Source of the DNA: Pseudomonas sp. P8_229
GTDB lineage: Bacteria; Pseudomonadota; Gammaproteobacteria; Pseudomonadales; Pseudomonadaceae
Assembly: GCF_034008635.1 (NCBI RefSeq)
Contig: NZ_CP125378.1
Coordinates: 5,766,501-5,830,500, forward strand
Length of the DNA stretch: 64,000 nucleotides
Direction: 5' to 3'
The first letter of the stretch is position 1. Each line of letters begins with the position of its first letter. This document shows, one piece after another, positions 1-64,000 of this stretch. Below the pieces are notes generated by a model. It was not told the DNA's origin. It ran no database searches and saw only the letters and a program-made list of their open reading frames with translations. Made by a program: the position numbers and the translations under genes.

Positions 1-3000
1 TGCCAGCGCTTGCAGGCAACGGGGCTCAATCCGCTACCTATCGCGGTCGCCAGCCTGAAAGAGCCGGGTTGCCTGAGCGTGGTCGAGAATTGGCTGGACG
101 CGGTCGAAGCGGCGGTGATTCTCAACACCACCGGGTTCGCTCAATCCAGCCCGGAAGCCCCGCATCTGCGGCCGTTCCGGCGCAATATTGCGGTGATCCA
201 GGCGATCTGCGCCCAGGACAACGAGCCGGGTTGGCGCGACAGCGAGCAAGGTCTCGGCCCGCGCGATCTGGCGATGCACATCGCCTTGCCGGAACTCGAT
301 GGACGCATCATCAGCCGGCCGATCAGCTTCAAGGATCTGGCCTGGCGCAGCGAGCGCAGTCAGTCCGACGTGGTCTGCTACCGGGCGCAACCCGAGCGCA
401 TGGATTTCGTCGCCGAACTGGCCCGGCGCTGGAGTGATCTGGCGCGGCTGCCGAATGCGCAAAAACGCATCGCGCTGATTCTCGCCAATTACCCGACCCG
501 CGACGGTCGCATCGGCAATGGCGTCGGCCTCGACACGCCGGCGGCGGCGTTGAATATCTTGCGGGCGTTGCAGGCTGAAGGTTTTCCGCTGACGGCACCG
601 CTGCCGGACAGCGGCACCGCGTTGATCCAGCAATTGCTCGGCGGCGTCAGCAATGATCTCGACAGCATCGACCTGCGTCCGTGCCAGCAAAGCTTGGGGA
701 TGGACGCTTATCTGGCGATGTTCAATGCGCTGCCCGAAGCCAATCGGACCGCCGTGGCGGAGCGCTGGGGCGCGCCGCAGAACGACCCGATGTGCCGCGA
801 CGGGCGGATGATGATCGCCGGTCTGCGCTTTGGCCTGACCTTCGTCGGTATTCAACCGGCACGCGGTTATCAGGTTGATCCGAGTGCGGTGTATCACGAC
901 CCGGATCTGGTGCCGCCCCACGGCTATCTGGCGTTCTATTTCTGGCTGCGCAACACCTACGGAGCGCACGCGGTGGTTCACGTCGGCAAGCACGGCAACC
1001 TCGAATGGCTGCCGGGCAAGGGCGTCGGCCTCTCGGAACACTGCTGGCCGGACGCGCTGCTCGGGCCGCTGCCGAACATCTATCCGTTTATCGTCAATGA
1101 CCCGGGCGAGGGCGCCCAGGCCAAACGGCGCACGCAAGCGGTGATCATCGACCACCTGATGCCGCCGCTGACCCGCGCCGAAACCTACGGCCCGCTGCGC
1201 AATCTGGAACTGCTGGCCGACGAATATTACGAAGCCCAGTTGCTCGACCCACGCCGCGCCCGCGAGCTGCAGCGCGACATCCTGCAACTGGTGCGCGAGA
1301 CGCAGATCGACCGCGAACTGCAGCTCGACGCCGGCCTGGACAGCGACGCCGACGCAGCGATCTGGCTGCCGCGTCTGGACACCTATCTGTGTGATCTGAA
1401 GGAATCGCAGATTCGCGACGGCCTGCACATTTTCGGCGAATCGCCGACCGGGCGTTTGCGCATCGACACGCTGCTGGCGTTGCTGCGCATTCCGCGTGGC
1501 GATGGCAAGGGCGCGCAGTCGAGTTTGTTGCGGGCGTTGGCCAAAGCCTTTGAGCTGGGGTTTGATCCGCTGGATTGCGCGTTGTCTGATCCGTGGCTCG
1601 GCCCGCGTCCGCAGGAGCTACAAGCCGTCAGCGACGAAATCTGGCGCACCGCCGGCGATACCCGCGAACGCCTCGAGCTGTTCGCCACTCAACTGATCGC
1701 CCTGACACTCCACGACCCCTGTAGGAGTGAGCCTGCTCGCGATGGCGTCAAGTCAGGCCATTCAGTGTTGAATGACACACTGCTATCGCGAGCAGGCTCA
1801 CTCCTACAGGGACCGCGTTGGGTGGAAGTCAGTGCGATCATTGAGCACCTGCGCGAAGTCGTCGCCCCGCGCCTCGACGCCTGCGGCCCTGCCGAAATGC
1901 GCGGCCTGCTCGATGCCCTGAACGGCCGCTTCGTGCCCGCCGGCCCAAGCGGCGCCCCCAGCCGTGGTCGTCTCGACGTGCTGCCCACCGGGCGCAACTT
2001 CTACTCGGTGGACGTGCGCAACCTGCCGACCACCACCGCGTGGCGCATTGGTTTCCAGTCCGCCACGCTGATTCTCGAGCGGCATCTGCAAGATCACGGC
2101 GATCACCTGCGTCAGCTCGGCCTGTCGGTGTGGGGCACGGCGACCATGCGCACCGGCGGTGACGACATCGCCCAGGCCATGGCCTTGATGGGCGTGCGTC
2201 CGGTGTGGGCCACCGGCAGTCAGCGGGTCGATGACTTCGAGATCCTGCCGCTGAGCCTGCTGGACCGGCCACGGGTCGATGTCACGCTGCGGGTCTCCGG
2301 GTTCTTCCGCGATGCCTTTGCCAACCTGATCCGCCTGTTCGACGCCGCCGTGCAAGCGGTGGCGGCGCTGGACGAACCGGACGATCTCAATCCGCTGGCG
2401 GCGAAAGTGCGCGCCGAGCGCGAGGCTCTGCTGCAATCGGGATTGGATGAAGACGCGGCGCGGCGGCAGGCCGGTTGGCGGATCTTCGGGGCCAAACCCG
2501 GAGCGTACGGAGCGGGCGTGCAGGGCGCCATCGACGGGCGCCTGTGGCAGAGTCGCGAGGATCTGGCCGAGGTCTATCTGAACTGGGGCGCCTACGCTTA
2601 CGGCGGTGCGGACGAGGGCACCGCTGCCCGCGAACAGTTCGTTCAGCGCCTGAGCCAGGTGCAAGCGGTGTTGCAGAATCAGGACAACCGCGAGCATGAC
2701 TTGCTCGACTCCAACGACTACTACCAGTTCCAGGGCGGCATGCTCGCGGCGGTGGAAACCCTGCGCGGAGAGGCGGCGGCCAGTTATCACGGCGATCACA
2801 GCCAGCCGGATCTGCCGAAAATCCGCACCCTGAAAGAGGAACTGAACCGGGTGATCCGCTCGCGCGCGGCCAATCCGAAATGGATCGACGGGGTCAAACG
2901 TCACGGCTATAAAGGCGCGTTCGAACTGGCGGCGACGGTCGACAACCTGTTCGCCTTCGATGCCACCACGCAACTGATCGACGATCATCAGTATGCGTTG

Positions 3001-3183
3001 CTGGCCGACGCTTATTTGCTCGACCCGGCGACCCGCGACTTTGTCCGCGAGCACAATCCGCATGCCCTGCGCGACATGACCGAGCGCATGCTGGAAGCGC
3101 AACAGCGCGGAATGTGGCAGGAGCCCGGCGTGTATAAAGAGGCCCTCGAAAACCTGCTGCTGGACATAGAAGAAGACACTTAA
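1..3183 (+). CDS. cobN: Cobaltochelatase large subunit CobN (5' end outside window)
   Basis: Large subunit of the ATP-dependent aerobic cobaltochelatase, which inserts Co2+ into hydrogenobyrinic acid a,c-diamide in cobalamin synthesis. The frame is open from base 1, so the N-terminus lies upstream; about 1060 codons of an expected ~1250 are seen. The family signature GKHGNLEWLPGKG lies near window codons 328-340, followed by the conserved IVNDPGEGAQAKRR block and, later, LPTGRNFYSVD. The stop at 3181-3183 is followed by a REPIN and then by the two other chelatase reading frames on the same strand. Oddity: a full REPIN at about 1718-1811 is read in frame, adding about 31 residues (CRSEPARD to SRAGSLLQ) just before the WVEVSAIIEHL segment. 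Identity is certain; whether the insert is tolerated cannot be seen. Confidence 0.95.
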   Translation, partial: CQRLQATGLNPLPIAVASLKEPGCLSVVENWLDAVEAAVILNTTGFAQSSPEAPHLRPFRRNIAVIQAICAQDNEPGWRDSEQGLGPRDLAMHIALPELDGRIISRPISFKDLAWRSERSQSDVVCYRAQPERMDFVAELARRWSDLARLPNAQKRIALILANYPTRDGRIGNGVGLDTPAAALNILRALQAEGFPLTAPLPDSGTALIQQLLGGVSNDLDSIDLRPCQQSLGMDAYLAMFNALPEANRTAVAERWGAPQNDPMCRDGRMMIAGLRFGLTFVGIQPARGYQVDPSAVYHDPDLVPPHGYLAFYFWLRNTYGAHAVVHVGKHGNLEWLPGKGVGLSEHCWPDALLGPLPNIYPFIVNDPGEGAQAKRRTQAVIIDHLMPPLTRAETYGPLRNLELLADEYYEAQLLDPRRARELQRDILQLVRETQIDRELQLDAGLDSDADAAIWLPRLDTYLCDLKESQIRDGLHIFGESPTGRLRIDTLLALLRIPRGDGKGAQSSLLRALAKAFELGFDPLDCALSDPWLGPRPQELQAVSDEIWRTAGDTRERLELFATQLIALTLHDPCRSEPARDGVKSGHSVLNDTLLSRAGSLLQGPRWVEVSAIIEHLREVVAPRLDACGPAEMRGLLDALNGRFVPAGPSGAPSRGRLDVLPTGRNFYSVDVRNLPTTTAWRIGFQSATLILERHLQDHGDHLRQLGLSVWGTATMRTGGDDIAQAMALMGVRPVWATGSQRVDDFEILPLSLLDRPRVDVTLRVSGFFRDAFANLIRLFDAAVQAVAALDEPDDLNPLAAKVRAEREALLQSGLDEDAARRQAGWRIFGAKPGAYGAGVQGAIDGRLWQSREDLAEVYLNWGAYAYGGADEGTAAREQFVQRLSQVQAVLQNQDNREHDLLDSNDYYQFQGGMLAAVETLRGEAAASYHGDHSQPDLPKIRTLKEELNRVIRSRAANPKWIDGVKRHGYKGAFELAATVDNLFAFDATTQLIDDHQYALLADAYLLDPATRDFVREHNPHALRDMTERMLEAQQRGMWQEPGVYKEALENLLLDIEEDT
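1718..1811. repeat. REPIN (inverted REP pair) inside cobN coding sequence
   Basis: Two inverted copies of the REP core are present: CTGTAGGAGTGAGCCTGCTC at about 1718 and its reverse complement ending near 1810. They are separated by about 50 bases. Unlike every other REPIN in the window, it lies inside an ORF. The reading phase of cobN avoids the TAG and TGA present in the other phases of the repeat. Confidence 0.93.
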
Positions 3184-3189
3184 CGCGGT

Positions 3190-3291
3190 TCCCCTGTGGG
3201 AGCGGGCTTGCTCGCGAAAGCGGTGTATCAGTGAAAGGTATATCGACTGACACGACGCCTTCGCGAGCAAGCCCGCTCCCACAGGGGATCA
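3190..3291. repeat. REPIN between cobN and chlI
   Basis: CCCCTGTGGGAGCGGGCTTG at about 3191 is matched by its reverse complement ending near 3291, with GCGAAAGCGGTGTATCAGTG-like sequence between the arms. This is the usual intergenic arrangement of fluorescens-group REPINs. Confidence 0.93.
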
Positions 3292-3344
3292 GGTTAGCTC
3301 CCAACGTTTTTCGATAGATCACCGACCATGACTGAGTATTGAAG

Positions 3345-4343
3345 ATGACCGACACCCCGCATTTCCCGCTCTCCGCCGTGGTCGGTGCCGATGACCTGAA
3401 ACTCGCTCTGTGCCTCACCGCCATCGACCCGAAAATCGGTGGCGTGCTGATTGAAGGCCCGCGTGGCATGGCCAAGTCGACCCTGGCCCGTGGCCTCGCC
3501 GACCTGCTGGCAAGCGGTCAGTTTGTCACGCTGCCGCTGGGCGCCACTGAAGAGCGTCTGATCGGCACCCTCGATCTCGACGCCGCGCTGAGTGAAGGGC
3601 GTGCGCAGTTTTCCCCCGGCGTGCTGGCCAAGGCCGACGGCGGTGTGCTGTACGTCGACGAAGTGAACCTGCTGCCCGATCATCTGGTGGATCTGCTGCT
3701 CGATGTGGCGGCCAGCGGCACCAACCTGATTGAGCGCGACGGTATTTCTCATCGGCATTCGGCGCGATTCGTGTTGATCGGCACGATGAACCCGGAAGAG
3801 GGCGAACTGCGTCCGCAACTGCTTGACCGTTTCGGCCTGAACGTCGCCCTCAGCGGTCACACCGCGCCGGCTGAACGCGGGCAGATCATCCGCCGCCGAC
3901 TGGATTTTGACAGCGAACCGCAGGCGTTCTGCGCGCTGTGGGAAACACAGCAGCAAGCCCTGCGTGAGCGTTGCGAGCGGGCGCGTAATGCCTTGCCGAG
4001 CATTCCACTGGACGACGAGGCCTTGGCACTGATCACGGAGCGTTGCTTTGCCGCCGGCGTCGATGGCTTGCGTGCCGATCTGGTCTGGCTGCGCGCTGCC
4101 CGGGCCCATGCGGCGTGGCGCGGCGCCGAAGCGATTGCCGAGCAAGACATCGACGCCGTGGCGGAATTCGCGCTGCGTCATCGCCGTCGTGAATCGCCTT
4201 CGTCCAGCCCTCGGCCACCCGCGCAGAACTCGGCCAATACCCAGGCCGAACCGAGCGAAGGGCAGGGGCAGTGGGGTGATATGCCCGCTCCGGCGCTGGC
4301 TACTGGCGCACGCCGCGAAGTGCCGAGCTGGCCAAAAAAGTAA
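3345..4343 (+). CDS. chlI: ChlI-like AAA+ ATPase, chelatase small subunit (zero-frame product)
   Basis: AAA+ ATPase of the magnesium/cobalt chelatase family (332 aa) that drives metal insertion by CobN. Walker A is GPRGMAKST near residues 40-48 and Walker B is GGVLYVDEVNLL near residues 103-114. The family block GTMNPEEGELRPQLLDRFGL follows at about 146-165, with the AAA lid domain after it. I chose ATG 3345 over TTG 3339 because it begins the family-typical MTDTPHFPLSAVVGAD; no strong ribosome-binding site precedes either start. The gene ends AAA AAG TAA on a slippery heptamer followed by a long hairpin, and the next frame encodes the VWA partner. The same mRNA is therefore likely to give both this short product and a 552-residue ChlI-VWA (ChlD-like) fusion. 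Confidence 0.93.
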   Translation: MTDTPHFPLSAVVGADDLKLALCLTAIDPKIGGVLIEGPRGMAKSTLARGLADLLASGQFVTLPLGATEERLIGTLDLDAALSEGRAQFSPGVLAKADGGVLYVDEVNLLPDHLVDLLLDVAASGTNLIERDGISHRHSARFVLIGTMNPEEGELRPQLLDRFGLNVALSGHTAPAERGQIIRRRLDFDSEPQAFCALWETQQQALRERCERARNALPSIPLDDEALALITERCFAAGVDGLRADLVWLRAARAHAAWRGAEAIAEQDIDAVAEFALRHRRRESPSSSPRPPAQNSANTQAEPSEGQGQWGDMPAPALATGARREVPSWPKK

Positions 4344-4383
4344 CTGGCATTCGTCCCCGATCCGACGCGGGGGCGAATGCCAG
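4334..4383 (+). promoter_or_regulatory. Programmed -1 ribosomal frameshift signal (slippery site plus hairpin)
   Basis: The slippery heptamer A AAA AAG is at 4334-4340 in zero-frame phase (CCA AAA AAG), directly before the TAA stop at 4341-4343. A 16-bp stem follows: CTGGCATTCGTCCCCG (4344-4359) pairs with CGGGGGCGAATGCCAG (4368-4383), perfect apart from one G-T pair, with an 8-base loop. A -1 slip reads G-TA as GTA and enters a frame open to 5002 that encodes the VWA domain. A AAA AAG is the dnaX-type slippery site of E. coli. Frameshifted chlD genes giving two chelatase subunits have been reported in cobalamin producers. No U-run follows, so this is not a terminator. Confidence 0.85.
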
Positions 4384-4447
4384 ACCCCGCGCCGGACGAC
4401 TCGACCACGGACGCCAGGGCCAGCGCCACGCCGCGCGCAGCGGCTCA

Positions 4448-5002
4448 GTGAACTGGCCGGGTACGCTGCTCAACGGTCAACCTCGAACACGGGAAGATTT
4501 GCAGTTCCAACTGCGCACGCGCTCCGCCCATGAGCTGTGGCTGGTAATTGTCGACGCGTCGGCCTCGACTCGTCGTCATCAGGCGCTGAGCGATGCCAAA
4601 GGCTTGCTCGCGCAATTGTTCGATGACGCCTATCGACAGCGCGCCCGTCTGGCATTACTGACTGCCAGCGGCAGCGCGCCGAAATGGCAGGTGCAGGGCT
4701 TGAAGGCGTCGAGCGGGTTGCGCTCTTGGCTGGAGGCGCTGGGGGCGAGCGGCGGCACGCCGTTGCTGGCGGCGTTGGCGCAGGCGCAGCAGTGGCTGGT
4801 GCAGCGACAAAAGCGCTTTCCCGTCGAGCAGCAGCGATTGCTGGTGGTCACGGACGGGCGCTTGAAAGCCTTGCCAGCGTTGCCGCCGTTGGGGTGTCCG
4901 GGGTTGTTGATCGACATCGAGCGTGGGCCGATCCGCCTGGCTCGAGCGCAGCAAATTGCGGCGGCGCTGAATGCGCAGTATCGGCATATCGATGATCTGT
5001 GA
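4448..5002 (+). CDS. chlD: VWA-domain chelatase subunit (ChlD C-terminal half), probably made by -1 frameshift
   Basis: VWA (integrin I-like) domain of the chelatase medium subunit. The MIDAS motif DASAST is in the segment LVIVDASASTRRHQALSDAKG, followed by a Gly/Thr motif (ASGGTPLL) and the terminal LLVVTDGR segment. GTG 4448 is the first conventional start, but the frame is open without a stop back to 4340. Its upstream codons encode GRLDHGRQGQRHAARSG, which resembles the Arg/Gly-rich linker that precedes the VWA domain in ChlD proteins. No ribosome-binding site precedes GTG 4448. I therefore think this domain is normally translated as the C-terminal 220 residues of a ChlI-VWA fusion (3345-4340, then 4340-5002). 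Independent initiation at 4448 or at a near-cognate CTG 4328 remains possible. Confidence 0.85.
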   Translation: MNWPGTLLNGQPRTREDLQFQLRTRSAHELWLVIVDASASTRRHQALSDAKGLLAQLFDDAYRQRARLALLTASGSAPKWQVQGLKASSGLRSWLEALGASGGTPLLAALAQAQQWLVQRQKRFPVEQQRLLVVTDGRLKALPALPPLGCPGLLIDIERGPIRLARAQQIAAALNAQYRHIDDL

Positions 5003-5013
5003 TGCCTGAAAGG

Positions 5014-5094
5014 GCCTCTTCGCGAGCAGGCTCGCTCCCACAAGGTTGGTGAACAGCGCTTCCCCTGTGGGAGCGAGCCTGCTCGCGAAAAGGT
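5014..5094. repeat. REPIN downstream of the chelatase genes
   Basis: Inverted REP arms TTCGCGAGCAGGCTCGCTCC (about 5018) and GGGAGCGAGCCTGCTCGCGA (about 5070-5089) lie in the intergenic space before the phospholipase D-like gene. Confidence 0.92.
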
Positions 5095-5174
5095 TCACTC
5101 GGTTGCAGATCTGCCGACCACAATTCGCAGCGCTGCTCTATGCTCCACTCCAGCCCAATCACAAGGAGTGAATC

Positions 5175-6821
5175 ATGCGGGTACTGGTTGCCAACCCTCA
5201 GGACGATTTTCGCGTCAAAGCCTACGCCGGCACCAACGGCGTGTTGCTCGCCATGGATCTGGCCGAACCCCGACGCAAAGGCCTGCTCGGTTTCGCCATC
5301 GAGAAGCAGCAGGGCGACAAGCCCTGGCTCTTTCTGTTCAACAGCCTGACATTTCCCGGCAAGACTCACACCTTCCCCCAATATCACGCCACGCCCAGCG
5401 ATAAGGCACCGTTGCAGAAATTCCGCTGGGCCGATTACGCGGTCAATCCGGGCACGACGATGCACTATCGCGTGCACCTGGCCTATGGCACGGCGGACGC
5501 GCCGCAGCTGGGCGAAACGCTGGAGCTGAGCATCACTTCCGATGACGGCCACCCGGCCAACCAGAGCGTGATCTTCAACCGCGCCGTGGCCGCCAGCCAG
5601 GCCTTTCAGCGCAAGTTTCCCGACCTCGACGCACAGATCAGCGCCAACAAGAACCTGCCCATCGAAGCCTGGCCCGACGCGGCGCGCCTGTGGCTGGAGA
5701 ACGGCCTGCTGGAGCGTTTGCTGGGGTACATCGAGCGTGCGGTGGACGCTCAGTGGGCGCTGGATATCGCGATCTACGAGTATCAGTTGCAGGCGATCAT
5801 CGATGCGGTGAACGCCGCGTTCGCCCGAGGAGTGCAAGTGCGCGTGCTGTATCACGCCCAACCGGGAGACCCCGATACGACCCTGAACGAAACCAACCTG
5901 GCGAAATTGCCAGCGGCGAACAAGCGCGGCCGGGTCACCCACGAGATCTTCCATGACAAGTTCATTGTCCTCAGCCGTGTCGATGGCGCCGGGCAGCGTC
6001 AGCCGCAAGCGGTGCTGTGCGGCAGCACCAATTTCACCGCCAATGGCGTGTATCGTCAGGCCAACGTGGTGCATACCCTCGACGACGTGACGATTGCCAC
6101 GCGTTATCTGCAAACGTTCGAAGAGGTCTGGGCGAACCCCGCGGACGTCGGCGCCACGCGCACCTGGATTACTGAACACAATCCGATGGACCCCACGCAA
6201 CCGCTGTTCGCCGGGTTCTCGCCACGCAGCGGCGGGGCCGATCTGCGCGAGTTCGTCGAGATCATCGAGGCAGCCAAAAAGGATGTGCTGTTCGTCACGG
6301 CGTTCAGCTTGCCGGACGCGATTCTCAACGCGCTGCTCGGCAAGCCCCATGACGATATCCTGCGCTACGGCCTGCAAAACACCGCCAGCAGCATCACGGG
6401 TTTTCACGCCGACCGTACGGCCGAATTCGCCGCCACGGCTTTGCTCAACACCGGGCTGGAAGGCTGGTTGAAGGAAAACATGAAAGGCCAGAAGGGCAAC
6501 CTGCTGGTGCACACCAAAGCCGTGATTACCGACTTCACCACAGACGCGCCGACCATCATCAGCGGCAGCCACAACCTCAGCACCTCGGCCAGCAATGGCA
6601 ATGACGAGAACTTCCTGATCATTCGTGGCGACACTGACCTGGCCGACCGCTATGGTCTGGAATTGCTGCGGTTCTACGAGCATTACCGCTTTCGCTATTT
6701 CGCGAAAAAACTGGAGCTGAAGCAGGTGAGTCCGCTGGCGGTGGATGACAGCTGGACCAACGATTACTACGTCGAGGGGGATTTGCGGCAGTTGTCGCGG
6801 TTGCGTTTTGCCGGGCGCTAG
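5175..6821 (+). CDS. Phospholipase D-like (HKD superfamily) protein
   Basis: A 548-residue protein with two PLD-type half sites. The first is HDKFIVLS near residues 260-267 with CGSTNFTANG about 20 residues later. The second is HTKAVITD near 446-453 with SGSHNLSTSASNGNDEN after it. These fit the HxK...N/E pattern of PLD phosphodiesterases and nucleases. The N-terminal ~170 residues are not recognisable; no signal peptide or membrane segment is seen, so it is probably cytoplasmic. A good ribosome-binding site (AAGGAGTG) precedes ATG 5175. Only about 70 bases separate it from the KAP ATPase gene on the same strand, so the two may be co-transcribed. Substrate is unknown (lipid or nucleic acid). 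Confidence 0.85.
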   Translation: MRVLVANPQDDFRVKAYAGTNGVLLAMDLAEPRRKGLLGFAIEKQQGDKPWLFLFNSLTFPGKTHTFPQYHATPSDKAPLQKFRWADYAVNPGTTMHYRVHLAYGTADAPQLGETLELSITSDDGHPANQSVIFNRAVAASQAFQRKFPDLDAQISANKNLPIEAWPDAARLWLENGLLERLLGYIERAVDAQWALDIAIYEYQLQAIIDAVNAAFARGVQVRVLYHAQPGDPDTTLNETNLAKLPAANKRGRVTHEIFHDKFIVLSRVDGAGQRQPQAVLCGSTNFTANGVYRQANVVHTLDDVTIATRYLQTFEEVWANPADVGATRTWITEHNPMDPTQPLFAGFSPRSGGADLREFVEIIEAAKKDVLFVTAFSLPDAILNALLGKPHDDILRYGLQNTASSITGFHADRTAEFAATALLNTGLEGWLKENMKGQKGNLLVHTKAVITDFTTDAPTIISGSHNLSTSASNGNDENFLIIRGDTDLADRYGLELLRFYEHYRFRYFAKKLELKQVSPLAVDDSWTNDYYVEGDLRQLSRLRFAGR

Positions 6822-6891
6822 TGAGATTCAGGTAGGTCGGTCGTACCCTCAAGTCTGTTTTTTACATTGGTCATACGAGCCGGAGTGCGTC

Positions 6892-9420
6892 ATGGACAGA
6901 ACGGAAAATGAATTTGAAAAGCGGGACGTCAGCACGGGTATTCCGGTGAACTCACCAGCCTCACAGACGATGGAGGAACTCTTGCAACCAGAGCGTCCGC
7001 AGCCTGAAAGTCTGGAACAGCAGACTAGCAAATCACGTAAAAACGCTTCGAAGAGAACCGGCACAAAACCCACAGGTCCTCTACCGAGCGTGCAAGATCT
7101 GGACACGTTAAAAGCGGCAGAGCTGGCGAGAGCCTTTGAGGCGGGCCAGGTGAAAAGAGCTGCAACTTCCATCGCTATCACCCAAAACGATGACCCGTGG
7201 GCAGCTGATCTCGATGATCGTCTGGGTGCCAACGATGAAGCGAAAGCCTTTGCGCGCCTGGCCGTTGCCAAGGATTTCACGCCACCGCTGGCAATCGGAT
7301 TATTTGGCAACTGGGGCAGCGGCAAGTCATTTTTCATGCGTTTGATCTATCAGCACATTGAGCGTCTGAGCGAGGGCAAGGCAAGTCCTCAGGCTCCCGA
7401 GGCCGGCTCAAAGGCTTTTCACACCGATGTTGTGCAGATTCGCTTCAATGCTTGGCATTACGCGGAAACCAATCTGTGGGCCAGTCTGGTCAGTCACTTG
7501 TTTACTGAACTGGATCGCTGGTACACAAAGCACAATCCCCAAGCGCCTGACCCACTGCTGGAGCATCTGTCGACTTCGCGAATGTTGACGCTGGATGCCG
7601 CTCAGGAACTGGTTCGCCGTCGCCGCGACCAGCGTGCTGCTTCGGAGCAGTTGCTCAAGGCCCGTAACGAACTGGAGGTGGCTCAAGCGAATACGGCCAG
7701 ATCGCCCTCGGTCTATCTTGCTGCGGTGAGCAAGGTGCTCGGCGCCAACAATGATGATAAAGAAATTCAAGACGCGAAAGTTGAATTAGAGAACGCTGCA
7801 AAGGTACTCGGGATCGATGTCCTGGCCAAGGGTGGGAAGGGCTTTCAAGACGTATCCAACGCGCTTTACGACGAGGCCGGGAAGGCAAAGTTGTTGGCTG
7901 GAGGATATAAGAATCAACTGCTGGACTGGTGGAGCGTAGGCATCTTCGCGCTGGTCATTCTGGCGTTGCCCTGGATCGCGACAGAAGGGATGGCGTTACT
8001 GAAAAGGCAATTACCTTTTCTGGAAAACCTGCACGAAAGTCTGACGTTGTTGAGTTGTGTAGTCGTAGCCGTGACCGCGCGCTTGCGCTGGGTCTGGGGG
8101 AAGGTTCACGGCGCGTTGACTCATCTGGAAGCGGGAAAGGAGGCTCTGGATAAAGTCATCAGGCAACGCCTCGCAGGGCAGGAAAAAACACTCGATGAGG
8201 CCCAGCAACACCTGGCACGGATGAATGCTGATGTTGATGAGGCCAAGGCTCTGGTTCAGGCCACCAGCGAACATTTGGCGCATGCGACTCACGACTTTTC
8301 TCAAGGCACCGGTGCCGGACGCTTGAAGAAGTTCGTGAGAGCCCGGGCGACCGATGGCGACTACGCGCAACATCTCGGGCTGATTGCCACGGTGCGAAAG
8401 GACTTTGAAGAGCTGGCCTTCAATGTGGCCGAGGGGGGCAGCCTCAAGGCGTCGGTCGAAGCCGAACGAGCGGCATTCAAGGCGAAAATGGACAAGTTTC
8501 TGGATGACAACAAGTCGCTGTTGGATGATGAGGACAGACAGAAGCTCAATGCTGCGGCGACGCACGAGCCTGTCGAAGTCCAATCCTTCAAACGTATTGC
8601 GTTGTACATCGACGATCTGGATCGCTGCCCGCCGGATAAGGTCGTCGAGGTCTTGCAAGCTGTGCATTTACTGCTGACCTTTCCGTTGTTTGTAGTGTTG
8701 GTAGCTGTGGATGTTCGGTGGGTACGCAAGGCACTGCTCCAGCATTATCCGAATTTGATGGCAGGGGCTGGCGAACAGCTGGAGACGGCCTCGGTCTCTG
8801 ACTATCTGGAGAAGATCTTCCAGATTCCTTATTGGATGCGCCCGATGGACAGTGCTTCGAGTGAACAGTTTTTGCAGAGCCAGTTGGACAGGATAAAAGG
8901 CAGCGGGTCTGCCAGTATCGTCCTGCCAACGCCGGGCCAGCCGCCCGTGGTCGTTCCTGAAAGCGCTGAAGAGGTTCCGACGGAAACGTTGAACATGACT
9001 CTGGCTGAGTCAGAAGCACTGCAAAAACTTGCTCCATACATAGGTTCCTCACCGCGTCGCGCACTTCGTTTTTTGAATGTCTATCGAGTGATCAAAGCCA
9101 GCCACAAATCAGAAGATCTGAAGGCGCTTGAAGAGAGTGAATACAAAGCGCTGCTCACGTTATTGGCTATTTCGATGGCGACACCACGTTATTTCTCGAA
9201 TCTGCTCCAGAACCTCATGAGGAGGTCAGATGGTATCGAAATGAGCGAGATAGGTACGCTGGTCAACCTCCAGTCCACCAATGTAAACGTCGCGGAATAC
9301 GACCGCTTTGAGGCTATTGTGGCGGTCTATGTCGACCTGAATTTGAAAGAGAAGAGCAACCCGAAACATCGGGTAAAAAAATACGCTGCAATTATCCAGC
9401 GCTACTCCTTTGAAGGCTGA
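6892..9420 (+). CDS. KAP-family P-loop NTPase (membrane-anchored)
   Basis: An 842-residue protein. Walker A GNWGSGKS is at residues 139-146, preceded by the typical LAVAKDFTPPLAIGLF. FNAWHYAETNLWASL follows, the hallmark of KAP NTPases. Two hydrophobic segments lie near residues 348-368 and 380-398, inserted between the Walker motifs together with long charged, Ala/Glu-rich helices likely to form coiled coils. Walker B is IALYIDDLDRCPPDKV near 569-584, and SPRRALRFLNVYR near 720 is a sensor-2-like segment. The first ~85 residues are polar and low in complexity. I chose ATG 6892 because the frame upstream runs into the previous gene. Codon use and GC look lower than in flanking housekeeping genes, suggesting transfer. 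Some KAP ATPases (for example PifA) act in phage exclusion; the role here is unknown. Confidence 0.88.
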   Translation: MDRTENEFEKRDVSTGIPVNSPASQTMEELLQPERPQPESLEQQTSKSRKNASKRTGTKPTGPLPSVQDLDTLKAAELARAFEAGQVKRAATSIAITQNDDPWAADLDDRLGANDEAKAFARLAVAKDFTPPLAIGLFGNWGSGKSFFMRLIYQHIERLSEGKASPQAPEAGSKAFHTDVVQIRFNAWHYAETNLWASLVSHLFTELDRWYTKHNPQAPDPLLEHLSTSRMLTLDAAQELVRRRRDQRAASEQLLKARNELEVAQANTARSPSVYLAAVSKVLGANNDDKEIQDAKVELENAAKVLGIDVLAKGGKGFQDVSNALYDEAGKAKLLAGGYKNQLLDWWSVGIFALVILALPWIATEGMALLKRQLPFLENLHESLTLLSCVVVAVTARLRWVWGKVHGALTHLEAGKEALDKVIRQRLAGQEKTLDEAQQHLARMNADVDEAKALVQATSEHLAHATHDFSQGTGAGRLKKFVRARATDGDYAQHLGLIATVRKDFEELAFNVAEGGSLKASVEAERAAFKAKMDKFLDDNKSLLDDEDRQKLNAAATHEPVEVQSFKRIALYIDDLDRCPPDKVVEVLQAVHLLLTFPLFVVLVAVDVRWVRKALLQHYPNLMAGAGEQLETASVSDYLEKIFQIPYWMRPMDSASSEQFLQSQLDRIKGSGSASIVLPTPGQPPVVVPESAEEVPTETLNMTLAESEALQKLAPYIGSSPRRALRFLNVYRVIKASHKSEDLKALEESEYKALLTLLAISMATPRYFSNLLQNLMRRSDGIEMSEIGTLVNLQSTNVNVAEYDRFEAIVAVYVDLNLKEKSNPKHRVKKYAAIIQRYSFEG

Positions 9421-9966
9421 CACGCGGGGTATCAACCCATTACTGCAATCCATCGTCACGGATCATGAGTAGAGAGCATGCATCACTCCTCGATACTGGC
9501 GAGTACGGCGACTGATGTACATCTGATCCAGACCCGGTGTGCAGGTCGCCGAAATTTTCGGTTGGCTTCCACGGTCGATGGCTTGTTCGTTGAGCCATCC
9601 GCCCCCCTGAAGCGCATCACTTGCTTGATCTCGCTTTCGCTCAGTGAGCGCTGGTCGACTAGCGATGATTAGGTCTGAACGCCGTATTTCTCCAACTAAT
9701 ACAGATTTTGAAATGATTTCTCTCTGGGGGAGCAGGTACTTCAGCCTGTACGCTCCAAGGCCATTTTTCATTCAGGATTTGCATGAACACCCTTTCGGAG
9801 CCTCCCAGTCGTACCTTCTCCTCGCGCCATGGCGCGGTCTTGACGCATTCGCAGCATCCGGTCTTCCGACTCCCGACTATCGTTGTCAACGCGGCTCCAG
9901 AGCCTTCGCGTTGCGCTTTGCCGTGTCCGGCAGCCTGAATTCACTGAAGAGAGATCGAGACATTTT
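9421..9966 (+). other. Long leader/intergenic region before the TerC-family gene
   Basis: About 545 bases with no recognisable protein gene. Visible items are a hairpin at about 9737-9763 (GGAGC and GTAC arms pairing with GTAC and GCTCC, following the run GGGGGAGCAG) and a 51-codon ORF at 9783-9938 ending 28 bases before the next start. The rest holds nothing I can name. TerC-family genes are often under leader (metal or pH) control, so a cis-regulatory leader is plausible but not shown. Confidence 0.4.
9783..9938 (+). CDS. Possible leader peptide upstream of terC-like gene
   Basis: A 51-codon ORF starts ATG AAC ACC CTT TCG and encodes a Pro/Ser/Arg-rich, non-hydrophobic peptide. AGGA lies about 7 bases before the ATG and the stop TGA is 28 bases before the terC-like start. 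It overlaps the only structured part of the leader. No homology is recognised; it may be chance in high-GC DNA. Confidence 0.25.
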
Positions 9967-11526
9967 ATGGAGTGGTTAGCGGATCCCACGGCCTGGTTAG
10001 GCTTGTTGACCTTGATTGTGCTGGAACTGGTGCTGGGTATCGACAACCTGGTGTTCATCGCGATCCTGGCGGACAAACTGCCGCCGCATCAACGCGATCG
10101 TGCGCGCATCATCGGCCTGTCGCTGGCTTTGATCATGCGCCTGGGCCTGTTGGCGAGTATTTCCTGGCTGGTGACCCTCACGCAGCCGTTGTTCGAGGTG
10201 TTCGGCAAGAGCTTCTCCGGCCGTGACCTGATCATGCTGTTCGGTGGTGTGTTCCTGTTGTTCAAGGCCACCATGGAACTGCACGAACGGCTTGAAGGGC
10301 ATGTCGGCCAGCGCTCGACCAACGCTGCTTACGCATTGTTCTGGCCGATCGTGGCGCAGATCGTGGTCCTCGACGCGGTGTTCTCGCTGGACGCGGTCAT
10401 CACCGCAGTCGGCATGGTTGATGAACTGGCGGTGATGATGATCGCGGTGATCATTTCCATCGGCCTGATGATCGTGGCCAGCAAGCCGCTGACCCGCTTC
10501 GTCAACGCGCACCCGACGGTGATCATGCTGTGTCTGGGCTTCCTGATGATGATCGGTTTCGCCCTGACGGCCGAAGGCCTGGGCTTCCATATCCCGAAAG
10601 GCTATCTCTACGCGGCCATTGGTTTCTCGATCCTGATCGAGGTGTTCAACCAGATCGCCCGCGCTCGTCGCAAACGCTCGATGCAAGGCCTGCGGCCAAT
10701 GCGTGAGCGCACGGCCCACGCGGTGATGCGTCTGCTGGGTGGGCGCAAGCTGGAGGCGGAGGAGGTGGGCGAGGAGATTTCCGATTTGCTGGACGATGGC
10801 GAAGCGCCAAGTGCGGAGCTGTTCGACCGTCGTGAGCGCGTAATGATCAGCGGCGTGTTGCAACTGGCCGAGCGGCCGATCCGGAACCTGATGACCGTAC
10901 GTGCCGACGTCGACACCATCGATCTGGCCGACGACGCCGAAACGATTCGCACGCGCCTGATGCATTCTTCCTACTCGCGTTTGCCGCTGATTCGCAACGG
11001 TGCGGTGGATGAACCGCTGGGCTTCGTGCACAAGAAGGAGCTGCTCAAGGAGTACCTCGCCGGTACCGAGCCAAATCTGGAGCACCTGGCGCGCAAGACC
11101 ATCAACCTGCTCGACAGCTACTCGATCCTCAATGCGCTGGAGCAGATGCGCGCGGCGTCGACCCACATTGCTTTCGTGGTCAACGAGTTCGGTGACTTTG
11201 TCGGCGTGCTGACCATGACCGACATTCTCGAATCGATCGCTGGCGAGTTGCCGGATGCCAGCGAAATCGAAGGCCCGGACGTGATCGAAGAGCAGGGTGG
11301 GTATGTGGTCAACGGCGCATTGAACCTGACGCGTGTTCGCCAGCGCACGGGGTTTGGTGCCGAGCCGACCGAGGACTATCAGACCTTGGCCGGGCTGGTG
11401 ATGAGCCTGCTGGATCGCTTGCCGATAATTGGCGATCGGCTGCAGTACGAAGGCTGGCAGATGACCGTCAAAGCCGTTGAGGAGCGGCGGGTGACGCGGG
11501 TGTTGCTGGTGCGTAATACCGCTTAA
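9967..11526 (+). CDS. TerC-family integral membrane protein with CBS and CorC/HlyC domains (YegH/YoaE type)
   Basis: A 519-residue inner-membrane protein. Residues 1-230 form a TerC domain with about seven transmembrane segments, including [20 protein letters not shown] and [16 protein letters not shown], whose conserved acidic residues suggest metal handling. Paired CBS domains follow at about 295-425 ([26 protein letters not shown]), then a CorC_HlyC domain at 435-519 ([18 protein letters not shown]). ATG 9967 is preceded by the weak site GAGAGATCGAG, and upstream in-frame codons show no conserved sequence. It stands alone in its transcription unit. Relatives are implicated in metal-ion (Mn2+) export or homeostasis; the substrate is not shown here. 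Confidence 0.9.
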
Positions 11527-11566
11527 ATACGGTTCTCCCCTGTGGAGCTGCTGCGTGCCGCACCTC

Positions 11567-12010
11567 CTACATGGATATTGAGCGGTGTCGAAGTGACTGC
11601 GCACGGGGGATGGTGCAAAGATTACACAAGGTGCGACGAAGCCAGCCCAAGTCATGTCGTGGTTTTTGCTGCACCACTGGTGCCTTGGTCCTGCCAATAT
11701 GCCGGGCAAAGTCCGCCGCCAGTGTCTCCTCCGTGCCAATCCCCTTGAGTTTTTTCACCAGCCTGCCGTCCTGGTAGAACAGCACCGTCGGCGTGCCGGT
11801 GACCAGCGGATGGCGCGGCGACTCACTGGTGTTAAGCATGTAGATATTGGCGCGATGCCGGTACGGCTCGGCAATCTGACGAAAAATCGGCCCGGCGAAC
11901 TCGCAGGCGGGGCAATGTTCATTGGCGAAATACAGGATCACCGGGCGCCAGGTTTTCAGGGCTTTGCGGTAGACCGGGGCCAGATTGGAAATGGTATTGG
12001 CAGCGCTCAT
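11567..12010 (-). CDS. Thioredoxin-like protein
   Basis: A 147-residue protein with one thioredoxin fold. The redox motif CPAC is at residues 33-36 after the strand VILYFANEH, followed by GTPTVLFYQDGRLVKKLKG, which carries the cis-Pro (TGTPTV). No signal peptide is seen, so it is cytoplasmic. The C-terminal ~40 residues (RTKAPVVQQKPRHDLG onward) are Arg-rich and outside the domain. The active-site pair CPAC differs from the canonical CGPC, so its redox potential or partner probably differs. AAAGGAG lies seven bases before the ATG. It converges on the TerC-like gene and is read away from the StbD-like remnant. Confidence 0.85.
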   Translation of the reverse strand: MSAANTISNLAPVYRKALKTWRPVILYFANEHCPACEFAGPIFRQIAEPYRHRANIYMLNTSESPRHPLVTGTPTVLFYQDGRLVKKLKGIGTEETLAADFARHIGRTKAPVVQQKPRHDLGWLRRTLCNLCTIPRAQSLRHRSISM

Positions 12011-12247
12011 TGAGAACTCCTTTTCAACGACCTCGAAGGTTCGATGACGTTAAAGGAGGGTGCAGACCGGGTCTACTGTCAGAAATTACAGGTGGTCCGT
12101 GGATTCACGAGATTTTTCCCACTTTTATGAAAGACCGACCCGACACGAAACCCGGAAATGTGGAGTGTCGGGACGTGATACCTTTTTTGACTCATCCCAA
12201 AGCGGAGGTGGGACATCGTTCTTTATGTCGTAGCGAGTATTTCTGAA

Positions 12248-12451
12248 TTGAAACGAAATCCCATTGCCACCGTCGCCACTGGTGACAGTGAACCTGTTGT
12301 AGTCCTTCATCGAATCGAGCCTGTTTTCTATTGCGCGCCTGAAAAGGAGTATGAAGCGATGATGGATAACCTGAAGGATCAGGAGCTGATCACGCTTTGT
12401 GAGGAGCGAGAAAATGATCACTTTTTTAAGGTTTCGCTAGATGACCTATGA
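12248..12451 (+). CDS. StbD-like antitoxin (Phd/YefM superfamily), probable relic
   Basis: A 67-residue product from TTG 12248. LKRNPIATVATGDSEPVVVL, then FYCAPEKEYEAMMDNL and a C-terminal KVSLDDL, match the StbD/RelB-type antitoxins of stbDE modules as I remember them. Family members usually carry about ten more N-terminal residues. Here the frame continues upstream as VLYVVASISE without an ATG, GTG or TTG; a strong GGAGG (12204-12208) points instead to ATC at 12215, as if an ancestral ATG had mutated. Directly at the end, ATGACCTATGAG (from 12441) reproduces the usual StbE toxin start (MTYE) overlapping LDDL, but homology stops there. The toxin gene therefore seems deleted and the antitoxin orphaned. 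Confidence 0.6.
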   Translation: MKRNPIATVATGDSEPVVVLHRIEPVFYCAPEKEYEAMMDNLKDQELITLCEERENDHFFKVSLDDL

Positions 12452-12683
12452 GACAAACCCGAACTTCAATCGCATTGCACCGAATCCGCACATCCGTGCT
12501 CCAACTGGGAACCTGCTACTCGCGATCTGTAGCCTAAGGTAGCGCAGCCCGTCAGTACCTCCACGTAACACCATTCCTCGCATTTCCCGCATCCCTTTGA
12601 TTCCAAAAACATTTCAACCCGTTACAGATTCCCCGCGATTCCTGTGGCACACTTTCTGCTGTCTATTCCGCAGTAACAAACCG

Positions 12684-12704
12684 TGTTCCGGTATAGCGGA
12701 ATAA
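12684..12704. promoter_or_regulatory. Inverted repeat, candidate IclR-family operator
   Basis: TTCCG (12686-12690), six bases, then CGGAA (12697-12701) lies 26 bases before the transporter gene start. A further ATTCCGC is at about 12665. The cluster encodes its own IclR regulator, so this is a reasonable operator; the match to a specific IclR site is inferred. Confidence 0.4.
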
Positions 12705-12726
12705 ACACAATTCTGGAGTGCTTGCC

Positions 12727-13575
12727 ATGCATCGCCGTCCTTCGTTGTTCAAAGCGTGTGTTTTTGTTCTTGCGGCTTCGTCCGCTGCCATGGGCATGGC
12801 CCAGGCAGCCGACAGCAAGCTCGACAGTGTTCTGGCCCGTGGGAAGCTGATTGTGGGCACTGGCAGCACCAATGCGCCGTGGCACTTTCAGGGTGCGGAC
12901 GGCAAGTTGCAGGGCTTTGATATCGACATCGCCAGGATGGTGGCCAAGGGATTGTTCAATGACCCGAACAAAGTCGAGTTCGTGGTGCAGTCGTCCGATG
13001 CGCGGATTCCCAATCTGCTGACCGACAAGGTCGACATGAGCTGCCAGTTCATCACCGTCACCGCCAGCCGTGCGCAGCAAGTGGCGTTCACCTTGCCGTA
13101 CTACCGCGAAGGTGTCGGCCTGCTGCTGCCGGCCAACAGCAAGTACAAGGAAATCGAAGACCTGCAGGCTGCTGGCGACAGCGTCACCGTGGCCGTGCTG
13201 CAGAATGTCTACGCCGAAGAACTGGTGCATCAGGCGCTGCCCAAGGCCAAGGTCGATCAGTACGACAGCGTCGACCTGATGTATCAGGCGGTGAACTCCG
13301 GCCGCGCCGATACCGCTGCCACTGATCAGTCGTCGGTCAAGTACCTGATGGTGCAGAACCCTGGCCGCTATCGCAGCCCGACCTACGCCTGGAGCCCGCA
13401 GACCTATGCCTGCGCAGTCAAACGCGGCGATCAGGACTGGCTGAACTTCGTCAACACCACCCTGCATGAGGCGATGACCGGCGTCGAGTTCCCGACCTAC
13501 GCGGCCTCGTTCAAGCAATGGTTCGGTGTCGATCTGCCGTCGCCGGCGATCGGTTTCCCTGTCGAATTCAAATGA
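12727..13575 (+). CDS. ABC transporter periplasmic substrate-binding protein (family 3), probable D-glucosaminate uptake
   Basis: A 282-residue periplasmic binding protein of the polar amino acid type (SBP_bac_3). A signal peptide covers residues 1-27, with cleavage expected after AMGMAQA. The mature domain begins DSKLDSVLARGKLIVGTGST, with family blocks FDIDIARMVAKGLF and DVDMSCQFITVTASR-like sequence (KVDMSCQFITVTASR). I chose ATG 12727 over GTG 12718 because it begins the signal peptide and follows TCTGGAGTG. It is the first gene of a six-gene same-strand run (binding protein, two permeases, ATPase, RidA, IclR). The neighbouring PLP ammonia-lyase and KDG kinase suggest D-glucosaminate as the ligand. 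The gene order equals that of D-glucosamine transporters identified genetically in other fluorescens-group strains, as I recall. Confidence 0.88.
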   Translation: MHRRPSLFKACVFVLAASSAAMGMAQAADSKLDSVLARGKLIVGTGSTNAPWHFQGADGKLQGFDIDIARMVAKGLFNDPNKVEFVVQSSDARIPNLLTDKVDMSCQFITVTASRAQQVAFTLPYYREGVGLLLPANSKYKEIEDLQAAGDSVTVAVLQNVYAEELVHQALPKAKVDQYDSVDLMYQAVNSGRADTAATDQSSVKYLMVQNPGRYRSPTYAWSPQTYACAVKRGDQDWLNFVNTTLHEAMTGVEFPTYAASFKQWFGVDLPSPAIGFPVEFK

Positions 13576-13626
13576 TCCCGTGAGAGTGGGGCGACTCGAA
13601 TCGCCCCGCTCAAGGTACTGCTGACC

Positions 13627-14289
13627 ATGAACTATCAGTTGAACTTTGCCGCCGTATGGCGCGATTTCGACACCTTGCTGGCGGGGCTCGGTCTGGGCCT
13701 CGAACTGGCGCTGGTGTCGATCGCCATCGGCTGCGTGATAGGCCTGCTGATGGCGTTTGCCTTGCTGTCGAAGCATCGCGCCTTGCGGGTGCTGGCCTCG
13801 GTGTACGTCACGGTGGTGCGTAACACGCCGATTCTGGTGTTGATTCTGTTGATCTACTTTGCCTTGCCAAGCCTGGGCATCCGCCTGGACAAGATCCCGT
13901 CGTTCATCATCACGCTGTCGCTGTATGCCGGGGCCTATCTGACCGAAGTGTTCCGTGGTGGCTTGCTGAGCATCCCCAAGGGCCAGCGTGAAGCCGGGCT
14001 GGCGATCGGCCTCGGTGAATGGCAGGTCAAGGCCTACGTCACGGTGCCGGTGATGTTGCGCAACGTGTTGCCGGCGTTGTCGAACAACTTCATTTCGCTG
14101 TTCAAGGACACCTCGTTGGCCGCTGCGATCGCGGTGCCGGAGCTGACCTATTACGCGCGCAAGATCAACGTCGAGAGCTACCGGGTGATTGAAACCTGGC
14201 TGGTGACCACGGCGTTGTATGTCGCGGCCTGTTACCTCATTGCCATGCTGCTGCGGTACCTCGAGCAGCGTCTGGCGATCCGCCGATAG
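13627..14289 (+). CDS. Amino-acid-type ABC transporter permease 1
   Basis: A 220-residue inner-membrane permease (HisM/HisQ family) with about five transmembrane segments. The EAA-loop signature reads GQREAGLAIGLGEWQVKAYV near residues 118-137, and the N-terminal LGLGLELALVSIAIGCVIGL is typical of the family. It starts 51 bases after the binding protein and ends 9 bases before the second permease. It should form the heterodimeric channel with that neighbour. Confidence 0.92.
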   Translation: MNYQLNFAAVWRDFDTLLAGLGLGLELALVSIAIGCVIGLLMAFALLSKHRALRVLASVYVTVVRNTPILVLILLIYFALPSLGIRLDKIPSFIITLSLYAGAYLTEVFRGGLLSIPKGQREAGLAIGLGEWQVKAYVTVPVMLRNVLPALSNNFISLFKDTSLAAAIAVPELTYYARKINVESYRVIETWLVTTALYVAACYLIAMLLRYLEQRLAIRR

Positions 14290-14298
14290 GAGGCTGCG

Positions 14299-14961
14299 AT
14301 GTACCAATCCCCCAGTTGGTTGCATGAGTTGTGGGTGGCACGCGAGACGTTGCTGCAAGGGTTTCTGACCAGTGTGCAGGTGTCGGCGCTGGCGATTCTG
14401 TTTGGCACGCTGCTGGGTGTCGTCACCGGTCTGGTGCTGACTTACGGCAAGTTCTGGATGCGCGCGCCGTTCCGCTTTTACGTCGATCTGATTCGCGGCA
14501 CGCCAGTGTTTGTGCTGGTGCTGGCCTGCTTCTATATGGCGCCGGCGCTGGGCTGGCAGATCAGCGCGTTTCAGGCCGGTGCGTTGGGCCTGACGCTGTT
14601 CTGCGGCTCGCACGTTGCCGAGATTGTGCGCGGCGCCTTGCAGGCACTGCCGCGCGGGCAGATGGAGGCGAGCAAGGCGATCGGCCTGACGTTCTATCAG
14701 TCCCTCGGTTACGTGCTGCTGCCCCAGGCGTTGCGGCAGATCCTGCCGACCTGGGTCAACTCGTCCACCGAAATCGTCAAGGCCTCGACCTTGCTCTCGG
14801 TGATCGGCGTGGCCGAACTGCTGCTCAGCACGCAGCAGATCATCGCCCGGACCTTCATGACCCTGGAGTTCTACCTGTTCGCCGGTTTTCTGTTTTTTGT
14901 CATCAACTACGGCATCGAATTACTCGGCCGGCACATTGAAAAGCGGGTGGCCCTGCCATGA
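14299..14961 (+). CDS. Amino-acid-type ABC transporter permease 2
   Basis: A 220-residue permease of the same HisMQ family. The EAA loop is [20 protein letters not shown] and the channel segment is [26 protein letters not shown] precedes ATG 14299. The stop overlaps the start of the ATPase gene by four bases (ATGA), so translation of the two is probably coupled. Confidence 0.92.
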
Positions 14962-15755
14962 CTCAAGCTCAAGTTTCCAACGTTGCAAACGGCCAGCCAC
15001 TGCTGGACATCCGTGGCCTGCACAAACAGTACGGCGCGGTCGAAGTGCTCAAGGGCGTCGACCTGAGCATGCAGCGCGGCAACGTCGTCACGTTGATCGG
15101 TTCCAGTGGTTCGGGCAAGACCACGCTGCTGCGCTGCGTGAACATGCTCGAAGAGTTCCAGGGCGGGCAGATCCTGCTCGACGGCGAGTCCATCGGTTAT
15201 GACGAGGTCGGCGGCAAACGCGTGCGCCACGCGGAAAAAGTCATCGCCCGCCATCGCGCCATGACCGGCATGGCCTTCCAGCAATTCAATCTGTTTCCGC
15301 ACCTGACGGCGTTGCAGAACGTCACCCTGGGCCTGCTCAAGGTGAAGAAGATGCATAAGGACGAAGCCGTGGTGCTGGCCGAAAAATGGCTGGAGCGGGT
15401 CGGCCTGCTGGAACGGCGCAATCACTTTCCCGGTCAGTTGTCCGGTGGTCAGCAACAGCGCGTGGCGATTGCCCGGGCGATTGCGATGAACCCGAGCCTG
15501 ATGCTCTTCGATGAGGTCACCTCGGCGCTGGACCCGGAGCTGGTCGGCGAAGTGCTCAACGTGATCAAGGGTCTGGCCGAAGACGGCATGACCATGCTGT
15601 TGGTGACCCACGAGATGCGATTCGCCTTCGAGGTCTCGGACAAGATTGTTTTCATGAATCAGGGGCGGATCGAAGAGCAGGGGCCTCCCAAGGAGCTGTT
15701 CGAACGCCCGCAATCACCGCGCCTGGCTGAGTTTTTCAAGAGCACGCGGTTTTAA
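14958..15755 (+). CDS. Amino-acid-type ABC transporter ATP-binding protein
   Basis: A 265-residue ATPase of the polar amino acid (GlnQ/HisP) class. Walker A is GSSGSGKT at residues 48-55, the Q-loop lies in [18 protein letters not shown], and the ABC signature is [17 protein letters not shown]. Walker B is [14 protein letters not shown] and the switch histidine is in LLVTHEM. The N-terminus is slightly extended ([14 protein letters not shown]). It powers the two preceding permeases. Confidence 0.93.
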
Positions 15756-15785
15756 TCTTTGCTTTTGTCATCAGGAGAAGTACCC

Positions 15786-16175
15786 ATGAGCATTACGCGT
15801 TACGGCACTGGCAGCACCGCCGCCGGCGGCCAGCCACGTCCATTCGCCCGCGCCGTTGAAGCGGATGGCTGGCTGCACGTGTCCGGCCAGGTGCCGGCAG
15901 TGGATGGCGAGATTATCGTTGGTGGCATCGTCGAACAGACCCACCAGACCATGAAGAACCTGATCGCGATTCTCGAAGAAGCCGGTTATGGCCTGGAGGA
16001 TGTGGTGCGTGCCGGTGTATGGCTGGACGATCCGCGGGATTTCAGCAGTTTCAACAAGGTTTTCGGCGAATACTTCAAACCTGAGCACGCCCCGGCACGG
16101 GCCTGTGTGCAGGCGAGCATGATGGTCGACTGCAAGGTCGAGATCGACTGCATCGCGTACAAGAAAAAGGCTTGA
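15786..16175 (+). CDS. RidA/YjgF-family enamine/imine deaminase
   Basis: A 129-residue Rid protein. The active-site region RACVQASMMVDCKVEIDCIAY holds the conserved Arg near residue 107, and ENLI-type sequence (TMKNLIAILEEAGYGLEDVV) is present. Rid proteins hydrolyse reactive enamine/imine intermediates released by PLP dehydratases, which fits the PLP ammonia-lyase gene 1 kb downstream. AGGAG lies nine bases before ATG 15786, and the gene follows the transporter ATPase by 30 bases, likely in the same operon. Confidence 0.9.
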   Translation: MSITRYGTGSTAAGGQPRPFARAVEADGWLHVSGQVPAVDGEIIVGGIVEQTHQTMKNLIAILEEAGYGLEDVVRAGVWLDDPRDFSSFNKVFGEYFKPEHAPARACVQASMMVDCKVEIDCIAYKKKA

Positions 16176-16181
16176 ACTGCA

Positions 16182-16291
16182 CTCGATCGTTCCCACGCTC
16201 TGCGTGGGAATGCCTCTCGGAACGCTCCGCGTTCCAAGGGACGCAGAGCGTCCCGGGCTGCATTCCCACGCGGAGCATGGGAACGATCATT
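16182..16291. repeat. Second repeat family (GATCGTTCCCACGC type), complex inverted repeat
   Basis: CGATCGTTCCCACGCTCTGC at about 16182 is matched by GGAGCATGGGAACGATCAT-type sequence ending near 16291. An inner pair, GGAACGCTCCGCGTTCC, and GGGACGCAGAGCGTCCC lie between. It differs in sequence from the REP core seen elsewhere and sits between ridA and the iclR gene. Confidence 0.8.
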
Positions 16292-16331
16292 AGCGGTAAA
16301 CTCCCGGCGACTTTGAATGGGAACCACTGAA

Positions 16332-17096
16332 ATGACCGAAGACACCATCAAGCGCCGGGCCCGTGGTCTGGACCGGGCGTTCGATATCCTCGATTTCCTC
16401 AAGGAAATCGGCCAGCCGCTGCGTCCGAACGACATTGCCAATGGCATCGGCGGACCGAAATCCACGGTCTACGAGCTGGTTGCATCGTTGCTCGAACGGC
16501 GGATTCTGGAGCCGGTGGGCAAGGACGGTCACGTCTATCTCGGTCGCCAGTTGTATTTCCTCGGGCAGGCGCATCTGCGCCATTTCGACCTCAGTCGCGA
16601 GGCCGATCACGCCTTGCAGGAAATCGTCAGCCAGACCCGGGAGACCGCGCAGATGTGCCTGCTCAACGGGCGCAAGTACACGGTGGCGTTGATGAAGGAA
16701 GGCGAGCGGCATTTTCGTATTTCTTCCGACATTGGCGAGAACGCGCCGATCCCGTGGACCGCGTCCGGGCGCTTGCTGCTGGCGCACCTGAGTGATCAGC
16801 AGATCATCGACCTGATCGACGAAGACGACTACATCCTGCCCGACGGCGAACGCCTGCCGCTGGAACGCTTTCTGGCGGAGATCCGTCAGGCTGGCATCGA
16901 CGGTTTCTTCTCCTTCGACAGCGTTGCCGACACCTTCACCCATTGCTTCGCCGCCCCGGTCAAAGACCCCAGCGGCATCGCCATTTGCACCCTGTGCATC
17001 GTCGCCCCACGGGCCGATGCGAAGAACAATTACAACGACTATCGCCGGGTTCTGATCGAGAGCGCCAACAGCCTCGCCCGGCGTATCAACGAATAA
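16332..17096 (+). CDS. IclR-family transcriptional regulator
   Basis: A 254-residue regulator. A winged helix-turn-helix occupies residues 10-70 (LDRAFDILDFLKEIGQPLRP, then ANGIGGPKSTVYELVASLLE), followed by the IclR effector-binding domain at 80-250. Start could also be ATG 16317 (five residues longer); neither has a strong ribosome-binding site. Placed between the transporter/RidA genes and the ammonia-lyase, it probably controls the cluster, and the TTCCG-N6-CGGAA palindrome at 12686 is a candidate site. The effector is not known; a pathway intermediate such as KDG or glucosaminate is a reasonable guess. Confidence 0.9.
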   Translation: MTEDTIKRRARGLDRAFDILDFLKEIGQPLRPNDIANGIGGPKSTVYELVASLLERRILEPVGKDGHVYLGRQLYFLGQAHLRHFDLSREADHALQEIVSQTRETAQMCLLNGRKYTVALMKEGERHFRISSDIGENAPIPWTASGRLLLAHLSDQQIIDLIDEDDYILPDGERLPLERFLAEIRQAGIDGFFSFDSVADTFTHCFAAPVKDPSGIAICTLCIVAPRADAKNNYNDYRRVLIESANSLARRINE

Positions 17097-17136
17097 CCGC
17101 GGCTGCCTGCCGGCCGCGACAGTGAGGAGTTCGACC

Positions 17137-18351
17137 ATGACGACTGCGATCAATTCTGCTGTGGAAAAGGGCGATGCCGCCATCGGTGCGCATCTGGCGC
17201 GTGACGTCAGCCTTCCGGCGCTGGTGCTGCACCGCGAGGCGCTGGAGCACAACATTCGCTGGATGCAGAAGTTCGTCAGTGACAGCGGGGCAGAACTTGC
17301 GCCCCACGGCAAGACCAGCATGACCCCAGCCCTGTTCCAGCGTCAGCTCGACGCCGGTGCGTGGGGCATCACTCTGGCCAGCGCGACGCAGACCCGCGCA
17401 GCCTATGCCCACGGCGTACGGCGGGTGCTGATGGCCAACCAACTGGTCGGCACGCCGAACATGGCGCTGATTGCCGATCTGCTGGCAGACCCTGCATTCG
17501 ACTTCCACTGCATGGTCGATCACCCGGACAACGTCGCCGATCTCGGCACCTACTTCGCCTCGCGCGGGGTCAAGCTGAACGTGATGATCGAGTACGGCGT
17601 GGTCGGCGGCCGCTGCGGTTGCCGCAGCGAGCAGGAAGTTATCGAACTGGCCGGGGCGATCAATGCGCAACCGGCACTGGCCCTGACCGGCATCGAAGGT
17701 TACGAAGGGGTGATCCACGGCGATCACGCGGTCAGCGGCATTCGCGAATTTGCCGGGTCGCTGGTGCGCCTGGCGGTGCAACTGCAGGACAGCGGCGCGT
17801 TTGCCATTGCCAAGCCGATCATCACCGCCTCGGGTTCGGCGTGGTACGACCTGATCGCCGAGTCGTTCGAAGCGCAGAATGCGGGCGGACGTTTCCTCAG
17901 CGTGCTGCGTCCGGGCAGTTATGTGGCCCACGACCATGGCATCTACAAGGAAGCGCAGTGCTGCGTGCTCGATCGTCGCAGCGATCTGCATGAAGGCCTG
18001 CGCCCGGCGCTGGAAGTCTGGGCCCATGTGCAATCGATGCCAGAGCCGGGCTTTGCGGTGATCGCCCTCGGCAAACGCGATGTGGCATTCGACGCCGGAC
18101 TGCCGGTGCCGTTGCTGCGCTACAAGGCCGGTGTGGTGCCAGCGGTGGGCGATGACGTTGGCGCGTGCAAGGTCACGGCGGTGATGGACCAGCACGCGTT
18201 CATGACCGTGGCGCCGGGGGTTGAGCTGCGGGTGGGCGACATTATTTCCTTCGGCACTTCGCATCCGTGCCTGACGTTCGACAAGTGGCGGGTAGGGTTG
18301 CTGGTGGATGAGCAATTGGCGGTGGTCGAGAGCATGGAAACTTGCTTCTAA
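17137..18351 (+). CDS. PLP-dependent D-amino acid deaminase family protein, probable D-glucosaminate ammonia-lyase
   Basis: A 404-residue alanine-racemase-fold protein of the D-threonine aldolase/D-serine dehydratase (DSD1) family. The PLP lysine lies in LAPHGKTSMTP near residue 56. IEGYEGVIHGDHAV lies mid-barrel, and the C-terminal domain ends ISFGTSHPCLTFDKWRVG with the metal/substrate His and Cys of the family. GAGGAG precedes ATG 17137. Homologues are usually named amino acid deaminase. The adjoining KDG kinase, RidA and importer suggest the reaction D-glucosaminate to 2-keto-3-deoxygluconate plus ammonia; this substrate is inferred from context. A D-serine or D-threonine deaminase is the alternative. 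Confidence 0.82.
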   Translation: MTTAINSAVEKGDAAIGAHLARDVSLPALVLHREALEHNIRWMQKFVSDSGAELAPHGKTSMTPALFQRQLDAGAWGITLASATQTRAAYAHGVRRVLMANQLVGTPNMALIADLLADPAFDFHCMVDHPDNVADLGTYFASRGVKLNVMIEYGVVGGRCGCRSEQEVIELAGAINAQPALALTGIEGYEGVIHGDHAVSGIREFAGSLVRLAVQLQDSGAFAIAKPIITASGSAWYDLIAESFEAQNAGGRFLSVLRPGSYVAHDHGIYKEAQCCVLDRRSDLHEGLRPALEVWAHVQSMPEPGFAVIALGKRDVAFDAGLPVPLLRYKAGVVPAVGDDVGACKVTAVMDQHAFMTVAPGVELRVGDIISFGTSHPCLTFDKWRVGLLVDEQLAVVESMETCF

Positions 18352-18373
18352 GGTCCGACACCGAGGTGCGGCC

Positions 18374-18441
18374 AATCGCGAGCAGGCTCACTCCTACAGT
18401 TGGAATGCGCTCCCCTGTAGGAGTGAGCCTGCTCGCGATGG
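18374..18441. repeat. REPIN between ammonia-lyase and sugar kinase genes
   Basis: TCGCGAGCAGGCTCACTCCT (about 18377) is followed within 20 bases by the opposed arm TGTAGGAGTGAGCCTGCTCG (about 18416). It has the same variant core (AGGAGTGAGCC) as the copy inside cobN. Confidence 0.92.
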
Positions 18442-18481
18442 GGCCGCATCAAACACTATCGAATCAGCAGAGACCCACCCG

Positions 18482-19414
18482 ATGACCACCCTCAGCCCCC
18501 TGGGCCCGAACATCCCGCGCATCGCCCTGATCGGCGAGTGCATGATCGAACTCCAGCACCGTGCCGACGGCAGCCTGCAGCAAAGCTTCGGCGGCGACAC
18601 CTTGAACACGGCGGTGTACCTGTCCCGCGCGCTCGGCGATAAGGCGCAGGTCGACTACGTCACTGCGCTGGGCGATGACAGTTTCAGCGACGCCATGTGC
18701 CAGAGTTGGGTCGAGGAAGGCATTGGCCTGGAACTCGTGCAGCGTCTGTCCGGTCGTTTGCCCGGCCTGTACTGCATCCAGACCGACGCCAACGGCGAGC
18801 GCCGTTTCCTCTACTGGCGCAATGAAGCCGCCGTGCGCGATTGCTTCACCACCCCGGCGGCGGAGCCGATTCTGGCAGCGCTGGCGGATTACGACGTGTT
18901 GTATTTCAGCGGTATCACCCTCGCGGTGCTGGGCGCCAAGGGCCGCGAGCGCTTGATCCAGACCCTGATCGAAGCCCGGCAGCGCGATGCGCGGATCGTC
19001 TTTGACAACAACTATCGACCGCGTTTGTGGGCGTCACAGGAAGACGCGCGAGCGGCGTATCGCAGCGTGTTGCCGCATGTCGATCTGGCCTTGCTGACGG
19101 TGGACGACGAGCAGGCGCTGTTCCATTTTGCCGACTGTGCGGCGGTGTTTGAGGCCTACGCAGAGATCGGTACGCCGGAGGTGGTGCTCAAGCGCGGCGC
19201 CGAGGCGTGTCTGATTCGCTGCGATGGCGAGGCGTTCGAGGTGCCGGCGCAGAAGGTCGACAAGGTTGTGGACACCACGGCGGCGGGGGATTCGTTCAGT
19301 GCGGCGTACCTGGCGAGCCGCTTGCTGGGGGGCAGTCCGGTCGAGGCGGCCGAGGCGGGGCATTGGCTGGCGAGTCGGGTGATTCAGGTGCCTGGGGCGT
19401 TGATCCCCAAGTAA
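18482..19414 (+). CDS. kdgK: PfkB-family sugar kinase, probable 2-keto-3-deoxygluconate kinase
   Basis: A 310-residue ribokinase-family protein. The N-terminal signature IALIGECMIEL is followed by GGDTLNTAVYLSRAL, and PfkB motif 2 VDTTAAGDSFSAAYLA (near 266-281) carries the catalytic Asp and the anion hole. I chose ATG 18482 since the upstream in-frame stretch is REP sequence. KdgK phosphorylates KDG to KDPG, feeding the Entner-Doudoroff aldolase. Linked to the ammonia-lyase that would make KDG from glucosaminate, this completes a short catabolic route. Confidence 0.88.
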   Translation: MTTLSPLGPNIPRIALIGECMIELQHRADGSLQQSFGGDTLNTAVYLSRALGDKAQVDYVTALGDDSFSDAMCQSWVEEGIGLELVQRLSGRLPGLYCIQTDANGERRFLYWRNEAAVRDCFTTPAAEPILAALADYDVLYFSGITLAVLGAKGRERLIQTLIEARQRDARIVFDNNYRPRLWASQEDARAAYRSVLPHVDLALLTVDDEQALFHFADCAAVFEAYAEIGTPEVVLKRGAEACLIRCDGEAFEVPAQKVDKVVDTTAAGDSFSAAYLASRLLGGSPVEAAEAGHWLASRVIQVPGALIPK

Positions 19415-19441
19415 GCGGCGAATGGCCGTTTGCTGCGCAAT

Positions 19442-19513
19442 CGGTTCGCGAGCAAGCCCGCTCCCACAATGACGCATCCCAAACTGTGGGAGCGAGCCTG
19501 CTCGCGAAGAGGC
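19442..19513. repeat. REPIN downstream of kdgK
   Basis: Opposed REP arms TTCGCGAGCAAGCCCGCTCC (about 19445) and TGGGAGCGAGCCTGCTCGCG (about 19488) flank a short spacer. Confidence 0.9.
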
Positions 19514-19597
19514 CCTTACGCCAAACACTCAATCACGAAAAAAATACCCGCACCAAGTGATAACCGAACTTGCACCCACTGGCACGCATTCCAAACT

Positions 19598-19628
19598 GTG
19601 GGAGCGGGCTTGCTCGCGAAGAGGCCCT
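19598..19628. repeat. Single REP element
   Basis: One arm only, TGTGGGAGCGGGCTTGCTCG, followed by CGAAGAGGCCC. The sequence GAGGCCCTwA and the phrase CAAACACTCAATC also occur after the preceding REPIN, so a small tandem duplication of about 115 bases (19495-19630) is likely. Confidence 0.85.
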
Positions 19629-19640
19629 AAGGCCAAACAC

Positions 19641-19916
19641 TCAATCGCGGAAAAACACCTGCACCAGGTGATAGCCGAACTTGCTCTTGATCGGCCCATG
19701 CACCGTGCGCAACGGTTTCTTGAAGATCACCGCATCAATCGCGCCGACCATCTGCCCCGGCCGCACTTCACCCAGATCGCCGCCGCGCTTGCCGGACGGG
19801 CAGGTCGAATATTTCTTCGCCAGCACATCGAACGCTTCGCCCTTGGCGATGCGTTGTTTGAGTTGTTCGGCCTCTTCGGCGGTTTTCACCAGAATGTGGC
19901 GGGCTTGGGCTTTCAT
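19641..19916 (-). CDS. ppiC: Parvulin-type peptidyl-prolyl isomerase (PpiC)
   Basis: A 91-residue single-domain parvulin that catalyses cis-trans isomerisation of X-Pro bonds in the cytoplasm. ARHILVKTAEEAE, then FDVLAKKYSTCPSGKRGGDL, GQMVGAIDAVIF and the terminal SKFGYHLVQVFFRD are the full family pattern. No signal peptide is present. A second copy lies at 35657-35938 (about 45 percent similar by eye). Confidence 0.92.
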   Translation of the reverse strand: MKAQARHILVKTAEEAEQLKQRIAKGEAFDVLAKKYSTCPSGKRGGDLGEVRPGQMVGAIDAVIFKKPLRTVHGPIKSKFGYHLVQVFFRD

Positions 19917-19955
19917 CGTGCGATACCTGTAACGGGGTGACGGCGGGGCGCGGGA

Positions 19956-22508
19956 TTATGCCTCAAGTGACGGCGTTTGGTGGATCATCGTGCGGATCTT
20001 GTTCGCCAGCACGTCAAGCGAAAACGGTTTGGCGACCATGTCCATGCCATCCTCCAGAAACCCCTGGCGCTCGGTGGCTTTCTGCGCATAACCGGTCATG
20101 AACAGCACTTTCAGGCCCGGGCGATGCTGACGGGCGATTTCCGCCAATTGGCGGCCGTTCATCCCCGGCAGGCCGACGTCGGTCACCAGCAGGTCCACGC
20201 GCAGATCCGATTCCAGCAATGGCAGAGCGGCACTGGCGTCGGCGGCTTCGTGGGCGAGGTAACCGAGTTCCTTGAGCAGGTCGAGGACCAGCATGCGCAC
20301 CGCCGGGTCATCTTCGACCACCACTACGGTTTCCCCGGACCTGGCAGCCGGCGCGGTGCTGAGGGTTTCCACGATTGGCTGCTCGGGTTCCAGCAGATTC
20401 AGGCGCGGCAGGTACAGGCGCACGCACGTGCCCTGATCGGGCAGGCTGTCGAGGCTGACATGGCCGCCCGACTGTTGGGCGAAACCATAAATCATCGACA
20501 GCCCCAGCCCGGTGCCCTGGCCGATCGGCTTGGTGGTGAAGAATGGATCGAAGGCCTTGGCGCGCACCGACGGGGTCATGCCGGTGCCGTTGTCGCTGAC
20601 CGCCAACATCAGATAGTCGCCGGCCTTGACCGGTTCGAGGGTGGTGATGTCGCTGCCGTCGAGGTAGACGTTGGCGGTTTCGATCAGCAGTTCGCCGCCA
20701 TTGGGCATGGCGTCGCGAGCGTTGATCACCAGGTTGAGCAGGGCATTTTCCAGCTGGCTGACGTCGGTGCTGATCGCCCAGACATCCTCGGCGAGGCGCA
20801 GCGTAAGGTCGATCGGATCGCCCTTGGTGCGGCGGATCAAGTCTTCCAGCGAATGAATCAGCTCGTTGACGTCGAGGGTCTTGCGATCCAGCGACTGCCG
20901 ACGCGAGAACGCCAGCAGGCGATGGGTCAATGCCGCCGCCCGGTTGGCTGACGACACGGCCGCTTCGGTAAATCGTCCGATTTCATGTGAGCGACCATCG
21001 GCGATGTAGCGTTGCATCAGGTCGAGGCTGCCGATGATTCCGGTGAGCATGTTGTTGAAGTCGTGGGCGATACCGCCGGTGAGCTGGCCGACCGCTTCCA
21101 TTTTTTGCGCATGGCGCAACGCATCTTCGGCGCGTTCGCGTTCGAACATTTCGTTCTGCAGACGCTGATTGGCCTGGGCCAGTTGTTCGGTGCGGGCGCT
21201 GACCCGCTCCTCCAGGGTTTCATTCAGATTGCGCAGGGCTTCTTCGGTCTTTTTACGTTCGGTCTCGTCGATCACGAAAATATAGAAACCATTGACCGCG
21301 CCATCGGCACCGTGGCGCGGCAGGTAATTCATCAATGCATGGCGGTTGCTACCGTCGCGGTGCGGGGTATACAGGCTGAACGAGCAGGACCGCCCGGCCA
21401 GCGCTTCGGCGATGTACGGCGCGCGCAGAAAGTAGGCTTCTTCGCCGATCACGTCGCGAATGGTGCGGCCGTACAACTCCTGCGGGGTGAGGCCGTACCA
21501 GTCCAGATAAGCGGCATTGTTCAGGCGGAAACGCTCCTCATGGTCGACATAACTGATGAGGATCGGCATCGCGTTGATGATCAGTTGCAACTCGGTCTGG
21601 CTCTGGCGCAGTGCCTGCTCGGTGTGTTTACGCTCGGTCAGGTCCAGCGCGGCGCCGAGGAACCGTACCGGGCGACCGTGGTGATCCTTGTAACAACGAC
21701 CCCGGGCAAACACCCAGCGCAGTTCGCCGTCGGCGCGCAGCAGGCGATATTCCTCGGCGTATTCGGTGCCATGGGTGATGCAGTGCTTGATGCTGCGGGC
21801 GATCAGGGCGCGGTCTTCGGGATGCACGCCTTGCAGGTAATCACTGATCGGCAACTGGCTGGCCAGCGCCGGGTCGATGCCGTGCAGTTGCGCGAAATGG
21901 GCGTCGGCAATGAAGCGATCTTCGCCGATATTCCAGTCCCAGGTGCCGACCGCATCGGTGGCGGCCAGCGCCAGTTGCAGGCGTTCTTCGGTGTCGCGCT
22001 GGGCCTTGAGGCTTTCTTCGGAACGGCGTTGCAGTTCGAGGGCGATGCGTCGGCGTTCGTTGGTTTCAATGGCGGTCACCAGAATGCCGGCGACTTGCGC
22101 ATTCTCGTCACGGATCGGGCTGTAGGTCAGGTCCAGCCAGAAGTCGGATTCCTTCCCTTCGCGTTGCAGGGTAAATCGCCGTTCGCTGTAGGTGCGCACC
22201 TGGCCTTGTAGGACGGCTCGATAAATCGGGTCGGTAAAGTCTTGAAGTTCCGGCCATATAAGATGCGCCGGCTGTCCGAAAGCGTGTGGATGCTTGCTGC
22301 CAGCCAGCATCGCAAAGCCGTTGTTGTAGATCTGCGTGAGCTGCGTGCCCCACAACAGCAGCATCGGCATCGGCGAGTGAATCACGATGTCCACCGCGGT
22401 GCGCAGGCTTTGTGGCCAGGTGCCGGCAGCGCCCAACGGCGTACGAGTCCAGTCGGTGCGGGCGATCAAGGCTTGGGCGTCGTCGGGGGAGGGAGCTGGG
22501 TTCATCAC
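19956..22508 (-). CDS. Hybrid sensor histidine kinase with PAS domains and C-terminal receiver
   Basis: An 850-residue two-component protein without transmembrane segments. Three PAS/PAC units span about residues 30-440 (for example [20 protein letters not shown] and [19 protein letters not shown]), joined by coiled coil [20 protein letters not shown]. The phospho-acceptor is in [14 protein letters not shown] near residue 480. The ATPase domain follows ([52 protein letters not shown]). The receiver domain begins [18 protein letters not shown], with the phosphorylated Asp in [13 protein letters not shown] near 775. This is a cytoplasmic sensor with its own receiver; the signal and output partner are not in the window. 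MM at the start allows ATG 22508 or 22505. Confidence 0.92.
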
Positions 22509-22638
22509 GTCTATCCTGAGCGTCGGTCAGTGCGTCGGCGTCTACTATTCTTGCACTTGCGGTAGACGCTGTATGACCCATTACGTCACGACACTGGGTC
22601 ATTTCTGTTCATTGAATGCTGCGCGGGTGCTTTTTGCC

Positions 22639-23751
22639 ATGGAAATCGATGCACTGTTGATCCGCCTGTCGAGCCAGCACGGCTCCGACCTGTTCCTCTC
22701 CACTGGCGCGCCGCCCAGTGCGCGCATCGACGGGGTGCTGACGCCGTTCAGCGAGCGGCCGTTCAAACCGGGTGAGGTCCAGGCCATCGCCAACTCCCTG
22801 ATGGACGCCGAGCAGCGGCGCGAGTTCGATCGGGAACTGGAAATGAACCTGGCGATTTCGCGCACCGGTGTCGGGCGTTTTCGCCTGAACATCTTCAAAC
22901 AACGCAACGACGTGTCAATCGTGATCCGCAACGTCAAGCTTGATATCCCGCGCTTCGAAGACCTCAAGTTGCCTCCGGTGCTGCTGGAAACGGTGATGCT
23001 CAAGCAGGGGTTGATCCTGTTCGTCGGTGCCACCGACTCCGGCAAATCCACCTCGTTGGCCGCGCTGATCGATCACCGCAACCGGCACAGCAGCGGGCAC
23101 ATCATCACCATCGAAGACCCGGTGGAGTATATCCATCGGCACAAGCGCTCGATCATCAACCAGCGCGAAGTCGGGGTCGATACCCGCAGTTTCCAGGCCG
23201 CGCTGAAAAACACCCTGCGCCAGGCTCCGGATGTGGTGCTGATCGGCGAAATCCGCGACCGCGAAACCATGGAACATGCCCTGACGTTTGCCGACACCGG
23301 GCATCTGGTGCTGTCGACACTGCACGCGCACAACGCCAATCAGGCGCTGGACCGTATCGTCAATCTGTTCCCCGAAGAACGCCGCCCGCAGTTGCTGCAT
23401 GCGCTGGGCAACAATCTCAAGGCGTTTGTCTCGCAACGGCTGGTGCGCACCCTCGACGGGCAGCGGCGGGCGGCGGTCGAGGTGATGTTGGGCACGCCGA
23501 CCATCGCCGACCTGATCCGCCGCAACGAGTTGGGCGAACTCAAGGGCATCATGGACAAATCGGCCGAAGTCGGGATGCAGACCTTCGATGCGGCGCTGTA
23601 CGCGCTGGTGGTGGAGGGTGTAATCAGCGAAGACGAGGCGCTCAAGCATGCCGACTCACAAAACAATCTGCGCCTGCGCCTGAAGCTGCATGCCGAGGCG
23701 GCGCCGACGCCGGCACCACCGGCATCGGGCGAATGGGGCTTGATGGATTGA
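22639..23751 (+). CDS. pilU: PilT/PilU-family retraction ATPase
   Basis: A 370-residue hexameric ATPase of the type IV pilus retraction family. Residues 1-110 form the N-terminal PAS-like domain (SSQHGSDLFLSTGAPPSARI). Walker A is GATDSGKS at 130-137, with Asp where most PilT/PilU proteins have Gly. The Asp box is IITIEDPVEYIHRHKRSI, Walker B is PDVVLIGEIRDRETMEHAL and the His box is GHLVLSTLHAHNANQALDRI. Length and the ARIDGVL/PFSERPFKPG region resemble PilU more than PilT. ATG 22639 lies inside a longer open frame, but the preceding codons are not family sequence. No other pil genes adjoin, so it is an orphan or extra paralogue. Confidence 0.85.
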   Translation: MEIDALLIRLSSQHGSDLFLSTGAPPSARIDGVLTPFSERPFKPGEVQAIANSLMDAEQRREFDRELEMNLAISRTGVGRFRLNIFKQRNDVSIVIRNVKLDIPRFEDLKLPPVLLETVMLKQGLILFVGATDSGKSTSLAALIDHRNRHSSGHIITIEDPVEYIHRHKRSIINQREVGVDTRSFQAALKNTLRQAPDVVLIGEIRDRETMEHALTFADTGHLVLSTLHAHNANQALDRIVNLFPEERRPQLLHALGNNLKAFVSQRLVRTLDGQRRAAVEVMLGTPTIADLIRRNELGELKGIMDKSAEVGMQTFDAALYALVVEGVISEDEALKHADSQNNLRLRLKLHAEAAPTPAPPASGEWGLMD

Positions 23752-23758
23752 CACCTCA

Positions 23759-23861
23759 CCCTTGTGGGAGCGGGCTTGCTCGCGAAAGCGGTGTATCAGT
23801 AAACGATGATGTCGGCTGACACTCCGCCTTCGCGAGCAAGCCCGCCCCCACAAGGGGATGG
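23759..23861. repeat. REPIN between pilU-like gene and acetoacetyl-CoA synthetase
   Basis: CTTGTGGGAGCGGGCTTGCT (about 23761) and the opposed CGAGCAAGCCCGCCCCCACA (about 23835) flank a spacer containing GCGGTGTATCAGT, also found in the REPIN at 3190. It lies between two convergent genes. Confidence 0.93.
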
Positions 23862-23865
23862 CGTG

Positions 23866-25821
23866 CTAATCCGATAGCTCCGGGCGATTGCGAAACTGCT
23901 CCAATGCCTCGGGATTGGCCAGCGCATCGGTGTTTTTCACCGGCTCACCGTGCACCACATTGCGCACGGCGAGTTCGACCACTTTGCCGCTGATGGTGCG
24001 CGGGATGTCGGTGACGGTCACGATCTTCGCCGGCACATGGCGCGGTGTGGTGTTGGCGCGGATCACCTGGCGGATCTGTTGTTGCAGGTTGTCATCCAGC
24101 GCCACGCCATCCTGCAGGCGCACAAACAGCACCACGCGCACATCGTCCTGCCATTGCTGCCCGATGGCTACGCTGTCCAGCACCTGCGGGACTTTCTCGA
24201 CCTGACGATAGATTTCCGCCGTGCCGATGCGCACGCCACCGGGGTTGAGTACGGCGTCGGAGCGGCCGTGAATCAGCATCCCGCCGTGGGGCAATTGCTC
24301 GGCGTAATCGCCCTGGGCCCAGACGCCGGGGAACAGGCTGAAATAGGATTTGCGCAGCTTTTCGCCATCGTCATCGTGCCAAAGCCCGACGGGCATCGCC
24401 GGGAAATGCCGGGTGCAGACCAGTTCACCTTTCTCGCCAATGACGGCGACGCCCGCGTCGTTCCACACTTCAACCGCCATGCCCAGGCTTTTGCCCATGA
24501 TTTCGCCACGGCGCACGGCCGACATCGGGTTACCGTTGACGAAACACGACACCACATCGGTGCCGCCCGACATCGACGCCAGGCACACGTCGCGCTTGAA
24601 GTCGCGGTAGACGAAGTCGTAGCTCTGCGGTGACAGCGCCGAACCGGTGCAGAGCAAGGTCTTCAGACTGCGCAGGTCATGGCTTTGCGCAGGCTTGACG
24701 CCGCTGCTCTCCAGCGTCGCCAGAAACTTGGGGCTGGTGCCGAACACGCTGATGCGCTCATCGTCGATCAGGTCGAGCAGGCGTTGGTTATCCGGATGAA
24801 ACGGTGAGCCGTCATACAGCACCACCGCGCTGCCGACCGCGAGGGCCGAGACCAGCCAGTTCCACATCATCCAGCCGCAAGTGGTGTAGTAGAACAGTCG
24901 GTCACCGGGGCCGAGATCGACGTGCAGGCCGTGCTCCTTGGCATGCTGCAACAGCACGCCACCGGTGCTGTGCACGATGCATTTGGGCACGCCGGTGGTG
25001 CCGCTGGAATACAGCACGTAGAGCGGGTGCTTGAACGGCACCGGGACGAAACGCGGTTCGCCGCCGGGCTGGTAGAAGTCGTCCCACAACGTCACGTTGG
25101 CGTGAGTGCGGTAATCCCCGGCGCGGGCCTGTTCGCGGGCGTAGGGCACGATGATCAGTTGTTGCAGCGACGGTAGCTGCGCGAGGATTTGATTGACCTT
25201 GGTGGTCTGGTCGATGTCTTTGCCGGCGTAACGGTAACCGGCGCAGGTGACCAGCACCTTGGGCTCGATCTGGCCGAAACGGTCGATCACCCCGTGGGTG
25301 CCGAAGTCCGGCGACGAGCACGACCAGATCGCGCCGAGGCTGGTGGTCGCGAGCATTGCCACAAGGGTCTGCCAGGTATTGGGCATGCACGCCGCCACGC
25401 GGTCGCCGAGGCCTATACCTGCGGCTTGCAGACTGGCTTGAAAACCGGCGACGTGCTCGGCCAGCTCGGCCCATGTCAGCTGTTCGCGCTGACCGTTTTC
25501 CGCCACGGCAATCACCGCCACGGCATCGTCACGGCGGCGCAGCAAGTGTTCGGCAAAGTTCAGGGTCGCGCCGGGAAACCACTCGGCGCTGGGCATCTGC
25601 GCGCCCTCACGCAGGACGGCGTCGGGCTGGGTGTGAAAGCGGATGTCGAAAAAGTCGACGATCGCCTGCCAGAACGCTTCGCGTTGTTCGACGCTCCAGC
25701 GGTGCAGGTCGTTGTAGCTGCTCAGGGCCAGGCCATGACGCTGATTGATGTCGCGCCGCAACTGATCCATGCGCGATTGGGCGATACGCTCGGCATCGGG
25801 TTGCCAGAGGATGTCGGACAT
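23866..25821 (-). CDS. Acetoacetate-CoA ligase
   Basis: A 651-residue ANL-superfamily adenylating enzyme that activates acetoacetate to acetoacetyl-CoA with ATP. MSDILWQPDAERIAQSRMDQ is the family N-terminus. P-loop YSSGTTGVPKCIVHSTGG, then LFYYTTCGWMMWNWL, FGTSPKFLATLES, the motif HGRSDAVLNPGGVRIGTAEI and the C-terminal RTISGKVVELAVRNVV with the catalytic Lys are all present. I chose ATG 25821 because upstream codons run into REP sequence. Placed after the 3-hydroxybutyrate dehydrogenase, it completes 3-hydroxybutyrate to acetoacetate to acetoacetyl-CoA. Confidence 0.95.
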   Translation of the reverse strand: MSDILWQPDAERIAQSRMDQLRRDINQRHGLALSSYNDLHRWSVEQREAFWQAIVDFFDIRFHTQPDAVLREGAQMPSAEWFPGATLNFAEHLLRRRDDAVAVIAVAENGQREQLTWAELAEHVAGFQASLQAAGIGLGDRVAACMPNTWQTLVAMLATTSLGAIWSCSSPDFGTHGVIDRFGQIEPKVLVTCAGYRYAGKDIDQTTKVNQILAQLPSLQQLIIVPYAREQARAGDYRTHANVTLWDDFYQPGGEPRFVPVPFKHPLYVLYSSGTTGVPKCIVHSTGGVLLQHAKEHGLHVDLGPGDRLFYYTTCGWMMWNWLVSALAVGSAVVLYDGSPFHPDNQRLLDLIDDERISVFGTSPKFLATLESSGVKPAQSHDLRSLKTLLCTGSALSPQSYDFVYRDFKRDVCLASMSGGTDVVSCFVNGNPMSAVRRGEIMGKSLGMAVEVWNDAGVAVIGEKGELVCTRHFPAMPVGLWHDDDGEKLRKSYFSLFPGVWAQGDYAEQLPHGGMLIHGRSDAVLNPGGVRIGTAEIYRQVEKVPQVLDSVAIGQQWQDDVRVVLFVRLQDGVALDDNLQQQIRQVIRANTTPRHVPAKIVTVTDIPRTISGKVVELAVRNVVHGEPVKNTDALANPEALEQFRNRPELSD

Positions 25822-25877
25822 TGGTTTGCCTCTTGTTATCTGATTCATACATACAAGCCCGCGTGGTACATCCATCT

Positions 25878-25973
25878 TTTGTAGGAGTGAGCCTGCTCGC
25901 GATGACGGTGTATCAGCCAACATCAATGTTGAATGTCAGTCCGCTATCGCGAGCAGGCTCGCTCCACAAGGGC
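25878..25973. repeat. REPIN between acetoacetyl-CoA synthetase and 3-hydroxybutyrate dehydrogenase
   Basis: TTGTAGGAGTGAGCCTGCTC (about 25878) opposes CGCGAGCAGGCTCGCTCCAC ending near 25970. The inner spacer includes CAATGTTGAATGTCAGT, related to the spacer of the REPIN inside cobN. Confidence 0.92.
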
Positions 25974-25979
25974 GCAGCA

Positions 25980-26753
25980 TTACTGCGCCAACCAACCCCC
26001 ATCAATATTCCACGCCGCGCCCCGCACCTGGCTGCCAGCCTCGCTGCACAAGAACAGCACCAGTTCCCCCAGATGCTGTGGCGTGACGAATTCCAGTGAC
26101 GGCTGTTTCTCGGCCAGCAGATCATGCTGCGCCTGCTGCGGGTCGACACCCTTGGCCGCACGGTCGTCGATCTGTTTTTGCACCAGCGGCGTCAGCACCC
26201 AGCCCGGGCAGATCGCGTTGCAAGTGACGTTGCTGGTCGCCGTCTCCAGGCCAACCACTTTGGTCAGACCGATCACCCCGTGTTTGGCCGCGACATACGC
26301 AGCCTTGCCGGTCGAACCGACCTGGCCGTGCACCGAAGCAATGTTGACGATCCGCCCCCAGCCTTTGGCGCGCATCCCCGGCAGGCTCAGACGGGTGCTG
26401 TGGAACACCGACGACAGGTTGATCGCGATAATCGAATCCCAGCGCTCCACCGGAAATTCCTCCACGGCCGCCACATGCTGGATCCCGGCGTTGTTGACCA
26501 GAATGTCGACGCCGCCGAATTCGCGTTCGGCGTAAGCGATCATCTCGGCAATCTGCACCGGATCGCTGACGTCGGCCGGGTGATGCCCGACCTTGCCGCC
26601 GAACTGGCCGACTTCGGCGATGACGCTCGATGCATCGCCGAAACCGTTGAGAATCAGGTTGGCGCCGGCCTTGGCCAGGCTCAGGGCGATGCCCAGACCG
26701 ATGCCGCTGGTGGAACCGGTAACCAGTGCGGTCTTGCCCGAAAGAGTGGTCAT
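25980..26753 (-). CDS. bdhA: 3-hydroxybutyrate dehydrogenase
   Basis: A 257-residue classical short-chain dehydrogenase that oxidises D-3-hydroxybutyrate to acetoacetate with NAD+. The coenzyme motif is TGSTSGIGLGIA near residues 11-22, then NNAG (ILVNNAGIQHVAAVEEF). The catalytic Ser is in NIASVHGQVGS and the Tyr-Lys pair in AYVAAKHGVIGL. The terminal VRGAAWNIDGGWLAQ is the family ending. ATG 26753 follows GAGG. It starts eight bases after the GntP permease stop, so the two genes form an operon driven from the sigma-54 promoter upstream of the permease. Confidence 0.94.
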   Translation of the reverse strand: MTTLSGKTALVTGSTSGIGLGIALSLAKAGANLILNGFGDASSVIAEVGQFGGKVGHHPADVSDPVQIAEMIAYAEREFGGVDILVNNAGIQHVAAVEEFPVERWDSIIAINLSSVFHSTRLSLPGMRAKGWGRIVNIASVHGQVGSTGKAAYVAAKHGVIGLTKVVGLETATSNVTCNAICPGWVLTPLVQKQIDDRAAKGVDPQQAQHDLLAEKQPSLEFVTPQHLGELVLFLCSEAGSQVRGAAWNIDGGWLAQ

Positions 26754-26760
26754 GAATACC

Positions 26761-28152
26761 TCACACAATGCCAGTGGCGTAGAAAGTGCCGATCACTACA
26801 AAGACCGCCAGGGTCTTGATCAGCGTAATACAGAAAATGTCTTTATAGGCTTCGCGGTGGGTCAGACCGGTGACCGCCAGCAAGGTGATCACCGCGCCGT
26901 TGTGCGGCAGGGTGTCCATGCCGCCGCTGGCCATGGCGGCAACGCGGTGCAGCACTTCCAGCGGTATGTTCGCCGCATGCGCCGCGGCGATGAACTGCTC
27001 GGACATCGCCGCCAGCGCAATGCTCATGCCGCCCGACGCCGAGCCGGTGATGCCCGCCAGCAGGGTCACGGTGATCGCTTCGTTGACCAGCGGATTGGGG
27101 ATTTGCTTGAGCCAGTCGGCCAGCACCAGGAAGCCCGGCAACGAGGCAATCACCGCGCCGAAACCGTATTCCGAAGCGGTGTTCATCGCCGCCAGTAGCG
27201 CGCCGCTGACCGCACTCTTGCTGCCCTCCGCGAGTTTGCTGCGGATCGCCTTGAAGCCGAACGCCAGCACCAGCAGGATGCCGATCAGCAACGCCGCTTG
27301 CACCGCCCAGATCGCGGTGAGTTTGGCGATTTCCGTGGTCACCGGCGTGGCCATGCCCGGCAGCGCGAGGCTGTGAGTCTTGCCGTACCACTGCGGAATC
27401 CACTGGGTGAACAGCAGGTTCATGATGCCCACCGCCAGCAGCGGCGACAGGGCGATCCACGGGTTCGGCAACTTCAGGTCTTCGGCCGTTTCCGGTTCGT
27501 TACGCAACTCGGTGCCATAGCCTTCGCCGGCGCGCTGCGCCTTGTTGCGTTGGCGCTGGAGGAACAGCATGCCGGCGCAGAATACGAAAATCGTGCCGAT
27601 CACGCCCAGCCACGGCGCGGCCCAAGCGGTGGTGTTGAAGAAGGTGCTGGGGATGATGTTCTGGATCTGTGGAGTGCCGGGCAGGGCGTCCATGGTGAAC
27701 GAGAACGCGCCGAGGGCGATGGTCGCCGGGATCAGGCGTTTGGGGATATTGCTCTGGCGGAACATCTCCGCCGCGAACGGATAAACCGCAAACACCACGA
27801 CGAACAGCGACACGCCGCCATAGGTGAGGAGGGCGCAGACCAGCACAATCACCAGCATCGCCTGCTGGGTGCCGAGCAGGCGAATGGCGGCGGCAACGAT
27901 CGAACGGGAGAACCCCGACAACTCGATCAGTTTGCCGAACACCGCGCCGAGCAGGAATACCGGGAAATACAGTTTGATGAAACCGACCATTTTCTCCATG
28001 AACACACCGGTGAAGGCAGGGGCGACGGCGGACGGATCGGTGAGCAGGACAGCGCCGAGGGCGGCGATCGGGGCGAAGAGGATAACGCTGTAGCCACGGT
28101 AGGCGGCGAGCATCAGCAGCGCGAGGGCGGCCAAGGCAATGATCACACTCAT
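26761..28152 (-). CDS. GntP-family permease, probable 3-hydroxybutyrate importer
   Basis: A 463-residue inner-membrane carrier with about 12 hydrophobic segments. PIAALGAVLLTD, the GSASGGMSIALAAM segment near 370 and GGMDTLPHNGAVITLLAVTG near 410-430 are GntP-family signatures. Relatives transport gluconate or short hydroxy acids. First in an operon with bdhA and divergent in control from the downstream regulator, it most likely brings in D-3-hydroxybutyrate, as for the homologous P. aeruginosa locus. A -24/-12 promoter lies about 58 bases upstream. Confidence 0.9.
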   Translation of the reverse strand: MSVIIALAALALLMLAAYRGYSVILFAPIAALGAVLLTDPSAVAPAFTGVFMEKMVGFIKLYFPVFLLGAVFGKLIELSGFSRSIVAAAIRLLGTQQAMLVIVLVCALLTYGGVSLFVVVFAVYPFAAEMFRQSNIPKRLIPATIALGAFSFTMDALPGTPQIQNIIPSTFFNTTAWAAPWLGVIGTIFVFCAGMLFLQRQRNKAQRAGEGYGTELRNEPETAEDLKLPNPWIALSPLLAVGIMNLLFTQWIPQWYGKTHSLALPGMATPVTTEIAKLTAIWAVQAALLIGILLVLAFGFKAIRSKLAEGSKSAVSGALLAAMNTASEYGFGAVIASLPGFLVLADWLKQIPNPLVNEAITVTLLAGITGSASGGMSIALAAMSEQFIAAAHAANIPLEVLHRVAAMASGGMDTLPHNGAVITLLAVTGLTHREAYKDIFCITLIKTLAVFVVIGTFYATGIV

Positions 28153-28208
28153 GGTGTGTCTCCAGGGATTGTTATTGTTGTGGGTGAAGCGGGTGTGGGG
28201 AGGGCTTT

Positions 28209-28225
28209 AGCGAGATCTGTGCCAG
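28209..28225 (-). promoter_or_regulatory. Sigma-54 (-24/-12) promoter of the 3-hydroxybutyrate operon
   Basis: On the minus strand, TGGCACAGATCTCGC (28224 to 28210) matches TGGCACG-N4-TTGC with GG and GC at the required spacing and one mismatch in the -12 element. It is about 58 bases before the permease ATG and lies next to the gene of a sigma-54-dependent activator. Confidence 0.8.
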
Positions 28226-28319
28226 ATATTCAAGTTATTGAAATTTAAAGGTTTTATTTTTCTTGTGAGCGCGGTTTAGAAGTTTTGTCTCTTTTCTGAG
28301 ATATTTTTGAATGTACTGA

Positions 28320-28399
28320 CGTCTTCGCGAGCAAGCCCGCTCCCACACTCGGAATGCATTTCTCTGTGGGAGCGGGCTTGCTCGCGAAGCTTTGGCTGT
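28320..28399. repeat. REPIN between hbcR and the permease operon
   Basis: CTTCGCGAGCAAGCCCGCTC (about 28321) and GTGGGAGCGGGCTTGCTCGC (about 28367) are opposed arms with a 26-base spacer. It lies between the sigma-54 promoter and the 3' end of the regulator gene. Confidence 0.92.
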
Positions 28400-28426
28400 T
28401 ATCCTTTTATGGAGACTAATATCTCT

Positions 28427-29842
28427 TTATTGAGACTCGGTAATGCCCAAGGCCAGCATCTTCTTGTACAGCGTCGACCGCCCCAGCCCCAGGCGAGCAG
28501 CCGCCTCTGGCACCTTGCCTGCACATTGCGCGAGGGCGGACTCGATCAATTGGCGATCAAAACGCTGGCGCGCCTGGGCGAATGTCTCGTCTGCCAAAGG
28601 CTGAGGCGCCGGCACCGACGGGCGTTCAACCGGGGTAAAGGTGCCGATGGCGGCGCGAATATCCTCTGCGCTCAGGCTCAGGTCATCACTGAGCAGCGCC
28701 GCGCGCTCCAGTACATTACGCAACTCACGGATGTTCCCCGGCCACGCATGCTGGCCGAGCAGGTCCAGCGCCGCGCGGCTCAGTTCATGCTGACTGCGCA
28801 ACTCTTCAAGGATCGCTTCGCTCAGCGCCGGCAGATCGTCAAGACGCTCGCGCAGCGGCGGAACATGGATCGGCAGCACGTTGAGGCGGTAATACAAGTC
28901 GGCGCGGAACTCGCCGCGCTTGATCGCGGCTTGCAGGTCGGTCGAAGTTGCTGCGATCACCCGCACATCGCTCTGGATCACGTCGTTGGAGCCGACCGGT
29001 TCGAATTCCTTTTCCTGCAGCACCCGCAGCAGTTTGCTTTGCAACGGCAGCGGCATGTCGCCGATCTCATCGAGAAACAGCGTACCGCCCTGGGCGATCT
29101 GCAACTTGCCGGTACGACCCTTGCGGTCGGCGCCGGTAAACGCGCCGGGCGCGGTGCCGAAAAACTCGGCTTCCAGCAACGCTTCGGGAATCGCCGCGCT
29201 GTTGATGCTGACGAAGGCTTTGTGCGCGCGTGGCGAGGCACTGTGAATCGCCTGGGCCAGCAACTCCTTGCCAGTGCCGGTTTCGCCGAGCAGCAACACC
29301 GCTGACTCGGCGCTGGCGCTGCGTCGGGCGCGGCGTTTGACTTCGAGACTGGCGGTGCTGGTGCCAATGAAATGGGCGAAGTTGTATTTGGTCTGCCGGG
29401 CCCGCAGCAGGGAACGGGTCGAAGCCAGCTCCTCCTGCATGCTCAGGTAGCGCTTGAGCATCGGCGACAGCGTGCGCAACTCATCGAACAGGGCAAAACC
29501 GATTGCCCCGATCACCGCGCCGGCATCGTCGTGGATCGGCAGGCGCATCACCACCAGCGGCTCTTTGGGTGTGTCCTGCATGTCCAGCAGGATCGGCCGG
29601 CCGGTGCGCACCACGTCGCGCAGCAAACTGCCGGGGATCACGCTTTCGCAGGGTTGGCCGATGGCTTTTTTCGCCGACTCAAGACCAAAGCGCCGGGCAT
29701 AGCGCTCGTTCATCCAGACGATGTTGGCATCACGATCGACAATCACCGTGCCTTCGCTGGACTGCTCGATGATCTCGAACAGCGAGCGGATCGCCAGCGT
29801 GCGAACGCGTTGGTAGTCCTTGAGGCTTTCGGTGGTGTTCAT
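28427..29842 (-). CDS. hbcR: Sigma-54-dependent transcriptional activator of 3-hydroxybutyrate catabolism (HbcR-like)
   Basis: A 471-residue enhancer-binding protein. PAS sensor domain covers residues about 20-130 (SSEGTVIVDRDANIVWMNER). The AAA+ domain covers 165-400, with Walker A GETGTGKE, the sigma-54 contact loop GAFTGADRKGR, and Walker B GGTLFLDEIGDM. A Fis-type helix-turn-helix ends the protein (AAARLGLGRSTLYKKMLALG). I chose ATG 29842 since upstream codons are REP-derived. It reads in the same direction as the permease-bdhA genes and lies upstream of them, next to the -24/-12 site. The same gene set in P. aeruginosa (PA2003-PA2005) is controlled by HbcR. Confidence 0.92.
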   Translation of the reverse strand: MNTTESLKDYQRVRTLAIRSLFEIIEQSSEGTVIVDRDANIVWMNERYARRFGLESAKKAIGQPCESVIPGSLLRDVVRTGRPILLDMQDTPKEPLVVMRLPIHDDAGAVIGAIGFALFDELRTLSPMLKRYLSMQEELASTRSLLRARQTKYNFAHFIGTSTASLEVKRRARRSASAESAVLLLGETGTGKELLAQAIHSASPRAHKAFVSINSAAIPEALLEAEFFGTAPGAFTGADRKGRTGKLQIAQGGTLFLDEIGDMPLPLQSKLLRVLQEKEFEPVGSNDVIQSDVRVIAATSTDLQAAIKRGEFRADLYYRLNVLPIHVPPLRERLDDLPALSEAILEELRSQHELSRAALDLLGQHAWPGNIRELRNVLERAALLSDDLSLSAEDIRAAIGTFTPVERPSVPAPQPLADETFAQARQRFDRQLIESALAQCAGKVPEAAARLGLGRSTLYKKMLALGITESQ

Positions 29843-29878
29843 GGGCGGGTTGATCCGGAACTTGGGTGGTTGGTAAGG

Positions 29879-29951
29879 GCCTCTTCGCGAGCAAGCCCGC
29901 CCCCACATTTGAAATGCATTCCCATGTGGGAGCGGGCTTGCTCGCGAAGGC
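29879..29951. repeat. REPIN between yejF and hbcR
   Basis: CTTCGCGAGCAAGCCCGCCC (about 29882) and GTGGGAGCGGGCTTGCTCGC (about 29925) are opposed arms with a 20-base spacer. Confidence 0.92.
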
Positions 29952-29985
29952 CGCGACTCGGTATCAAGGCAAGCGCCGATTATGC

Positions 29986-31560
<1,575 letters not shown>

Positions 31561-31569
31561 GGTTGCACT

Positions 31570-32592
31570 TCAGGATCGTGGATCGAACGCGTCGCGTAAC
31601 GCTTCGCCAATGAACACCAGCAAGGACAGAATCAGCGCCAGGGTGAAAAACGCCGTCAGCCCGAGCCACGGAGCTTGCAGGTTCTGCTTGCCCTGACCGA
31701 TCAGCTCGCCCAGCGAGGCGCTGCCGGCCGGCATGCCAAAACCGAGGAAGTCGAGGGCAGTGAGGGTGGAAATCGCCCCGGTCAGAATGAACGGCAGGTA
31801 ACTCAGCGTCGCGTTCATCGCATTGGGCAGGATGTGCCGGAAAATCACCTTGCGGTCGCTCAGGCCGAGGGCGCGAGCGGCTTTTACGTATTCCAGGTTG
31901 CGCCCGCGCAGGAACTCGGCGCGCACCACATCCACCAGCGCCAGCCACGAAAACAGCGCCATGATGCCCAGCAGCCACCAGAAGTTCGGTTCGACGAAAC
32001 CGGACAGGATGATCAGCAGGTACAGCACCGGCAACCCGGTCCAGACCTCCAGCAGACGCTGCCCGAGCAGGTCGACCCAGCCGCCGTAGTAGCCTTGCAG
32101 GGCGCCGGCAGCAATGCCGATCAGCGCGCTGATGGCGGTCAGCATCAGGGCAAACAGGATCGACACCCGAGCACCGAAAATCACCCGCGCCAACACGTCG
32201 CGTGCCTGATCGTCGGTGCCGAGCCAGTTGACCTTCGAAGGTGGGCTCGGCGCGGGCTGATTGAGGTCGTAGTTAGGCGTGTCATCGCTGAACGGAATCG
32301 GCGGAAATACCAGCCAGCCACCGTCCTTGCGGATCAGGTTCTGCACATAGTCGCTACGGTAATCGGCCTGGAACGGCAGTTGCCCGCCAAACTCCTGCTC
32401 GGTGTAACGCTTGAATACCGGGAAGTAGAACTGGCCCTGATAGCTGACGACCAGCGGTTTGTCGTTGGCGATCAGTTCGCCGCCCAGCGTCACGATGAAC
32501 AGTCCGATGAACAGCCATAGCGACCACCAGCCACGGCGGTTTTTCTTGAATCGCGCGAAACGGCGACGGCCCAGAGGCGAGAGCTTGAACAT
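31570..32592 (-). CDS. yejE: Peptide ABC transporter permease YejE
   Basis: A 340-residue inner-membrane permease of the OppC class. After [20 protein letters not shown] comes one membrane segment, then a large periplasmic loop (NDKPLVVSYQGQFYFPVFKR), typical of YejE. Five more segments follow, with the EAA loop ARALGLSDRKVIFRHILPNA. I chose ATG 32592, which overlaps the last base of yejB, over an upstream start, because the family N-terminus begins there. Confidence 0.94.
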   Translation of the reverse strand: MFKLSPLGRRRFARFKKNRRGWWSLWLFIGLFIVTLGGELIANDKPLVVSYQGQFYFPVFKRYTEQEFGGQLPFQADYRSDYVQNLIRKDGGWLVFPPIPFSDDTPNYDLNQPAPSPPSKVNWLGTDDQARDVLARVIFGARVSILFALMLTAISALIGIAAGALQGYYGGWVDLLGQRLLEVWTGLPVLYLLIILSGFVEPNFWWLLGIMALFSWLALVDVVRAEFLRGRNLEYVKAARALGLSDRKVIFRHILPNAMNATLSYLPFILTGAISTLTALDFLGFGMPAGSASLGELIGQGKQNLQAPWLGLTAFFTLALILSLLVFIGEALRDAFDPRS

Positions 32593-33653
32593 CAGGCGTT
32601 CCTCGCGGCGAAGTCGATACGCGGATCTACCAGTGTGTAGCACAGGTCGCCGATCAGTTTTATCAAGAGGCCGAACAGGGTGAAGATGAACAGTGAGCCG
32701 AACACCACCGGGTAGTCACGGGACACCGCCGCCTCGTAACTCATGCGGCCGAGACCGTCGAGGGAGAAGATCACTTCGATCAGCAGCGAGCCGGCAAAGA
32801 ACACGCTGATGAACGCCTGCGGAATCCCCGAGACCACCAGCAGCATCGCGTTGCGGAACACGTGGCCGTAGAGCACGCGGCGTTCGCTCAGGCCTTTGGC
32901 GCGGGCGGTGACCACATACTGGCGGGTGATTTCATTGAGGAACGAGTTCTTGGTGAGGATCGTCAGCGTGGCGAAACCGCCGATCACCAGCGCGGTCACC
33001 GGCAGCACCAGGTGCCAGAAGTAATCGGCGATCTTGCCCAGGGTCGACAGCGATTCGAAGTTGTCGGAGACCAGCCCGCGCACCGGGAACCAGTTCAGTG
33101 AGGTGCCACCGGCAAACACCACGATCAGAAACATCGCAAACAGAAACGCCGGCATTGCGTAGCCGATGATGATCGCGGTGCTGCTCCAGATGTCGAAATG
33201 GCTGCCGTGATGTACCGCCTTGCGAATGCCCAGCGGGATCGACACCAGGTAGGTAATCAGCGTCGCCCACAGTCCCAGGGAGATGGTCACCGGCATTTTT
33301 TCGAGGATCAGGTCGGTGACCGTGGCACCGCGGAAAAAGCTTTTGCCGAAGTCCAGCCGCGCATAGTTCTTGAGCATCAGCCACAGGCGTTCATGCGCCG
33401 GTTTGTCGAAACCGTACTGCTTTTCGATGTCCTTGATCAGTTGCGGATCGAGGCCTCGGCTGGCGCGTGAGGTGCTGCTCATGGTCTCGCTGGCACCGCC
33501 ACCGACACTGGCGCCGCCAATTCCCTGCAAATGGGCGATGGCCTGTTCGACCGGGCCGCCGGGCGCCGCCTGAATGATCACGAAATTGACCAGCAGAATG
33601 ATCACCAGCGTCGGAATGATCAGCAGCAGGCGCCGCAGAATGTATGCCCACAT
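32592..33653 (-). CDS. yejB: Peptide ABC transporter permease YejB
   Basis: A 353-residue OppB-class permease. [20 protein letters not shown] is the first membrane segment, followed by [20 protein letters not shown]. The EAA loop is [21 protein letters not shown] Gly/Ser-rich insert ([19 protein letters not shown]) lies in the first periplasmic loop. The ATG overlaps the yejA stop by one base. Confidence 0.94.
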
Positions 33654-35521
33654 CAGTGCGGTCCTCCGGGTCTGCCACGGCCGATCTTCTCGGCGGTCAT
33701 CTGCTGGTTGGTCAGCGGCGTGCTGCTGATCTCCCACCAGCTCTCGATGGCTTCGTCATTGCTGGCCTGTATAGCCGGCATGCCGAAGCGGTTCCACCAG
33801 ACGGTGGAGGTGCCCGGCGGGTAATAGTTGGGGATCCAGTAATAGTTCCATTGCAGCACCCGGTCCAGCGCATGGGCGTAGTGCAACATGTCGCTCTGCG
33901 TCGAGGCGCGGATCAAGCCGTTGATCAAGCTGTCGACCGCCGGGTTCTTCAGCACCATGTAGTTGTTGGCGCCGGGGTCGTTGGCTGAAATCGAACCGAA
34001 GTAATTGAGCAACTCGCCACCCGGAGAGGTGGTGACCGGATAGCCAGTGACGATCATGTCGTAGTCGCGGCTCATCAGGCGATTGACGTATTGCGAGGAG
34101 TCGATGCGACGGATGTTGAGGTCGATGCCGATCTGCTTCAGCGTGCGCTTATAAGGCAGGAGCAAACGGTCCATGCCGTTCTGGCTGACCAGAAAGGTGA
34201 AACTCAATGGCTCGCCTTCGGCGTTGACCAGTTGGTCGCCATCAGGTTTCCAGCCGGCCTGTTCCAGCAACTGCAGCGCTTGCAACTGTTTGTCGCGGAT
34301 CAAGCCGCTGCCATCGGTTTTCGGCGCTTCGAAGACCTGGCTGAAGACTTCATCGGGAATCTGCCCGCGCAGCGGTTCGAGGATCTTCAGTTCCGCCGCA
34401 TCCGGCAACTCGCGGGCAGCCAGCGCGGAATTGGAGAAGTAGCTCTGCTGGCGGATGTACATATTGCGCATCATCTGCCGGTTGCTCCACTCGAAATCCC
34501 AGAGCATCGCCAGCGCCTGGCGCATCCGGCGATCCTGGAACATCGGCTTTTGCAGATTGAACACGAAACCCTGGGCCGATTGCGGGGCTTCGGTGGCGAG
34601 GTGGGCCTTCTGCAAACGGCCGTCGCTCAGCGCGGGGCTGTCGTAGCCGATCGAGTAGCCAGTCGCGGAGAACTCGCGGTTGTAGTCATAGGCGCCGCCG
34701 CGCAGCACCTGGCGTGCAACATCGGTGTCGCCGAAATACTCGATGCTGAAGTGATCGAAGTTGTACAGGCCGCGACTGACCGGCAGGTCCTTGCCCCACC
34801 AGTCGGGGTTGCGTTCAAAGGTGATGCTGCGGCCGGAATCGACCTTGCCGACCCGATAGGGACCACTGCCCAGTGGCGGTTCATAGCCACCGCCACCGGC
34901 AAAGTCGCGGGTTTTCCACCAGCGCTCGGGAAACACCGGCAGGGTGGCGATGTCCAGCGGCAACGTGCGGTTCTCGTTGCTTTTGAAGTCGAAACGCACG
35001 GTCAGCGGCGCTTCCACTTCAACGCCTTTGACGTCGGCGAACTGCGTGCGATAGCGCAGGCTGCCCTGTGTCATCAACAAGTCATAGGTGTAGCGCACGT
35101 CTTCGGCGGTGATCGGTGTGCCATCGGCGAAGCGCGCCTTGGGATTGATGAAGAAGCGCAGGGACAGGCCGTCCTCCGAGCGCTCCATCTTTTGCGCCAC
35201 CAGTCCGTAGACGGTGTAAGGCTCGTCCATTGAACGCTGGGCCAGCGGTGAATAGAGCATGCCGTCAATCTGGGTGACGCCGATGCCTTTGTCTATATAA
35301 GGCAGGATGTGATCGAAATGACCGATTTCTATCGCCGAACGGCGCATTGTGCCGCCCTTGGGCGCCTGCGGATTGGTGTAGTCGAAGTGGCTGAAGCCGG
35401 CCGGGTATTTGGCAGGTTCGCCATAGACGGTCAACGCGTGTTGCGGGGTGGCGTCCACACCAGCGGCGCCCAACAGCAGGGCCACGGCAGTGAACAGCAG
35501 AGAAGGGAAAGCCAGTCGCAT
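33653..35521 (-). CDS. yejA: Extracellular peptide-binding protein YejA
   Basis: A 622-residue periplasmic binding protein of the SBP_bac_5 (oligopeptide) family. The signal peptide is residues 1-24 ([20 protein letters not shown] then GVDA). The mature protein starts [20 protein letters not shown]. Family blocks include [19 protein letters not shown] and [18 protein letters not shown]. It delivers peptides to YejBE-F and is first in the four-gene operon. Confidence 0.94.
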
Positions 35522-35608
35522 TGTCAGCCTTAAAGCCGGGTGATCGATAAGCGCAATTTGTACGCGAGCGGCGCGTCAGCCGCCAGCCGTATCCTGTAAC
35601 CGAAACAC

Positions 35609-35634
35609 AACGGCCCACCAGAAGGCGGGCCGTT
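35609..35634 (-). terminator. Hairpin after the second parvulin gene
   Basis: AACGGCCCACC and GGCGGGCCGTT form an eight- to eleven-base stem with an AGAA loop. On the minus strand it is 22 bases after the parvulin stop and is followed by GTGTTTCGG, a poor U-tract, so efficiency is uncertain. Confidence 0.5.
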
Positions 35635-35656
35635 GGGGCAGCAATCAGGCGACGGA

Positions 35657-35938
35657 TCAGTCCTGGCGGCTGGTGACTTCGAGCAGGTGATAACCGAACT
35701 GGGTCTTCACCGGGCCTTGCACGACGTTGATTGGCGCGCTGAATACCACGGTGTCGAATTCCTTGACCATCTGGCCAGGACCGAACGAACCCAGGTCGCC
35801 GCCCTGACGGCTGGACGGGCAGGTGGAGTTGGCCTTGGCGACTTCGGCGAAATCAGCGCCGCCTTCGATCTGGGCCTTGAGTTCGTTGCACTTGTCTTCG
35901 CTGGAAACCAGGATGTGGCGGGCAGTGGCTTTAGCCAT
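35657..35938 (-). CDS. Parvulin-type peptidyl-prolyl isomerase (second copy)
   Basis: A 93-residue cytoplasmic parvulin. MAKATARHILVSSEDKCNEL, ADFAEVAKANSTCPSSRQGG, PGQMVKEFDTVVF and the terminal QFGYHLLEVTSRQD cover the whole PpiC domain. I chose ATG 35938 over an in-frame codon 15 bases upstream because it starts the conserved sequence. It is a paralogue of the copy at 19641-19916 and stands alone. Confidence 0.93.
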   Translation of the reverse strand: MAKATARHILVSSEDKCNELKAQIEGGADFAEVAKANSTCPSSRQGGDLGSFGPGQMVKEFDTVVFSAPINVVQGPVKTQFGYHLLEVTSRQD

Positions 35939-36034
35939 GGGGAAACTCTCCAATCTATTTCAGTAAAATGTGGAGCCTACCGGATTCAGTAAGCGATTTC
36001 TCGGCAAAGTTCCACTTGGTACATTGGTTCGTGC

Positions 36035-36904
36035 TTACAGCTGCGCAGCCTTCAGGCGTATGGCGTGCTCTACATAGAGTTCGACGGGATCAAGGCCCGG
36101 TTTTCGCGGCCCGTCGGGGCGGCGCAGGCTGGCGAGGTGGTCGAAGGGGTAGTCGGAGCGGATGACCGTCCCCAGATGCGAGCTGTAGCGACCGACGAAA
36201 CCATCGTTCTGCCCGGCATCCACGACAAAATGTTCCGACATTGCCCGGCAGACGGCATGCACCGGGTCGAGTGTCTGCAGCCAATCGTCTTGCAGCGTGC
36301 CGCTCCAGGAGTAGTAGCGGACGTCATTGACCCGTTCCGCGCCGTGACCACCCCAGATCGCGGGCAAGCCTTGCGGGTACTTGCTGTTGAATTCGCCGAC
36401 CCCCGCAGTCGTCAGGGCGTTGAGTGCCGCGACGGCATTGCGCGGTAGCGCCGGCTGACCGCTGAGCAGCGAGAGGAAGTCGGCGATCCGGGTCGCGATT
36501 TGCTCTGCCACCTGCTCCGGCAGGCGCCCCGGTATCAAAGCCATACGCAATGCGTCAGCCAGTTCCGAACCGTGATTGGGGCCACTGACGGACGTCACAG
36601 AGGCCACGTTCTTTGGCATCAGTGCAGCGGCGTAACGGCAGGCCAGCGCACCCTGACTATGCCCGATCAGGTTGACCTTGCCGGCGCCGGTGCCTTGCAG
36701 CACCCGCTCGATCTGCAGCATTAATTGCTGGCCGCGTACTTCGTTGTCATGGGTCGCAGACAGCTGTGGCACAAACACTTGGCCGCCAGCCTCCCGCAGT
36801 GCTTGCTTGACATCATGAAAAAGCTCGAAGCGACCGATACGGTCAAATCCGAACAGGCCATGGACCAAAAGGATGGGGTAGCGTGTTGTCGCATTCCGTT
36901 GCAT
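36035..36904 (-). CDS. Triacylglycerol lipase/esterase (family I lipase-like)
   Basis: A 289-residue alpha/beta hydrolase. The N-terminal oxyanion segment is YPILLVHGLFGFDRIGRF. The nucleophile is in GHSQGALACRYAA near residues 84-96, with SVSGPNHGSELAD after it. The acid Asp is in FVVDAGQNDGFVGRYSSHLG and the His in the same stretch. This order fits true Pseudomonas lipases of subfamily I.1. No signal peptide is visible from ATG 36904 (MQRNATTRYP) and no Lif foldase gene adjoins, so the route of export, if any, is unclear. AGGCAGGAAC precedes the start. Confidence 0.88.
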   Translation of the reverse strand: MQRNATTRYPILLVHGLFGFDRIGRFELFHDVKQALREAGGQVFVPQLSATHDNEVRGQQLMLQIERVLQGTGAGKVNLIGHSQGALACRYAAALMPKNVASVTSVSGPNHGSELADALRMALIPGRLPEQVAEQIATRIADFLSLLSGQPALPRNAVAALNALTTAGVGEFNSKYPQGLPAIWGGHGAERVNDVRYYSWSGTLQDDWLQTLDPVHAVCRAMSEHFVVDAGQNDGFVGRYSSHLGTVIRSDYPFDHLASLRRPDGPRKPGLDPVELYVEHAIRLKAAQL

Positions 36905-37242
36905 GTTCCTGCCTCTTTTGCAGATGCTTGTCAGTGGTTGATGCGTGCCACTGTAAAACAGGCCTGCGGGGCGGCGATGTCTGAAAAGTCCTCGGAATTG
37001 CCAGGAATCTGGACTAAAAACTGTACGAACTTTCGATTCTGCTTGAGGGGGGGAGTCGGAACATTTGGCAATCTTTTGTCCTGTTTCCACGCAAACGCTG
37101 CCGGATGCCTACGCCCCGTGGTGTGTTTACCTCAGGCTTGTAATGCTTTGGGCTGACTTCATTCATTCACTGGAAGGTATTCAATGGCTTTCGTTCGACG
37201 CTGCCGTGATGGCGGCGTTTTATCCAAGGAATGGAGCCACGA
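36905..37242. other. Divergent intergenic region
   Basis: Holds the 5' regions of the leftward lipase and the rightward repeat-protein gene. I see no RNA gene, REP element or clear operator here. Confidence 0.5.
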
Positions 37243-38421
37243 ATGTTTATGTACGAAGCCACTACCGACTGTTCTTCAATACTCGCGGCAAATACTTCTT
37301 CGATGTCGATTGGCTCTGACGCAGGGCCCCAACTGAGTTTGAGGGTGGACGGTGAGAACCTCGAATTCAGCTATCGACCAGCGTGCGCCCCCATACCATC
37401 TTCAGTCCGGTGTCTGGCCGCGCCGATGCTTGAGGTGCTGGAGGGTGGGATGCTCGATCCATCCCTGAGCGAGGCTGTTGTCAGGGTTGCGCCTTATCCG
37501 AACATGCTGTGCGGCGACAAGCTGGTGCTGCGCTGGGAAGGTCTCGATGCCGAAGGGGTGATCTACCGACATGAAGTTTTTCGCTCAGTAAGCGAAGAAT
37601 TGGTGGGGCAGGAAATCGTGTTTGTCATAAAGGGCGTACACGTCGCAACGCTGGAGTGCGGTTCGCTGCAGGTTTACTGGACGCTGTACAGCGTCGCGCT
37701 GCCCGAGCCGGTGTCATCTGCTCGTTTGCAACTGGATGTGGGCGATCCGGAACCGGAGCTGCTTGCACCGATCATCGAAGATTCGGTGGGTGGCACGCTT
37801 GATCCGGCCCGTGTTCCACAGGGCACCAGCGTCACTGTGCGACCTTATGCGCGGATGGCTGCCGGTGATCGGGTCATTCTGTCCTGGCAAGGCTCTGCCG
37901 AGGGGCCAGCGTTCAACGATGCGTTAACGGTGGAGCATTTTGCCGTTGGCGCAGCGCTGTCTTTCTGGATAAGCGCAGATCGCTTCGCGCCTCACTCCAC
38001 ACTGGAAGCAAGTGTCAGCTACCGGGTCGAATCAGGAGACGCGCAGGTGAGGCGCTCCGTAAACTCCCGAATTTTGATCGCGCCGCTGATTCGAGGCGAT
38101 CTTGCGGCGCCGCAAGTTCTGGAAGCGCAAGACGGTGAGCTGGACGCAGCAGATGCTGTGGACGGCGTTACCGTGGTGATCGGTAATGCGCAGGCAGAGG
38201 AAGGGGAGTTGGTGTATCTCAAGTGCAATGGTGAGTATTTCAGTCATCGTGATGACCGCGATATCACTCGGGAGATCGCCGGCCAGCCACTGGTATTTAT
38301 CGTGCCTTACCGCTTCTGGCGAGAGCACCGGGAAACCGTGGTGCAGGTGTCGTATTCGGTGGAGCGCCTGGATAATGTCAGCCAGGCGTCTGGTGTAACC
38401 CGCATCCGGGTGCGGGCGTAA
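37243..38421 (+). CDS. Uncharacterised three-repeat protein
   Basis: A 392-residue protein that I do not recognise. It consists of three imperfect repeats of about 110 residues, each opening with a shared pattern: APMLEVLEGGMLDPSLSEAV, APIIEDSVGGTLDPARVPQG and APQVLEAQDGELDAADAVDG. After the opening come a V-x-V strand (VRVAPYP, VTVRPYA, VTVVIGN), then GDKLVLRWEG, GDRVILSWQG and GELVYLKCNG. The pattern suggests tandem Ig-like or jelly-roll beta domains. No signal peptide, membrane segment or catalytic motif is seen. ATG 37243 follows GGAG by eight bases; ATG 37231 has a ribosome-binding site that is too close. No functional partner adjoins. Confidence 0.75.
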   Translation: MFMYEATTDCSSILAANTSSMSIGSDAGPQLSLRVDGENLEFSYRPACAPIPSSVRCLAAPMLEVLEGGMLDPSLSEAVVRVAPYPNMLCGDKLVLRWEGLDAEGVIYRHEVFRSVSEELVGQEIVFVIKGVHVATLECGSLQVYWTLYSVALPEPVSSARLQLDVGDPEPELLAPIIEDSVGGTLDPARVPQGTSVTVRPYARMAAGDRVILSWQGSAEGPAFNDALTVEHFAVGAALSFWISADRFAPHSTLEASVSYRVESGDAQVRRSVNSRILIAPLIRGDLAAPQVLEAQDGELDAADAVDGVTVVIGNAQAEEGELVYLKCNGEYFSHRDDRDITREIAGQPLVFIVPYRFWREHRETVVQVSYSVERLDNVSQASGVTRIRVRA

Positions 38422-38449
38422 CCCTGTGTTGGTGTTCTGAACAATGGTT

Positions 38450-38490
38450 CAACCTTTGCGGGATTCTGCTTCGCCCGCAAAGGTTGTTCT
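38450..38490. terminator. Bidirectional terminator between convergent genes
   Basis: CAACCTTTGCGGG (38450-38462) pairs perfectly with CCCGCAAAGGTTG (38474-38486) across an 11-base loop. It lies between the repeat-protein gene and the DAHP synthase gene, which converge. Confidence 0.75.
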
Positions 38491-38495
38491 GAGGT

Positions 38496-39572
38496 TCAGG
38501 CCTGAGGACGGGCCCGAAGACGTTCGGCTGCGCTCGACAGCAACTGTTCCGTTGCGCTGAATCCCAGGCAACCGTCGGTGACCGATACGCCATAGCGCAG
38601 AGCAGCGCTCAAAGTCTGGCAGCCCTCGAACAGATGGGACTCGATCATCATGCCAACCAAGGAGCGATCACCTTGCAAGCGTTGCTCGAGCACGTCGTTG
38701 AATATTTCGGGCTGGCGCAGTGGATCCTTGCCGCTGTTGGCGTGGCTGCAGTCGACCATGATCCGGCTCGGAATCTTCAGGCGGCTCAAGTCGGCATGTA
38801 CCCGTGCCACGCTGCCGCGATCGTAGTTCGGACCGTGATGACCGCCGCGCAGCACTATGTGAGTGTCGGGGTTGCCCGGGGTCTGGATGATCGCCGGGTG
38901 CCCTTGGCTGTCGACGCCGAAATGCCGATGCGGGTGTGCTGCCGAACGCATGGCGTCGACGGCTACGGTCACACCACCGTCAGTGCCGTTCTTGAAACCA
39001 ACGGGCATGCTCAGGCCGCTGGCCATTTCGCGATGGATCTGCGATTCGGTCGTGCGTGCGCCGATGGCAACCCAGCCAAGCAGGTCATCGAAGTAGCCGG
39101 CAGCCATTGGCTGCAGCAGTTCGGTGGCGATGGGCAGTCCCAGACGGACCATCTCGAGCATCAGTTCGCGCGACAGGATCAGGCCGGCGGCCATGTCATC
39201 GCTGCCGTCCAGGTGTGGGTCATAGGCCAGGCCTTTCCAGCCAACCGTGGTGCGTGGTTTTTCGACATAGGCACGCATGACCAGCAGCATTTCGTCACTG
39301 ATATCTTGTGCCAGGCGGGAGAGTTTTTCGGCGTATTCGAGCGCGGAGCGCGGGTCGTGAATCGAACAAGGGCCGACGACGACCAGCAGGCGATGGTCTT
39401 CGCCGTTGAGGATTGCGCGGATCGCCTGGCGGTGGGCGGCGACTTGCCGGGCGAGAGCATTGCTCAGTGGCAATTGCTGCTTGAGCTGCAACGAGCTGGG
39501 CAGGCGCAGGGTCAGCGCTTCGTTGGCAGAGTTGACCGCGGACAGTGGCAGAGCAGAAGCAGACGAGTTCAT
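38496..39572 (-). CDS. aroF: 3-deoxy-7-phosphoheptulonate (DAHP) synthase, class I
   Basis: A 358-residue AroF/G/H-type aldolase that condenses phosphoenolpyruvate and erythrose 4-phosphate at the entry of the shikimate pathway. Motifs are VVGPCSIHDPRSALEYAEKL, RAYVEKPRTTVGWKG, GARTTESQIHREMASGLSMP, GFKNGTDGGVTVAVDAM, LRGGHHGPNYD, DCSHANSGKDP and GVSVTDGCLGF. Which of the Phe, Tyr or Trp sensitivity classes it belongs to cannot be read with certainty; the symbol is generic. Upstream lie an aromatic-rich leader peptide, an intrinsic terminator and a second aromatic-rich short ORF, implying transcription attenuation by charged aromatic tRNAs. Confidence 0.93.
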   Translation of the reverse strand: MNSSASALPLSAVNSANEALTLRLPSSLQLKQQLPLSNALARQVAAHRQAIRAILNGEDHRLLVVVGPCSIHDPRSALEYAEKLSRLAQDISDEMLLVMRAYVEKPRTTVGWKGLAYDPHLDGSDDMAAGLILSRELMLEMVRLGLPIATELLQPMAAGYFDDLLGWVAIGARTTESQIHREMASGLSMPVGFKNGTDGGVTVAVDAMRSAAHPHRHFGVDSQGHPAIIQTPGNPDTHIVLRGGHHGPNYDRGSVARVHADLSRLKIPSRIMVDCSHANSGKDPLRQPEIFNDVLEQRLQGDRSLVGMMIESHLFEGCQTLSAALRYGVSVTDGCLGFSATEQLLSSAAERLRARPQA

Positions 39573-39618
39573 ATTCGGGATTCCTGAGCTGGCGGCGGGT
39601 CTTCCCGCTCACTCGGCC

Positions 39619-39771
39619 CTACTGGGGTGTTCGACAATTGGCCGTATTGGCTGCGTGTGTGTGCTTGCCACCTGTGGGTGACCGATCGGAGGCGGCAGGC
39701 TGTCCCGAGCGGAGGCTGCTAAATCGCCAGGCGGTAAAACTGTCGTAACGGTAATAAGTGGCGTAGTTCAT
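39619..39771 (-). CDS. Second aromatic-rich short ORF before aroF
   Basis: A 50-codon ORF between the attenuator and aroF. Its first 17 residues, MNYATYYRYDSFTAWRF, contain four Tyr, two Phe and one Trp; the rest (SSLRSGQPAASDRSP onward) is polar. GAGGAAT lies 9 bases before the ATG, and the stop is 46 bases before the aroF ATG. It may be a second leader peptide coupling translation of aroF to aromatic amino acid supply, or a translated spacer. No U-tract terminator follows it. Confidence 0.5.
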   Translation of the reverse strand: MNYATYYRYDSFTAWRFSSLRSGQPAASDRSPTGGKHTHAANTANCRTPQ

Positions 39772-39822
39772 GTCGTGATTCCTCAAAGTGTCTGGTGTGT
39801 TGCTGAAAAAAGTTGGGGCCGG

Positions 39823-39861
39823 AAAAAACAAAACCCCCGGTCGGGAGGCCGACCGGGGGTT
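39823..39861 (-). terminator. Intrinsic terminator (attenuator) of the aroF leader
   Basis: On the minus strand ACCCCCGGTCGG pairs with CCGACCGGGGGT around a CCTC loop, followed by TTTTGTTTTTT. It lies 48 bases after the stop of the leader peptide and more than 250 bases before aroF, so it must be passed for aroF expression. Upstream segments (GGGTAT, ATACCC, GGCGCC, GGGTCGCC) can form alternative pairings. Confidence 0.85.
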
Positions 39862-39908
39862 GAGAATTCTCTGGTAGGCGACCCGTTTACATGGGCGCCG
39901 TGTGGGTA

Positions 39909-40037
39909 TCAGGCGCGCCAGTGGCTAAACCAATACCCAAAATAAAAGCTGGCTGGAGCGCAAACGTCGTTCACCCGGGCAGCCGCAACCGAGCGCAGTG
40001 CGCTGGCGGAACGAAGCTGTGAGAGGGCGTTGAACAT
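39909..40037 (-). CDS. Aromatic-rich leader peptide of the aroF attenuator
   Basis: A 42-codon ORF starting MFNALSQLRSASALRS and ending with SFYFGYWFSHWRA, in which eight of the last 13 residues are aromatic (Phe, Tyr, Trp) or His. GGAGA lies 6 bases before the ATG. The codon run overlaps the first arm (GGGTAT) of a hairpin whose other arm (ATACCC) follows the stop. This is the classic arrangement in which ribosome stalling on aromatic codons prevents the downstream terminator from forming. Confidence 0.8.
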   Translation of the reverse strand: MFNALSQLRSASALRSVAAARVNDVCAPASFYFGYWFSHWRA

Positions 40038-40190
40038 GGTTTGTCTCCGATGAATGCGCCGAGCTTACTAGAGGCCCGTACGCCTGAGCAATCAGAAATT
40101 GCTATCGCTCATTCAACGCGTTACCTATCGCTTGAGTGCCGCAGGCGTTGTGACACACTGGATGTTTTGTCACAAACCCAAGGATGATTC

Positions 40191-40952
40191 ATGTCGATGC
40201 TCACTGTCGCAGCAGCCCAATCATTTTCCGTCGCCGGTGATCTGGCCGCGAACATCGCCGGTCATTTGCGCTTGATGGCTGCAGCGGCGGAGCAGGGCGT
40301 AGAGCTTCTGGTGTTCCCGGAACTGTCCCTGACTGGCTACGAAAACCAGATGGCCGCAGACATGGCGATCGATCCGCAGGACTCGGTGCTGCAACCCTTG
40401 CGCGATTGCGCCCGAGAACTGGGCATCAGTACTGTCGTCGGCATGCCGATTCGTCTGAAGGGCAGTTCGCAGGTGTTGATCGGAGCTTTGACGTTAAGCA
40501 AGGACGGCTCTCTTGAGATTTACAGCAAACAGCATCTGCACGCTGGCGAAGAGCGTTTCTTTGCCCCCGGGTCTGGTGGCTCGACCTTGCGGATAGGCAG
40601 CGATACCGTGGCATTGGCTGTCTGCGCGGATTTTTCTCACGCCAGCCACGCGGCAACGGCTGCCGGTCTTGGTGCTGACCTGTACGCGGCAGGTGTGCTG
40701 ATTGGGGACAGTGGCTATGGCGTGGATAGCGCGATGCTACAGGGTTACGCCGGACACCACGCGATGGCGGTGCTGATGGCCAATCATGCCGGGCTCACGG
40801 GTGGATGGCAGTCGGCAGGGCGCAGCGCGTTCTGGTCTGAAAGCGGGACGTTGATCGTTGCCGCACCCGGGCCTGGTGAGTTGTTGGTGGTCGCCCGGCG
40901 TGATGCCGATGGCTGGCAGGGGTGGGTGGTTCCAGTGATGGTGGCGCAATGA
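40191..40952 (+). CDS. Nitrilase-superfamily (carbon-nitrogen hydrolase) protein
   Basis: A 253-residue amidohydrolase with the Glu-Lys-Cys triad of the superfamily. Glu is in VFPELSLTGYEN near residue 44, Lys in EIYSKQHLHAGE near 109, and Cys in LAVCADFSHASHA near 146. Family members hydrolyse amides or nitriles in the cytoplasm; the substrate is not predictable. AAGGATGA precedes ATG 40191. Its stop overlaps the acetyltransferase start by four bases, so the two are translationally coupled. Confidence 0.88.
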   Translation: MSMLTVAAAQSFSVAGDLAANIAGHLRLMAAAAEQGVELLVFPELSLTGYENQMAADMAIDPQDSVLQPLRDCARELGISTVVGMPIRLKGSSQVLIGALTLSKDGSLEIYSKQHLHAGEERFFAPGSGGSTLRIGSDTVALAVCADFSHASHAATAAGLGADLYAAGVLIGDSGYGVDSAMLQGYAGHHAMAVLMANHAGLTGGWQSAGRSAFWSESGTLIVAAPGPGELLVVARRDADGWQGWVVPVMVAQ

Positions 40953-41392
40953 GCTACAGTTTGCGTCGCGCACAACCGAATGACTTGGCATTTGCCCGTG
41001 ACCTGGCGTGTCGGAACATGCTGCGTTATTACATTGATCACGACCTGCTTTGGCAGGACGAAGCATTCGATGTCGCCTGGTCCGGGCGTGACAACTGGTT
41101 GATCATTCGTGCTGAAGTCGCCGTGGGATTCTTCAGCCTCAGTCGGGATCGCCGGGCACTGTACATACGCGAGCTGCAAGTGACTGAAGCCTTTCGCGGG
41201 CAGGGTGCAGGATCGTGGGCGCTTGATCAGGTTATCGCTATGGCCTGTACTGAAGGACTCCCGGCGTTGCGTCTGACCGTATTCAAAAATAATCCGGCGC
41301 AAAGTCTGTATAAGAGAAAAGGCTTGAAGGTGTGCGGCGAGGACGAGTGTTTCCTGAGGATGCAGCTCGATTTCGGTACATCTGTGCTCTGA
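40949..41392 (+). CDS. GNAT-family N-acetyltransferase
   Basis: A 147-residue acetyl-CoA-dependent acetyltransferase. Conserved motif A reads IRELQVTEAFRGQGAGSWAL, and NNPAQSLYKRKGLKVCGED is motif B. The N-terminus SYSLRRAQPNDLAFARDLAC is typical. It overlaps the nitrilase gene by ATGA. The acceptor is unknown. Confidence 0.88.
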   Translation: MSYSLRRAQPNDLAFARDLACRNMLRYYIDHDLLWQDEAFDVAWSGRDNWLIIRAEVAVGFFSLSRDRRALYIRELQVTEAFRGQGAGSWALDQVIAMACTEGLPALRLTVFKNNPAQSLYKRKGLKVCGEDECFLRMQLDFGTSVL

Positions 41393-41519
41393 AACCCACG
41401 GCTGGCAAGCCCTCGATGATGAATTGAAACTTTTTAAATGCTGCTTGCCGCTAGGTCTGTCCGGCACTTTTTGCTAAGGTGTCGGGCATCCCAATAAGAC
41501 CAATTCGCGAGGTGTCTGC

Positions 41520-42161
41520 TTGATTAGGGTGCTAGTGGTCGATGACCATGATCTCGTTCGTACAGGCATTACACGTATGCTGGCCGATATCGATGGCTTG
41601 CAGGTGGTTGGCCAGGCCGAATCCGGGGAAGAATCCCTGATCAAGGCCCGTGAGTTGAAACCGGATGTGGTCCTGATGGACGTCAAGATGCCCGGTATCG
41701 GTGGTCTTGAGGCCACGCGCAAGCTGTTGCGCAGTCATCCGGACATCAAGGTCGTCGCCGTCACAGTGTGCGAGGAAGATCCGTTCCCGACACGTCTGTT
41801 GCAGGCCGGTGCTGCCGGCTACCTGACCAAGGGCGCGGGTTTACCGGAAATGGTCCAGGCCATTCGGCTGGTATTTGCCGGGCAGCGTTACATCAGTCCG
41901 CAGATTGCCCAGCAACTGGCAATCAAGTCGTTCCAGCCCACCAATGATTCGCCTTTCGATGCCTTGTCCGAACGGGAAATCCAGATCGCATTGATGATTG
42001 TCGGCTGCCAGAAGGTGCAGATTATCTCCGACAAGCTCTGCCTGTCGCCGAAAACGGTGAACACTTACCGCTACCGGATCTTCGAAAAGCTGTCGATCAG
42101 CAGCGATGTCGAACTGACGTTGTTGGCTGTGCGCCACGGCATGGTTGATGCCAGCGCCTGA
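41520..42161 (+). CDS. gacA: Response regulator GacA
   Basis: A 213-residue NarL/FixJ-type regulator of the GacS/GacA system, which activates small RNAs that titrate RsmA/RsmE and so controls secondary metabolism. The receiver begins [20 protein letters not shown], with the phospho-Asp in [10 protein letters not shown] at residue 54 and Lys in GYLTKGAG. The LuxR helix-turn-helix is [20 protein letters not shown] then [17 protein letters not shown]. It uses TTG 41520, as in other fluorescens-group gacA genes. GAGGTGTCTGC precedes it. uvrC follows two bases after the stop. Confidence 0.97.
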
Positions 42162-42163
42162 TC

Positions 42164-43987
42164 ATGACTGAAACATTCGATTCCGGCGCCTTTCTGGCGA
42201 CTGTCAGTGGGCGTCCCGGCGTCTATCGCATGTTCGACAGCGAGGCGCGTCTGCTTTACGTCGGCAAGGCCAAGAACCTCAAGAAGCGCCTTGCCAGCTA
42301 TTTCCGCAAGACCGGGCTGGCGCCGAAAACTGCAGCGTTGGTCGGGCGTATCGCGCAGGTCGAAACGACGATCACGGCCAACGAAACCGAAGCGTTGCTG
42401 CTTGAACAGACCCTGATCAAGGAGTGGCGCCCGCCGTACAACATTCTGTTGCGCGACGATAAGTCCTATCCCTATGTGTTTCTCTCCGACGGCCAATTTC
42501 CGCGGCTGAGCATCCATCGCGGCGCAAAGAAGGCCAAGGGCAAGTATTTCGGCCCGTACCCGAGCGCCGGGGCCATCCGCGAAAGCCTCAGCCTGTTGCA
42601 AAAAACCTTTTTTGTCCGTCAGTGCGAAGACAGTTACTACAAGAACCGCACGCGCCCGTGCCTGCAATATCAGATCAAACGTTGCAAGGCGCCCTGTGTC
42701 GGTCTGGTCGAACCTGAAATCTACGCCGAGGATGTTCGCCATTCGGTGATGTTTCTTGAGGGCCGCAGTCACGCACTGACCAATGAGCTCTCTACGGCGA
42801 TGGAAGAAGCGGCGATCAATCTCGAATTCGAGCGCGCCGCAGAGTTGCGTGACCAGATTGCCTTGCTGCGCCGGGTTCAGGATCAGCAAAGCATGGAAGG
42901 CGGCACGGGTGACATCGACGTCATTGCCGCCTTCGTCAACCCGGGCGGCGCCTGCGTTCATTTGATCAGTGTGCGTGGCGGGCGGGTGCTGGGCAGCAAG
43001 AACTTTTTTCCGCAGGTGGGTATTGAAGAAGAGGTTGCTGAAGTCATGGCCGCGTTCCTTGGTCAGTACTTCATCAGCAGTCCGGAGCGCGACTTGCCGA
43101 GCGAGTTGATCGTCAACGTGGTTCCAGAGGACGCAACGGCGCTGATCGAAGCCATTCACGAGTTGCGCGGTCGAGAACTGACCATCAGTCATCGCGTGCG
43201 TGGCACGCGGGCACGCTGGCAACAATTGGCGGTCACCAATGCCGAGCAGGCGCTGGGCGCACGTCTGGCCAACCGCCAACACACGGCTGCGCGCTTCGAT
43301 GCGCTCGCCGAAGTGCTGAACCTGGATGAACCACCACAGCGCCTGGAATGCTATGACATCAGTCATTCCAGTGGTGAAGCAACCGTTGCGTCCTGTGTCG
43401 TGTTCGGTCCGGAAGGCGCAATCAAGTCCGATTACCGTCGCTACAACATTGAAGGCGTCACTGCAGGCGATGACTATGCCGCCATGCACCAGGCATTGAC
43501 CCGCCGTTTCAGTAAACTGAAGGACGGGGAGGGCAAGTTGCCGGACATCCTGTTAGTGGACGGCGGCAAGGGGCAGCTGTCGATGGCGCGTGACGTGCTG
43601 AACGAACTGGCGGTGCCTGATCTCATTCTCTTGGGTGTGGCCAAGGGCGCAACGCGCAAGGCCGGATTCGAAACTTTGTATCTTAATGATGCTGCGCACG
43701 AGTTCACGCTTCGCGGCGACTCGCCGGCGCTGCATCTGATCCAGCAGATTCGCGACGAAGCCCACCGCTTCGCGATTACCGGACACCGCGCAAGGCGCGG
43801 TAAAACCCGCCGCACCTCAACGCTGGAAGGCGTTGCGGGCGTGGGGCCGACCCGACGTCGGGACCTGTTGAAACATTTTGGTGGATTGCAGGAGCTGTCT
43901 CGTGCAAGCATCGAAGAGATCGCCAAAGCACCGGGGATCAGTAAAAAGCTCGCAGAGTCGATTTATGCAAACCTGCATAGCGAGTAG
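42164..43987 (+). CDS. uvrC: Excinuclease ABC subunit C
   Basis: A 607-residue nucleotide-excision repair nuclease. The GIY-YIG domain is at 15-95 ([20 protein letters not shown], then [20 protein letters not shown]). The Cys-rich segment [17 protein letters not shown] follows, with a UVR motif near 200-235, the RNase H-like nuclease domain ([35 protein letters not shown]) and tandem helix-hairpin-helix at the end ([20 protein letters not shown]). It lies in the usual gacA-uvrC-pgsA operon. Confidence 0.98.
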
Positions 43988-44019
43988 AATGCCAACTCAC
44001 CTCGTAGCCAGTTGTGCCG

Positions 44020-44580
44020 ATGAATATCCCTAATCTGATTACCGTTCTACGCGTCCTGCTCATCCCGATCTTCATTTTGCTGTTTTACCTGCCTTACCAG
44101 TGGAGTTACATGGCCTCCGCCTCGGTATTCGCCTTTGCGGCGGCCACTGACTGGCTGGATGGTTATCTGGCTCGTCGCCTGGAGCAAAGTACGCCGTTTG
44201 GCGCCTTCCTTGATCCTGTCGCCGACAAATTGATGGTGGCAGTGGCGTTGGTGCTACTGGTGCAGGAACACGGCAACTTGTGGCTGACACTTCCCGCCGC
44301 AGTCATTATTGGCCGTGAGATCGTGGTATCGGCCTTGCGTGAATGGATGGCCGAACTCGGTGCTCGCGCCCACGTGGCGGTGTCCAATCTCGGCAAGTGG
44401 AAAACCGCCGCCCAGATGCTGGCGCTGGTGATCCTGCTGGCCAACCCGCGCGACTTCAGCTTTTGGGTCTTGCTGGGTTACGCCTTGTTGCTGGTCTCGG
44501 CAGGCCTGACATTGTGGTCGATGGTTCAATACCTGCGCGCTGCCTGGCCGCATCTGAAAACCGACGTTGAAAAGAAATAA
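44020..44580 (+). CDS. pgsA: CDP-diacylglycerol-glycerol-3-phosphate 3-phosphatidyltransferase
   Basis: A 186-residue integral membrane enzyme that makes phosphatidylglycerol phosphate. The CDP-alcohol phosphotransferase motif is in [20 protein letters not shown] then [10 protein letters not shown]. Four or more membrane segments are present. I chose ATG 44020 ([17 protein letters not shown]) over GTG 44014 because it is the family N-terminus. Two tRNA genes follow on the same strand. Confidence 0.96.
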
Positions 44581-44640
44581 AACTTTTTTGAATCAAAGGG
44601 TTGACGGGGCTTCTGAAATCTATAGAATGCGCCACACCAA

Positions 44641-44716
<76 letters not shown>

Positions 44717-44762
44717 AGTTTGTACGCGGTTGTTGTTGTGCTACTAGACAGCGATCGTTTGA

Positions 44763-44836
44763 GGCCGAGTAGCAAAATGGTTATGCAGTGGATTGCAAAT
44801 CCACCTACGCCGGTTCGATTCCGACCTCGGCCTCCA
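44763..44836 (+). tRNA. tRNA-Cys (anticodon GCA)
   Basis: A 74-base cloverleaf with acceptor arms GGCCGAG and CTCGGCC, the anticodon loop ATTGCAAAT with GCA, the T-arm CCGGTTCGATTCCGG-like sequence (CCGGTTCGATTCCGA), and an encoded TCCA end. Its 3' half is repeated at 47111-47161, marking it as an integration target. Confidence 0.98.
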
Positions 44837-44838
44837 CT
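44788..44838 (+). repeat. Left attachment-like direct repeat (3' half of tRNA-Cys)
   Basis: A 51-base segment from the anticodon stem to two bases past the CCA end. The second copy at 47111-47161 differs at two positions, one in the anticodon, and is identical over the last 31 bases. Duplicated tRNA 3' ends are the usual footprint of tyrosine-recombinase integration. Confidence 0.85.
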
Positions 44839-44846
44839 CTTAAAAA

Positions 44847-44877
44847 CCCCGTAGATCAATGATCTACGGGGTTTTTT
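44847..44877 (+). terminator. Intrinsic terminator after tRNA-Cys
   Basis: CCCCGTAGATC, an AAT loop, GATCTACGGGG, then TTTTTT: a perfect 11-base stem and U-tract ending the pgsA-tRNA transcript. A diverged copy lies at 47170-47202. Confidence 0.93.
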
Positions 44878-44880
44878 ATT

Positions 44881-45204
44881 GTCTGCGAAAAAGTGGGGTG
44901 TTCCGCAGTTCTTGAGGGGGTTCCGCAACTTATCGCGCTGGCTACGTGGTTTTATTGGGGCTTTTGGTTTTTTTCGTGGTGCTGCTGAGTTGACGCCAGG
45001 TGGCTGTCAAAAAACGATTTCAGAATGAAATACGTTGTTGCTACAGGTGAGCCCTTGAACCTGACGTTATCTAACAATTTCAATTAAAGGGTTGCGCAAC
45101 TACGTCGCTGGCCTAATCTAATTTGCGCGTTCGGGTTCATAGTGATGCAGCTGAGCGATAGCCCGGAAGAGGAAGGAAATTTTAATTTTTCAAGGAGCGT
45201 GCAA
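44881..45204 (+). other. Left end of the tRNA-Cys island, non-coding
   Basis: About 320 bases of lower-GC sequence before the VWA gene. It holds TTCCGCA at 44901 and 44921; the same octamer TTCCGCAA recurs near the right end (47000, and inverted at 47062), suggesting recombinase or accessory-protein binding sites. No gene is seen. Confidence 0.5.
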
Positions 45205-46626
45205 GTGACCACCACTGATAATACGAAAAAGGTCGACCTAGTCTTTTTAATCGACTCTAGTAACTCAATGAAGGATGAAGCATCCGCGCTCAGTGCAAGG
45301 CTCAATGCGGCAATCGAGCAGGCGAGTAAAGCCTGTCCTTCGGATTTACGTGTTGAGTTTCTTGGTATTGAGGGTACTTTTGGCAATTCAAAATTTGATA
45401 AGAGCGCACGTAGCTATCTTACCGGGACGCTTGGGGTCGAGGACGGTAAGATCAAAGGCCGAAAAGCCAGTGCCGTCGGTAATCCAGCACAGGAGGATGT
45501 AGCGCCGGCTGCCGAAGACATCATCAAATATTTTGACTGGCGCAAAGGAGCGGAAAGAAACCTCTTCGTATTGGGAGATGAAAGCCTGTACGGCGGAGAG
45601 ATGGTACTGAATGCAGAGCGCATTAAAGCCTGTGATGATGCCATCGACACCGCACTGGCCCATACTGTTAAGGTTCACTCTTATCTGGGAACTCCGCACC
45701 ATACTCTGCCTTACCCTACACCTGCTGATGAAGAGGCCATGGTTAAGGAGTACAAGCGTCTTGCATTACGCACCGGCGGTGAACATTATATTTACACCAA
45801 AGGCATTGCTGATTTCTCCCAAGTACTGAAAAACGCTATCTGCGCCAGCAAGGTACCCCATCAGGAAAGTGTCGAAGAGAAGAAAGAAGAGGCCGATAAG
45901 TTGGAGGGTAAAGATCCTGTCGATAAGCCAGATAATACTGCTTCAGGAAATAGTAATCTCTGCGAGCAACTCCCCGAGATTGTCAAAGCGGTTAATACGT
46001 TGGCCGACGTACTGAAAGGTCTGGTTGAGTCCTGCGCCCCGAGCAGCAATAGAGAAAAACACGCTTGTCATTGTCATGAACATGATGCGAAAAAAGACAC
46101 TGGGAATAACAGTGCTGAGCAATCTGGGAATAGTAACCCCGGGGTGGAAGAGCAGCCCCAGGTATCCGAATTCGTCGATAAAACGATGTTTACTGATGGC
46201 GACTGGAACCAATGGGAAGCCGGGCCCGTCGGGCATGACTGTCAACTTGTCGATTACGCGAAGCAAAAAACTAAAGGTCTTTATTTTAAAACAGCTGCGA
46301 ACAAAGCGCATGCCGGCACTATCCTGAAGAAAACTCTGGTGGGATTGGAACCAGGGCAAGAGTATTCGTTTCTGATCCGCGCCAAGCGGGTGATCGGGAA
46401 GTTTAGTACACCGAAGCTCTCATTGAGCGTTGACGGTAAAGACATCAGTGGTGTGGTAGAGCTGATAACTACAGATGAATGGGTGACAATAAAAGGGAAC
46501 TTCACCGCGGGAGCGGGGCCGACAAATCTGGAGGTGATCAGTCATGAAAATGACAGCAATGGCAATGATTACCATGTGGGACGTCTGGTGATTGCCAATC
46601 CCGGAAACCCGGCTTTAGACATTTGA
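45205..46626 (+). CDS. VWA-domain cargo protein of the tRNA-Cys island
   Basis: A 473-residue protein of unknown function. A VWA domain spans about residues 10-220, with the MIDAS motif DSSNSMKDEAS near 18-28 and metal-site residues later (TLPYPTPADEEAM region). An acidic/Lys-rich linker follows (EEKKEEADKLEGKDPVDKPD). Then come a helical segment, a His/Cys cluster KHACHCHEHDAKK, and a C-terminal beta domain of about 140 residues that resembles carbohydrate-binding modules (DGDWNQWEAGPVGHDCQL, then LVGLEPGQEYSFLIRAKRV). No signal peptide is seen. I chose GTG 45205 because AAGGAG lies seven bases before it and it opens directly into the domain; ATG 45145 would add 20 residues. GC and codon use are below the neighbours. 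Confidence 0.8.
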   Translation: MTTTDNTKKVDLVFLIDSSNSMKDEASALSARLNAAIEQASKACPSDLRVEFLGIEGTFGNSKFDKSARSYLTGTLGVEDGKIKGRKASAVGNPAQEDVAPAAEDIIKYFDWRKGAERNLFVLGDESLYGGEMVLNAERIKACDDAIDTALAHTVKVHSYLGTPHHTLPYPTPADEEAMVKEYKRLALRTGGEHYIYTKGIADFSQVLKNAICASKVPHQESVEEKKEEADKLEGKDPVDKPDNTASGNSNLCEQLPEIVKAVNTLADVLKGLVESCAPSSNREKHACHCHEHDAKKDTGNNSAEQSGNSNPGVEEQPQVSEFVDKTMFTDGDWNQWEAGPVGHDCQLVDYAKQKTKGLYFKTAANKAHAGTILKKTLVGLEPGQEYSFLIRAKRVIGKFSTPKLSLSVDGKDISGVVELITTDEWVTIKGNFTAGAGPTNLEVISHENDSNGNDYHVGRLVIANPGNPALDI

Positions 46627-46632
46627 ATATGG

Positions 46633-46661
46633 GGCCACAGATCTGTGGCCTCTTCTCTCTT
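46633..46661 (+). terminator. Terminator of the VWA gene
   Basis: GGCCACAG, AT, CTGTGGCC form a perfect eight-base stem seven bases after the stop, followed by TCTTCTCTCTT. Confidence 0.75.
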
Positions 46662-46762
46662 GCCTCCCACCCTGATCGCCAGTAAATCGCACGTACTGTG
46701 TAGTGCTCTAATGAAACCGGACACCCATTTAGGCGAGAATGCTCGCCAGATAGTGGTGTCTG

Positions 46763-46915
46763 ATGACCAAGCAACGTCGTTCCTTTTACGCTGAATTCAA
46801 ACGCGAGGCCGCAGGCCTCGTGCTTGATCAGGGCTATAGCCATATCGAAGCCTGTCGTTCGCTCGGGGTTGTCGAGTCCGCGTTGCGCCGCTGGGTCATC
46901 AGGAAACAGGGTTGA
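46763..46915 (+). pseudogene. Truncated IS3-family transposase OrfA
   Basis: Fifty codons starting MTKQRRSFYAEFKREAAGLV, with the helix-turn-helix continuing GYSHIEACRSLGVVESALRR, are the N-terminus of an IS3-group OrfA. It stops at TGA 46913 before the leucine zipper, and no OrfB follows. The upstream sequence GCTCTAATGAAACCGGACAC is probably the remaining IS end. Only a fragment of the element survives. Confidence 0.82.
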
Positions 46916-47110
46916 AAATGAGGTTCAAGCTACCAGGTAGATAGCTATCAACCGAGCCAGGAGTTTACCTGTCTCGCGATTGGTGGGGCGTGAAAAGAGT
47001 TCCGCAACGATATTTGCCCCCTTGATGGGACGTACCCTAGAGGGCTTCAGAAATCAGTAGCTTGCGGAACAAAATGCGTGCTAACCTATTGATCTACTTG
47101 GCTTTGTAGC

Positions 47111-47161
47111 GTGGATTGAAAATCCACCTGCGCCGGTTCGATTCCGACCTCGGCCTCCACT
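47111..47161 (+). repeat. Right attachment-like direct repeat (tRNA-Cys 3' fragment)
   Basis: Second copy of the 3' half of tRNA-Cys, with the anticodon triplet changed from GCA to GAA and one change in the variable region. There is no 5' half, so it is not a working tRNA. It closes the island begun at 44788. Confidence 0.85.
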
Positions 47162-47169
47162 ATAAACAA

Positions 47170-47202
47170 GCTCCGTAGATCCATGATTTACGGAGCTTTT
47201 TT
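47170..47202 (+). terminator. Duplicated terminator beside the tRNA-Cys fragment
   Basis: GCTCCGTAGATC, CAT, GATTTACGGAGC, then TTTTTT. It is a diverged copy of the tRNA-Cys terminator, with a compensated base pair change near the stem base. Confidence 0.85.
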
Positions 47203-47353
47203 ATTTCCAGTGTGCTGCAAGATTTAGTCTTGAAATCAGCCACTGTGAACTTGCTTCACCGGGAAGTGATGTATATATTTCCCGCTCTGCTTCACATGGC
47301 CCAACACTGTCAGGTTTGCTGATCGACTGATATGAGGGCTGCACCGCGCTACC

Positions 47354-47440
47354 GCCCGAATGGCGAAACTGGTAGACGCATGGGACTTAAAATCCCCCGC
47401 TCGTAAGGGCGTGCCGGTTCGATTCCGGCTTCGGGCACCA
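47354..47440 (+). tRNA. tRNA-Leu (anticodon TAA)
   Basis: An 87-base class II tRNA with acceptor arms GCCCGAA and TTCGGGC, the anticodon loop ACTTAAAAT with TAA, a long variable arm CCCGCTCGTAAGGGCG, the T-arm CCGGTTCGATTCCGG, and an encoded ACCA end. Confidence 0.97.
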
Positions 47441-47448
47441 TCTTGAAT

Positions 47449-47491
47449 CAAGGGTTTGCGGGCGAAAGCTGATGCAAACCCTTGTTTGTTT
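47449..47491 (+). terminator. Terminator after tRNA-Leu
   Basis: CAAGGGTTTGC pairs perfectly with GCAAACCCTTG across a 14-base loop, followed by TTTGTTT. Confidence 0.85.
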
Positions 47492-47522
47492 CTGGGTCGC
47501 AATTCTGACATTGGTTCGCAGT

Positions 47523-47700
47523 TCACTTTGTGGGCATGACCCTGTTGCCCGTGCCCTTGCCCTTGCGGATGTACTGCTCGGTCATCCACGGTGGTATGCC
47601 CAAGTTGATCCTCGACCCGCATGATGTCGCCGTTCGATTTTGCCTTGTCTGTGCCGGCCTTAGCGGGTAAATCGCGCATCTGGAGCACGGACGTCTCAAC
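47523..47700 (-). pseudogene. Phage-type tyrosine integrase, C-terminal remnant
   Basis: In one minus-strand frame, MRDLPAKAGTDKAKSNGDIM then EDQLGHTT; in a second frame, MTEQYIRKGKG then NRVMPTK and a stop. Joined across a one-base frameshift they reproduce the end of phage integrases, with the QLGHT box and the nucleophile Tyr in EQYIR. The N-terminal two thirds are missing. The gene end points toward tRNA-Leu, so the parent element probably used that tRNA. Confidence 0.7.
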
Positions 47701-47988
47701 TCCAACAGCCTCCCTGGCCCTATCACTTGCCGACAACGACTGTGCGCGTTTGCCTGCTGTCGCAGTCAGCAAACACCCGAGAATCGATTGAGACGTTGAC
47801 TGGCACAGAAGCAAATCAAAGCCTTGTCCACGCCGTGTTGCGCTCGAATTTTCCAGCGTCAACCGATCGAGCGTTGACATTACATGGCCACCTCCTATCG
47901 TTCTCCCCAGACCGCATCCAGGGACCGGATGTGCCGGACAGCCTTTGCGGGCGCGGTCGTTTATGCCATTCCAACCAGGAGCAGCAAA
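47701..47988. other. Non-coding stretch before the AidA-like gene
   Basis: About 290 bases between the integrase remnant and the next gene. I see no protein or RNA gene; it may be more decayed phage sequence plus the promoter of the next gene. Confidence 0.4.
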
Positions 47989-48510
47989 ATGTCCAGTGCG
48001 ACCCAAACCATTGATGTGTTGGTCAATATCGATGCCGATTACTTGCTCGCCCATCCCGGCGACGTAGGCGGCGCAATTTCCATGCTGGTGACGCGTGATG
48101 CTGTCGACAGCCATGCCAGCGGCAACACCGGCGAAGGCGGCAACGAGTTGTGGATTGACGTCAAACCCGGCGACAACATCCGCTGGCGCGCAACGACACT
48201 GTCGCGTAACTTCGACCGCATTGCATTGATCAAGGACGTCGAGAGCGGCGACCCGCATCAGGGCGGAGATTACCAGGGCACCATGACGAAACCGATAACG
48301 TTCAACGTTCCCGGTGTGGTGCTCTATCTGAACAAGGCGGCTCCCGGCGGTGTTTCCAAAACCGACGTGACCTACTCCCTGTGGCAATCCACTGCTCAGA
48401 ATCAAGGAAAGCTCTGGTACACAATCACCTTCGCTCTGTACGACCGTGACCTGAACCAGATTGGCCCGAACTACACCTGGGATCCCTACATCACCGTCAA
48501 TGACCAGTAA
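47989..48510 (+). CDS. AidA/PixA-family inclusion body protein
   Basis: A 173-residue cytoplasmic protein. MSSATQTIDVLVNIDADYLL, then NELWIDVKPGDNIRWRATTL and the C-terminal NYTWDPYITVNDQ are typical of the AidA/PixA inclusion body family, known in Burkholderia, Ralstonia and Xenorhabdus and often linked to quorum sensing or host interaction. ATG 47989 follows AGGAG by eight bases; longer in-frame starts give no family sequence. It is a single-gene unit ended by a strong hairpin. Confidence 0.85.
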   Translation: MSSATQTIDVLVNIDADYLLAHPGDVGGAISMLVTRDAVDSHASGNTGEGGNELWIDVKPGDNIRWRATTLSRNFDRIALIKDVESGDPHQGGDYQGTMTKPITFNVPGVVLYLNKAAPGGVSKTDVTYSLWQSTAQNQGKLWYTITFALYDRDLNQIGPNYTWDPYITVNDQ

Positions 48511-48585
48511 CTGAAATGCCCATGGCCTTGACCGGCTTCCTTCGCGGGTGACGGAGGCACATGACCGGGCTGTGTGCAGGCCCGA

Positions 48586-48632
48586 AAAAGGAGCCAGATT
48601 CATTTCAACAAAATGGATCTGGCTCCTTTCGT
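48586..48632. terminator. Terminator between AidA-like gene and convergent small gene
   Basis: AAAGGAGCCAGATTCATTT pairs with AAATGGATCTGGCTCCTTT (one mismatch) around a CAACA loop. It is flanked by A-rich and T-rich ends on both sides, so it can serve both convergent genes. Confidence 0.85.
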
Positions 48633-48646
48633 TTATAGCTCTGGCC

Positions 48647-48997
48647 TCAACCCCTCTCAGGACACTTGAAGCTCCAGGAGTAAATCTTCATGTCTTTGAC
48701 TTCTTCGCCAACCGTCGCGACGCCCAGGCAGGTTCCGTTCTTGATGTAGTTGAAACTGCAGAAGCGCAGGCCTTCCGTGCAAGATTCGATTTCATTGAAG
48801 CCTTTCTTCACGAGCGTGTTTTCGACCCCGAAATCACCCGAATAGGTCGGGTTTGGTTTCCAGTCATTTTTGATCAAGGCTTTTCGGGCGTTTAAAAATG
48901 GCATGTGTTCTTTGATCGGGACGTCTGTCGCATTGGCAAGGGGGTTGATGCCGCAAAGAAGGCTGATGAGGAGCGTTCCCATTGAGGAGTTCTGCAT
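48647..48997 (-). CDS. Small secreted protein of unknown function
   Basis: A 116-residue protein with a likely signal peptide (MQNSSMGTLLISLLCGINPL then ANATD). The mature part has FGVENTLVKKGFNEIESCTE, GLRFCSFNYIKNGTCLGVAT and a final FKCPERG. Four Cys residues in the mature part could form two disulfides. I do not recognise a function. Confidence 0.7.
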   Translation of the reverse strand: MQNSSMGTLLISLLCGINPLANATDVPIKEHMPFLNARKALIKNDWKPNPTYSGDFGVENTLVKKGFNEIESCTEGLRFCSFNYIKNGTCLGVATVGEEVKDMKIYSWSFKCPERG

Positions 48998-49422
48998 TTT
49001 TTGGGTGCCCAGAGTGTGCCACGAACGTTTCCGGCGACATCGGCAGATCTACACTGCTCGACTCGCAGAGTCAGCGCCATGATCGCAGTTTCGAAGACAA
49101 ATTTTCGTTGAATCTGTAAAGCAGGGAAGGCCAATTTTAACAAGGCCTCCAGTCATTTTGACGGCTCGTTCTTTTGCCTCTGTGCTCAAAACCGTTGGTC
49201 AGTTCTCAATGCAATCTCCCTGGCAAGAGACTACTTTTGTGATCTGGTCGGTAAAGTCGCGGGAGATTTCAAGAGGTCATTGAAGCGATAATCTGAGCTA
49301 GACCCCGTGACACCGACTTCAGGATGGATCTTGAACAAGGCGCGGTGCATCACCCGATAGGAATTCAGACATTCAGTCTGTGATGCGAACCCGCCATCTT
49401 TAGCGTGTTAAGGAGAACACAG
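48998..49422. other. Intergenic region without recognisable genes
   Basis: About 425 bases between two divergent small genes. I see neither REP element nor RNA gene; AAGGAG near 49410 belongs to the next gene. Confidence 0.45.
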
Positions 49423-49863
49423 ATGGCAATCAACCAAACACTCCAGACTTCGGATAAAACCGCTCTCGTCAAAGCCGAGGTGTACCGTTGGTACAATCTC
49501 TTCTTTCCGTGGTCGCGCGGCGTCTCCTCCCACTCGGAAGGTGCCATCAAGCCCTTGTACGATGCACTGGCGAATGAGTTTCGGGTGGTGCTCACCGACG
49601 GTCAGATCATGAGCCGGGCGGACTACTGGGAGCGACTTTGGGGCCTGTACGGCAAACGTGCCGGAAGCCCGGAATCGCACATCACCAATCTCTCGATCAC
49701 ACCGCTTCCAGGCGACTTCTTCCTCGCGGTCTTCGATCTCGTCAAGGACGGAATCGCCAAGAAGAAAGTCGATTCGGCGCTCATGCGCGTTGACCGCTCC
49801 TCTCCATCGGGAATTTCATGGATTTACGTCCACGAAAGCGAGCACGAGAGGGCGCTCTCGTAA
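49423..49863 (+). CDS. NTF2/SnoaL-like fold protein of unknown function
   Basis: A 146-residue protein. VYRWYNLFFPWSRGVSSHSE then LYDALANEFRVVLTDGQIMS and RADYWERLWGLYGKRAGSP suggest the alpha+beta NTF2/SnoaL fold, with the final strand pair ISWIYVHESE. AAGGAG lies 9 bases before ATG 49423. No catalytic residues can be assigned. Confidence 0.65.
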   Translation: MAINQTLQTSDKTALVKAEVYRWYNLFFPWSRGVSSHSEGAIKPLYDALANEFRVVLTDGQIMSRADYWERLWGLYGKRAGSPESHITNLSITPLPGDFFLAVFDLVKDGIAKKKVDSALMRVDRSSPSGISWIYVHESEHERALS

Positions 49864-50015
49864 GTCGTTCAGTTCCCTTGGTGATGGCTACAAGGCCTGA
49901 ATGTTCATAACGTTGACGAAATGACCAAGCCCAGCCCCGCGCTGGGCTTTTTCGTTTCTGCGATCCAGGCAGAAAACCAAGAGCCCGGACGTATCCGGGC
50001 CTCTGGGGCAAACAT

Positions 50016-50177
50016 TCAGCGCGAGTCAACTTCGTCTGCAATCCGGGCGTTTGATCTTTCCCTGCGCCTGCGAAGCCAACTGAAGAACGCGTGAACCGGG
50101 TGTAAAAACGCCGCAAGCACGCACAGCAGCATGATGATGAAAATGGCAATCAGCGGGAGGCTTTCGTGCGAGAACAT
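50016..50177 (-). CDS. 53-residue single-pass membrane microprotein
   Basis: MFSHESLPLIAIFIIMLLCV continues LAAFLHPVHAFFSWLRRRR and a polar tail ending DEVDSR. One transmembrane helix (about residues 8-27) is followed by an Arg cluster, predicting the C-terminus in the cytoplasm. AGGAG lies 9 bases before the ATG. I do not recognise the family. Confidence 0.6.
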   Translation of the reverse strand: MFSHESLPLIAIFIIMLLCVLAAFLHPVHAFFSWLRRRRERSNARIADEVDSR

Positions 50178-50439
50178 GGTGGGGTACTCCTGTAGTCACT
50201 ATGTCGGAACCCGCAGGCTAGACGCATCGAGCCGTGTTTGCGATGAACGTATGTTCATGTTCGGGTACTTGAACTGTGCTACGGAGGGCTCGCCAAAATG
50301 ATCGATTGTGGATCTGCGCAGGCCATTTTGCGCAGTCATCCTGGGGGCACTACAGGAGCGGGGTTGTAACGCGATAAACCCGCGACGTTCGGCGCTGGCC
50401 TTTGGTTGAGGGCAGCGCCGCGCGTGGAGTGATTGAATT

Positions 50440-50946
50440 TCAGCCGCGCTTCGGCAGTTTCCAGTTCGGACGAATGAAGTGGCAGGTGTAGCCATTCGGG
50501 ATCCGCTCCAGGTAGTCCTGATGCTCAGGTTCCGCTTCCCAGAATGGCCCCGCCGGTTCGATTTCGGTGACTACTCGGCCAGGCCACAATTTTGAGGCGT
50601 CGACGTCGGCAGCGGTGTCCTCGGCGATGTCGCGTTGCTGTTCGTTGAGGTAATAGATTGCCGAGCGATAGCTGGGGCCAAGATCGTTGCCCTGGCGATT
50701 GGGCGTGCTGGGGTCGTGGATCTGGAAGAAGAACTCGAGGATCTGCCGGTAGCTGATCACGGCCGGATCGAAAACGATTTCGATGGCTTCGGCGTGGTTG
50801 CCGTGGTTGCGATAGGTGGCGTTCGGCACATCGCCGCCGGTGTATCCGACTCGTGTCTGCAGCACGCCGGGATAGCGTCGCAGCAGGTCTTGCATGCCCC
50901 AGAAGCAGCCGCCGGCGAGAATGGCGGTTTCGGTTTGTCCGGTCAT
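50440..50946 (-). CDS. msrA: Peptide-methionine (S)-S-oxide reductase MsrA
   Basis: A 168-residue repair enzyme reducing Met-S-sulfoxide. The active site is [20 protein letters not shown] with catalytic Cys at residue 14, and [20 protein letters not shown] follows. The family sequence [20 protein letters not shown] is complete. No signal peptide; cytoplasmic. It lacks the extra N-terminal extension of the longer pseudomonad MsrA and probably is a second type (MsrA2). Confidence 0.93.
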
Positions 50947-51035
50947 GATCTGTGCGTCCTCTCGGTGACAGTGGGTATGGCCATTGTTATGAGGGCGCAT
51001 TGGCCAATTCCAAGGGTTACGATCTTGCCCGACGC

Positions 51036-51389
51036 TTAACCTTTTTCGTTTGAACGCTTTTCGGCGGTCACGATGCAAGCGGAGAAGAAGTTCTTTTGAA
51101 AGTCAGCGACCGCTTGTTGCTGCAGTGATTCTGAAGTGTAAACCGGGATCTGATAGGCCTCTCCAATCAGGATCTTGTACAAGTCGCTGACATACTTGTC
51201 TTGCGCGCCTTCAGCCAACTCCCAGAGTGAAGCTTTCGGCACACCGGCCTGTCGGCCTTTCATGATCTGTCTGGCCGAGTTTTCTGTGCGTTTGCACTCT
51301 TCGAAATCTGCACTGGGCAGAGCGGCTGCATGAGCGGAAAGGCTCAGGGTGATCATGGCAGCCGCTACAGCAAGTCTTGGTGTGTGCAT
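51036..51389 (-). CDS. Small exported protein of unknown function
   Basis: A 117-residue protein with signal peptide [20 protein letters not shown] then AAA. The mature part, [20 protein letters not shown] onward, is mostly helical with two Cys residues (ECKR, SACIV) that could be bridged. I chose ATG 51389 because it begins the signal sequence. No function is recognised. Confidence 0.7.
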
Positions 51390-51569
51390 GAGGCGTCGTC
51401 CTTGAAAGTGTGGCCGAACTTTAACATTCGAGTCGCCGTTACACAGGGGCAATAAAAAGCCCCGGCGGTTGCGGCCAGGGCATTTTGCTCGGTCTGTTGG
51501 TTCGGGTCAGTACTTCACGCAAGGGGGAATGGACTAACAGTACTGCCGCGGCGTGGGCTGTTGAGGTCT

Positions 51570-51854
51570 TTATACAAAAGCTTGCCCGTGAAAGCCCCGT
51601 GGCAGACGTTGCGGCCCGGCCAGTGCGGTCAATCGTTCGATCCATTCCGATCGCCAGTTCGACGCGCCATGAACGGCCTTGGCATGACGAGCGGCACGCC
51701 GTGCAGCATTGCGTTGGGTTTTGCGCGCTTCTTTGTAGGCATCGGTGTTGCGGCAGCTGCGGCATTTGACGCGGTTGAGTTCCTGGCTCGAGGCTAGGTT
51801 GTTGCCCTTGTGACCACAAGCCAGATGTCCGTCTGTTTTGAAATGGATAACCAT
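51570..51854 (-). CDS. Small Cys-containing basic protein (possible zinc finger)
   Basis: A 94-residue protein. MVIHFKTDGHLACGHKGNNL then VKCRSCRNTDAYKEARKTQR shows Cys-Gly-His followed 20 residues later by Cys-x2-Cys, a possible zinc site. A very basic Ala/Arg helix follows (RNAARRAARHAKAV). AGGAG lies 9 bases before ATG 51854. Pseudomonads commonly carry such proteins; a nucleic-acid-binding role is a guess. Confidence 0.7.
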   Translation of the reverse strand: MVIHFKTDGHLACGHKGNNLASSQELNRVKCRSCRNTDAYKEARKTQRNAARRAARHAKAVHGASNWRSEWIERLTALAGPQRLPRGFHGQAFV

Positions 51855-51961
51855 GAACAGTCTCCTGGGGGACGTGTACAGATTATGACCTCCCACGACC
51901 CAGGGCGTTCGGTGCATCGGCCAAGTGGCTCGTCTGGTTACTGTCGTTTATTGCTGCGCGA

Positions 51962-52192
51962 TCATCTGAAGCGCGGCAATGGTCGTTCGACAGGTTGCAG
52001 CGAAGACAGTGTGCTGCGGATCAGCGGCGTGTCTTTTTCGATGTCGTTCAGGCGATCACGGATGCGCAGGGCGGTCGGATGTCCGCCTTGATGATCGACC
52101 CAGTCGGCGATCTCCTTGCAGGCCGCAGCAAGGCGCGCCTGACGGGAGTCGAGCAGGGTGAGGAGGGTGGTGATGGACTCTTTTTCGGACAT
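51962..52192 (-). CDS. Small hypothetical helical protein
   Basis: A 76-residue protein beginning MSEKESITTLLTLLDSRQAR. It is predicted all-helical, has no Cys and no signal peptide. GGAGGTGTTCC precedes the ATG, a strong ribosome-binding site. Function unknown. Confidence 0.65.
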   Translation of the reverse strand: MSEKESITTLLTLLDSRQARLAAACKEIADWVDHQGGHPTALRIRDRLNDIEKDTPLIRSTLSSLQPVERPLPRFR

Positions 52193-52314
52193 GGAACACC
52201 TCCGTTCAGAAAACCGTTGAGAGGCAGCAAAAAGCTCGCAGAGCTGCGAGCTCTCTGCCGTTGGGGCGCTGGTCCGTCAGCTGAATTGAGTATAGACCCG
52301 GCCTGTCAATTGCA

Positions 52315-52545
52315 TCAGCCGACCGACTGCCGCGCCGACACTGGCGAACTCGCGGCATTGAGCCGGTGGCATTCGCGTCGGGCATCTTCCTCGAGATCGT
52401 AGCCATCGCCGATGAAGCCGCCGGTACGGGTGTCGTTGATTCGATACCAACGGCTGGCCTCGGCGGGCTCATGCAGACTTTCCCCGGCGCGGCGGCCGTG
52501 AATGATGATCTTGTTGCACCGCTTCACGACAAAAATGTCTTCCAT
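52315..52545 (-). CDS. Small hypothetical protein
   Basis: A 76-residue protein beginning MEDIFVVKRCNKIIIHGRRA, then ASRWYRINDTRTGGFIGDGY and LEEDARRECHRLNAA. It looks like a compact beta domain plus a helix. The upstream in-frame extension has no ribosome-binding site, so I chose ATG 52545. Function unknown. Confidence 0.65.
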   Translation of the reverse strand: MEDIFVVKRCNKIIIHGRRAGESLHEPAEASRWYRINDTRTGGFIGDGYDLEEDARRECHRLNAASSPVSARQSVG

Positions 52546-52615
52546 GGCGTCACCACAGCAATTAGGTGTCAGATCAACTATAGAAGCCTTGGCCAATCGT
52601 GCAAAAAATAGACAG

Positions 52616-54241
52616 TCAGTTCGTCGGTTGCAATCGCCATCCCTCGTGATGCCAATCCAGGTGATGCGTCGGTTGCAAGGCCTGCAAAAAGTCCGGGTCG
52701 TGGGAAACCGCGACAATTGCCCCGGGAAACGTCTGCAATGCCTGTTCGAAAGCCTGTACCGAGGCCAGGTCCAGATGATTGCTAGGCTCATCGAGCAGCA
52801 GCAATTGCGCGGGCGTCTGGCGCCACAACGCTACCGCGAGCGCGGCTTTCAAGCGTTCACCGCCGCTCAGTGAAGCGCTTGGGCGGGTGACCCGTTGCGC
52901 GTCCAGTTGCAGGTGCGCCAGATGGCTGCGCAATGCGCTTTCACTCAATGGGCTCTGCAGCGCGATCAACTGTTCCATGACGCTGAGGCGATCGTCCAGT
53001 AACACCAGGTGCTGGTCGAGGCAGGCCACGGGAACATGGGTGGTGCATTCGCCGCTCACGGGGTGCAGATCGCCGGCGAGCAGCCTGAGCAAGGTCGATT
53101 TGCCGCAGCCATTGGGGCCATTGACGGCAACGCGCACGGGGCCGTTCAACGTCAGGTTGAACACCTGCGCCGGCAACCATGGCAGGCGCACGTCCATCAA
53201 TGTGCAGACCCTGCGCGAGCTGGGTACTGCGCTGCCGGGAAGGTTCATCAGCACCACATCGTCCGGGAGCACCTTGACGTAGGCGTCACGCACCCGGGCG
53301 TCGAGCTCCGATTTGCGCTGCTGATGACCATGACGCACATGCCCCATGATCTGCCGTGCGGCACCTTTGAGGCTGGCGCGTTCGAAGCCCGAGACATTGG
53401 CGGTCTTGGCATTGCGCAACGAGCGGGCGGCATGGCGCTGGATGGTGTCGTGTTCGGTTTTCAGGCGCTGCTGTTCACGCCGGCGCTCGGTTCGGCTTTG
53501 ATCGAGCGTCGCTTGCGCCGCGGCCTGATGGATCTGCCGCTGCTGTTGATACGCGCAAAAGTTGCCGCCGTACACTGTGACGCCCAATGGCGTCAGCTCG
53601 ACGATACGCTGCATGCGTTCAAGCAATTGCCGGTCATGACTGACGACGATCAGTGCGCCGCGCCAGCGTTGTAGCTCAATCATCAGCCACTGCCGGCCGG
53701 CGGCGTCCAGATGGTTGGTCGGCTCATCCAGCACCAGCAAGCGCGCCGGACTCAGGAAGGCACCGATCAACGCCAGGCGGGCCTGTTGACCGCCGCTCAG
53801 AGACTGAGTCAAATCCGTCGGTGCAACATCCGGCAGCCCGGCATCATCGAGCCGTTGGCGCAGACGTTCGGCCAGATCCCAGCGTTCGCCGAGGATGTCG
53901 AAATCTTCCGGTGTCGCCTCGCCCCGTTGCAGGCGGCGCAGTGCGCGCAGGGCGCAGGAGGTGCCTGTGGCGTCGGCTACGGTCTGCTCCGGTCCGGCGA
54001 TGAATGTTTGCGCCACATAGGCCACGGCCTCCGTGCAGGTGACGCTGCCGGCAGTCGGTTGCAAGTCTCCGGCAATCAGCCGCGCAAGCACGCTTTTGCC
54101 GACGCCATTGCGCCCGACGATCGCGGTGTGGGTGTGATCGAATTGCAGATTCAGATCATTGAAAACCGTCTCGCCATTGGCGAACTGAAAAGCCAACTGA
54201 TTCAGGCAGACGAGGGCAGGCGTATGCGAGACGTGAGTCAT
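52616..54241 (-). CDS. ABC-F family ATPase
   Basis: A 541-residue protein with two ATP-binding cassettes and no membrane domain. First Walker A is GRNGVGKS (near 46-53) and the signature LSGGQQARLALIGAFLSPAR is followed by LLVLDEPTNHLD. Second Walker A is GPNGCGKS, with LSGGERLKAALAVALW and LLLLDEPSNHLD. The inter-domain linker of about 80 residues is Arg/Gln-rich (RTERRREQQRLKTEHDTIQR), as in ribosome-binding ABC-F proteins. GGAGGTGCCG precedes ATG 54241. It probably acts on ribosomes (stalling or antibiotic protection); the subfamily is not assignable by eye. Confidence 0.9.
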   Translation of the reverse strand: MTHVSHTPALVCLNQLAFQFANGETVFNDLNLQFDHTHTAIVGRNGVGKSVLARLIAGDLQPTAGSVTCTEAVAYVAQTFIAGPEQTVADATGTSCALRALRRLQRGEATPEDFDILGERWDLAERLRQRLDDAGLPDVAPTDLTQSLSGGQQARLALIGAFLSPARLLVLDEPTNHLDAAGRQWLMIELQRWRGALIVVSHDRQLLERMQRIVELTPLGVTVYGGNFCAYQQQRQIHQAAAQATLDQSRTERRREQQRLKTEHDTIQRHAARSLRNAKTANVSGFERASLKGAARQIMGHVRHGHQQRKSELDARVRDAYVKVLPDDVVLMNLPGSAVPSSRRVCTLMDVRLPWLPAQVFNLTLNGPVRVAVNGPNGCGKSTLLRLLAGDLHPVSGECTTHVPVACLDQHLVLLDDRLSVMEQLIALQSPLSESALRSHLAHLQLDAQRVTRPSASLSGGERLKAALAVALWRQTPAQLLLLDEPSNHLDLASVQAFEQALQTFPGAIVAVSHDPDFLQALQPTHHLDWHHEGWRLQPTN

Positions 54242-54387
54242 CGGCACCTCCGAAAAATGTCGTGAACAGTGACAGGCGCGATTCAGCGCGTGCCGCGATT
54301 ACATTTTCAGAAGGCTTGATTGTTCACTGTCTGCGGTTGTCCTGAAGAGGGGAAAGGTCGCTAGCCTAGAACAGCTGGACGCCTCGA

Positions 54388-55416
54388 TCAAGGCGCGTCC
54401 AGCATTTGCTCCAGAAACATTGCCAGGGCGACTTCCTCGGCGCGCAGGCCTTTGCGCACTCTCGGGCGTGGCAGTTCGGCCAGCGCTCCGAGCAGGAACC
54501 GTTCGACCACGGCCGGATGGATGTAGCACTTGCGGCACACCGCCGGGGTGTTGCCCAGTTGCTTGGCAACGCTCTTCACCATGTCCACCACGTGCCGTTT
54601 CGCCTCGGCCTCCGACTCCCAGTGCAGCTCGCGCAACACCGCCAGAGCCAGCGCGCTGCCGGCCCAGGTGCGGTAGTCCTTGGCGGTGAAGTCGGCGCCG
54701 GTGAGGGTTTGCAGGTAAGTGTTGACGTCGTGTGAACTGACGGTGTGCCGCTCGCCGTTTTCGTCCAGATACTGGAACAGATTCTGCCCGGGAATCTCCA
54801 GGCAACGCTTGATGATGCGTGCCAGGCGTCGATCCTTGACGGTGATCTGATGCTCGATGCCGCTTTTGCCGCGAAACTGGAACAGGATTGCGCTGCCGTT
54901 GACCTCGACATGCCGGCTGCGCAAGGTGGTCAGGCCGTAGGAGCGGTTGTCCCGCGCGTACTGAGTGTTGCCGACGCGGATCAGCGTGGCGTCGAGCAGC
55001 GTGATGACGGTGGCCATGACCTTGTCACGGCTGAAACCGGGCGCGTCCAGCAGGGCTTCGAGCTGTTTGCGCAGTTTCGGCAACGCCAGGCCGAACTCAC
55101 GCAGGCGCGAGTATTTGTCGGCGTCGCGCACCTCCCGCCAGCGCGGGTGATACCGATACTGCTTGCGGCCCCGGGCATCGCGGCCGGTGGCCTGCAAATG
55201 GCCGCGCGGGTCGGCGCAGATCCACACGTTGGTGTAGGCCGGTGGCACCGCCAATGAATTGATTCGTTTGATTTCGTCGGGATCACTGATGCGCTGTCCG
55301 GCCGGATCGAAATAGGCGAACTTGCCGCGCAGTTTCTTGCGGGTCAGGCCGGGTTGGGTATCTTCGACGTAATGCAGGTCGGGGGGTAGCACGTCGGCTG
55401 GCGCAGTGTCGGGCAT
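54388..55416 (-). CDS. DNA topoisomerase IB (poxvirus type)
   Basis: A 342-residue type IB topoisomerase that relaxes supercoils through a 3'-phosphotyrosine. IKRINSLAVPPAYTNVWICA and the sequence RDARGRKQYRYHPRWREVRD form the N-terminal DNA clamp. The catalytic Arg/Lys segments are in DATLIRVGNTQYARDNRSYG and FRGKSGIEHQITVKDRRLA; the active Tyr is in VCRKCYIHPAVVERFL near 298. I chose ATG 55416 (MPDTAPADVLPPDL). Bacterial members are widespread accessory enzymes. Confidence 0.93.
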   Translation of the reverse strand: MPDTAPADVLPPDLHYVEDTQPGLTRKKLRGKFAYFDPAGQRISDPDEIKRINSLAVPPAYTNVWICADPRGHLQATGRDARGRKQYRYHPRWREVRDADKYSRLREFGLALPKLRKQLEALLDAPGFSRDKVMATVITLLDATLIRVGNTQYARDNRSYGLTTLRSRHVEVNGSAILFQFRGKSGIEHQITVKDRRLARIIKRCLEIPGQNLFQYLDENGERHTVSSHDVNTYLQTLTGADFTAKDYRTWAGSALALAVLRELHWESEAEAKRHVVDMVKSVAKQLGNTPAVCRKCYIHPAVVERFLLGALAELPRPRVRKGLRAEEVALAMFLEQMLDAP

Positions 55417-55489
55417 GGCGTATGTCCTTGGCGGCAAATCGCTCTGTTACAGCGATTGACCGCGCGCCGTTGCCGTCGTGCCAACGAAT

Positions 55490-56569
55490 TCAGGCGAGTA
55501 CTGCGACGGCCTTGATCTGCGCCCACAAGTGCTGGCCCGGGTGAATGCCGAGCTGATCCCGGGAGAAGCGGGTGATCCGCGCCAACAGCGGTGTGCCACC
55601 GGCGTCCAGCCGAATCAGCACGTGCGCGGTGTTGTCCGCCGCCTGCTCGCTGACCACGGTGACCGGCAACCGATTGAGGATGCTGCTGGCCTCGCTGTCA
55701 TGCTGACTCAGACTGATGTCGCGGGCGTGCACCTTGGCGCGCAGGGTCTGACCTACGGCCATCGGTGCGTGCGTTACGCGGATGTTCATTTCGGTGGCCG
55801 GCAGTTGCAGGCTGAGCAACTGATAATCAGCGTCGTAGGCACTGACCTGGCCTTCGATGATCACCCCGGCGTCGTCGCCCATCGCCATTGGCAGGTCGAG
55901 ACGCGCGAGGGTTTCGCCAATCGGGCCGCTGGCCAGCGCCTTGCCGTCGCTGAGCAGCACCAGATGATCGGCCAGTCGCGCGACCTCATCCTGAGCGTGG
56001 CTGACGTACAGCACTGGAATGTCCAGTTCATCGTGCAGGCGTTGCAGGTAGGGCAGGATTTCGTTTTTGCGCTGGCTGTCGAGGGCGGCCAATGGCTCAT
56101 CCATCAGCAGCAGCTTGGGGCTGGTCAACAGTGCGCGGGCGATGCCGACTCGCTGGCGTTCGCCGCCGGACAGATGCTGCGGATGGCGCTCCAGCAAATG
56201 GCCGATCCCCAGCAGTTCGGTGGCTTGCGCCATGTCGACTCGGCGCTCGGCCTTGGCGATGCGTTTAAGGCCGAACTGCAGGTTGGCCAGCACCGACAAG
56301 TGCGGAAACAGGCTGGCTTCCTGGAACACATAACCTAGCGCACGTTTGTGCGGCGGGACAAAAATGCGCCGTTCGCTGTCCTGCCAGACTTCGTCGTTGA
56401 CCTGGATAAAACCCTGTTCGGCGCGTTCAAGACCGGCGATGCAACGCAGGCAGGTGGTTTTACCCGAACCGGAATGACCATACAACGCGGTCACGCCACG
56501 CCCTGGCAAGTGCAGATCGACATCCAGGCTGAAACCCGAATAGGTGATTTTCAGACGTGCATCAATCAT
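55490..56569 (-). CDS. modC: Molybdate ABC transporter ATP-binding protein ModC
   Basis: A 359-residue ATPase. Walker [14 protein letters not shown] is at 31-43, the signature is [20 protein letters not shown], and Walker B is [16 protein letters not shown]-terminal molybdate-binding (MOP) domain covers about 290-355 ([17 protein letters not shown]). It starts three bases after modB. The operon is probably repressed by ModE-molybdate at the palindrome before modA. Confidence 0.95.
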
Positions 56570-56572
56570 CGA

Positions 56573-57253
56573 TCAGCTCCAGCCTGCGCGGGTCTTGCGG
56601 CTGGAGTACAGCGCCAGCAACACCAGAAACGAAAACACCAGCATTGCCCCGGCCAGCCAATGGGCTTGAGCGTATTCCATGGCCTCGACGTGATCGTAGA
56701 TCTGCACCGAGACCACCCGGGTCTTGTCGGGAATGTTGCCGCCGATCATCAGCACCACACCGAATTCACCGACGGTATGCGCGAACCCGAGGATCGCCGC
56801 CGTCACGAAACCGGGGCGGGCCAACGGCAGTATCACACTGAAAAAAGTGTCCCAGGGATTGGCGCGCAAGGTTGCGGCCACTTCCAGTGGGCGAGTGCCG
56901 ATTGCGGAGAACGCGTTTTGCAACGGTTGCACCACAAACGGCATGGAATAGATCACCGAACCGATCACCAGCCCGGTGAAGCTGAACGTCAGGGTGCCCA
57001 GGCCCAGCCACTGGGTGAACTGCCCGAGAAAGCCGTTGGGCCCCATCATCAGCAACAGGTAGAAACCGATCACGGTCGGTGGCAGCACCAGGGGCAGGGC
57101 GACGATCGCCCCGATCGGGCCGCGTAACCAGGAACGGCTGCGCGACAGCCACAGGGCAATCGGAGTGCCGACGACCAGCAAGATCGCGGTGGTCAGGGAC
57201 GCCAGTTTCAGGGTCAGCCAGATCGCCGCGAAGTCGGCACTCGAGAGCGACAT
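56573..57253 (-). CDS. modB: Molybdate ABC transporter permease ModB
   Basis: A 226-residue inner-membrane permease. [20 protein letters not shown] is the family N-terminus, and the EAA loop reads [40 protein letters not shown] near 175-194 is a ModB hallmark. It begins directly at the modA stop. Confidence 0.95.
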
Positions 57254-58033
<780 letters not shown>

Positions 58034-58097
58034 TTATTGGCGTGTGCAGAGGGCAGTTATTGTTGGGGGTGGACTGCACCGATGCGAGGGGGTGAAA

Positions 58098-58121
58098 CGC
58101 TATATAGTGAAATATATAGCG
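58098..58121. promoter_or_regulatory. ModE-type operator
   Basis: CGCTATATA, GTGAAA, TATATAGCG is a perfect nine-base inverted repeat with a six-base spacer. This matches the ModE box (CGxTATATA-N6-8-TATATxxCG). It lies 77 bases before modA on the minus strand. No modE gene is in the window. Confidence 0.88.
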
Positions 58122-58190
58122 AAATGCCGCTAAACGGGAAGTGCTTATAAACACGGGGAGAGGCTGTGCCATGCCTCACCCCGTGCCGGA

Positions 58191-59255
58191 TCATCGGCGA
58201 GCCAGTTTCGCCAGGGCGTCTTCAGCCAGTTGCCGGGTCAGTTCGGCGCTGCTGAGTTCCTCGCCCAATGGGAAGGCCTGACCGGCCCAAAAATTACTGA
58301 ACTGCGCTTCGCTTTTGGCGCGCAATGGCATCAATGCTCCACCGGCCAGCGGGAACGCCGGCGCTTTGGGCGACATTGGGCCGATTTCGCGCATCACCCG
58401 ATTGAGAATGCCCCGAGCCGGGCGCCCGGTGAACAGGTTGGTAACGGCGGTTTCGCTTGCCTTGGCGGTGCGCAGTGCCTGGTGGTGGGAGGCGCTGACT
58501 TTGGCTTGCGGTGTGAACAGATACGCGGTGCCAACCTGCACCGCCGATGCTCCGAGCATCAATGCCGCCGCCACACCTCGGCCGTCGGCAATGGCGCCGG
58601 CAGCAATGACCGGTACCTTGACCGCGTCAGCGATCTGCGGCACCAGGGCAAAGGTGCCGACCTGGCTGCTCAAGTCATCACTGAGAAACATCCCGCGGTG
58701 CCCGCCAGCTTCGTAGCCCATGGCGATAATCGCATCGCAGCCGTGTTGCTCGAGCCACACCGCTTCGGCGACGGTGGTGGCGGACGAGAGGATTTTCGCG
58801 CCGGTGGCCTTGACCCGATCCAGCAGGGATTTCTCCGGCAGGCCAAAATGAAAACTCACCACTTGTGGGCGAAACTCTTCCAGCACGGCGCACGCCGCCG
58901 CATCGAAGGGGGCACGGTTGGAAACCGGTGTCGGTGCATCGAAGTCAATGCCCAGTTCGCGATAATAAGGCTCTAGCAGATTTTTCCAGTCACGCGCTCG
59001 TTGTTCATCGGCGGCCGGTGGCTGATGACAGAAAAAGTTGACGTTGAGCGGATGGCGGGTGTGCTCACGGATGGTCTGCAGATCTTCGCGCAGTTGTTCA
59101 ATGCTCAACATCGCTGCCGGCAGTGAACCCAACCCGCCCGCGTTGCACACCTCAATCACCATGGACGGAGTCGTGGCGCCGGCCATGGGAGCCTGGATGA
59201 TCGGCAGTTCGATGCCGAGCAGGTCAAGGATGCGGGTGTCAGGCCATTGACTCAT
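58191..59255 (-). CDS. Nitronate monooxygenase (NAD(P)H-independent FMN enzyme)
   Basis: A 354-residue FMN-dependent TIM-barrel enzyme that oxidises nitronates such as propionate 3-nitronate. DLLGIELPIIQAPMAGATTP is the N-terminal flavin loop, GYEAGGHRGMF carries the catalytic His, PVIAAGAIADGRGVAAALML is family motif III and GASAVQVGTAYLFTPQA is the phosphate site. I chose ATG 59255 as it begins the family sequence (MSQWPDTRILD). It is monocistronic. Confidence 0.92.
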   Translation of the reverse strand: MSQWPDTRILDLLGIELPIIQAPMAGATTPSMVIEVCNAGGLGSLPAAMLSIEQLREDLQTIREHTRHPLNVNFFCHQPPAADEQRARDWKNLLEPYYRELGIDFDAPTPVSNRAPFDAAACAVLEEFRPQVVSFHFGLPEKSLLDRVKATGAKILSSATTVAEAVWLEQHGCDAIIAMGYEAGGHRGMFLSDDLSSQVGTFALVPQIADAVKVPVIAAGAIADGRGVAAALMLGASAVQVGTAYLFTPQAKVSASHHQALRTAKASETAVTNLFTGRPARGILNRVMREIGPMSPKAPAFPLAGGALMPLRAKSEAQFSNFWAGQAFPLGEELSSAELTRQLAEDALAKLARR

Positions 59256-59369
59256 GGAAGCGATTCTCCGAACGATGAAGCGGGGCAGGGACGGCAGAGC
59301 CGGTTTTTTAACAGCAAAACCGGACTCAGGGCCAGCCCGAATTTTCCGGGCATGGGGCATCGCCCCCTG

Positions 59370-61832
59370 TCAGCGTCGATGAAATCCGCCACCACCACCG
59401 CCTCCAAAGGAACGGTTCATGTTTTGCGAGGAGTTGTGAAAGTTATTGGTGCGCTGGTTGCCGAAGTTGCGCGCCGCCGATTCGCGATTGAGGTTTTGCA
59501 ACTGGGCATTGTTGTTGACCGGTGCCGTGCGGGTCGGGCTGCCCTTGACCATTGATTGCCAACCGTTGTCGGTCTTCTTGTAGACGTTGCCGTCGTGCCC
59601 GGCATACACGTTGTCGCCGACCCGTGCGGCGCCGCCGTTACGCCCTTTCACGCCGCCATATTGGGTGGTCTTGTCGGTGTTGGGGTTGTAGACCGCGCCA
59701 CGATTGGCGGTGACCTGGGTGCCGTTGCGTGCATTGCCCGCCGTCATCCGGCCACCGGCGATGGCGCCGCCGTTCGGCCCGACCACTTCGCCGCTGCGCC
59801 CGGCTGCGTAATTGCCGTTGTAGACATTGTGTACGGCCCCGCGCTGACCCGCCGCGGCAACGCCGGTGCGCGAGTTATAGGAAGAGCCGACCTGACCCGC
59901 CCAGCGATTGCCGGTCCAGGCGTTGTAGCCGGCGCCATAGCGACTGACGGTCGCGCGGTCACCCCATTGACGATAGATATTGCCGGTGGTGCCAGCCCAG
60001 CCACCGGGGCCCCAGGCCACGGCACCGCCGCGATAACCGTAAGCGGCGCCGCCCCAGGCCAGCGGCGCGGGATACAAGCGCGGCCCCCAGGCGTAACCCC
60101 AACCGTAATTGCCCCACCACGGATAAGCGCCCCAGCCCCAGCCCATCGCCACGGTGTTGCCGCCCCAGCTCCAGCCGAAGCCGAAACCGAAGGTCCAGCC
60201 GGTCCACGGCGTGTAGCGAATCGCGACGCCGAAACCGTAGGTCACCGGCGGCCCGTACCAGACGCTGCCGACCCACGGTGTATACGGGTAACCCGTGCCG
60301 TAGACCACCACGCCGGTGGCCGGGTCCAGGTTCGAACCCTGGTAACCCGGGGTATAGCCGACCACCACGGTATCGCCGCTGGATTCATAGACTTTGACGT
60401 AAGTGAGGTAATGCATCGGTGAACTCGGCGGAATCGAGTAGATCACTGCCGGCACCGAACTGGCGACCACCCACGGCCCGTTCACCGACGTCGCGGTGAA
60501 CCAGATACCGTTTTCCACCGCATACCAACTGTCGTTATCGACGCGGATGATCGGCGTGGCGCTGTTGATCACATACTGCAGCGGTGTGGTGGTGATCGCC
60601 TTGAGTTGCGGCTCGCCGTCGAACTGCGGCGCGGTCATTTTGACGGCGCTTTTCTTGATCGCCGAGGTTTGCGGAATGGTCGCGGCGATCGCGGCTTCCT
60701 TGGCCTGTGGCGTGCCGGCGACGGAGGCCTTGACGTTCTCTTTCGGACTGTCGTCGGGGATGTTGGCGAAGTCTGCCGGCAGTTTGTCCGCCGGGGTAAA
60801 CGTCCAGGGACCGTTCATGTCGGCGGCACGGAACCAGCGGCCGGAGATCAGCACGTAACTGTTCTGGTCGCCGATTTCCTTGAAAATGTGGCCGGTGGTA
60901 TTGCTCACGTACAACAGGCCGGTGCCCTGAATCGGCGACCACTGCGGTGCGCCGTCGGTGACGATCAGTTCGGTGGGCGTAGTGGCGATGAAGATTTTCG
61001 GCTGTGGCGGTTTGGCCAGGCTGGGGATCTTGTCTTTCGGATCACTCTGGCCGGTCAGCAGATCGACCTGACGACTCTGAATCGCCGCTTGCCTGGCTTT
61101 CTCCAGATTGGCCGGGGGCGTGGCCAGGCGGGTGTACTCGCCGCTGAGGCTGTCGGCGACCATCCAGCCATCAAACACGTGCAGGTAATGCTTGCCCTCA
61201 GCGTCCTTGAGCAACAGCGGACGGGTGTTGATCACCCGTTGCAGCGCAGTGCCTTCGACCGCCCGGTAGGCCGCGTCACCATCGATGTAGACCAGCAGGG
61301 CGGGGACGTCGGCGCTGATGATCGCCGGCGGGGCGTTCTCCAGCGGTGCGCTGTCGGCTTTCTGCTCGGCCGACAGCACGCCGACGGCGGCTTCGAGTTG
61401 ATCGAGGGAAATGGTTTTTTTGCGGCTTTCGGCATCTTTTTGCAGTGCCGCGAGCCACACATCCGCCTGGCTGGCATCGGCGGGGAAGTCAGCCTTGATG
61501 ATCTTGTATTGATCCAGCGCGACCCAGCGCGTGGCCTTGTCGACCAGGGTGTGTGCGCTGAACTGGACAATGCCGTAGGTGGGTTTGCCATCGGCGCCCG
61601 TGGCTTCGACCGCCGCCCGGGCATTGAGCGTGTAGCCATCCCAACTGTCGAGCTGCGGCTGATACACCGTCAGCTTGGCCTTGCCGCTGGTGATCACTTG
61701 CGGCCAGGTCGGCGCGCTGGGTGCAGCGTCAGTTGCGGCGGGTTTGGTGGCAGTGGCCGGGGCTGCCCAGGCGTTACCAACGCTCAGCAGGCACAGCAAT
61801 AACATCGCAAGCAATGAACGCGGGTAAGACAT
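59370..61832 (-). CDS. Large exported Trp/Tyr/Gly-rich protein of unknown function
   Basis: An 820-residue protein with signal peptide MSYPRSLLAMLLLCLLSVGN then AWA. Residues 30-500 are mixed alpha/beta, including repeats of the type LLYVSNTTGHIFKEI, SYVLISGRWFRAADMNGPWT and LQYVINSATPIIRVDNDSWY, NGIWFTATSVNGPWVVASSV (a YV-N-x, Y-x-x-x-G-x-WF, NGPW pattern). Residues about 500-640 are extremely rich in Trp, Gly and Tyr (WGWGAYPWWGNYGWGYAWGP). The tail is Asn/Gly/Arg-rich and ends GGGGGGGFHRR. Homologues are annotated only loosely as carbohydrate-binding. GGAG precedes ATG 61832. A cell-surface or adhesive role is inferred only from composition. Confidence 0.8.
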   Translation of the reverse strand: MSYPRSLLAMLLLCLLSVGNAWAAPATATKPAATDAAPSAPTWPQVITSGKAKLTVYQPQLDSWDGYTLNARAAVEATGADGKPTYGIVQFSAHTLVDKATRWVALDQYKIIKADFPADASQADVWLAALQKDAESRKKTISLDQLEAAVGVLSAEQKADSAPLENAPPAIISADVPALLVYIDGDAAYRAVEGTALQRVINTRPLLLKDAEGKHYLHVFDGWMVADSLSGEYTRLATPPANLEKARQAAIQSRQVDLLTGQSDPKDKIPSLAKPPQPKIFIATTPTELIVTDGAPQWSPIQGTGLLYVSNTTGHIFKEIGDQNSYVLISGRWFRAADMNGPWTFTPADKLPADFANIPDDSPKENVKASVAGTPQAKEAAIAATIPQTSAIKKSAVKMTAPQFDGEPQLKAITTTPLQYVINSATPIIRVDNDSWYAVENGIWFTATSVNGPWVVASSVPAVIYSIPPSSPMHYLTYVKVYESSGDTVVVGYTPGYQGSNLDPATGVVVYGTGYPYTPWVGSVWYGPPVTYGFGVAIRYTPWTGWTFGFGFGWSWGGNTVAMGWGWGAYPWWGNYGWGYAWGPRLYPAPLAWGGAAYGYRGGAVAWGPGGWAGTTGNIYRQWGDRATVSRYGAGYNAWTGNRWAGQVGSSYNSRTGVAAAGQRGAVHNVYNGNYAAGRSGEVVGPNGGAIAGGRMTAGNARNGTQVTANRGAVYNPNTDKTTQYGGVKGRNGGAARVGDNVYAGHDGNVYKKTDNGWQSMVKGSPTRTAPVNNNAQLQNLNRESAARNFGNQRTNNFHNSSQNMNRSFGGGGGGGFHRR

Positions 61833-62021
61833 TGTCAGCTCCATCGACAGGGCCGCTTTCGGGAGGGAGGGCAGCGAAAGCACGACCGTCGAAAAAGCAT
61901 AGCCGCCCGCTCTGGAATTACTCGGCGGATTTGCGAATTGGCGCAAAGTCGGGTGGGGCAATGTGTTGCTTTGTGTTATTTCAAGGCGCGAGGATTTGAA
62001 TCCATTGATTGCGAGGCAGCC

Positions 62022-63005
62022 ATGTTCAACGGCATTTTGATCGACAAAGACGACAACGGTTACCACGCCAGCCTGCAGCAGATCAGCGAAGCGCAGCTGC
62101 CTGAAGGCGACGTGACGGTGAAGGTTGCGTACAGCACGCTGAACTTCAAGGACGGTCTGGCGATTACCGGAAACAGTCCGGTGGTGCGCAAGTTTCCGAT
62201 GGTGCCGGGCATCGACCTGGCGGGAACGGTCGAGGTCAGTTCGCATCCCGACTATCAGGCCGGTGATCAGGTGCTGCTCAATGGCTGGGGCGTGGGCGAG
62301 AATCACTGGGGCGGGTTGGCGCAGAAGGCGCGGCTCAATGGCGACTGGCTGATTCCCTTGCCCAAAGCTTTCAGCGCCGCGCAAGCGATGGCCATCGGCA
62401 CCGCCGGTTACACGGCGATGCTGTGCATTCTGGCGCTGGAGCGTAATGGCGTGACTGCGGTTCAGGGCGAGGTGCTGGTGACCGGCGCCAATGGCGGGGT
62501 CGGCAGTTTCGCCATCGCGCTGCTCAGCAAGTTGGGTTATCGCGTGGTGGCGTCCACCGGCCGGGTTTGCGAGCATGAGTACCTGAAACAACTGGGCGCC
62601 AGCGAAATCATCGACCGCGCGACCCTGTCGGAACCGGGCAAACCGCTGGCCAAGGAGCGCTGGGCAGCAGTGATCGATTCGGTCGGCAGCCACACGTTGG
62701 CCAACGCCTGTGCCAGCACCCGCGCCGAAGGCACGGTGGCGGCCTGCGGTCTGGCCCAGGGCATGGACTTCCCGGCGTCGGTGGCGCCGTTCATTTTGCG
62801 CGGTGTGACCCTGGCTGGGATCAACAGTGTGACGCAACCCAAGGCACGGCGGATCGAGGCTTGGGAGCGTCTGGCCAAGGATCTGGACTTCGCCCTGTTG
62901 CCCTTGATCAGTCACGAAATCGCCCTGAGCGAAGCCATCGATGCGGCGCCGAAACTGCTCGCCGGGCAGCTGCGCGGCAGGGTTGTGGTCGACGTCAATC
63001 GCTGA
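62022..63005 (+). CDS. YhdH/AcuI-type NADPH quinone oxidoreductase
   Basis: A 327-residue medium-chain dehydrogenase of the acrylyl-CoA reductase (YhdH/AcuI) subgroup. FPMVPGIDLAGTVEVSSHPD, GWGVGENHWGGLAQKARLNG and the NADPH motif VTGANGGVGSFAIALLSKLG are the signature. No zinc ligands are present. ATG 62022 follows GAGGCAGCC. The physiological substrate may be acryloyl-CoA or another enone. Confidence 0.9.
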   Translation: MFNGILIDKDDNGYHASLQQISEAQLPEGDVTVKVAYSTLNFKDGLAITGNSPVVRKFPMVPGIDLAGTVEVSSHPDYQAGDQVLLNGWGVGENHWGGLAQKARLNGDWLIPLPKAFSAAQAMAIGTAGYTAMLCILALERNGVTAVQGEVLVTGANGGVGSFAIALLSKLGYRVVASTGRVCEHEYLKQLGASEIIDRATLSEPGKPLAKERWAAVIDSVGSHTLANACASTRAEGTVAACGLAQGMDFPASVAPFILRGVTLAGINSVTQPKARRIEAWERLAKDLDFALLPLISHEIALSEAIDAAPKLLAGQLRGRVVVDVNR

Positions 63006-63066
63006 CAAAGTAAGCGCCATTGCGGCCCTGTGTGGCCGCACCTCTATCTTGGGAGCGGCATTTTCG

Positions 63067-63525
63067 ATGGACTTGAAACGACAGCAAATCGACGCCTTCA
63101 CCGTGGCCGGCCTACGCGTACGGACCACCAACGCCGCAGAGCATCGTCCGGAGACCGCGAAGATCGGCCCGATGTGGGAGCAGTTTTTCAGCGAAGAGCA
63201 GGCCGAGAGCATTCCAGCAAAGATCGCCAACTCGCCAATTTATGGTGTGTACTCGGCTTACGAGTCCGATGCCTCGGGGGCGTTCGATGTCACCGCTGGC
63301 GTCGCCGTGAGCGCGCGCACCAAGGACTACGAAGCGGTGCAGATTGAAGCCGGTGAGTACCTGGTGTTCGAAGCGCAGGGCACTTTGCCTGACGCGGTCA
63401 TTGCGACCTGGGGGCGGATCTGGACGTTCTTTGAGCAGAGCCCACAGATTCAGCGTCGTTACGCCACCGACTTCGAGGCCTATACCGGCCCCGAGTCCGT
63501 GGCGGTCTACATCGGCATCGATTAA
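63067..63525 (+). CDS. GyrI-like/AraC effector-binding domain protein
   Basis: A 152-residue single-domain protein of the GyrI-like (SOUL/effector-binding) superfamily. TVAGLRVRTTNAAEHRPETA then MWEQFF, IYGVYSAYESDASGAFDVTA and YEAVQIEAGEYLVFEAQGTL and the C-terminal FEAYTGPESVAVYIGID complete the fold. There is no DNA-binding domain. Relatives bind small hydrophobic ligands or gyrase; function here unknown. It overlaps the convergent methyltransferase gene by four bases. Confidence 0.85.
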   Translation: MDLKRQQIDAFTVAGLRVRTTNAAEHRPETAKIGPMWEQFFSEEQAESIPAKIANSPIYGVYSAYESDASGAFDVTAGVAVSARTKDYEAVQIEAGEYLVFEAQGTLPDAVIATWGRIWTFFEQSPQIQRRYATDFEAYTGPESVAVYIGID

Positions 63526-64000
63526 GGCTGCGTTTCGCGCTCCAGCAGTTGGCGCTTGCGCTCCACGCCCCAGCGATACCCCGAGAGATTGCCATCGCTG
63601 CGCACCACCCGATGGCAGGGGATCGCCACGGCCAGACGGTTGGCGCCGCACGCCTGCGCCACGGCGCGCATGGAGGTCGGCGCGCCGATGCGTTGGGCGA
63701 TCTCGGCGTAGCTGGCGGTGCGCCCAGCCGGGATTTCCCGCAGCGCCTGCCACACCCGCTCCTGAAACGCGGTGCCGCGCACATCCAGTGGCAAATCGAG
63801 CCCCAGCGCTGGCGCCTCGATGAAGCCCACCACTTTGGCAATCAACTGTTCGAAGCCGGCATCGGCGCCAATCAGGTTGGCCTGACGGAACTGATCCTGC
63901 AGATCACACACCAGTTGATGCGGATCGTCACCCAACAGAATCGCGCAGACCCCGCGCTCACTCTGTGCCACCAGAATCGCCCCGAGTGAGCACTGGCCGA
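63522..64000 (-). CDS. Methylated-DNA-[protein]-cysteine S-methyltransferase, C-terminal part (runs off window)
   Basis: The frame is open to base 64000, giving at least 158 codons. GQCSLGAILVAQSERGVCAI is the start of the ribonuclease-like domain, GTAFQERVWQALREIPAGRT leads into the helix-turn-helix, and the acceptor Cys is in VAIPCHRVVRSDGNLSGYRW. LLGDDPHQLVCDLQDQF favours an Ada-type protein over the shorter Ogt. It directly repairs O6-methylguanine. Confidence 0.88.
   Translation of the reverse strand, partial: GQCSLGAILVAQSERGVCAILLGDDPHQLVCDLQDQFRQANLIGADAGFEQLIAKVVGFIEAPALGLDLPLDVRGTAFQERVWQALREIPAGRTASYAEIAQRIGAPTSMRAVAQACGANRLAVAIPCHRVVRSDGNLSGYRWGVERKRQLLERETQP

Follow-up and report, generated by a model that had tools for sequence, protein, structure and literature searches.

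A conserved, very probable -1 frameshift site between the ChlI-like and VWA frames of a predicted cobalt chelatase gene, fs-chlD, in Pseudomonas sp. P8_229

The window (the whole 64,000-nt stretch of Pseudomonas sp. P8_229 DNA analyzed here) carries a real -1 frameshift site. The locus is very probably an fs-chlD gene that serves the aerobic cobalt chelatase of B12 synthesis through programmed -1 frameshifting, as a sequence-only reading had proposed. This interpretation is supported by a conserved heptamer and stem, the coding character of the -1 frame, and domain homology, and a match to CobS or CobT is absent. The site is already known in Pseudomonas, and the window is one more instance, because the mechanism is reported in this genus in the available portions of three publications (PMC3711429, PMC5009743, and PMC9227772); the earlier description of it as reported for other chlD genes was right about the mechanism and understated, Pseudomonas itself being named.

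Ribosomes that do not slip would terminate at the TAA at 4341, giving the ChlI-like AAA+ subunit of 332 aa. At A AAA AAG, with tRNA-Lys in both the P and A sites, the stem at 4344-4383 may hinder translocation, and a fraction of ribosomes would slip by -1, reading GTA ACT GGC onward, to produce an AAA-linker-VWA medium subunit of 552 aa. Both products would act with CobN as a CobN-ChlI-ChlD chelatase. Slippage in Pseudomonas sp. P8_229, its efficiency, and the chelatase function are what we infer. The features of the locus are as follows, in window coordinates.

1-3183, plus strand: 3' part of cobN, the partner large subunit (1282 aa), whose gene starts 666 bases before the window
3345-4343, plus strand: zero-frame ORF of the small AAA+ subunit (ChlI-like), from ATG 3345, 332 aa, ending AAA AAG TAA
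4334-4340, plus strand: slippery heptamer A AAA AAG in slipping phase, kept in 137 of 140 Pseudomonas loci
4341-4343, plus strand: zero-frame stop TAA, abutting the heptamer
4340-5002, plus strand: -1-frame extension, a linker and then a VWA (integrin I-like) domain, predicted to complete the 552-aa ChlD-like medium subunit
4344-4383, plus strand: predicted stimulatory stem-loop, with arms at 4344-4359 and 4368-4383 and a loop at 4360-4367
4382-4447, plus strand: linker stretch from the stem core to GTG 4448, constrained as -1-frame coding sequence according to Fitch changes at the three codon positions

Reading frames of the locus

Codon by codon, the zero frame ends CCA (4332-4334), AAA (4335-4337), AAG (4338-4340), and TAA (4341-4343), and the heptamer proposed to lie in slipping phase directly before the stop is read there. 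The -1 frame is open from 4340 to 5002 (220 codons and then a stop), and the VWA domain ascribed to it agrees with both the open frame and a PF13519 match. Because 332 aa of the zero frame are followed by 220 codons of the -1 frame, the fusion has 552 aa, and the two product lengths predicted earlier fit the frames. The earliest -1-frame start codon in the window is GTG 4448; the linker preceding it is, by eye, abundant in Arg and Gly, as had been claimed.

The marks of an fs-chlD gene found here are an AAA+ small-subunit frame with a VWA frame behind it, displaced by -1; a conserved A-rich slippery heptamer, in phase and close to the zero-frame stop; a conserved downstream RNA structure, for which two of four shuffle measures lie within the shuffle range; and cobN in a genome where no separate small-subunit gene was found. 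Those of a programmed -1 site are an X XXY YYZ heptamer, a 5-nt spacer to the stem core, and a 3' stem.

Conservation of the slippery heptamer

An AAA gene was found in 142 of 149 Pseudomonas genomes, and 140 loci, including that of the window, were compared at one genome per species, two genomes with partial matches being left out. The alignment across the genus that had been suggested as a check places A AAA AAG in slipping phase at 137 of these 140 loci. Among the exceptions, L065 and L144 have an altered heptamer, and the site of L143 was not located by the script. All three carry additional frame breaks within the same genes, and cobN is broken too in the genomes of two of them (G052 and G034), which indicates poor assembly or decay.

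The codon preceding AAA is CCA in 99 of the 137 loci, GCA in 31, ACA in 3, CAA in 2, TCA in 1, and CTA in 1. It always ends in A, by definition of the heptamer, while the encoded amino acid varies, and CCA and GCA constitute 12% of the Pro codons and 8% of the Ala codons in these ORFs, respectively. On its own, A AAA AAG is no rarity, with 11 copies counted across the two strands of the window versus 4.8 expected; the weight rests on its phase, on its conservation, and on the absence of any further AAAAAAG from the upstream parts of the 137 AAA ORFs. Seven Pseudomonas genomes have no AAA match: five of them have no CobN match, G060 and G082 encode a weaker, longer CobN-like protein, and G041, G042, and G060 contain a sub-cut-off CobT match.

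The zero-frame stop lies 0 nt from the heptamer in 2 of the 137 loci (that of the window included), 3 nt in 133, and 21 nt in 2. In L073 and L082, the stop near the heptamer is lost, and the small subunit would read through part of the stem, ending 21 nt past the heptamer.

The abutting stop of the window is the starting point for an alternative in which frameshifting acts as a switch for regulation instead of fixing the subunit ratio. A release factor would compete with slippage there, and the small-to-medium subunit ratio would respond to metal ions or to the state of termination, adding a layer of control to that of the cobalamin riboswitch. We consider such a switch improbable.

Downstream stem-loop and spacer

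The stem comprises 16 pairs, with a G-U at 4354/4373, and the core common to relatives is 4346-4359/4368-4381. The 80-nt fold of 4341-4420 has an energy of -45.2 kcal/mol (z -5.2; 0 of 200 shuffles equal it), and the stem is also present in the 161-nt fold of 4300-4460 (z -3.5). The best register is identical, without gaps, in 123 of the 137 loci (109 distinct sequences), for which 1000 column shuffles, ignoring relatedness, served as the control. Regarding the compensated changes that had been suggested as a check, two measures exceed all shuffles, namely, the paired stem cells (88.9% versus a shuffle mean of 86.3% and maximum of 87.4%, with slid controls at 33-50%) and the cells changed on both sides (50 versus a mean of 19 and maximum of 30). 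Two others do not: the stem pairs with a both-sided change number 8, equal to the shuffle maximum of 8, and the extra pair types number 18, below the maximum of 19. The most variable inner pair (10/35) is found as C-G (76), T-A (44), T-G (16), and G-C (1), never as C-A, with 18 pair-state changes on the tree; in a strict independent-pairs test, this pair, with only 2-3 both-sided among 12 pairs, too few for a decision, is not significant. In some lineages, the stem is shorter and occupies the same position, and agreement with the register is poor at L140-L142, the most divergent sites.

The 16-bp stem of the sequence-only reading stands, whereas its unusual 3-base spacer is due to two extra pairs at the stem base, a species-level feature, with the core 5-6 nt away. 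In the window, TAACT precedes GGCAT, and C4344-G4383 and T4345-A4382 pair, leaving 3 nt to the window's own stem base and 5 nt to the core common to relatives. This contiguous two-pair extension occurs in 2 of the 123 gapless sites, L001 (that of the window) and L126. The core begins 5 nt past the heptamer in 85 of the 137 loci and farther away if its first pair is non-standard, and in 77 of the 137 minimum-energy folds, some pair starts 0-3 nt past the heptamer. In many studied -1 frameshift sites, the spacer is about 5-9 nt, according to the available text of PMC5009743.

A search for known RNA families at the site returned one other-strand match only, far under the gathering score. No Shine-Dalgarno-like upstream stimulator was seen in the window (-2.2 kcal/mol); across the set, an internal Shine-Dalgarno sequence at <= -6 kcal/mol occurs at 22% of sites versus 9% of random control positions.

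Translation of the -1 frame ahead of any start codon

In the 58 species with an ungapped linker, the Fitch changes over 4382-4447 number 92, 81, and 292 at -1-frame codon positions 1, 2, and 3, respectively. A start codon before codon 36 is present in 13 of the 58, and their removal gave the same outcome, with 69, 57, and 221 changes in the other 45. Because the changes are codon-like and there is no earlier start, this stretch is translated in the -1 frame by ribosomes that come from upstream. The first -1-frame start codons are scattered over codons 1-68 in the 137 loci, with ATG in 7, a position at codon 53 or later in 18, and a position at codon 68, where the VWA domain begins, in 6; no conserved -1-frame start codon was found among the Pseudomonas loci compared. 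Relatives with separate frames, conserved starts of their own, and no slippery site had been named as the refuting case, and the relatives instead present scattered starts and a heptamer kept at 137 of 140 loci.

These data bear on an arrangement of two cistrons, in which reinitiation or coupling lets ribosomes begin the VWA ORF separately at GTG 4448 and the heptamer plays no part. An in-frame GTG does exist at 4448, and downstream initiation accompanied frameshifting in some experiments described in the available text of PMC3711429. The arrangement nevertheless has very little probability, given the conserved heptamer, the scattered starts, and the coding constraint ahead of 4448, which persists in the 45 species that have no start codon before codon 36; an independent start for the VWA ORF is disfavored by these starts and codon-like changes.

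It is equally hard to credit that transcriptional rather than ribosomal slippage in the A-run joins the frames. Such runs can slip RNA polymerase, and there are seven A in L008 and L017 and ten in L156, a locus of the wider gammaproteobacterial set, but the run of the window has just six A, and the loci preserve both the phase of the heptamer and a stem behind it at a distance suited to ribosomal slippage. Moreover, the available part of PMC3711429 assigns realignment to A-runs above 7. An error of assembly, or a pseudogene split by decay, is suggested by one family-length protein spread over two frames and by scattered frame breaks in 3 of the 140 loci. It deserves almost no credence: 137 of 140 loci, with one genome per species, break at the identical base, which refutes it unless the whole set has a common artifact; the -1-frame change is codon-like; and cobN is intact in the same genome.

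Domain identities and gene neighborhood

The zero-frame half matches TIGR02442 (E 1e-123) and ChlI TIGR02030 (E 2.1e-103), both under the curated cut-off, and also ChlD TIGR02031. Its closest solved sequences are ChlI (6l8d and 8osf) and the 38 kDa subunit 1g8p (ChlI/BchI), and a Walker A-like GPRGMAKST and a Walker B-like VLYVDEVN can be recognized in it by eye. The -1-frame half matches PF13519 VWA_2 (E 2.1e-9), the C-terminal parts of TIGR02442 (E 9.8e-22) and ChlD, and 2x31, the Mg-chelatase 60 kDa subunit (E 1.8e-6), and its VWA domain contains, by eye, a DASAS metal-site motif. The curated cut-off of TIGR02442, the putative cobaltochelatase family, is 779.45 bits, versus 414.1 and 77.1 bits for the zero-frame and -1-frame halves, each scored alone. 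No curated NCBIfam cut-off is reached by either half, in keeping with their being parts; TIGR02442 is the best family as judged by homology, and the locus is not filed as a member.

Upstream of fs-chlD lie a cobalamin riboswitch, cobW, and, immediately upstream, cobN. The riboswitch (RF00174; L155 7951-8162, plus strand, 101.6 bits) faces cobW-cobN-fs-chlD. The part of cobN in the window scores 1493.7 bits against TIGR02257, above the cut-off, and the entire gene (L155 9335-13183), intact in this genome, scores 1724.4 bits. No match to CobS or CobT (TIGR01650 and TIGR01651) was found in the genome at E 0.001, and, apart from fs-chlD itself, the strongest AAA match there to the small subunit has an E value of 1.4e-8. 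A ChlI-like and ChlD-like pair that would partner CobN, as claimed earlier, accords with the ChlI and ChlD/VWA homology, the adjoining cobN, and the unmatched CobS and CobT. A search of 3100-5200 for an intrinsic terminator or promoter-like site found none.

A second, divergent cobalamin riboswitch (L155 6771-6992, minus strand, 95.8 bits) is located upstream of the window and faces minus-strand ORFs, including a tetrapyrrole methylase-like gene (L155 4500-5246). Inverted-repeat pairs at 3190-3288, between cobN and chlD, and at 5015-5093 flank fs-chlD; their arms of 43 and 31 nt are 91-94% complementary, and a unit is common to both sides. These repeats resemble REP/REPIN doublets. Farther downstream, a PLD-like protein (5175-6821) precedes and overlaps a KAP P-loop NTPase ORF (6745-9420). 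The pair has partial PADLOC matches, the best being DrmC (2.9e-8) and QatA (1.1e-16), and is possibly defense-like, judging from these similarities.

Comparison with other gammaproteobacteria and with known systems

Matches were obtained in 17 of 274 gammaproteobacterial genomes, including that of P8_229, and 11 of the 16 other loci were analyzed; L166-L169 and L171, which carry another AAA gene in addition to one that is ChlI-like, were left out. The AAA and VWA parts share one frame at 6 of the 11 loci (L157, L162-L165, and L170), and a -1 arrangement with the heptamer in phase is present at 2 (L156 and L161). L158, in which the VWA pieces are spread over two frames, and L159 and L160, with no VWA detected, were counted for neither side. 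L161, from another gammaproteobacterial family, shares the GCAAAAAAGCCCTGA site, and hence the heptamer, with the window, whereas its stem is a different one, GC-rich and beginning at the stop.

In the available text of PMC3711429, Pseudomonas belongs to a magnesium chelatase cluster, which counts 23 -1 fs-genes, and three cassettes frameshift at 63, 40, and 10%; the A-runs of the tested cassettes are 11, 9, and 7, unlike the A6G here. The available part of PMC5009743 names Pseudomonas, describes A_AAA_AAR as being under strong purifying selection, and prints a P. protegens stem, GGCATCCGCCCCC...GGGGGCGGATGCC, which agrees with forms among the compared loci. According to the accessible portion of PMC9227772, P. 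aeruginosa represents stage 8, in which the fs-chlD frameshifting signal yields both cobalt chelatase subunits, with Antonov 2020 cited. The window shares with these reports the genus, the gene, an A-rich slippery site, a downstream stem, the -1 direction, and two products, and differs in having no base between heptamer and stop (2 of 137) and a stem base longer by two contiguous pairs (2 of 123 gapless sites).

One-frame ChlD/BchD and TIGR02442 proteins have the same domain order, AAA and then VWA, but no frame change, and fused homologues of this kind occur in other gammaproteobacteria. In dnaX, frameshifting leads to the shorter product, whereas in the fs-chlD of the window, the shift would lead to the longer one. 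The dnaX gene of E. coli and relatives resembles fs-chlD in its A AAA AAG-type site, its downstream hairpin, and its two subunits of one complex, and differs in having an upstream Shine-Dalgarno-like stimulator (PMC3711429, available text), of which none was seen in the window. CobS and CobT of CobNST fill the corresponding roles beside CobN, as given in the accessible part of PMC9227772, but are encoded by separate genes, and neither family was matched in the P8_229 genome.

Implications

The 137 natural variants, which differ in spacer, stem length, and stop position, provide a panel for what sets the frameshift rate. A two-gene annotation of the locus loses the real medium subunit. Programmed -1 frameshifting at fs-chlD would explain how a B12-making Pseudomonas with no separate chlI, cobS, or cobT gene found obtains both AAA+ subunits of the cobalt chelatase.
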